This document shows positions 1-26,312 of a stretch of DNA of 26,312 nucleotides, one piece after another (positions within the stretch are counted from its first letter, which is position 1; each line of letters starts with the position of its first letter). Below the pieces are notes generated by a model. That model was not told the origin of the DNA, made no database searches, and saw nothing but the letters and a program-made list of their open reading frames with translations. This DNA is from a virus. Both the position numbers and the translations under genes were made by a program. The stretch spans positions 1 to 26,312 of the IMG/VR virus record IMGVR_UViG_3300008110_000539; one strand, given 5' to 3'.

Positions 1-76
1 GGAAGTTTTCCCTCGCGGATAAAACTTTATCGACTAGGAATTTTTCTTCGTCGTCATTGTCATTTGTCATGGTCAT
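1..76 (-). CDS. Leftward gene, 5' end only; unknown product, possibly a regulator
   Basis: On the complementary strand an open frame starts at 76 (or at a second ATG at 70) and runs without a stop to the left edge. It reads MTMTNDNDDEEKFLVDKVLS and onward: an acidic start followed by what looks like the first helix of a domain. An AAGGA ribosome-binding site lies about 8 nt before the second ATG, so MTNDNDDEEKF is the likelier start. A -35/-10 pair for this strand is at 121-149. The position, divergent from a DNA-binding protein and the replication gene, is where a phage repressor or immunity gene would sit, but the visible residues do not identify a family. The function is unknown. Confidence 0.5.
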   Translation of the reverse strand, partial: MTMTNDNDDEEKFLVDKVLSARENF

Positions 77-108
77 AGTCCTTGGTTAGTGGTTAGTAAT
101 AGTTTGTC

Positions 109-138
109 TTGACACATGGCACAATAAAGCAATAGACT
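109..138 (+). promoter_or_regulatory. Rightward early promoter
   Basis: TTGACA (109-114), an 18-bp spacer and TAGACT (133-138) lie 30 bp upstream of the small DNA-binding gene. Polymerase bound here would cover the leftward promoter, so the two should exclude each other. Confidence 0.55.
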
Positions 139-149
139 GTGCCTGTCAA
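121..149 (-). promoter_or_regulatory. Leftward promoter of the divergent control region
   Basis: Read on the minus strand: TTGACA (149-144), a 17-bp spacer, then TATTGT (126-121). The -35 is a perfect consensus and the spacing is ideal. It would drive the leftward gene that begins at 70-76. It overlaps the rightward promoter at 109-138. Confidence 0.55.
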
Positions 150-168
150 ACTTTTTTATGAGGTGATT

Positions 169-309
169 ATGAAAAACGAAAAACGGCTGGTTACTTATGT
201 CACTGGCGATGTGGTGACGTGGGTAAAAAAGGAGGCTAAAAAGCTGGGAATGACGGAAAGCACATTTATACGCTTTTTGATTCTTCAGTTCAAGAAAAAT
301 GGGGTGTGA
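169..309 (+). CDS. 46-aa ribbon-helix-helix-like DNA-binding protein
   Basis: ATG at 169 is preceded by GAGGTGAT (160-167), an eight-base match to the extended Shine-Dalgarno sequence and the best in the window. The product has a short beta stretch (RLVTYVTGDVV, residues 6-16), a helix (WVKKEAKKLG), a turn (MTES) and a second helix (TFIRFLILQFKK). That is the strand-helix-helix layout of Arc/CopG-type ribbon-helix-helix repressors, which bind operators as dimers through the strand. It is the first gene rightward of the divergent promoters and ends 3 nt before the primase start, so the two are probably co-transcribed. It is probably an autoregulator or switch protein. The family call rests on pattern and length only. 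Confidence 0.7.
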   Translation: MKNEKRLVTYVTGDVVTWVKKEAKKLGMTESTFIRFLILQFKKNGV

Positions 310-312
310 TAA

Positions 313-2322
313 ATGTTTCAGAAATTTCTTGCACAAGGCCTATGCGTCATTCCGTTGCGTAAGGGAGTGCCGCAAGTGGAATGGTCGCGTTATTATGACG
401 CGATGCCAAGCGAAGATGAAGCGCGCGGATGGGATGAGGCAGGGCATAAAGAATACGCGCTTTTGTGCGGTAAGCAATCAGGTGTTATTGCGCTTGATAT
501 AGACACAGACGACACCGCTTTATTTTATGCGCTTGCTGGCGAAACGCCACTGCGTAAAAAGGGAAGCAAGGGTTTTACCGCTTTTTATCGCTATAATGGC
601 GAAAGGTCGCAAACATGGGGCGGGGTGGTTGAGCTGCTTAGTGATAAGCGTTTAACTACAATCCCGCCAAGCCCGCACCGCAAAACCGGGATCCCGTATG
701 TGTGGATGGATGGCGATAGTTTTGATGACTTGCCAAGCATTAACCCAGATTTTTTCACTTTTATAAATGCCAAATACCCGAAGCAAGCGCAGCGTGCATG
801 GGTTCCGCCAGTTGACTATGACAATCACGTTGACTTGCAAGAAGCAGCAGAAATGCTGGATTATATAAGCAGCGATTGCCCCCGCGACGAATGGGTGCAG
901 GTGGGCATGGCGCTGCGCGATGAATTTGGCGACGCCGCTTGCGCTTTATGGCATAACTGGAGCCAGAAGGCAGGCAAGCGATACAATCACAACGACGCGC
1001 AGGCCGCGTGGCGTTCATTCGGAGGCCACGGGGTTACAATCGGCACGCTGGTTTATTTGGCTAAGCAGGGAGGCTGGCTTCCCAAGCAGGAAGTGGAAAC
1101 TGGGTTCTCTGTGGATATTAGCTATATTTTCGCGAAAAAACAACCCAAGCGCATTGAGCCGTTAAAAGTTGGCGGCCTTGTAGGTGAAATCGCCGATTGG
1201 ATAACTGAAACCGCCATAAGGCCGCAGCCTGTTTTGTCGCTTGCTGCCGCTCTTGCATTTATGGGTATGCTTAAAGGCCACCGCGTGCGAAGCGTTACAA
1301 ATTTACGCACGAATATCCTGATTATGTCGCTTGCCCCTACTTCGGGCGGGAAAGAACACCCGCAGCAATCTATTGACCGCTTGGCGGAGGCGTGCGGGTT
1401 AGGCAAGCATCTCATGGGCAGACCTACCAGCGGCACTGGCTTGCTTACTGGCGTACATAAATGCGGCGGCGTGGCGTTATTATCCATTGACGAGCTTGGC
1501 CGCTTCATGGGCAATATCAGCCTTAAAAATGCTGGAGGTTTTCAGCGTGAAATCACAGACTACATGGTGGAGCTTTTCAGCGCAGCTAACCGCACTTTTC
1601 GTGGCAGGCAATATGCGAACGAGAAACAAAACCCGCAAGTGATTTTGCAGCAGCCGCATTTTTGTTGCCTTGGTTCAACCGTTCCAGAGCGCCTGCGCGC
1701 CTCGCTGAATGGCACTGAAATCATCGACGGGTTTCTTAACCGCTGGCTTGTTTTCAGCGCGCCTGACCGCCCCGAAAAACAAAAGGGAGTTAAATTCGCG
1801 CCACCCCCGCAACAGTTGGTAGATAAAATCACCTACTGGATGGCGGAAAACCCAACCGTTTATGACAATTATGGAGTGCCAGAGCCGCGAGAAATCAGAT
1901 TTACCCCAGAGGCACTTGATGTGCTTTCCGCTTTTGAAAAGGAAGTTGAGGCAAAAATTGATGAGCCGATGGGTGATTTATATGCTAGAAACTGGGAACT
2001 GGCGCAGAAACTGGCTATGATTATTGCCGATTCTGACGTGGGATTTCCCGAAATGGATGCGGCGGTAAAAATTGTTAAACAATCGAGCTTGCAATTAGCA
2101 GAATTTGCTGGTAGGATCACCGATACGCAACATGAGAATGATGTTGTGTATCTTTTTGAGATAATCAAAAAGTGGCCAAACATATCGCGGAATCAGCTGA
2201 CACAGCGCACCCGGAAATTAACCCAGCGCCAGCGGTCAGAGATTCTAACCCAGCTAATTGAGTCTGGCGATGTGGTGGCAAGCGGTGAAGGTAAGAAGGT
2301 CACCTTTGCTGCAAGCGTGTAG
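313..2322 (+). CDS. Primase-polymerase/helicase fusion with C-terminal winged helix
   Basis: A phage replication protein of 669 aa. Residues about 1-155 form a bifunctional primase-polymerase domain: DIDTDD at 62-67 supplies the metal-binding acidic motif, KGFTAFY lies near 86-92, and the VVELLSDKRLTTIPPS segment near 105-120 is typical of phage members. Residues about 172-254 match the PriCT-2 domain (DEWVQVGMALRDEFGD, WRSFGGHGVTIGTLVYLA). Residues about 285-480 are a P-loop helicase-like ATPase with Walker A APTSGGKE (341-348) and Walker B VALLSIDE, its DE at 393-394. The last ~60 residues form a winged helix. It should prime and unwind the phage origin in the cytoplasm. GGGGTG at 301-306 is the likely ribosome-binding site. 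The usual histidine of the primase motif is replaced by Thr in KGFTAFY. It is the only replication enzyme in the window. Confidence 0.88.
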   Translation: MFQKFLAQGLCVIPLRKGVPQVEWSRYYDAMPSEDEARGWDEAGHKEYALLCGKQSGVIALDIDTDDTALFYALAGETPLRKKGSKGFTAFYRYNGERSQTWGGVVELLSDKRLTTIPPSPHRKTGIPYVWMDGDSFDDLPSINPDFFTFINAKYPKQAQRAWVPPVDYDNHVDLQEAAEMLDYISSDCPRDEWVQVGMALRDEFGDAACALWHNWSQKAGKRYNHNDAQAAWRSFGGHGVTIGTLVYLAKQGGWLPKQEVETGFSVDISYIFAKKQPKRIEPLKVGGLVGEIADWITETAIRPQPVLSLAAALAFMGMLKGHRVRSVTNLRTNILIMSLAPTSGGKEHPQQSIDRLAEACGLGKHLMGRPTSGTGLLTGVHKCGGVALLSIDELGRFMGNISLKNAGGFQREITDYMVELFSAANRTFRGRQYANEKQNPQVILQQPHFCCLGSTVPERLRASLNGTEIIDGFLNRWLVFSAPDRPEKQKGVKFAPPPQQLVDKITYWMAENPTVYDNYGVPEPREIRFTPEALDVLSAFEKEVEAKIDEPMGDLYARNWELAQKLAMIIADSDVGFPEMDAAVKIVKQSSLQLAEFAGRITDTQHENDVVYLFEIIKKWPNISRNQLTQRTRKLTQRQRSEILTQLIESGDVVASGEGKKVTFAASV

Positions 2323-2329
2323 AAATGTG

Positions 2330-2358
2330 TTGATTTGTTTTACACGTTAATTTATAAT
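2330..2358 (+). promoter_or_regulatory. Promoter for the winged-helix gene
   Basis: TTGATT (2330-2335), a 17-bp spacer and a perfect TATAAT (2353-2358). It begins 8 nt after the primase stop and lies 30 bp upstream of the next start, giving that gene its own transcript. Confidence 0.7.
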
Positions 2359-2387
2359 GCTTCTACTAACAATTTTTAGGAGCATTT

Positions 2388-2654
2388 ATGAAAATTACTG
2401 GTTTTGTTTTTGAAGATGGATCAATTTTAGAAGTAAATTGTTTTTCTGAAATTAAGGTAAAGCCTAAAAAAGATAATACTGATTATGTGTTAAACGTCAT
2501 AAAAAAGTATCCTGAAATCAGGAAAAATTTATTGACGCATATGACTAGAAAAATTACTTTAAGAGAACGCACTCATATTTTAGACAGGCTTATTTCTTCT
2601 GGCATTGTGTCAGAAACTAAAAAAGGAAAAGCCGTTTATTATAAAGCCAGCTGA
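2388..2654 (+). CDS. Stand-alone winged-helix protein, paralogue of the primase C-terminus
   Basis: 88 aa with a strong AGGAG site at 2378-2382. Residues 1-30 are a short domain with no recognised relative. Residues about 36-88 align without gaps to the last ~53 residues of the upstream primase (from EIIKKWPNISRNQ), with 26 of 52 positions identical by hand count. Shared runs include TRK, SG and the GKK/GKA wing. Winged helices bind DNA, so this protein probably recognises the same origin or operator sites as the primase, as an initiator accessory or a competitor. It has its own promoter and is much richer in A/T codons than the primase, which suggests capture from a relative rather than a recent local duplication. 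Confidence 0.75.
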   Translation: MKITGFVFEDGSILEVNCFSEIKVKPKKDNTDYVLNVIKKYPEIRKNLLTHMTRKITLRERTHILDRLISSGIVSETKKGKAVYYKAS

Positions 2655-2907
2655 TTTACAGCTATACCGCTTTGAAAAACATCAAAAAAATCATTTTTGT
2701 GTAGGTGTGTAGCCTATACCCCCCTATTTTTAAGTCTTATATTTAAGGGGTATATACTACACACATACACAAAATAACTATTAATTATTAATTTCAATTA
2801 TTTATACCTGTAAACCAATTATCAATAAAAAAATTATTTTTTTTCTTTACAAAAGTATTTTTTTTATTACATTGTAAGTAGTTTAACTTTGTAAGAGGAT
2901 TTATAAA
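2655..2907. other. AT-rich intergenic region, candidate replication origin or operator region
   Basis: 253 bp with no gene. The left part holds a long inverted repeat (2695-2774). The right part (2771-2907) is almost pure A/T, with TTAATTATTAATTT, an A7 run and two T8 runs, and would melt easily. It lies just downstream of the primase and of the winged-helix protein. A weak -35/-10 (TTTACA at 2846, TACATT at 2868, 16-bp spacer) may serve the next gene. A long inverted repeat plus a melting tract beside a primase fits an origin, but the sequence does not prove it. Confidence 0.4.
2695..2774. repeat. Long inverted repeat, 28-nt arms
   Basis: Arms 2695-2722 and 2747-2774 pair at 25 of 28 positions around a 24-nt A/T-rich centre. 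Each arm contains a repeated element (left: GTGTAG GT GTGTAG; right: its near-mirror CTACACACATACAC) and ends in CCCC/GGGG at the centre. There is no T tract directly after the plus-strand stem, so it is not a normal rightward terminator. Confidence 0.85.
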
Positions 2908-3108
2908 ATGTATTTAATTGAAAAAAATATTCCTATTGTTGATTCAAAAAACAATTTAGCAGCCGTTATGCGCTCTATGGATATTGGAGACTCTGTAGTT
3001 ATTGATAAAAAAGACAGGACTAAGGTTTCTCAATACGCAAAAATAAATGGCGTTAAAATGAAAACTAAAACTATTGATGGCGTATTGCGTATGTGGAGGA
3101 TTGAATAA
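2908..3108 (+). CDS. Small phage protein with EKxIP...GDS...WRI pattern, unknown function
   Basis: 66 aa, start chosen from AGAGGA at 2894-2899, 8 nt before ATG. It opens with MYLIEKNIPIV, has MDIGDSVVI near residue 24 and ends GVLRMWRIE. This sequence of landmarks is shared by a widespread set of small phage proteins (start IEKNIPIP, then MEVGDS, a lysine-rich middle and a VRVWR ending) with no known activity. The K-rich segment (DKKDRTKVSQYAKINGVKMK) and small size suit nucleic-acid binding, but that is a guess. Its codons are strongly A/T-biased like the rest of this region. A T-rich tract follows at once. Confidence 0.6.
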   Translation: MYLIEKNIPIVDSKNNLAAVMRSMDIGDSVVIDKKDRTKVSQYAKINGVKMKTKTIDGVLRMWRIE

Positions 3109-3163
3109 TTTTTTTATTTTTTTTATTTTTTTTCTTGACTATGGGGTCATGCTGTGCGATAAA
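3109..3163 (+). promoter_or_regulatory. Promoter with T-rich upstream tract
   Basis: TTGACT (3135-3140), a 17-bp spacer and GATAAA (3158-3163). Directly upstream, 3109-3134 is almost all T in three runs broken by single A residues, the position of an UP element contacted by the polymerase alpha subunits. Start of transcription should fall near 3170, about 40 nt before the 83-aa gene. Confidence 0.5.
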
Positions 3164-3209
3164 GGGGTATCACAAGCGATCATGCAGCGATGTAAACCGA
3201 GAGGGACTT

Positions 3210-3461
3210 ATGAACAAGCAAGAGAAAATGAAACAAGCTCTTTCCAGAACGGGAATACCCGCCAAAGAAATCAAATGCTACGGCTCGCAAATCATGATTA
3301 CGGTTGCTGGCAAAGAGTCAGCCGATAAATGGCAAATGACGCTTAATAACTTTTGCCGCCGCGTGCTTGTTAAACCAACTATGGATTACGCAAAAGAAAA
3401 CGTAGGCTCATGCCTAAACCCAACAATGGTTGATGTTTACCGTGTATGGGGGACGATATAA
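3210..3461 (+). CDS. Hypothetical phage protein, 83 aa
   Basis: The start at 3210 (MNKQEKMKQALSR) is preferred over the in-frame non-ATG extension back to 3135. GAGAGGGA (3199-3206) sits at the right distance, and the extension would lie across the promoter. The product begins with a lysine-rich helix. It continues with a compact alpha/beta pattern (IKCYGSQIMITVAGKESADKW, then MTLNNFCRRVLVKP) and ends VDVYRVWGTI. I do not recognise the family. It is probably an early cytoplasmic protein, expressed from its own promoter together with the small genes downstream. Confidence 0.65.
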   Translation: MNKQEKMKQALSRTGIPAKEIKCYGSQIMITVAGKESADKWQMTLNNFCRRVLVKPTMDYAKENVGSCLNPTMVDVYRVWGTI

Positions 3462-3507
3462 TGGACACACTAGATTGTAGAGTCGCAGGGGTTTGGGGAG
3501 TTTGGGG

Positions 3508-3537
3508 TTGACATGTAGCCCGTAAGAGTGCTATGGG
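3508..3537 (+). promoter_or_regulatory. Candidate promoter for the 43-aa gene and packaging genes
   Basis: A perfect TTGACA (3508-3513) is followed after 18 bp by TATGGG (3532-3537), a poor -10. Three GGGG runs lie just upstream (3488-3507). An inverted repeat covers the -10 and the start site, which suggests a regulated promoter. Confidence 0.4.
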
Positions 3538-3559
3538 TTGATAGGTAATCAACTCATAG
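3531..3559. repeat. Inverted repeat over -10, start site and edge of ribosome-binding site
   Basis: CTATGGGTTGAT (3531-3542) and ATCAACTCATAG (3548-3559) pair at 11 of 12 positions around a 5-nt loop AGGTA. The right arm abuts AGGGGG (3558-3563), the ribosome-binding site of the 43-aa gene. It can act as a repressor operator or, in RNA, as a hairpin next to the ribosome-binding site. Confidence 0.65.
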
Positions 3560-3567
3560 GGGGCCTT

Positions 3568-3699
3568 ATGCCGCTGAAAAAGGGATCGTCGAAAGCCACT
3601 ATTTCGGCGAATATCAAAAAAGAAATTAAAGCCGGAAAGCCGCAGAAACAAGCTGTGGCCATTGCGCTTAAAAGCGCAGGCAAAACAAAAAAGAAATAA
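3568..3699 (+). CDS. 43-aa basic phage protein (MPLKKG...[12 protein letters not shown] type)
   Basis: ATG at 3568 with AGGGGG at 3558-3563. The product starts [18 protein letters not shown], has [18 protein letters not shown] in the middle and ends in a lysine tail. This pattern, KKG..K.TIS.NI....AG(K/R)[10 protein letters not shown], is a very common small protein in unrelated phages, often placed near the terminase genes. Its function is not known. The strong positive charge and small size suggest nucleic-acid binding. It precedes the packaging genes with 36 nt between stops and starts. Confidence 0.75.
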
Positions 3700-3735
3700 C
3701 AATCAGCAAACAAAAAAACGAAGGTAGGTGGATCT

Positions 3736-4164
3736 ATGGGAAAGCTTGTTAAAGCGTCTGGGCAATGGGTGGCAAAGGATGGTACAGGCCATGCTATTTG
3801 TTACTATGATGAAGAATTTGTAATGGATGACGCAGTTCAAACGCTGGAACAAGCGCGCTCTATTTTACACGCTGGATTGCTTACTCAGCGTATGCAATCT
3901 AAGGCAGATGAATATCAGAACTTCAAACGCTGGCGCACTTGCGAGGTGGTCGGTTTTGATGCCGTGAAAGAAAAAGCGGAATTTTCTGAGCTTGATAAAT
4001 TGATGTTGCGCGCAACTGAGCTACAATGCGTGCCAGAGAATATCGACAACTACCGGCGGCCAGATTATAAGGCCAAGGCTTTGGCAACTGCTATTGCAGG
4101 CGCTGAAGAACGGCAGAAAAAAGCCAAGCCAGATGCAATGCAGGATCTGGGTGGCAATGCCTAA
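3736..4164 (+). CDS. Hypothetical protein upstream of terminase, 142 aa
   Basis: Start at 3736 with GGTAGGTGGA upstream. The N-terminal half has beta-like segments (GQWVAKDGTGHAICYYDEEFVMDD). The C-terminal half is helical and charged, ending in AIAGAEERQKKAKPDAMQDLGGNA. No catalytic motif was recognised. Its stop overlaps the start of the small terminase gene by 8 nt (ATGCCTAA), so translation is coupled and the protein probably belongs to the packaging unit. It could be a small terminase partner, but nothing in the sequence shows this directly. Confidence 0.65.
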   Translation: MGKLVKASGQWVAKDGTGHAICYYDEEFVMDDAVQTLEQARSILHAGLLTQRMQSKADEYQNFKRWRTCEVVGFDAVKEKAEFSELDKLMLRATELQCVPENIDNYRRPDYKAKALATAIAGAEERQKKAKPDAMQDLGGNA

Positions 4165-4462
4165 AGGACAGTCTGGCAACCCTAATGGGAGGCCTAAAGG
4201 GGTAGCAAACAAGGCCACGCTGCAGGCGCGTGAGGCCATAGCCGCCTTTGTCGATGGTAACGCTCACAGGCTAACAGAATGGCTTGACCGCATTGCCCAG
4301 GATAACCCGAAAGCGGCTTTTGATTGCTTTCAGTCGGTGATTGAGTATCATATCCCAAAACTTGCCCGCACTGAACACACTGGCAAAGATGGCGAAAAAC
4401 TAAGCGTGGGCATTATTCATGCAATACCAGCAAGCCCGAACGATAATAAATCACCCGTATAA
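4157..4462 (+). CDS. Probable terminase small subunit (DUF5681-like)
   Basis: 101 aa. The internal ATG at 4157 is chosen because the product then starts MPKGQSGNPNGRPKG, the standard N-terminus of DUF5681-type phage proteins. The longer frame from 4094 would only add residues read across the previous gene. A helical segment follows (ATLQAREAIAAFVDGNAHRL) and then TEWLDRIAQDNPKAAFDCFQSVIEYHIPKL. The order, directly before and overlapping the large terminase by 44 nt, supports a role in recognising phage DNA and delivering it to the packaging motor. The sequence-recognition role is inferred from position and family habit. Confidence 0.75.
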   Translation: MPKGQSGNPNGRPKGVANKATLQAREAIAAFVDGNAHRLTEWLDRIAQDNPKAAFDCFQSVIEYHIPKLARTEHTGKDGEKLSVGIIHAIPASPNDNKSPV

Positions 4463-5759
4463 GCCGCACAAGTTTCAGGCGCAGCTCCATGAAATAGCCG
4501 CGAGTCACCGTTTTGGGGTGATCGTCGCTCACAGAAGATGGGGTAAAACCTACTGGGCAATCAATACGCTGATTCACGCGGCTCTCACAGCCAAGCGCCA
4601 AGATTCGAGGTATGCTTACATTGCGCCTTTTTACAAGCAGGCAAAGCAAGTGGCATGGGATTATTTTAAGCAATTCACGCACATGTTGCCAAAGGTCAGT
4701 TACAACGAGGCGGAGCTTACGGTCACACTGCATAACGGGGCGAAGATTCGGCTATACGGTGGGGACAATCCTGATAGCTTGCGCGGGATTTATCTCGATG
4801 GCGTGGTGCTGGATGAGGTGGCAGACATGCGGCCTAACGTATGGGGCGAGGTCATACGCCCTACGCTGGCAGACCGTATGGGCTGGGCAATGTTTATCGG
4901 CACGCCCAAGGGTGTGGACATGTTCTACGAAACCTACCAGAAAGCGCTGGTATCAGAGGGCTGGTTCGCTAAAGTGTACAGGGCAGACGAAACTTCGCTG
5001 ATTCCCGATCATGAACTTGAAGCAGCGCGCCGCGAAATGAGCGAACAGCAGTACGCGCAAGAATTTTTATGCTCGTTCACCACATCGACGGGCAATACGC
5101 TGATTCCTATCACGCTGGCAGTTGAGGCAAGCAAGCGCAAGAAGCTAGATATTGAGGTCAAGGGAGGCGTTAAGGTGCTGGGCGTGGATGTGGCACGCTA
5201 TGGTGACGATAGAAGTGTTATATTCCCCGTGATTGGATTGAAGGCATACGAGCCGATAGTCATGCAGGGCGTGGATAACGTGGAGCTTGCGCGCAGGCTG
5301 ATAGCTAAAATTGACGACTTTGAGCCGCATTATGTACGCATCGACGCTGGGCGAGGTGAGGGCGTGATTGATTATCTGAGGTCGCATCGTTACAAATGCA
5401 CTGAGGTCAACTTTGGGGCTGCGCCGCTGAGTGCTTATTACCAGAACGCCAGAGCCGAAATGTGGCATGGCCTCAAAAAATGGCTGGAAGCAGGCGGCTC
5501 TATCCCTGAGATTCCCGAACTTATCAGCGAGCTTGCGTCGCCAGAGTATTCCTTCAGCAGCGCAAACAAAATGGTACTTGAAACAAAGGAAAAAATGAAG
5601 GATAGGGGATTGCGTTCCCCTGACTATGCGGATGCCCTAGCCCTTGCTGTAGGCTATCCACTAAGGGCGAATGATGCAACTAACGTGGTCAAAAACACAT
5701 CCGCTGGCCTTACCACCCGCCGGCACATGGAAAACCCTACAAGAAGGCTGAGGCGATGA
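4419..5759 (+). CDS. terL: Terminase large subunit
   Basis: 446 aa, the motor that cuts concatemers and pumps DNA into the prohead. The ATPase half shows Walker A AHRRWGKT (37-44) and Walker B VVLDE with the catalytic pair D132/E133. A coupling motif GTPKG follows at 161-165. The nuclease half carries the RNase H-like acidic residues: D257 in GVDVARYGDD, D309 in VRIDAGRGEG and D402/D405 in SPDYADAL. All expected catalytic residues are present and the length is normal. The start overlaps the small subunit by 44 nt with no strong ribosome-binding site, so expression is probably by translational coupling. Confidence 0.95.
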   Translation: MQYQQARTIINHPYKPHKFQAQLHEIAASHRFGVIVAHRRWGKTYWAINTLIHAALTAKRQDSRYAYIAPFYKQAKQVAWDYFKQFTHMLPKVSYNEAELTVTLHNGAKIRLYGGDNPDSLRGIYLDGVVLDEVADMRPNVWGEVIRPTLADRMGWAMFIGTPKGVDMFYETYQKALVSEGWFAKVYRADETSLIPDHELEAARREMSEQQYAQEFLCSFTTSTGNTLIPITLAVEASKRKKLDIEVKGGVKVLGVDVARYGDDRSVIFPVIGLKAYEPIVMQGVDNVELARRLIAKIDDFEPHYVRIDAGRGEGVIDYLRSHRYKCTEVNFGAAPLSAYYQNARAEMWHGLKKWLEAGGSIPEIPELISELASPEYSFSSANKMVLETKEKMKDRGLRSPDYADALALAVGYPLRANDATNVVKNTSAGLTTRRHMENPTRRLRR

Positions 5760-6223
5760 TTTCGATTGTGCAAGCAGAAGCAAAGCACTTGCCTGATTTT
5801 ATCAGGCTTGCTGAGCGTTTTTTCTATGAGTCGGACAATTGCCAAGGCGCTACATGGTGCGCGGAGGCTTACAGCCAGATTTTTCTAAGCGCAGTGAAAG
5901 ATTCTACCGTATCAGTGCTTATGGCTTATTGGGGGGAGGATTTGCTAGGTTATTGCATTATAACCTACTTTCAGCATTTTACAAAAGAGCGCATCGGCGA
6001 TATGTATCAACTTTACGTTGCCCCTGAGGCGCGCGGGACAAATGTTGCAAGGCTACTTGCTGAAGCCACTGTAGATCAATTCGACGCATGGGGCTGTGTG
6101 ATTTCCTACAACTATGCAGCGCCGGGGCTTGCCGAAGAGAAAAAAAACCTAGCATTGTTCAGAAATCTGTGGCATAGGTATGGCTACAGGCAGAGCGGCA
6201 TCATTATGGTCAGGGGGGTTTAA
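5756..6223 (+). CDS. GNAT-family N-acetyltransferase in the packaging cluster
   Basis: 155 aa, overlapping the terminase stop by 4 nt (ATGA). The fold pattern of GCN5-related acetyltransferases is clear: N-terminal ISIVQAEAKHLPDFIRLAERF, strands VSVLMAYWG and LLGYCIIT, and motif A at 83-103 (MYQLYVAPEARGTNVARLL), where ARGTNVA fits the Q/RxxGxG/A loop that binds acetyl-CoA. A late GYRQSGIIMVRG strand closes the domain. Substrate unknown. Its tight coupling to terminase and portal suggests a virion-assembly protein or a host factor as target. A second, degenerate GNAT-like gene lies at 16656. Confidence 0.85.
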   Translation: MISIVQAEAKHLPDFIRLAERFFYESDNCQGATWCAEAYSQIFLSAVKDSTVSVLMAYWGEDLLGYCIITYFQHFTKERIGDMYQLYVAPEARGTNVARLLAEATVDQFDAWGCVISYNYAAPGLAEEKKNLALFRNLWHRYGYRQSGIIMVRGV

Positions 6224-6450
6224 TGGGCGGCATTTTTGGCAGAGGCTCTAAAGGTCCAAGCGCGGCTGAGTTGCAAGCAATGCAGGAAGCAGCAGCGCGT
6301 GCAGAGCGCGATAGGCTTGCAAAAGAAACCGCTGGCGCACAAGCTGCACAACAGAAAAAAATGGCCGAGAGCGAAACTGGCACAAGGCAGCTTGCCGCTG
6401 GGATTATTGACGAAGAAACTGGAAAAAAGAAGTTTCTAAAAGGCGTATAA
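6223..6450 (+). CDS. Small glycine/alanine-rich structural-type protein, 75 aa
   Basis: It shares one base with the preceding stop (TAATG). The N-terminus MGGIFGRGSKGPS is glycine-rich. Residues 14-50 form one long charged helix (AAELQAMQEAAARAERDRLA) and the end is GKKKFLKGV. The gene lies just upstream of the portal, and its AAAAGG tail holds the portal's ribosome-binding site, so the two are coupled. Comparable short helical genes beside the portal in podoviruses are often minor virion proteins. That role is inferred. Confidence 0.6.
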   Translation: MGGIFGRGSKGPSAAELQAMQEAAARAERDRLAKETAGAQAAQQKKMAESETGTRQLAAGIIDEETGKKKFLKGV

Positions 6451-6451
6451 A

Positions 6452-8149
6452 TTGAGCCAGTACCAGAAAGTTAAAAAAGAATTTGATACGGTAAAAGCCA
6501 AACGCTCGAACTGGAATCAGATGTATCAGATTCTGGGCGAATATGTTCACCAGATGAAGCAGAATTTTCAGGGACAACCTGCAAGCGGTGAATTTCTTAC
6601 CAGTGAAATTTATGATGCGTCTGGGGCTTTTGCTGCAAGCAATTCTGCGTCGGCTTTGCTTGGCATGTTATGGCCGGGAAGCGCAAGCCAAGCGTTTGAG
6701 CTTACGCAGCCGGATGATTTGAATCTGACTACGGAGCTGGCGCAGTTTTACGAGCGCATGAACAATCGCACGCACCGAGCGTTTGATGATCCGAAGGCCA
6801 ATCTGGCCTTAGCACTAGACGAATATATGCTTGACCAGATTGTGTTTGGCACGTCTGGGATTGGTGTTGATGCTGGCACAGACAGCAAGCTGCTTTTCAA
6901 GCCATACGGTGTGCAGGAAATGTACGTTGCCAACGGCGCTAACGGCAAAGTGTCGCGCTTATGGTTGTTGTTTGAGTGGGAAGTTGAGCGCGTTATTCAG
7001 GAATATGGCGAGGAAAGCGTTTCAGAGCAAACCCGCAAACTTTATCAGGATGGAAAGCTACAAGAAAAAGTTTGTATCTTGCATGTTGTGCGCCCGCGCA
7101 AGGAGAAAAAGGCGCTCTATGGCAAGCTGGCTATGCCTTATGAAGGGTTGCATCTGGAATATAAAAATTGCCACTTGCTGCGTGAGGATGGCTACGCGGA
7201 AATGCCTATCCCTGTCGGCAGATTTCGCCGCTTGAATTATGAGGAATACGGGCGCTCACCGGCGATGAATGCTTTGCCTGATATTAAGGAAGCGAATGTG
7301 TTGCGTGAGGCGGTGATTGTTGCAACTGAAAAGCAGCTAGACCCGCCGCTTGGCGTGCTTGATGACGGTATGCTTGGCGGCAATGTGATTGATACTTCTG
7401 CGGCTGCAATCAACGTGTTTAATGCCAGCGCGAATCTAAGCGGCAACAGCCCAGTGTTTCCGCTGGTTACGGTTGGGGATTTGAACACTGCCATTGCGCG
7501 TTTGGAATCGCTGCAAGAAACCATTGCTCAGCATTTCTTTATCGACCGCCTGCTTGATTTTAACAACGAAACGCAAATGACGTTTGGCGAGGCGCAGATT
7601 CGTGACCAGCGCACTAACGCCAGCATGTCTGCGATTTACAACAGGCAAATCAGCGAATTGTTCACGCCTCTAATCGAGCGCGGGGTTGCAAAACTTTTCC
7701 GCATGGGCGAGTATGGCGTGATTCGTGGCAGCGAAGAAGAAGCGGAATTTCTGGTTCAGGGCATTGAGCCTGAGTATATCCCTGACGATCTGGCGGCCTT
7801 GCTTGAACAGGGCAAAGATATTTACAAAATTGTCTATAAAACCAAAGCGGCTAATGCGGCCAAAGCTGAGGAATATATTGCCATTGCTGACATTACGAAT
7901 TTTACGTTGCAGGCCATGCAGGTTGACCCCAGCCTAAAGCACCGGCTTGACCTTCATGAAAGCATCAAACAGCTCGGCGTCATACGCGGCTTGCCTGTTG
8001 GTATTTTACGGCAGGATGATGAAGTAGAGGCGCTGGTAGCGCAGGAGGCCGAACAGATGCAGGCAATACAGGCCTTGCAATCAGGGGAACAACTTGCTAA
8101 TATCGCCGACAAAGCGGCCAGTGCCGAACAACGTACTAACAGGGGTTAA
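6452..8149 (+). CDS. Portal / head-to-tail connector protein
   Basis: 565 aa, similar in size to the T7-type connector (gp8, 536 aa), which forms the dodecameric ring at one head vertex through which DNA enters and leaves. Family-like segments are the N-terminal helix with SNWNQMYQILGEYV, SNSASALLGMLWPG near 62-75, the FGTSGIGVDAG loop near 131-141, GRSPAMNALPDIKEAN near 268-283, and TFGEAQIRDQRTNASMS near 374-390. The start is TTG at 6452. AAAAGG at 6438-6443 is correctly spaced, and the next ATG would remove the first 23 residues. The C-terminus is rich in Q/E/A helix. Confidence 0.93.
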   Translation: MSQYQKVKKEFDTVKAKRSNWNQMYQILGEYVHQMKQNFQGQPASGEFLTSEIYDASGAFAASNSASALLGMLWPGSASQAFELTQPDDLNLTTELAQFYERMNNRTHRAFDDPKANLALALDEYMLDQIVFGTSGIGVDAGTDSKLLFKPYGVQEMYVANGANGKVSRLWLLFEWEVERVIQEYGEESVSEQTRKLYQDGKLQEKVCILHVVRPRKEKKALYGKLAMPYEGLHLEYKNCHLLREDGYAEMPIPVGRFRRLNYEEYGRSPAMNALPDIKEANVLREAVIVATEKQLDPPLGVLDDGMLGGNVIDTSAAAINVFNASANLSGNSPVFPLVTVGDLNTAIARLESLQETIAQHFFIDRLLDFNNETQMTFGEAQIRDQRTNASMSAIYNRQISELFTPLIERGVAKLFRMGEYGVIRGSEEEAEFLVQGIEPEYIPDDLAALLEQGKDIYKIVYKTKAANAAKAEEYIAIADITNFTLQAMQVDPSLKHRLDLHESIKQLGVIRGLPVGILRQDDEVEALVAQEAEQMQAIQALQSGEQLANIADKAASAEQRTNRG

Positions 8150-8151
8150 TT

Positions 8152-8625
8152 ATGATTCAACAAACTGAACTGGATGCGGTGAAAGCATTGCTTGAGGTTG
8201 GCAAGCAGTTGATCCCGTTATTGACTGAGAAGAAAATTGACAATGCCATTGCTGGTATTGCCGAAGCAAAAGCGGTGATTGCAGAGAAAAATTTGGTTAT
8301 TTCTGAGTCTGAAAAGGCCAGCAAGAAAGCAAAAGATATAGAAGCGAAATTGGCGCTTTCTGCCAAGTTAAAAGCAGAAATTGACGCTGGGAAAGATTCC
8401 TTGGCAGTTGCTGAGGCTGCGTTAAAAACGCGCGAAGCTGCGCTTGTTGAGGCTGAGGCAAAAGTTTCTGGTTTGATTGCAAGAGTTGAAAAGCAAAGCG
8501 CCACACTTGCTGCGGCTCAACTCAAACTTGACAAAGCATTGTCTGACGCGCAGGCCGAGCATGATATTGCTACGGCGCTTAAGAATGAATTTAATGAAAA
8601 ACTCAATCTAGTAAAGGCGCTTTAA
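8152..8625 (+). CDS. Coiled-coil protein downstream of portal, 157 aa
   Basis: Start supported by AGGGG at 8141-8145. Almost the whole protein (about 28-150) is alanine/lysine/glutamate-rich helix with heptad spacing, for example AKLALSAKLKAEIDAG and AALVEAEAKVSGLIARVEKQ. No cysteine, membrane segment or enzymatic motif is present. It is the first of four non-core genes inserted between portal and scaffold. It may form a trimeric or dimeric stalk carrying the beta-rich proteins that follow, or act in assembly. Function unknown. Confidence 0.7.
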   Translation: MIQQTELDAVKALLEVGKQLIPLLTEKKIDNAIAGIAEAKAVIAEKNLVISESEKASKKAKDIEAKLALSAKLKAEIDAGKDSLAVAEAALKTREAALVEAEAKVSGLIARVEKQSATLAAAQLKLDKALSDAQAEHDIATALKNEFNEKLNLVKAL

Positions 8626-8626
8626 C

Positions 8627-8932
8627 ATGACTGCAATCAATTTCAGGACTGATTCAATTTCGGCGCAGAACACGTTTAGCCGCCCTATTGCTCTGAAAAG
8701 AGGCGGGGTTCTCACGCTTAGTGGGACTTTTACGGCAACGGTATCGCTGCAGCGGCAGGGGATGGATGGCAACTGGGTTGATGTGACCAACAACACTGGT
8801 ACGGCCACAACGTTTACAACTATTGGAACATATCAGGTAAGCCCCATTGATGTCCCGGCGTTATATCGCTGGGGGGTAAAAACAGGAAACTACACTAGCG
8901 GCACAGTAGTTGGCACTTTTGAGGGCAAATAA
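8627..8932 (+). CDS. Beta-rich virion protein, probable head-surface or neck component, 101 aa
   Basis: ATG at 8627, with AAGG at 8614-8617 giving a 9-nt spacing. The sequence alternates hydrophobic and threonine-rich strands: GGVLTLSGTFTATVSLQRQG, NWVDVTNNTGTATTFTTIG, YRWGVKTGNYTSGTVVGTFEG. That is a small beta-sandwich with no recognised catalytic residues. Similar short beta proteins occur in podovirus structural clusters as decoration or fibre-base proteins. It shares one base with the next gene's start (TAATG), so the two are made together. Confidence 0.65.
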   Translation: MTAINFRTDSISAQNTFSRPIALKRGGVLTLSGTFTATVSLQRQGMDGNWVDVTNNTGTATTFTTIGTYQVSPIDVPALYRWGVKTGNYTSGTVVGTFEGK

Positions 8933-9561
8933 TGCCTATTGTAGGCCGCACTGGTAGTATTGTAGGTGAAACCGAAACGGGCGGTGGCGGCGGTGGTGCG
9001 GTTGATAGCGTCAACGGACAAACTGGCGTTGTTGTATTAGATGCGGCTGATGTTGGCGCGCCGGCTGGAAGTGGCACTAGCACTGGTACAAACACGGGAG
9101 ACCAAAACACATTTACAACCTTTGCCGTATCAGGGCAAAGTAGTGTAGTTGCAGATTCGGCTAGCGATACGCTTACGCTTGTTGCGGGAACTCACATTAC
9201 TATTACAACCGACGCGGCAACCGATACGATTACCATATCTTCGACGGGCGGCGGTGGTGGTGGTGGTGGTGGTGGTAGTGGTACTGCGCTGACGACAGTT
9301 GAGGCTAATTTAGGTAGCATCCCTAGACGCGCAGGCAAATTTACCATCACTGGTTTAAGTGGCTTAACAACCAACAAACCCGTAAGCATCATGCAAGCAG
9401 TAGGTCCTTACACTGGAAAAGGCACGCGAGCAGATGAGGCTGAAATGGATGGCCTAATTGTTAAGGGTATTGTGACCGCAGCAAATACCATCACTGCTTA
9501 TTGGAACGCAGCTACGCGAGTCAAGGGAAACTTCAAATTTAATTATTTTGTAGGAGCATAA
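8932..9561 (+). CDS. Fibre-like structural protein with polyglycine linkers, 209 aa
   Basis: An N-terminal short domain (MPIVGRTGSIVGETE) is joined by G6 to AVDSVNGQTGVVVLDAADVG, a motif widespread in phage fibres. It continues with SGTSTGTNTGDQ and beta repeats (TLTLVAGTHITITTDAATDT). A ten-glycine linker then leads to a C-terminal domain of about 90 residues (LTTVEANLGSIPRRAGKFTI to FNYFVGA). The Gly10 tract is encoded by two GGC and eight GGT codons. The composition and motifs indicate an elongated, flexible virion appendage. With its position between portal and scaffold, a head or collar fibre is more likely than the main tail fibre. Confidence 0.7.
   Translation: MPIVGRTGSIVGETETGGGGGGAVDSVNGQTGVVVLDAADVGAPAGSGTSTGTNTGDQNTFTTFAVSGQSSVVADSASDTLTLVAGTHITITTDAATDTITISSTGGGGGGGGGGSGTALTTVEANLGSIPRRAGKFTITGLSGLTTNKPVSIMQAVGPYTGKGTRADEAEMDGLIVKGIVTAANTITAYWNAATRVKGNFKFNYFVGA
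9247..9282 (+). repeat. (GGT)8 codon microsatellite encoding a Gly10-Ser-Gly linker
   Basis: GGC GGC followed by eight perfect GGT codons (9253-9276), then AGT GGT. Slippage would change linker length in steps of one residue without breaking the frame. Confidence 0.9.
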
Positions 9562-9562
9562 A

Positions 9563-10990
9563 ATGGCAGTATTAGAAGGCGGTCTAACCGCAAACCTAGC
9601 CGAAGTTGACGCTAACAATAATCTTAAAGTGGTGACTCCCGATGTCATCAGCGAAACTGGCTATATGGTCATGGCTGGGGAGAATCACAACGGTGCTTCT
9701 GGCGTTCTCACCCCGCTGCGACGCACCCTACGCGTAACTCCCGATGGTCGCCTTCGTACGGGTATTGACCAAGTGCTGTGGGAGGATACCTTTAACCATA
9801 CCGTTGTTGACACAAGCGCGTATCAGTGCGTTACGGCTACGGCAACCCTAGCAATGACGGGTGGCTACTTAGTGTTCAACTCAGGTAATAGCGTTGCATC
9901 TGGCGCAGTTGCTCGCGTGCAAACGTATCGCACTTTCCAGCTTTCGGCATCTTCGACTAATGAAATTGTATTCCGCGCTCGCTTTAACGTAGCGCTTCAA
10001 GCCAACTCAATCGTTGAATTTGGCTTGGGCTTTGCTGCTACCACTGCAACCCCTACGGATGGCGTTTACTTTAAGGTAAACAATGCGGGGGCGCTGCAAG
10101 GCGTGGTAAACTTAAACGGGACAGAATCCACAGTTAACTTAGGGTTTGCACCAGCACCGGGAGAAAATAACTTCTACCGCTTAGTGCAAGACCAAGACCA
10201 AGTAGAATTTTATATTAATAGTGTTCTTTATGGAATTTTGCCTATTTCCGCAATAGCGGCGGCAACCAGCTTTTCGCGTGCGATGCCCATGTTGATGCGT
10301 TGCTACAATGGCGCGGCGGTTGCCACTGCTTTCCGCATGGAAGTTAGCGACGTTGCAGTTATTGGGCGTGACCTTGCAAACAATCGCCTGTGGTCAACGT
10401 GCCGCGCGGGCATGGAGCAATCCTCGATTAACAATGCACGCGGAGCCGCCGCTGGTCAGACTTCCAACTATGCCAACACCGCCGCACCTGTATCCGCTAC
10501 TCTATCAAACACGGCGGCTGGCTATAGCACGCTTGGCGGTCAATTCCAATTTGCTGCTGTTGCTGGGGCAGAAACAGATTACGCGCTATTTGCTTTCCAA
10601 GTTCCCTTGCCTAGCGCAGCGGCGGCGGGTAAAAACCTTGTGGTGCGCGGCCTGCGCATCGAAACCATTAACCTCGGCGCGGCTGTTGCTACTACGGCCA
10701 CGGTGCTACAATGGGGATTGGGCGTAGGCTCAACGGCTGTTGCTTTGAACACAGCCGATTCCGCAACGGCTGGCACACGTGCGCCACGCCGCCTTACCCT
10801 TGGCTTTCAGAGCTTTGCTATCGGGGCTGCAATCGGCTCTATCGCAGCGCCAGTGGATGTGAACCTAGACGCGCCGCTTTATGTCGCGGCGGGTACATTC
10901 CTGCATGTGATTTTAAAAATGCCTGTAGGCACTGCTACCGCCTCGCAAATTATTCGCGGCACAGTTTTGGTCAATGGTTTCTATGAATAA
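9563..10990 (+). CDS. Large virion-surface protein with lectin/laminin-G-like fold, 475 aa
   Basis: Start with TAGGAG at 9551-9556. The N-terminal 75 residues (AEVDANNNLKVVTP, RTLRVTPDGRLRTGID) resemble a family of unnamed phage structural proteins. Residues about 75-270 look like a concanavalin-A/laminin-G-type jelly roll: DTFNHTVVDTSAYQ, GGYLVFNSGN, FRARFNVALQANSIVEFGLGF, GVYFKVNNAG, FYRLVQDQDQVEFYINSVLYG. Residues about 275-475 are a second alanine-rich beta domain. Such folds commonly bind carbohydrate, so it may stick virions to host or environmental glycans. No enzymatic residues were identified. It is the largest gene of the portal-scaffold insertion. Confidence 0.7.
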   Translation: MAVLEGGLTANLAEVDANNNLKVVTPDVISETGYMVMAGENHNGASGVLTPLRRTLRVTPDGRLRTGIDQVLWEDTFNHTVVDTSAYQCVTATATLAMTGGYLVFNSGNSVASGAVARVQTYRTFQLSASSTNEIVFRARFNVALQANSIVEFGLGFAATTATPTDGVYFKVNNAGALQGVVNLNGTESTVNLGFAPAPGENNFYRLVQDQDQVEFYINSVLYGILPISAIAAATSFSRAMPMLMRCYNGAAVATAFRMEVSDVAVIGRDLANNRLWSTCRAGMEQSSINNARGAAAGQTSNYANTAAPVSATLSNTAAGYSTLGGQFQFAAVAGAETDYALFAFQVPLPSAAAAGKNLVVRGLRIETINLGAAVATTATVLQWGLGVGSTAVALNTADSATAGTRAPRRLTLGFQSFAIGAAIGSIAAPVDVNLDAPLYVAAGTFLHVILKMPVGTATASQIIRGTVLVNGFYE

Positions 10991-11004
10991 GCGTTAAAGT
11001 CGTT

Positions 11005-11325
11005 ATGAAACAGGTGGATGAAAAAGAGTTTATTCGTGCATTAAATGCAATTGCTGGCACTGAGGATGGGCAGATTGTTCTTGCCATGATTAAAGACTCG
11101 TGCGGGTGGGATAAGACTTTTATTGCAAGCGATGATCCTGTAGTATCTCATTTCTACGCTGTCCGGCGTGGCGTATATGGTGGACTTCGTGAGCGCATTC
11201 GTGTAGAGTCCCTCAAGAAAATTGAGTTTGAATATCAACGTAAGGTGGAGATTAAAGATGACCGAACAAGCCCCTCAAGAGAACGTGCAGGCCGCACCGC
11301 AACCAAATCAAGCGCCAGCAAGTAG
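11005..11325 (+). CDS. Bbp19-like phage protein
   Basis: 106 aa. FIRALNAIAGTEDGQIVLAMIKDSCGW, then TFIASDDPVVSHFYAVRRGVYGGLRERI, follow the pattern of the Bbp19-type phage proteins (F...F.T..G..VL..L, a DP..T.F..G.R step, then a helix). These lie beside the scaffold and capsid genes in BPP-1-like podoviruses. Function is not established. The last 23 codons overlap the scaffold gene in another frame, a long overlap (68 nt) that links their expression. No strong Shine-Dalgarno sequence is visible, only AAAG about 9 nt before ATG. Confidence 0.65.
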   Translation: MKQVDEKEFIRALNAIAGTEDGQIVLAMIKDSCGWDKTFIASDDPVVSHFYAVRRGVYGGLRERIRVESLKKIEFEYQRKVEIKDDRTSPSRERAGRTATKSSASK

Positions 11326-12070
11326 TTTTTCCGTACCCGAAGCATACGCTTCTAAAGGTTGGGCGAAGGACATTAAAAGCGCGGATGATTTATGGAAACT
11401 CACCGATAATGCCCAAAGCCTGATTGGCAAGCGACCTGCTGGCGTTCCTTTAACTGATTCACCTGCTGAGGAATGGGAAAAATTCTATTCTACAACAAGG
11501 CCGGAAAAGTATGACCTTCCGAAGGTGGAAGGTTTTGATGAAAAAGTCTTGGCTGAATTTTCCCCTATTGCTGAAAAATTATTTAGCAAACATGGGCTTA
11601 CTCAAAAACAAGCTGCTGATTTTTATAAAGACTATTTGCTTCTTGAAAAAGAAGCAGAAAATAATTCTCGCCTTAATGATGATAAAGTTTATAGCGATCT
11701 TACGGCCAAGCATTTTGGAGATAAAGCAAGCGAAATCGAAACAGTGGCGCAGGAAGCAATCAAGGCATTTGTGCCGGAAGAATTGCGTGGGGCTATTAGC
11801 GATGCTTCGTCTAACGTGCTTGTTGCCATGCAGGCCTTGGCTGCTAATGCAAAGGCAGAGATTGATCGTGTCAAGAAGGAATATGGCGCGGAAGGCACAC
11901 TGCCCAGCGGTGAATCTGCGCCTGCTTCAAACATAGAAGCCACCCGCAAAGAGCTTGCTGCATTGCGTTTAAGCAAAGATGCCACTGACCCAACAAGCCC
12001 ACGCTATAAAGAAACGCGAGCAAAAATTGAAGAAATGTCGGCAGCAGTGCGTCGTGCATTGGGTGCTTGA
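11258..12070 (+). CDS. Head scaffolding protein
   Basis: 270 aa from ATG 11258, chosen because AAGGTGGAG (11242-11250) is well placed and the product opens MTEQAPQENVQAAPQPNQAP. A 12-residue longer frame has no such site. Residues 1-35 are a flexible Pro/Gln/Ala-rich tail. GWAKDIKSADDLWKLTDNAQ and EWEKFYSTTRPEKYDLP follow, a pair of landmarks usual in podovirus scaffolds. The C-terminal ~150 residues are charged helices ending EEMSAAVRRALGA. It sits directly before the major capsid gene, as scaffolds do. It should drive procapsid assembly and leave before or during packaging. Confidence 0.85.
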   Translation: MTEQAPQENVQAAPQPNQAPASSFSVPEAYASKGWAKDIKSADDLWKLTDNAQSLIGKRPAGVPLTDSPAEEWEKFYSTTRPEKYDLPKVEGFDEKVLAEFSPIAEKLFSKHGLTQKQAADFYKDYLLLEKEAENNSRLNDDKVYSDLTAKHFGDKASEIETVAQEAIKAFVPEELRGAISDASSNVLVAMQALAANAKAEIDRVKKEYGAEGTLPSGESAPASNIEATRKELAALRLSKDATDPTSPRYKETRAKIEEMSAAVRRALGA

Positions 12071-12101
12071 CAAGCATTGATAAATGATATAATTTGCTTG
12101 T
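12067..12101 (+). promoter_or_regulatory. Capsid-gene promoter with extended -10, flanked by inverted repeat
   Basis: TATAAT at 12088-12093 is preceded by TGA, giving an extended -10 (TGnTATAAT). A perfect TTGACA lies at 12067-12072 but with only a 15-bp spacer, so the extended -10 is probably decisive. ACAAGCA (12070-12076) and TGCTTGT (12095-12101) form a perfect 7-bp inverted repeat around the -10, a plausible operator. The -35 overlaps the scaffold stop codon. Confidence 0.65.
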
Positions 12102-12228
12102 GACGGGTAGCGTTGCGACGTCCGTCTGACACGGCTAACGCCCAGATATCGTCCACTTCTTTAGTGGGTAGCGAATCGAACACATTACTTTTTGTTTTCG
12201 TTTCACAACCACATTAAAGGAGTTTCCT
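12102..12228 (+). promoter_or_regulatory. Structured 5' leader of the major capsid mRNA
   Basis: About 127 nt between promoter and start codon, unusually long for this compact genome. A nested fold is possible: GCGTT (12110-12114) with AACGC, enclosing CCGT-CTGAC-ACGG. A second hairpin is CCACT (12153-12157), loop TCTTT, AGTGG (12163-12167). The motif GGGTAGCGnnnCGA occurs twice, at 12104 and 12166. AAAGGAG at 12216-12222 precedes a GTG start. It may stabilise the capsid transcript or bind a regulator. Confidence 0.5.
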
Positions 12229-13116
12229 GTGGCAGTACAATCCATTGATAATGGGCTTATTACCGAGTTTTCGGATATGGTGCATCTTGCAGCGCAACAA
12301 ATGCAATCGCGCTTAAAGCCTTATGCTAAAGTTCAACAAATGTCTGGCGACCTTTGGGCTTATGACGGTCTTGGCCGTGTAGAAGCCCGCGAAGTCTTAG
12401 GCCGTAACGCGCCTGCGACTTTTGATGACATCACGCACAATCGTCGCCGGATTGCTCGTCGCCGCTTTGTAATCAATCTTCCGATTGATGCAAGCGACGT
12501 TCGTGGCGCGCTTCTCAACCCAGAAAGCGAATATGCCAAGGCTGTAGCCGCTGGTATGCTTCGCCAGTATGACCGCGTAATGTATCAAGCTGCTTTCGCA
12601 GATGTGCTTACCGGACGCGATTTCGGTACAACCGTAACCGCGACAAATGACGGCGTTGTAGTAGTTGATGCTACTGCTGGCCTCACCTACGAAAAGCTGC
12701 TTGAAGTTCGTCAGAATTTCTATGACCGCGATGTAGGTACTGATGACAGCGAGCAGATTTACCTGACGATTGGTGGCCGCGAGCATACCAATCTGCTTGG
12801 TGAAATCGAACTGACCAGCGGTGATTTTGGCCGCCAAATGCCTGTAGATAAGGGGCGCATTGCTTCTGCTCTGGGCATGGATTTGGTTCTGTTTGCTTCG
12901 TCTGTAGCGTCGCCGATTATCCCGGCTTCTGGCGGTGAGCGTCAACTGCTTGCTGCTTCCAGCCGTGGTATCGTTCTTGGTGTTTCAAAAGAAATGAGCA
13001 TCAAGATTGAGCCTCGTAACGACCTTATCGAAACCACGCAGGTGCAAGTGCTCTGCGAAATCGGTGCGGTTCGCAGCGAAGGCGTGCTGGTTCAGCGCGT
13101 CCGTGTAACAGCATAA
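12229..13116 (+). CDS. Major capsid protein
   Basis: 295 aa with a GTG start and the strongest ribosome-binding site of the head module. It begins AVQSIDNGLITEFSDMVHLAAQQ and has a mid-region rich in arginine (ITHNRRRIARRRFVINLPID). Domain-like segments such as AGMLRQYDRVMYQAAFADVL, YLTIGGREHTNLLGEIEL and GVSKEMSIKIEPRNDLIETTQV follow, the pattern of podovirus HK97-fold coat proteins of the BPP-1 (Bbp17) type. Position after the scaffold, its own promoter and codons with regular strong usage agree with the most abundant virion protein. No separate protease gene is seen, so scaffold removal is probably non-proteolytic. Confidence 0.88.
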   Translation: MAVQSIDNGLITEFSDMVHLAAQQMQSRLKPYAKVQQMSGDLWAYDGLGRVEAREVLGRNAPATFDDITHNRRRIARRRFVINLPIDASDVRGALLNPESEYAKAVAAGMLRQYDRVMYQAAFADVLTGRDFGTTVTATNDGVVVVDATAGLTYEKLLEVRQNFYDRDVGTDDSEQIYLTIGGREHTNLLGEIELTSGDFGRQMPVDKGRIASALGMDLVLFASSVASPIIPASGGERQLLAASSRGIVLGVSKEMSIKIEPRNDLIETTQVQVLCEIGAVRSEGVLVQRVRVTA

Positions 13117-13130
13117 GGTAAGGAGTTTTT

Positions 13131-13625
13131 ATGCCTATTGAGAATAAGTACGTTGATTCGCTGGTTGTTGCTGGTAAAAAAACCGGCCCATCATTTGCAG
13201 GTGCAGGTGAGCGCGAGCTTACCATGATTGCTATTTTTGAGGTAGCGGCTGCTGATGATGACGGTTCTGTTTACCGCGTATTTAAAGACGTGCCTTCAAG
13301 TCTGATTCCGACCGAAATCAGCATTGCTTGCGATGCTATTACGGGCGGCACGGACTATGAACTTGGCCTGTATCGCACCAATCTTGGCGCGGTAATTAGC
13401 AAGGGCGTGTTCATGACCGGGCAAACGCTGGCAACGGCGCTTACCCGTGCGACTGGTCACCAGCTTGGTTTGGCTGCGGTTGATATTGCTAACGTGAAAA
13501 GCACGCTGGCACAACTCTCTGCCCAAACTACGCCTGATATAGCCTACGATATTGCTGTAACCGCTGATACTGTCGGCACTGCTGCTGGCACTGTTACGGT
13601 TATTGCTAAATTCGTTCAAGGCTAA
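13131..13625 (+). CDS. Probable capsid accessory (decoration/cement) protein, 164 aa
   Basis: Start with TAAGGAG just upstream (13117-13123) and only 14 nt after the capsid stop. The product MPIENKYVDSLVVAGKKTG has a beta-rich body (MIAIFEVAAADDDGSVYRVFKDV, AITGGTDYELGLYRTN, IAYDIAVTADTVGTAAGTVTVIAKF) without catalytic motifs. In BPP-1-like podoviruses a gene of this size follows the coat gene (Bbp16 position). Head decoration or stabilisation is the likely role, inferred from place and fold pattern. Confidence 0.65.
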   Translation: MPIENKYVDSLVVAGKKTGPSFAGAGERELTMIAIFEVAAADDDGSVYRVFKDVPSSLIPTEISIACDAITGGTDYELGLYRTNLGAVISKGVFMTGQTLATALTRATGHQLGLAAVDIANVKSTLAQLSAQTTPDIAYDIAVTADTVGTAAGTVTVIAKFVQG

Positions 13626-13631
13626 ACGAAA

Positions 13632-13663
13632 GGGAGGGTAGGGTTCCACCGCCCTATCCTCCC
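13632..13663 (+). terminator. GC-rich hairpin closing the capsid module
   Basis: GGGAGGGTAGGG (13632-13643) pairs with CCCTATCCTCCC (13652-13663), 12 bp with one G-T wobble and an 8-nt loop. It is strong enough to halt polymerase or block 3' exonucleases, but the following bases are GACTGCC rather than a T tract. Partial termination or mRNA stabilisation is more likely than full termination. Confidence 0.65.
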
Positions 13664-13682
13664 GACTGCCTAGAAGGGTTTT

Positions 13683-14315
13683 ATGTCTGTCACGTCATCA
13701 ACTGATATTGGCAATCTTGCCCTTGACCTTCTTACCGCTGGCACGGTTTTGGATATTGAAAATCCACAAGATGCCACAGAATCACTTTTGAATCGCTGGT
13801 ATGATGTAACACGCCGCAAGTTATTGCGTGAACATCCGTGGAATTTTGCCAGCAAACGCGCCATTCTTGCAGCTTCATCTGAAGATCCTGCATTTGGGTA
13901 TGAATCGCAATTTCTTTTGCCTACTGATTTTGTACGCCTTAATTCCATTGTGGATGCGGAAGGTTTCGTAATAGGAAACGAAAGCTACGAAATAGAAAAT
14001 GGCTATATTCTGTATAGCGCAGAAGCAGGGCAACTTCGCATAAAATACGTTTATGACGTAACAAACGTTTCTAAATTCGACCCTTTATTTGTTGATTTGC
14101 TGGCTATTGATTTAGCAATGGCGATTGCTTTTAAGGTAACTTCAAGCAATACCGATGTTTCCAGATTGGTGGAATTGCGTAAACAACGCGCGGCTATGAG
14201 CAAGGCAATCGACGGGCAAGAAAGGCCACCAACGCGCAGGCAGGTAAGCAGAGCGCGCACGGCTCGACTTACAAACACCATTGCCAACTCGCACCGCGTG
14301 ATATTTGATGACTAA
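13683..14315 (+). CDS. Tail tubular protein A (T7 gp11-like)
   Basis: 210 aa, close to T7 gp11 (196 aa). It forms the adaptor ring between portal and tail nozzle. Family landmarks are TDIGNLALDLL at the N-terminus, LNRWYDVTRRKLLREHPWNFASKR at about 36-59, then FLLPTDFVRLNSIV and LRIKYVYDVTNVSKFDPLFVDLLAIDLAMAIAFKVT. The last of these is the conserved helix core. The C-terminal ~35 residues are basic (PPTRRQVSRARTARL). AGAAGGG (13672-13678) is the ribosome-binding site. It overlaps the next gene by 8 nt (ATGACTAA). Confidence 0.9.
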   Translation: MSVTSSTDIGNLALDLLTAGTVLDIENPQDATESLLNRWYDVTRRKLLREHPWNFASKRAILAASSEDPAFGYESQFLLPTDFVRLNSIVDAEGFVIGNESYEIENGYILYSAEAGQLRIKYVYDVTNVSKFDPLFVDLLAIDLAMAIAFKVTSSNTDVSRLVELRKQRAAMSKAIDGQERPPTRRQVSRARTARLTNTIANSHRVIFDD

Positions 14316-16656
14316 CGTCAACACATCTTATCCTGATTTTTCATACGGTGAAATCAGCCCGCGAATTTATGGGCGATTTGATATTGCTGCCTATTACAAA
14401 TCAGGCCGCAGGGTTAGGAATTTTATCACCGAGGAAGTAGGCGGGGCGAAGTTTCGCACTGGGTCATACTTTGTCGCGCAAACAAAAAGCAATGCTAAGG
14501 CGTTTCTTTATCCGTTTGTGTTCACTGATTCAGTGGCGTTTATTATGGAGTTTACGCCTACAAAAATACGCTTTTTCCGTGATGATGGGATTGTGGAATC
14601 TACGCCCGGCGTAGCGGTAGAAGTCACCACGCCTTATGCGGCTGGCGATTTACAGCAGTTAAAATTCGCGCAGGATAATGATATTCTTTACATTACGCAT
14701 CCTTCGCACCCACCGCAAAAACTTACCTACACAAGCCCTACAAGCTGGGCGCTTACGGCTCACGCGCCTGTTAGGAAAACCCGTCAACCCGGCGTGCTTA
14801 TCAGCGCCATTTCCTTGGCTAATCCGTGCGTGATTACCTACACAGGCGGCGATGTATTTACCAACGGCGATACAGTGTTTATCGAAAATGCAGCAGGCAC
14901 TTCGCAATTAAACGGCAGAGAATTTACGATTGCTGGTGTCAATGCTGGCGCTAACACTTTCCAGCTATCGGGCGAGGATGCTTCTGGCTATACGGCTTAC
15001 ACTGGCGGGGGTTTGATTCGCCGGATTGCTTCGGCGGCGGCTCCGTTTTTGTCGTCTGGCAACTACCCTGCGGCTGTTGGATTTTATGAGCAGCGCCTTG
15101 TATATGGCGGCTCTAACAACGACCCAAACAAGCTATGGTTTTCTAAATCAGGCGAGCAAGACGATTTCAGCTTGCAGCAAGGCACAATATCAGAGGCGGA
15201 TGACGGCATTGAATATGTAATTTATGGCAATGCGGCAAAAATTAACTGGCTACGGGGGACTGAAAAGTTCCTTGGGGTTGGCGCTCTAAACGACGTGCTG
15301 CAAGTAACCGGAGGTCTTGATAATGTGGTCACGACAACAAGCATTTCTATTCGCCCTTCTAATAGCTTTGGCGCTGCAGATATGATGCCTATTGGCAGGG
15401 GAAGCCAAATATTTTATGTGCAGGCCAATCGCTTAACAATCCGTTCATTTGAATATGATTTTGAGCGTGATGGATATGTTCCCGTAGATAGAAATACCCT
15501 AGCCGACCATATTACTGAAACCGGATTAACGCAGATAGATTTTCAAGAAGGGCGGCCTAATATCGTATGGGCCACCCGGAATGATGGCAAGCTGCTTGGC
15601 ATGACCTTGGAAGAGCAGGAATCGGTTAATGGCTGGCATGTACATGATACTGATGGCGAAGTGGTTTCTGTTTCATCTTTGCCGCGTTCTGGCGAATATG
15701 ACCAGATATGGATATGCGTAAAACGGATTATTGACGGGACTACTCGCTACTATATTGAGTATCTGACAGACGAAACGACATTTATCCGCCGGGAAGATTA
15801 CATTTTAAGCGATACAGAATCGGACGATAACGCGCTTTATAGGAACATGCTTTATGAATCGCAGCGCCAATATATCCATTTGGATAGCGCATTATCATAT
15901 TATGGCGACCAGATAGGACTTAGCGCCGGGGCGACTCTTACGCCTTCAGCAGTAAGTGGAAGCTCTGTGACGTTTACCGCTTCGGCTGCGGTTTTTAGTG
16001 CTGGCATGGTAGGCAGGCAATTACAGCGAAAAAGCATTACTGGGGCAGAATATGGAGTTGCACAAATAACTGGCTATACAAGTGCAACTGTAGTAACCTG
16101 CAACATACTGGAATCATTCAATTCTACTTCGGCAATACCGGCAGGGCAATGGTATCTTACCACAGATGAGTTGACTGATATAGACCACCTTGAAGGCAAA
16201 ACGATTTCCGTGGTAACGGACGGCGGGCAACATCCGCAAGTTACGGTGGATGCGGGAGAAATAACGCTGCAAAGGCAAAGCGCCGTTGTGCATGTTGGGT
16301 TGCCATATATCGGCTACCTTGAAACAAATGAACTTGAAGGCGGTGGCACAAATGGCACGGCGCAGACAAAGCGCAAAAGCCTGTTTGCGGTTGGTTTTCG
16401 GTTTCTTGATACGCTCTATGCCAAGTTTGGAACAAGCTATTACAACCTTAAACAGATTGAAATACGCACTGCTGCTATGCGTATGGACAGGCCGCCTGAG
16501 CTGTTTACGGGTGATACTTATGAAAATATCGGAAATCAGCCTAACGACCAGCGCGATGGTGGCTGGTCACGCAGCAAGCGAGCTATTATTTGCCAAGACC
16601 AGCCTTTTCCGTGTAAAGTGCAGTTAGTCATTCCTTACTTTTCGGTGAGTAACTGA
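14308..16656 (+). CDS. Tail tubular protein B / nozzle (T7 gp12-like)
   Basis: 782 aa, near T7 gp12 (794 aa). ATG 14308 is taken rather than the in-frame TTG just before it. The N-terminal NVNTSYPDFSYGEISPRIYGRFDIAAYYKSGRRVRNF is the usual opening of this family: the protein inserts the 'FS.GE.SP...GR.D...Y..G...' motif. The remainder is beta-propeller-like, with repeated hydrophobic strands such as DNDILYITHPSHPPQKL, AVGFYEQRLVYGGSNNDPNKLWFSKSGEQDDF, and EKFLGVGALNDVLQVTGGLD. It builds the hexameric nozzle through which DNA passes. Next to TubA, as in all T7-type tails. Confidence 0.9.
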   Translation: MTNVNTSYPDFSYGEISPRIYGRFDIAAYYKSGRRVRNFITEEVGGAKFRTGSYFVAQTKSNAKAFLYPFVFTDSVAFIMEFTPTKIRFFRDDGIVESTPGVAVEVTTPYAAGDLQQLKFAQDNDILYITHPSHPPQKLTYTSPTSWALTAHAPVRKTRQPGVLISAISLANPCVITYTGGDVFTNGDTVFIENAAGTSQLNGREFTIAGVNAGANTFQLSGEDASGYTAYTGGGLIRRIASAAAPFLSSGNYPAAVGFYEQRLVYGGSNNDPNKLWFSKSGEQDDFSLQQGTISEADDGIEYVIYGNAAKINWLRGTEKFLGVGALNDVLQVTGGLDNVVTTTSISIRPSNSFGAADMMPIGRGSQIFYVQANRLTIRSFEYDFERDGYVPVDRNTLADHITETGLTQIDFQEGRPNIVWATRNDGKLLGMTLEEQESVNGWHVHDTDGEVVSVSSLPRSGEYDQIWICVKRIIDGTTRYYIEYLTDETTFIRREDYILSDTESDDNALYRNMLYESQRQYIHLDSALSYYGDQIGLSAGATLTPSAVSGSSVTFTASAAVFSAGMVGRQLQRKSITGAEYGVAQITGYTSATVVTCNILESFNSTSAIPAGQWYLTTDELTDIDHLEGKTISVVTDGGQHPQVTVDAGEITLQRQSAVVHVGLPYIGYLETNELEGGGTNGTAQTKRKSLFAVGFRFLDTLYAKFGTSYYNLKQIEIRTAAMRMDRPPELFTGDTYENIGNQPNDQRDGGWSRSKRAIICQDQPFPCKVQLVIPYFSVSN

Positions 16657-17036
16657 TGCAAATTAGAAACCACACTTTAGAGGATTATCCCACTTTTTGC
16701 CAGTGGTGGACTGCTTGGGAATGGCCTCCGATACCTTATGAGTTTTTGCCGCAACATAGTATTGTTGTTTATGATGATGTGCCTATTTGCGCGGTTTTTT
16801 TGTATCGCACGGACACGCCTATTTTGTGGGCAGAGAACTATATTTCGTGTAAGATACACCCCAAAAGGGTTGAGGCATTAAAATTATTGATTGATAACAT
16901 TGCGCCGGTAAGCAAGGAATTAGGGGCAAAAGCAGTCATGAGCGCGGTGAATCATCCAGTGCTGGCAAGAAAACTAAAGCAGGCGGGATTTATGACAGGC
17001 GATTCTAACTTAACAAACTACATTCTGGCGGTGTAA
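16656..17036 (+). CDS. GNAT-like protein in the tail cluster, 126 aa
   Basis: It overlaps the nozzle gene by one base (TGATG). The sequence MQIRNHTLEDYPTFCQWWTAWEWPPIPYEFLP, then SIVVYDDVPICAVFLYRTDTPILWAENYISC, gives the N-terminal alpha/beta half of an acetyltransferase-like fold. ALKLLIDNIAPVSKELGAKAVMS and PVLARKLKQAGFMTG give the C-terminal half. The canonical acetyl-CoA loop Q/RxxGxG/A is not visible, so catalysis is doubtful. Similar short proteins sit at this exact place in related podovirus tails. It may be an assembly or modification factor. Confidence 0.6.
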   Translation: MQIRNHTLEDYPTFCQWWTAWEWPPIPYEFLPQHSIVVYDDVPICAVFLYRTDTPILWAENYISCKIHPKRVEALKLLIDNIAPVSKELGAKAVMSAVNHPVLARKLKQAGFMTGDSNLTNYILAV

Positions 17037-17037
17037 A

Positions 17038-17538
17038 ATGGCAGTATCAACGGCAGCACTTTTAGCGGCGCTTCCTTCGGCAGCAACTGTTGGTTCCATA
17101 GCAAGTGGCATAGGCACGGCTGCATCCGTTCTTGGCGGCATACAATCTCTTTCGGGCGGTATTTCTGCAAGCAAAGAGGCTAAAAACCAAGCTAACCTTG
17201 CAACATTTCAAGCTCAGCAACAAGGCGCTGAGGCGGCGCGTATGGCGCAGCGTGAAGCAAGTTTAGTGGCAGAAGAAGCAGAGTCAACGCGCCGCGCGCA
17301 AAAAGTGGCTTATCTCAAATCCGGCGTATCGCTAGAAGGTTCACCGTTGCTGGTTATGGAAGGCACACGCGCGCGCGGTCAGGAAAACGTGGAAGAAGTC
17401 TTACGCGCGGGCGGTGCTGCAACAGGTGCGGCAATTACTGAAGGGCGCATCCGCGCGGCTAATGCAAAAGCTGCAGGGCGTGAGTCATTTATGCAAGGAT
17501 TAACCGGGGCGGCCAGCCTCTTTAAGAGTGCTTTTTAA
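17038..17538 (+). CDS. Internal virion protein, T7 gp14-like
   Basis: 166 aa (T7 gp14 is 196 aa). The first 45 residues are small and hydrophobic (LLAALPSAATVGSIASGIG, then TAASVLGGIQSLSGGISA), suited to inserting into the outer membrane. The remainder is charged helix (AQREASLVAEEAESTRRAQK, EGTRARGQENVEEVL). In T7, gp14 is ejected first and forms the channel across the outer membrane. It is the first of three successive ejection genes and shares one base with the next start. Confidence 0.8.
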   Translation: MAVSTAALLAALPSAATVGSIASGIGTAASVLGGIQSLSGGISASKEAKNQANLATFQAQQQGAEAARMAQREASLVAEEAESTRRAQKVAYLKSGVSLEGSPLLVMEGTRARGQENVEEVLRAGGAATGAAITEGRIRAANAKAAGRESFMQGLTGAASLFKSAF

Positions 17539-19859
17539 TGGCTCAGATTCCACAATATACACGCGGATTGATTAAGCAGCGCGAAGTTGCGCAAGTGTAT
17601 AACCCGCAAGCAATCAGCAATGCTGGGCTGAATTATGGGCAAGCCTTTGCACAGGCCGCAGATTGGGCTGATAAATACGCAGTTGCTGAAGAAACTACGG
17701 CGGTGAATGAGGCTGTCATCCGCAAACAAAAAGAGGATATTGATTTTATTCAGACAAAGCAGACGGAATGGCAGAATAACCCAACTGGGTACGCTAAAGC
17801 AATAGACGCTGAAATGAAAAAGCGTAACGAGCAATACATGACTACCTTGCCAAGCTCACGGGCTAAGGAAGCATTTAAGCAAACAGCGGCACGGATTGAC
17901 TTAGGCACATACGAGCAAGCGGCAAAATGGGAAAAGACTAGGGGGGTTGAGATTATTGCTGGGCGGCTGGATAATAGCTTAAATAATTTGGGGGTTGTAA
18001 GCTATCGCGCTGGCAAAGAAGGCGGTTCATTTGATGATGTAAAACGTAATTTAGAAGCTACGCTGGTGGCCGCTTCGACTGTTGTTGCGCCTGAAAAATT
18101 AGACGAATTGCGTCGCACCAACGAAAAGAAACTTACATTGGATTATCTGACAGGGAAAATTGATTCAGACCCAAATGGAGTTTTGAGAGATTTGGATTCT
18201 AAAAAATATGACGAAATGCTAGGGGCTGATGGATTAGAAAAAGCATATACTTCCGCGATAAGACAAAAGCATGGCAATGCAAAAATGAGATGGGAGTTAC
18301 GTTCTAAAGCAGAAAAATATGCGGTTTTAAGAACGCCATTATCGGTTCGTAACAACAATCCCGGGAACATACGCGGGGCAAACGGAGAATTTATTAAATT
18401 TGATACGCCAGAAGCAGGTCGTCAGGCTATGACTGATGACCTTCGCATTAAGATTACTGGCCGCAGCAAAGCGATGGAAGCTAATTTTGGCAAAGGTTAT
18501 CAGCCGACCCTGCAAAATCTTATCGCTACATGGGCACCAGCCACCGAAAACGATGTAGGCGCGTATGTGGCTAACGTCACAAAAATGACTGGCATCCAAG
18601 CTGGTGATGTGCTGACAGAAACGGATATACCAAAACTGCAAGAAGCAATGACCGCCGTAGAAGGTGGGGCTAAAGCATCTAATTATTTTGCTACTGGCAC
18701 TGAATTTGATGACTTGCCGCAAGAAGAAAAAAATGCCGAATTGCAAAAAATGAATGATTACCGCGAAGCTTTTGTTGCACAAGAAGCTATCGCAGGGAAT
18801 AGTCTTATTGATCCCGCAAGCAAGCCGCAACGTGATGAATTAAACAATTACTATTTGTCAACCGAAGCGGCAACAATGCTATCAAATAATGATGTGAATG
18901 CTTCGATTCATTTATCGCAATTTGCCAAACAGTATGGGGTTATCCCTGAAAGCGCGCAAGGAATTCTTCGCGGCATGATGACAAGCGGTGACGCAGAGCA
19001 AAAGAAATTTGCTTATGGAACTATAGGTGAAATTCAAAAAATTGCCCCGTCTGCTGTTACTATGGCTGGTGGATTTACAGAAAAAGAAATCAAAGACGCA
19101 GCCGTTTTTAACGGATTGATTAGAAGCGGCGCTACTGCAAAGTTTGCGAATGATGCTGTAATGCAGGCATCGCAACCAATGACTGCTGATATTCGCCAGT
19201 TGCGGCAAACGGAAGTTAACTCTTTAGCTTCTGCCTTAAAAGTTTCCACTATTGAATCGGTTTTTGATGAAAGCGCATTGCCATTTACCGCGCCTGATTT
19301 TGCATCTGCTGCACAACGCGATTTAGTGGCTTCGGATTATAAACGTATTTATCGTGAAGCATTTTTGCAATATGGTGATAAACAAATGGCAAAAGATGCC
19401 GCGAATGCAGCCATTAAAACCACTTCAGGAATCACGCGCGTAGGCAGCAGAAAATCTATTATGAAATATCCGCCAGAATTATATTATCGCGTAGATGGCG
19501 TTGATGATTCTGATATGGTGGAATCTTTTAATCAACAAATTAAGAATGATTTAATTTCTCTTGGTTATGATGCAGAAATAAAATTTACATTGCAACCTAC
19601 CGTTAATGCAGAAACAGCGGTAAATAATGGGAGAAAACCTGCATATAATATATGGATTGAAGGCGACAATGGTATTGTGGATTTAGTGCGTGGTGAAGAT
19701 AATCTTCCTGTAGCTTTTGCGTTTGACCAAAAACCATTGCTTGAAATTAAAAATAAACAAAAATCTGATTATAGAAAACGCGCACAATTTAAGCAGCGCA
19801 ACATCGAATTATATGAAGGGCGCAATCCCAAGCGCAGTTTGACGGAAATTGTGCAATGA
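17538..19859 (+). CDS. Internal virion protein, T7 gp15-like, with embedded NNPGNIR domain
   Basis: 773 aa (T7 gp15 is 747 aa). Residues 1-260 and 390-773 are mostly helical, as expected of the ejected periplasmic-tube protein. Between them, residues about 268-378 hold RNNNPGNIRG (271-280), FDTPEAGRQAMTDDL and TLQNLIATWAPATENDVGAY. This is the signature of the NNPGNI-type domain found in many phage virion proteins and linked to peptidoglycan cleavage. In T7 the murein hydrolase is at the N-terminus of gp16, so here it appears moved into gp15. The stop overlaps the gp16-like start by 4 nt. Confidence 0.85.
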   Translation: MAQIPQYTRGLIKQREVAQVYNPQAISNAGLNYGQAFAQAADWADKYAVAEETTAVNEAVIRKQKEDIDFIQTKQTEWQNNPTGYAKAIDAEMKKRNEQYMTTLPSSRAKEAFKQTAARIDLGTYEQAAKWEKTRGVEIIAGRLDNSLNNLGVVSYRAGKEGGSFDDVKRNLEATLVAASTVVAPEKLDELRRTNEKKLTLDYLTGKIDSDPNGVLRDLDSKKYDEMLGADGLEKAYTSAIRQKHGNAKMRWELRSKAEKYAVLRTPLSVRNNNPGNIRGANGEFIKFDTPEAGRQAMTDDLRIKITGRSKAMEANFGKGYQPTLQNLIATWAPATENDVGAYVANVTKMTGIQAGDVLTETDIPKLQEAMTAVEGGAKASNYFATGTEFDDLPQEEKNAELQKMNDYREAFVAQEAIAGNSLIDPASKPQRDELNNYYLSTEAATMLSNNDVNASIHLSQFAKQYGVIPESAQGILRGMMTSGDAEQKKFAYGTIGEIQKIAPSAVTMAGGFTEKEIKDAAVFNGLIRSGATAKFANDAVMQASQPMTADIRQLRQTEVNSLASALKVSTIESVFDESALPFTAPDFASAAQRDLVASDYKRIYREAFLQYGDKQMAKDAANAAIKTTSGITRVGSRKSIMKYPPELYYRVDGVDDSDMVESFNQQIKNDLISLGYDAEIKFTLQPTVNAETAVNNGRKPAYNIWIEGDNGIVDLVRGEDNLPVAFAFDQKPLLEIKNKQKSDYRKRAQFKQRNIELYEGRNPKRSLTEIVQ

Positions 19860-22800
19860 TAGTGCAAGAAGAGCAGTATGGACTGTCAACTGGCCAGCGC
19901 GCAGATATAACTGCACCAATGCCTAAGATTTCCCCTTCGTTCTGGGGTGAAGTAGTACCATCGGCTTTTCGTGCAGAAAATCTTGTATCATCTGCAATTT
20001 CATCACAATTAACTTCTCATCCCGCAGAAATATATGACCCTGATTATGATGCGTTTGCTGACCTTGGTGAATTCGCCGAAACGCGCGAAGCTATGGATTT
20101 AATTGAAGCTAAGAATCCTGAAGAAATGCGCCTGATGAAAGAGGATTTAACGAGGCAACGTGAAGATGAACGTATTATCAATGAGGCTGGTGGACTTGGC
20201 ACTTTGGCTTCTGTAATGGCAGGCATTGCTTCCCCCACTACGCTCATCCCCGGCTTTGTATTATTGAAGGGCGGAAGAAGTGTTGGAATTGTTTCTGGTG
20301 CATTGCGTGGCGCAACAAGTGCCGGAGGCTCAATAGCGATTGATGAAATGTTATTGCAGCAATCTCAGGTTTCCCGTTCTCCTGTTACTTCTGCATTGTC
20401 TGTTGGTGGCGGAGTTATACTTGGCGGGATTCTTGGTAGCGGGGCTGCGGCAATCAGCCGGAAACAATTTTCTGAAACTGCGGTAAAGTTGGAAAATGAT
20501 ATTGTTTCCACACCCGCAATTAATCCAAGCCCTGAGCTAAAAGAATATATGAAAAGCGTCGGCGCGGCTATGGTAGAAAAACCGACTTTGCAAGAACTTA
20601 CCATTTCGGGTAGCGCGGCGCTTAATGTTTCCCGCGCATCGCGTTTTATCAACCCCTTTAACCGCTTAGCTAACAGTCCATTCACGACTTCACGCGAAAC
20701 GCTTTTACGCGGATTTGAAACCACGTTAGAATTTAATTTGCACCGCGACGGCAAGACTTTAGGCGCAGCGGCAGAAACTGAAATCAAGTTATTTGATAAA
20801 TATAACGCTCTTTCGATTATAGCTTACAAAGAAAATTTTAAGGCATTTAAGAAGGTAGAAAACCAATATAATTTAGGACGCAAGTTATCAGGAAAGGAAT
20901 TCAGGGAGCGCCTAAGCCGCGCCTTAAGAAACGGCGATGTTGACCCTGAGATTCGTGAAATTACTCAAGCGGCGCAGCGTTTGCGTGCGGAAGTTTTAGA
21001 GCCAATTAAAAACCAAGCTATTGATGCTAGATTGCTTCCCGAAGACATAAGCCCAGCATTTGCTCAAACCTACCTACACCGCATGTGGGATAGGCAAAAA
21101 TTGCTTTCTTATCGTAACGAAGCGATGGTAATGCTGACAAAATGGGCTGAGGGAAAGGTTGATGGGGAAGTTAAACGCCTTCGCGCTATTATATCCGATG
21201 CAGAAAAACAACTTGGCAAGATTACAGCCACGAAACGCGACAGTTATACCGAAGCATTTAAGAAAATTGAAGATGAGTACAGTGCGGCATCAGCCGCGCA
21301 AAAAGAAATTACCACTCGTCTGGCAAATTTGCGAGAGCAAATAGCAAAGAACAATGCAGCCATAAATAAGCTAAAGGAATCCAAGCAAACCCCAGAGATT
21401 AAAGCAGAAATCAAAACGCTTCGTGATAACAAGCAGAAACTTTCTGCATTAAGGAAAAAGGCCGTTGCCAAGAAAAAATCTAATGCCACACTTAAATCTA
21501 CCATATCCGAGCGCAAGGCCAAGATTGATATGGAATACCGTGAAGCCAGAGTAAAGGCTGTCGCGCCAGATGAAATCCTGCAAAATACTAAGGCGCTAGA
21601 AGAAAGAATCTACAAGACGCGCTTTGAGCTTGACGGCATCCTAGACCCCGATGGCAAAGGATTTAAGCAGGCCGCAGAGCAAACAGCCGATGAAGTTTAT
21701 GCCAAGCTGACTGGCATTGGTTCTGATACCGTGCCGAGTTATATCAGCCCAATTACGCGCGGGCCACTTAAAGAAAAACTGTTGGATATTTCTGACAATG
21801 ATGCGGAAATGTTTCTTAAAAACGATGCCATAGAAGTATTAAATTCATACGTCCATAAAATGGGTTCTGATATTTCTTTAACCCGTGCGTTTGGACGCGC
21901 TGATATGAAAGACCAGCTAGACGCTCTGGATAAGGAATATCAAGAGGCGCTGGGCAAAACAAAAACTCCAGCCGAGCGCCGCAAGCTAGAGAAAAAATGG
22001 AAAAGTGACAAATCGGATTTAGAGGCAATGCGTGATTTGCTGCGTGGTCATTTTAACAAGCACGACCCAGATAGCCTTATTGCACAAGGCGGCATTGCGT
22101 TGCGTGATATAACTTACATGACAAGCCTTGGCGGTGTGACGTTAGCCTCTATCCCTGATATTGCGCGGCATACTATGGTGCATGGTATTCAAAGAAGTTT
22201 TGGTGATTTGTTAGATAATATCAATCTTGCGCCAGAACTTAAAAAAATGCGTATTGAAGATTTGAAGGAAGCTGGATTTTTAACTGAACGTGTACTTGCT
22301 TCGCGGCTAATGACGCTTGCTGATATTAATGATCCTTTTGCACGCGGCACTATGCTCACTCGCTTTACTGGTTCCGCATCACAGGGCTTCAGCAAACTAA
22401 CGCTTATTAACCATTGGAATGATTTGCAAAAAGCCATAGCTGCAACACTTACGCAAAATCGTATTTTACGTAGCGTAACATCTGAAACCTTAAATAAAAA
22501 AGATATAGCTTATCTGCGTTTTCTTGGCATTGACGAAGCTACACAAAAAATTATTTCACAGCAATATGCAAAACATGGCGCAAAAGATGGTAAAGCATTT
22601 GTGGCAGGGTTAAAAAATTGGGATGATACTCCGTCTGTAAGAAACGCCGAATTAGCATTCAAGGCTGCTTTACGCAAAGAAGCGGATACGGCAGTTGTCA
22701 CAAAAGGCGTGGCTGATGCGCCAATTATATCCAACACTCCAATCGGTAAATTGCTTTTTCAATTTACGGGTTTTTTGTTTGGTTCGCATCAACGTACTAT

Positions 22801-23299
22801 TATGCGTGGCTTACAACAAGCCGATGCTGGCACTGTGTTTGGTATCACTATGATGGTAAGCATGGGCATGTTAGTGGCGGCTATGAAACAAATGGAAAGA
22901 GAAAAATCAGCAGAATTAACGGGTCAGCCTATTTATGGCACACCTCTTGCCGAATGGGATACAGCTAAATTGTTATATGAAGGCGTTGACCGCAGCGGTT
23001 TGCTTGGACTTCTTGGAGATTTTAATAATCGCTTTGAAAAAATGGGTGGTTATGGGTTGACGAGGGCGATGGGGATTGAAGAGCCAGCCAGATATACGAA
23101 TCGCAGCAAAGCATCTGTTCTTTTAGGGCCAGCCGCTGGCAAGGCAGAAAGCGTATTAACTGTTGGTATTTCTCCATTTGATAATAAGCCCATGACTGAC
23201 CAAGAAATTAAAGCTGCAAGAGGGCTGATTCCCTTTCAAAACATCACAGGAATTCGCTTTCTTTTTGATTCAATTCAGGGTAATGTAACCGGGGAATAA
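19856..23299 (+). CDS. Internal virion protein, T7 gp16-like DNA-ejection protein
   Basis: 1147 aa (T7 gp16 is 1318 aa). Two N-terminal hydrophobic stretches (about 115-165, LASVMAGIASPTTLIPGFVL; about 182-206, ALSVGGGVILGGILGSGAAA) can cross the inner membrane. A long lysine/glutamate coiled coil spans about 425-570. A C-terminal hydrophobic region lies near 962-1020 (LLFQFTGFLFGSHQ, TVFGITMMVSMGMLVAAMKQ). It should form the inner part of the ejected trans-envelope channel. No lysozyme-type catalytic motif is seen in its N-terminus, unlike T7 gp16. The hydrolase-like domain is in the preceding gene. Confidence 0.85.
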   Translation: MIVQEEQYGLSTGQRADITAPMPKISPSFWGEVVPSAFRAENLVSSAISSQLTSHPAEIYDPDYDAFADLGEFAETREAMDLIEAKNPEEMRLMKEDLTRQREDERIINEAGGLGTLASVMAGIASPTTLIPGFVLLKGGRSVGIVSGALRGATSAGGSIAIDEMLLQQSQVSRSPVTSALSVGGGVILGGILGSGAAAISRKQFSETAVKLENDIVSTPAINPSPELKEYMKSVGAAMVEKPTLQELTISGSAALNVSRASRFINPFNRLANSPFTTSRETLLRGFETTLEFNLHRDGKTLGAAAETEIKLFDKYNALSIIAYKENFKAFKKVENQYNLGRKLSGKEFRERLSRALRNGDVDPEIREITQAAQRLRAEVLEPIKNQAIDARLLPEDISPAFAQTYLHRMWDRQKLLSYRNEAMVMLTKWAEGKVDGEVKRLRAIISDAEKQLGKITATKRDSYTEAFKKIEDEYSAASAAQKEITTRLANLREQIAKNNAAINKLKESKQTPEIKAEIKTLRDNKQKLSALRKKAVAKKKSNATLKSTISERKAKIDMEYREARVKAVAPDEILQNTKALEERIYKTRFELDGILDPDGKGFKQAAEQTADEVYAKLTGIGSDTVPSYISPITRGPLKEKLLDISDNDAEMFLKNDAIEVLNSYVHKMGSDISLTRAFGRADMKDQLDALDKEYQEALGKTKTPAERRKLEKKWKSDKSDLEAMRDLLRGHFNKHDPDSLIAQGGIALRDITYMTSLGGVTLASIPDIARHTMVHGIQRSFGDLLDNINLAPELKKMRIEDLKEAGFLTERVLASRLMTLADINDPFARGTMLTRFTGSASQGFSKLTLINHWNDLQKAIAATLTQNRILRSVTSETLNKKDIAYLRFLGIDEATQKIISQQYAKHGAKDGKAFVAGLKNWDDTPSVRNAELAFKAALRKEADTAVVTKGVADAPIISNTPIGKLLFQFTGFLFGSHQRTIMRGLQQADAGTVFGITMMVSMGMLVAAMKQMEREKSAELTGQPIYGTPLAEWDTAKLLYEGVDRSGLLGLLGDFNNRFEKMGGYGLTRAMGIEEPARYTNRSKASVLLGPAAGKAESVLTVGISPFDNKPMTDQEIKAARGLIPFQNITGIRFLFDSIQGNVTGE

Positions 23300-23303
23300 A
23301 ATT

Positions 23304-24257
23304 ATGACAATCGCTGCCGCAGCCACTAAATATCGTTATCTGGGGAATGGTGTTACCACAACATTTTCCTACCTTAATCGCGTTTATGCGGAAACGGATT
23401 TGAAGGTTGACCTTCTTGTTCGTTCGACTTCGGCACTGGTTGAAACCCTTACGCTCACCACTGACTATACGGTGACGATTGCGGCTAACGGGCAGGCAAC
23501 CGTAACGATTACCAATGCCACAAAAATTCCAAGCGCAACGCAAGATATTCTTTTGCGTTTGGATTTACCATTAACGCAAGCAACAGAATTACCCACTGGC
23601 ACGCCATTCCCTGCGAAGTCAGTAGAAAACATGGTGGATAAAGTCACTTCTATTGTGCAGGCGTTAGCGGAAGTTGACACAAGAACATTAAAATTTAACG
23701 CGCAAAGTCCTGTTACAAATGCACTCATTGCCAACCCAGTAGCCGATGCAACACTTGCATTTGATGGCACAACTGGCGCAATTAAAGCTGGCGCTTCGCT
23801 TGGGGATATTGCTAACGCATCTGCCAATGCAACGGCGGCGGCTGCTTCTGCTGCTTCCGCAGCGGCCAGTGCGGCAACGATTGGTGGATTTGATTTGTCT
23901 GGCACGCCCGCGCAAAATGATGCAATTCTATGGGATACGGGAGCGGCTAAGTTTTTGCGTAGAACAATCGCGCAACTTAGGTCGGCTGTGTTACCAAGCA
24001 TTACACTGCCTGCAAGCGGAACGCTTGCCACCCTTGCTGGCACTGAAACCCTAACCAACAAAACCCTGACCAACCTTGTGAGTAATGGCACTATCTCAGG
24101 CACTGCCACCCCCAAACTCAACAACTTCCGCCTGTCCCTTACCACTGGAGTGCCTGTCACCCAAACAGACGTCACATCCTCGACCAGCATTTTCCTGACG
24201 CCCTATAACGGCAACGGCATTTCGCTTTATAACGGCACGACATGGGAATTGCTTTAG
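23304..24257 (+). CDS. Tail fibre, T7-type N-terminal attachment domain; C-terminus cut short
   Basis: 317 aa. Residues 1-140 match the T7 gp17-type attachment domain (KYRYLGNGVTTTFSYLNRVYAETDLKV, TDYTVTIAANGQATVTI). A helical alanine/serine linker is at about 172-194 (ANATAAAASAASAAASAA). The shaft motif ITLPASGTLATLAGTETLTNKTL follows near 232-255, then FRLSLTTGVPVTQTDVT...YNGNGISLYNGTTW. In related fibres this last segment continues through some 50 residues into a ALxxQDGVLV-type domain. Here the frame stops five codons after NGTT, and that next domain is found in the following ORF in another frame. The fibre therefore looks broken or split. Confidence 0.82.
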   Translation: MTIAAAATKYRYLGNGVTTTFSYLNRVYAETDLKVDLLVRSTSALVETLTLTTDYTVTIAANGQATVTITNATKIPSATQDILLRLDLPLTQATELPTGTPFPAKSVENMVDKVTSIVQALAEVDTRTLKFNAQSPVTNALIANPVADATLAFDGTTGAIKAGASLGDIANASANATAAAASAASAAASAATIGGFDLSGTPAQNDAILWDTGAAKFLRRTIAQLRSAVLPSITLPASGTLATLAGTETLTNKTLTNLVSNGTISGTATPKLNNFRLSLTTGVPVTQTDVTSSTSIFLTPYNGNGISLYNGTTWELL

Positions 24258-24796
24258 TATATCAAGACGGCGTGCTTGTCAGGTCTGGCTCGCTGACGCG
24301 CCGCTATCTCGGTACGTTCTACGCGACGGGTGCGACAACAACTGCGGATACGTTATCCACGCGCTATTTGTGGAACTATTATAACCGCGCTGTTCGGGGA
24401 TTATACGCAGGGATTTCCACGGCCTCTTACACTTACAGCACAGCTACATGGCGGGCAGCAAATGCCAATACCACCAACGGCGATGGAAGGTTCTCTTTTG
24501 TCTGTGGGGTGGTGGAGGACAGAATCAACGTCACCGCAAGCCGTGCGTCAAGCAATAGCACCTCTAACGCGCAGACCAACGGCATCGCACTTAACGGCAC
24601 TACGAACACAGAACTGACGGGGACTCTGGGCACGCAGCAGACATCGGTCATTGCCACTGCGGCTTGTCATGCAATGGCAGTTCCTCGCGAGGGGTTGAAT
24701 TTTATTCAAGCCATGGAGTTTGCGTCAGCCAGTGGAGTGACCACTTGGTACGGCGCTGCAACGGGCGGCGGGATGACGGGTTCGTGGAACGCTTAA
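24242..24796 (+). CDS. Detached C-terminal tail-fibre domain
   Basis: 184 aa overlapping the fibre by 16 nt in the -1 frame. It starts MGIALVYQDGVLVRSGSLTRRYLGTFYATG, then TTADTLSTRYLWNYYNRAV, the well-known segment that normally lies inside phage fibres after the NGTTW region. The rest is beta-rich and ends HAMAVPREGLNFIQAMEFAS...TTWYGAATGGGMTGSWNA, as such fibres end. No Shine-Dalgarno sequence precedes ATG 24242, so it could be translated only by coupling to the upstream stop. The junction has no evident -1 slippery heptamer. It is either a deletion-damaged fibre or an independent subunit. The open frame of 184 codons argues against old decay. Confidence 0.65.
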   Translation: MGIALVYQDGVLVRSGSLTRRYLGTFYATGATTTADTLSTRYLWNYYNRAVRGLYAGISTASYTYSTATWRAANANTTNGDGRFSFVCGVVEDRINVTASRASSNSTSNAQTNGIALNGTTNTELTGTLGTQQTSVIATAACHAMAVPREGLNFIQAMEFASASGVTTWYGAATGGGMTGSWNA

Positions 24797-24812
24797 TTAA
24801 CGGAGAATAGTA

Positions 24813-25868
24813 ATGGCTTTTACAGTCGCATTTGAAAAAACACTAGCAAACACTTCAACCGAATGGGCTAATTTTACGCTTGTGCAAAGCATTCCCGCTG
24901 TTGGAGAGGCTACGGCCATTAGGCTGACGCTAAAAGGCTCGACGTTATCAGCCACAAAAATTCAATCAATGTATATTGGGAAACGCGGCGCGGATGCTTT
25001 TGATTTTGCAGCAACGCCAGTTCAGGTTTTTGTTGGTGGGCAGGGGACATTTGAGATACCGCAAAACGGGCAATTAGTAACTGATAGCATTCCCCTAGTT
25101 TTTGATGGTGCAACTGATTTAATCATTGCGATTTCTTTCTCATCCGACACCACGAAAGATGATATTCGCACGCTATTCGGCGGCGGGAGCGGTTGCTCGT
25201 ATTACTTCAAAAGCTCCTTTAATGACGCAGCAACCGTCAATAAGACGGGCTACGGCGCAGCGGGAAATAATCCAAATGCACTCGCGCTGATTTCCAAGGT
25301 TGAAGTAGAGCGCCCCGCACCATTGCCAGAACCCGTGGGCTGGAAAATTGACCACTTCGCCGTTGTCCGTCCGGCTTGGCTTGCATCCACCATGCCGATT
25401 GTTGATTACGTTTTCCCCGCAAATCCCTATATCTGGGTGCGTATTGGGCATTTACCGATTAGTGTATTGCCGGGTGATATTTTAGACATTAGTTCATGTT
25501 TTGAAACAACCAATCCATTAAATTACTGGGTAGAGCTTACAAGCTGCCTATTGCTTGGCAACTCGTCCACGGGAACTGAGGATTTGGTTAATATCCCTAG
25601 TTTTTATAGCGAGGAAACATCAACGGGCGCAAAGTTGCTGACTCCCGTGATTGGTGAAAATGTCGGCCCTCATGCAATGGAACATCATCACATTGCGCGC
25701 ATTGATAAAAAATACAAAGTCCCCGCGGGGTGCTCTGGCAATAAATATATCATCCTTCTTGCCTATGCTGGAGGCTCGTCCCTGACCACGCCAAATAACT
25801 CGCTGGTTGTGGAAGCAAGTTCGGTTGATATTTCCTGCATCAGATTCAGACCAATTTACGGAGCATAG
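24813..25868 (+). CDS. Probable receptor-binding or tail-fibre tip protein, 351 aa
   Basis: Start with CGGAGAA upstream. The N-terminal ~165 residues are a beta domain (MAFTVAFEKTLANTSTEWANFTL, IRLTLKGSTLSATKIQSMYI, VQVFVGGQGTFEIPQNGQL). A short proline linker VEVERPAPLPEPVGW follows at about 165-180, then a second beta domain (YIWVRIGHLPISVLPGDILD, WVELTSCLLLGNSSTGTED, KYKVPAGCSGNKYIILLAY). An HHH near residue 291 (AMEHHHIARIDKK) may bind metal. I do not recognise the family. Two domains linked by prolines, placed after the fibre and before the holin, suit a receptor-binding protein. Confidence 0.6.
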   Translation: MAFTVAFEKTLANTSTEWANFTLVQSIPAVGEATAIRLTLKGSTLSATKIQSMYIGKRGADAFDFAATPVQVFVGGQGTFEIPQNGQLVTDSIPLVFDGATDLIIAISFSSDTTKDDIRTLFGGGSGCSYYFKSSFNDAATVNKTGYGAAGNNPNALALISKVEVERPAPLPEPVGWKIDHFAVVRPAWLASTMPIVDYVFPANPYIWVRIGHLPISVLPGDILDISSCFETTNPLNYWVELTSCLLLGNSSTGTEDLVNIPSFYSEETSTGAKLLTPVIGENVGPHAMEHHHIARIDKKYKVPAGCSGNKYIILLAYAGGSSLTTPNNSLVVEASSVDISCIRFRPIYGA

Positions 25869-25869
25869 C

Positions 25870-26178
25870 ATGACCATTGAACGCATCGAATCACTGGAAA
25901 GCACCGTGACGCTGCATAGCAAACGGCTTGATGACCACGCAAAGCTGCACGCCAAGCATATCGCGGCTGATGCAATAAACTCCGCCAGTATCGCTGCGCT
26001 CGAGAAAAACACTGAAGTCACCACGAAGCTGACCACGGTCATGGTCAATCTTATTGAGGCGCTCGCTTGGGCAAGCAAAATCAGCAAGGCAATTTTATGG
26101 GTGGCAGGCGGGATCACCGCGCTGGTTGTAGGCGCTAAAATGATTATCGCTCAAGCCAGAATGTCGGGGTATCTATGA
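25870..26178 (+). CDS. Holin-like membrane protein, 102 aa
   Basis: ATG at 25870, preceded by CGGAG (25859-25863). The longer frame from 25807 is rejected because it overlaps the previous gene. Residues 1-60 are a charged amphipathic helix (IERIESLESTVTLHSKRLDD). One hydrophobic segment is at about 72-93 (ISKAILWVAGGITALVVGAKMII) and the tail is short and basic. A single membrane span after a coiled coil, in a gene just after the fibre genes, fits a phage holin or holin-like lysis protein. The start of the next membrane-associated gene overlaps it by 4 nt (ATGA). Confidence 0.65.
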   Translation: MTIERIESLESTVTLHSKRLDDHAKLHAKHIAADAINSASIAALEKNTEVTTKLTTVMVNLIEALAWASKISKAILWVAGGITALVVGAKMIIAQARMSGYL

Positions 26179-26312
26179 TTGCATTTCTCTCAGCATTGCT
26201 TGGCTTTGGGTCATCCATCCTGCCTGAGTTTTTCAAGGGCTTTCAGGACAAGCGCGACAAGGAACACGAGCTGGCTATGCTGCGCGTGCAGGCAGAGATG
26301 GAAGCCAAACGT
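26175..26312 (+). CDS. Membrane-anchored phage protein, partial, probable lysis cassette member
   Basis: 46 codons visible before the right edge. A short hydrophobic N-terminus (MIAFLSALLGFGSSILPEFF) is followed by KGFQDKRDKEHELAML and a charged helix. Small phage proteins with this opening (hydrophobic start, then Q-K-DKKHELAM-type helix) are common next to holins and are usually annotated as hypothetical or holin-associated. It overlaps the holin-like gene by 4 nt, so the two are translated together. An endolysin is not in view and would be expected further right. Confidence 0.6.
   Translation, partial: MIAFLSALLGFGSSILPEFFKGFQDKRDKEHELAMLRVQAEMEAKR

Follow-up and report, generated by a model that had tools for sequence, protein, structure and literature searches.

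Genes and repeats at the primase locus

The stretch of DNA analysed here, referred to as the window, comprises a whole virus record, 26,312 bases in length, and is part of a podovirus-like phage that encodes a terminase and a head-tail connector. Positions 313 to 2322 on its plus strand encode a primase of 669 residues, which combines Prim-Pol, PriCT-2 and DUF3987 (putative helicase) domains in a single chain. All three Pfam matches (PF09250, PF08707 and PF13148) exceed the curated cut-offs, and the protein also matches PHROG 3022 (DNA primase) with an E-value of 1e-70. By its domain content it belongs to the AEP primase class (phage Prim-Pol with PriCT-2 and DUF3987), with catalytic activities that are predicted from sequence. 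AEP primases fused to a putative DUF3987 helicase are known from the PrimQH and all3500 families, and C-terminal winged helices are on record for some AEP families (PMC5862659). The NrS-1 polymerase has the same kind of AEP-DUF3987 architecture (PMC7102993). The enzyme encoded in the window is, in this respect, an ordinary AEP/DUF3987 primase (PMC5862659). Its final domain is a predicted winged helix of residues 612-668 (2146 to 2316, plus strand), which was delimited by alignment and has homologous C-termini in related primases. The primase C-terminus found no match among 50,697 annotated phages.

Downstream on the same strand lies a gene for a protein of 88 residues (2388 to 2654). The coordinates of both reading frames had been proposed in a first-pass annotation and were borne out, as was its claim that the two proteins align at their C-termini without gaps, with 26 identities over the last 52 residues once the final V669 of the primase is left off. 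The ungapped match is in fact longer, with 27 identities over 57 positions between residues 612-668 of the primase and residues 32-88 of the small protein (2481 to 2651, plus strand), which amounts to 47% identity in the domain. The BLOSUM62 local score of this match was 130, against a maximum of 58 among 1000 shuffles of the small protein, and when the primase was compared by BLASTP with the other ORFs of the window (up to 400 residues), the small ORF was recovered with an E-value of 4e-13. These figures establish the homology of the two domains, and we refer to the stand-alone copy as the free gene. The fused and free domains are 51% identical at the DNA level and nowhere share an identical run longer than 8 nt. 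They therefore separated long ago, and a duplication created during assembly is ruled out. The first 31 residues of the free protein (2388 to 2480, plus strand) are without a match in the primase and are modelled as a low-confidence hairpin, which agrees with the distinct N-terminus of 30 residues described earlier.

The arguments drawn earlier from the promoter and the codons of the free gene proved to be weak. A predicted promoter (TTGATT-17-TATAAT at 2330 to 2358, plus strand), identified by consensus match, agrees with the consensus at 10 of 12 positions, and a ribosome-binding site, AGGAG (2378 to 2382, plus strand), is located just 5' of the ATG. However, 8 promoter-like sites were found in the scan where 6.4 are expected by chance, so a strong promoter of the gene's own is plausible rather than established. 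The codons are indeed rich in A and T (GC3 of 0.23, compared to 0.52 in the primase gene). Since a neighbouring ORF of 66 codons has a similarly low GC3 (0.27) and the whole stretch from 2.3 to 3.1 kb is about 25-30% GC, this is a regional property and no mark of foreign origin.

Iterons with the sequence CGTGTA are associated with the free gene and with the end of the primase gene. One overlaps the primase stop codon (2316 to 2321, plus strand) and another, read as TACACG on the plus strand, lies inside the predicted promoter (2341 to 2346, minus strand). Both are found at the same places in the related loci L002 (8006 and 8032) and L003 (4093 and 4107). The free gene is followed by an AT-rich, origin-like element (2655 to 2820, unstranded) that is common to L002 and L003 by alignment. 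The iteron scan located in it the pair GTGTAGgtGTGTA (2699 to 2711, plus strand; GTGTA at 2699 and 2707) and the inverted pair CTACAC...TACAC (2757 to 2770, minus strand; TACAC at 2758 and 2766). The alignment also revealed a core, GGGGTATATACTACA, that the window has in common with L002 and L003. In L002, L003 and L024, the primase stop codon is immediately followed by AT-rich DNA (28-31% GC), where CGTGTA occurs in direct and inverted orientation, in 7, 5 and 4 copies, respectively. The counts of L002 and L003 were reached in none of 300 shuffles; in L024 the best 6-mer is ATACAC, and 4 of 300 shuffles attained its count. The iterons of the window outside the predicted promoter are degenerate, reading GTGTAG instead of CGTGTA, and no single 6-mer is enriched as strongly as in L002.

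Downstream of the free gene, the window matches the DNA found after the primase stop in L002, and none of 500 shuffles matched as well. Because of this correspondence, and because iterons are present on both sides of it, the free gene is placed inside the element. The corresponding iteron pairs are about 40 nt apart in L002, and in the window the free gene lies between them. A tandem duplication that included the start of the element was also considered and found no support, as 98% of shuffles did as well as the comparison of the post-primase with the post-free sequence of the window. Two repeats had been put forward earlier as possible binding sites of both domains. The one at 2695-2774 turned out to be the right-hand part of the iteron-bearing element that in relatives follows the primase gene, whereas the one at 109-149 is a different palindrome that contains no iteron. 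The position and make-up of the element suggest that it is a replication origin. It has the repeats and the AT-rich DNA of an iteron origin beside an initiator gene, more weakly in the window, and its origin activity is putative.

The palindrome at 109-149 (TTGACAcatGGCACA...TGTGCCTGTCAA) overlaps promoter-like sites on both strands and adjoins a small ribbon-helix-helix-like gene (169-309); in L002 and L003, counterparts of this gene precede the primase. The palindrome has the appearance of an operator that would serve divergent replication operons. Within it, at 115-117, the sequence of the locus L001 departs from that of the window. The 66-residue ORF mentioned above (2908-3108) has no Pfam or PHROG match, and similar-looking small ORFs, ending in ...R[IL]WR/K, follow the origin-like element in L002, L024 and L104. 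Further downstream, a GNAT-type acetyltransferase gene (5756-6223; Pfam PF00583) is located between the terminase and portal genes.

A possible brake on initiation, and the nature of the free protein

For phages whose initiator is a Prim-Pol protein, the limits set on replication, its timing and the location of the origins are, to our knowledge, poorly understood. The pair described here singles out a concrete origin candidate immediately 3' of the primase gene, a concrete DNA motif and a small protein accessible to simple assays. Arguing from the sequences and by analogy with known initiators, we tentatively favour the view that the free protein is an origin-binding competitor, detached as a domain from the primase, which acts as an autoregulated brake or timer on initiation. 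The protein of 88 residues is a detached and diverged copy of the C-terminal winged-helix domain of the primase. The fused domain would recognise the CGTGTA/TACACG iterons of a putative origin adjoining the 3' end of the primase gene, and the free copy would occupy these sites while bringing neither primase nor helicase along, thereby competing with or capping the assembly of the initiator. The predicted promoter of the free gene is built on an iteron, and initiator or free protein bound there would shut off synthesis of the free protein, so that a small negative-feedback loop would slow or time initiation. The identity of the origin, the binding of iterons by either domain, the inhibition by the free protein and the autoregulation are what we infer.

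Iterons overlap the predicted promoters of the free gene in the window (TACACG in the spacer) and of a second such gene in the phage contig L115, described below (an iteron-like inverted repeat at the -35 element); any gene located in an element of this kind can be expected to have iterons near its promoter. The same overlap would suit a transcriptional regulator, for which the iterons would be operators of its own gene or of genes downstream and which would not itself act on replication. Solved structures of the same fold are mostly repressors (BlaI, MarR and HxlR), and the 66-residue ORF at 2908-3108, which has counterparts in L002, L024 and L104, is located just downstream. However, a generic fold carries little information on function, the sequence links the free protein to the initiator, and the sites are also found in relatives without the gene, where they will have another use, most likely as an origin. 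We consider such a regulator unlikely, although it is not separated from the brake by sequence analysis.

In an AlphaFold2 model, residues 31-88 of the free protein form a winged helix with pLDDT values above 90, while the N-terminal hairpin is poorly predicted. The model has the three helices and the two-strand wing that define this fold, as a prediction and not a solved structure. It superimposes on BlaI and HxlR with Z-scores of about 10 (1.5-1.7 Å over 61 residues), and hundreds of other winged helices have a similar fold. This could mean that the fused and free domains are just two members of a very common superfamily, with no special relation to each other. However, the window's free copy groups in a domain tree with the primases of the window, L002, L003, L024 and L103 (support 98/99), phage primases (annotated as DnaG/twinkle, DUF3987, Prim-Pol or PriCT-2) were among its best matches in a search of viral structures, and its only confirmed sequence relatives are primase C-termini. 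The tree, the viral structures and the lack of other confirmed sequence relatives rule out two random members of the superfamily, and the fused and free copies share one specific domain, as had originally been proposed. Two pattern scans of bacterial and archaeal genomes, which reach only sequences sharing a short conserved peptide, returned no relative; sequence searches of the PDB gave weak matches only, and NrS-1 polymerase gave no significant sequence match. The turn before the recognition helix is conserved (TRK.T, 4 of 5 positions in each pair), and the net charge of the domain is +8 in the free and +5 in the fused copy. The conserved turn and the positive charge fit a predicted binding to DNA.

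We also considered whether the free gene could be a functionless relic, namely the 3' end of an older primase gene that was left beside the origin after a new primase had arrived. This would account for the finding that the sequence after its stop codon is the one that follows the primase stop in relatives, as expected of an original 3' end, and primase fragments are known to be duplicated in related phages (a 76%-identical copy of a primase N-terminus in L213). Yet the gene has retained an open frame with a start, an AGGAG and a new N-terminus, and a similar arrangement occurs in L115. In addition, codon positions 1 and 2 are better conserved than position 3: the identities between free and fused copies at positions 1, 2 and 3 are 0.53, 0.67 and 0.35 in the window, and 0.48, 0.58 and 0.22 in L115. 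When neutral drift to the same DNA identity was simulated, with all change placed on the free branch so that the figures are rough, an open frame together with the observed protein identity was obtained in 0 of 20,000 runs for the window and L115 alike, and an open frame alone was kept in 2.8% (window) and 1.7% (L115) of the runs. At the level of sequence, this pattern shows that the coding frame of the free gene is under constraint. A dead relic is unlikely, and is the least probable of the alternatives weighed here.

Occurrence of the free copy in other phages

L001 represents the same phage, with 6 differences in 2327 nt (99.7% identity over 2.3 kb), and it ends 5 nt after the primase stop codon. 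Its last bases (6740-6744, corresponding to 2323-2327 of the window) differ from the window, for which strain variation at the junction with the free gene and noise at the contig end are both possible. The primases of L002, L003 and L024 are 83%, 77% and 59% identical to that of the window, respectively. No free copy is found in L002, for which a whole contig of 38 kb was covered, nor in L003 or L024, which means that the free gene is dispensable in this family.

For a wider survey, the primase of each locus was searched against the remaining ORFs of that locus. The sample comprised 116 distinct primase C-termini followed by 300 nt or more of sequence, 48 of which have a recognisable version of the domain. 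A free copy was found by a domain profile of the survey loci in 2 of the 116, the window and L115, where the flanks covered a few kilobases and copies farther away would have been missed. The profile otherwise matched fused primases only. When the L115 form of the domain was targeted in another scan, only fused copies came to light besides L115 itself. As to whether other Prim-Pol phages carry the pair, it recurs in L115, but it is rare and missing even in near relatives. The pair is not a general feature of Prim-Pol phages.

Three further candidates were rejected. A short ORF in L016 that matched a first, narrower profile (8e-4) was judged a chance hit, as the ORF is unrelated and only part of the domain was matched. 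In L091 the ORF is an antisense overlap with the primase gene itself. In L213 the copied part is the N-terminus of the primase and not the winged-helix domain. This last ORF (75 residues, L213:817-1044) is 76% identical over its first ~60 residues to the N-terminus of the primase of the same locus, from which it is separated by a gene for a C5 cytosine methylase, and it stems from a recent duplication of part of the primase gene.

The L115 contig has a length of 60 kb, and its primase is 30% identical to that of the window. Its free gene (6893-7189) encodes 98 residues, matches the C-terminus of its own primase with an E-value of 1e-8, and lies beyond an AT-rich stretch beside iterons; the repeats of this locus are TTCACGCTTCA. 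An iteron-like inverted copy (6820-6840) overlaps the predicted -35 element of the gene. The protein is modelled as a long N-terminal helix followed by a winged helix. Its only matches among the 50,697 phage records were weak ones (E-values of 0.02-0.1) to the primase C-termini of three Vibrio phages. Sequence comparison shows that a free copy recurs in a second phage.

The N-termini of the two free proteins are unrelated. In the domain tree, which is based on about 60 columns and has long branches, the L115 free copy groups weakly with L115, L104, L138 and others, and a single ancestral free gene for the window and L115 was rejected (p-AU of 0.022 for the forced grouping, with the caveat of long branches). 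The helix-turn-helix of each free protein is closer to that of its own primase (14 of 25 identities in the window, 12 of 25 in L115) than to that of the other free protein (6 of 25). For these three reasons the domain was probably detached twice independently, within the limits of ~60 columns and long branches. Since the domain probably became detached on two independent occasions, and each free copy lies at an origin-like element, an initiator form reduced to this domain seems to be of use rather than accidental.

This distribution bears on two other roles. As a helper of the primase, the free protein would be a loading or origin-remodelling subunit that binds the iterons first and then recruits or orients the primase ring. 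It has the same domain and the same location as the primase, and its extra N-terminus, which differs from the primase, could contact the latter; the L115 version is a long helix able to pair. On the other hand, the free gene is dispensed with in near relatives that have the same primase and iterons, and the unrelated N-termini in the window and L115 argue against a conserved contact with the primase. We regard a helper as quite improbable. Slightly less probable still is a weapon or shield that blocks the origin of co-infecting phages or satellites with common iterons. A patchy presence among close relatives and a fast divergence, here from the fused copy, are what conflict genes typically show, and the CGTGTA iteron is common to L002 and L003, but the gene is located inside its own putative origin and the phage's own primase uses the same kind of iteron, so that self-inhibition would have to be avoided. 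Moreover, the sites of the window are no different in kind. We retain the brake on initiation as our tentative reading. It is conceivable, though rather doubtful, that Prim-Pol phages repeatedly evolve free copies of their origin-binding domain, each with a new N-terminus and an iteron promoter within or next to the origin, as a dedicated brake on replication or a weapon aimed at related replicons.

Comparison with known initiator pairs

In the open-licence literature, we found no description of a detached C-terminal domain of a Prim-Pol or DUF3987 protein, nor of a convergent control strategy by free domains for this class of initiator. For the related PrimQH and all3500 AEP primases (PMC5862659) and for NrS-1 polymerase (PMC7102993), a detached paired domain is not mentioned. 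Initiator helicases of the SCCmec Cch2/SaPI Rep type bind iterons in a putative origin that adjoins their own gene, and they resemble the present case as initiator helicases with iterons beside their own coding sequence; they differ in that we found no detached domain paired with the initiator described for them (PMC7581432).

Shortened forms of initiators offer the closest parallels. The pi30.5 protein of R6K, a shorter form of the initiator pi35, inhibits replication, and in pIGRK both RepR and RepR' bind the origin and repress their own promoter, while the short form inhibits replication (PMC6854812). As in these plasmids, the short form in the window keeps the predicted DNA-binding part of the initiator, as judged from the 27 of 57 identities and the tree. 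In R6K and pIGRK, the short form is translated from a second start inside the initiator gene and has the same sequence as the long form along its entire length. The frame at 2388-2654, in contrast, has its own start and forms a gene apart, which has diverged to 47% identity in the domain. It also has a new N-terminus and belongs to a phage with a Prim-Pol primase, and inhibition is here what we infer by analogy. The A/A* proteins of phiX174 and the pII/pX proteins of filamentous phages likewise comprise a phage initiator and a shorter in-frame form with another role (PMC6854812). These are rolling-circle initiators that share one gene and frame and have no primase winged helix.

The Cnr protein of P4 acts together with the alpha protein and is not known as a copy of the DNA-binding domain of alpha, and by this description it is set apart from the free protein. 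Alpha and Cnr are nevertheless similar to the present pair in that a primase-helicase initiator with origin recognition is accompanied by a small, separate copy-number protein (PMC8628076). Ordinary AEP/DUF3987 primases and shortened, antagonistic forms of initiators are therefore already known. What is new is a short form that is a separate and diverged gene in or beside an origin-like element, in this class of initiator, and that seems to have arisen twice.
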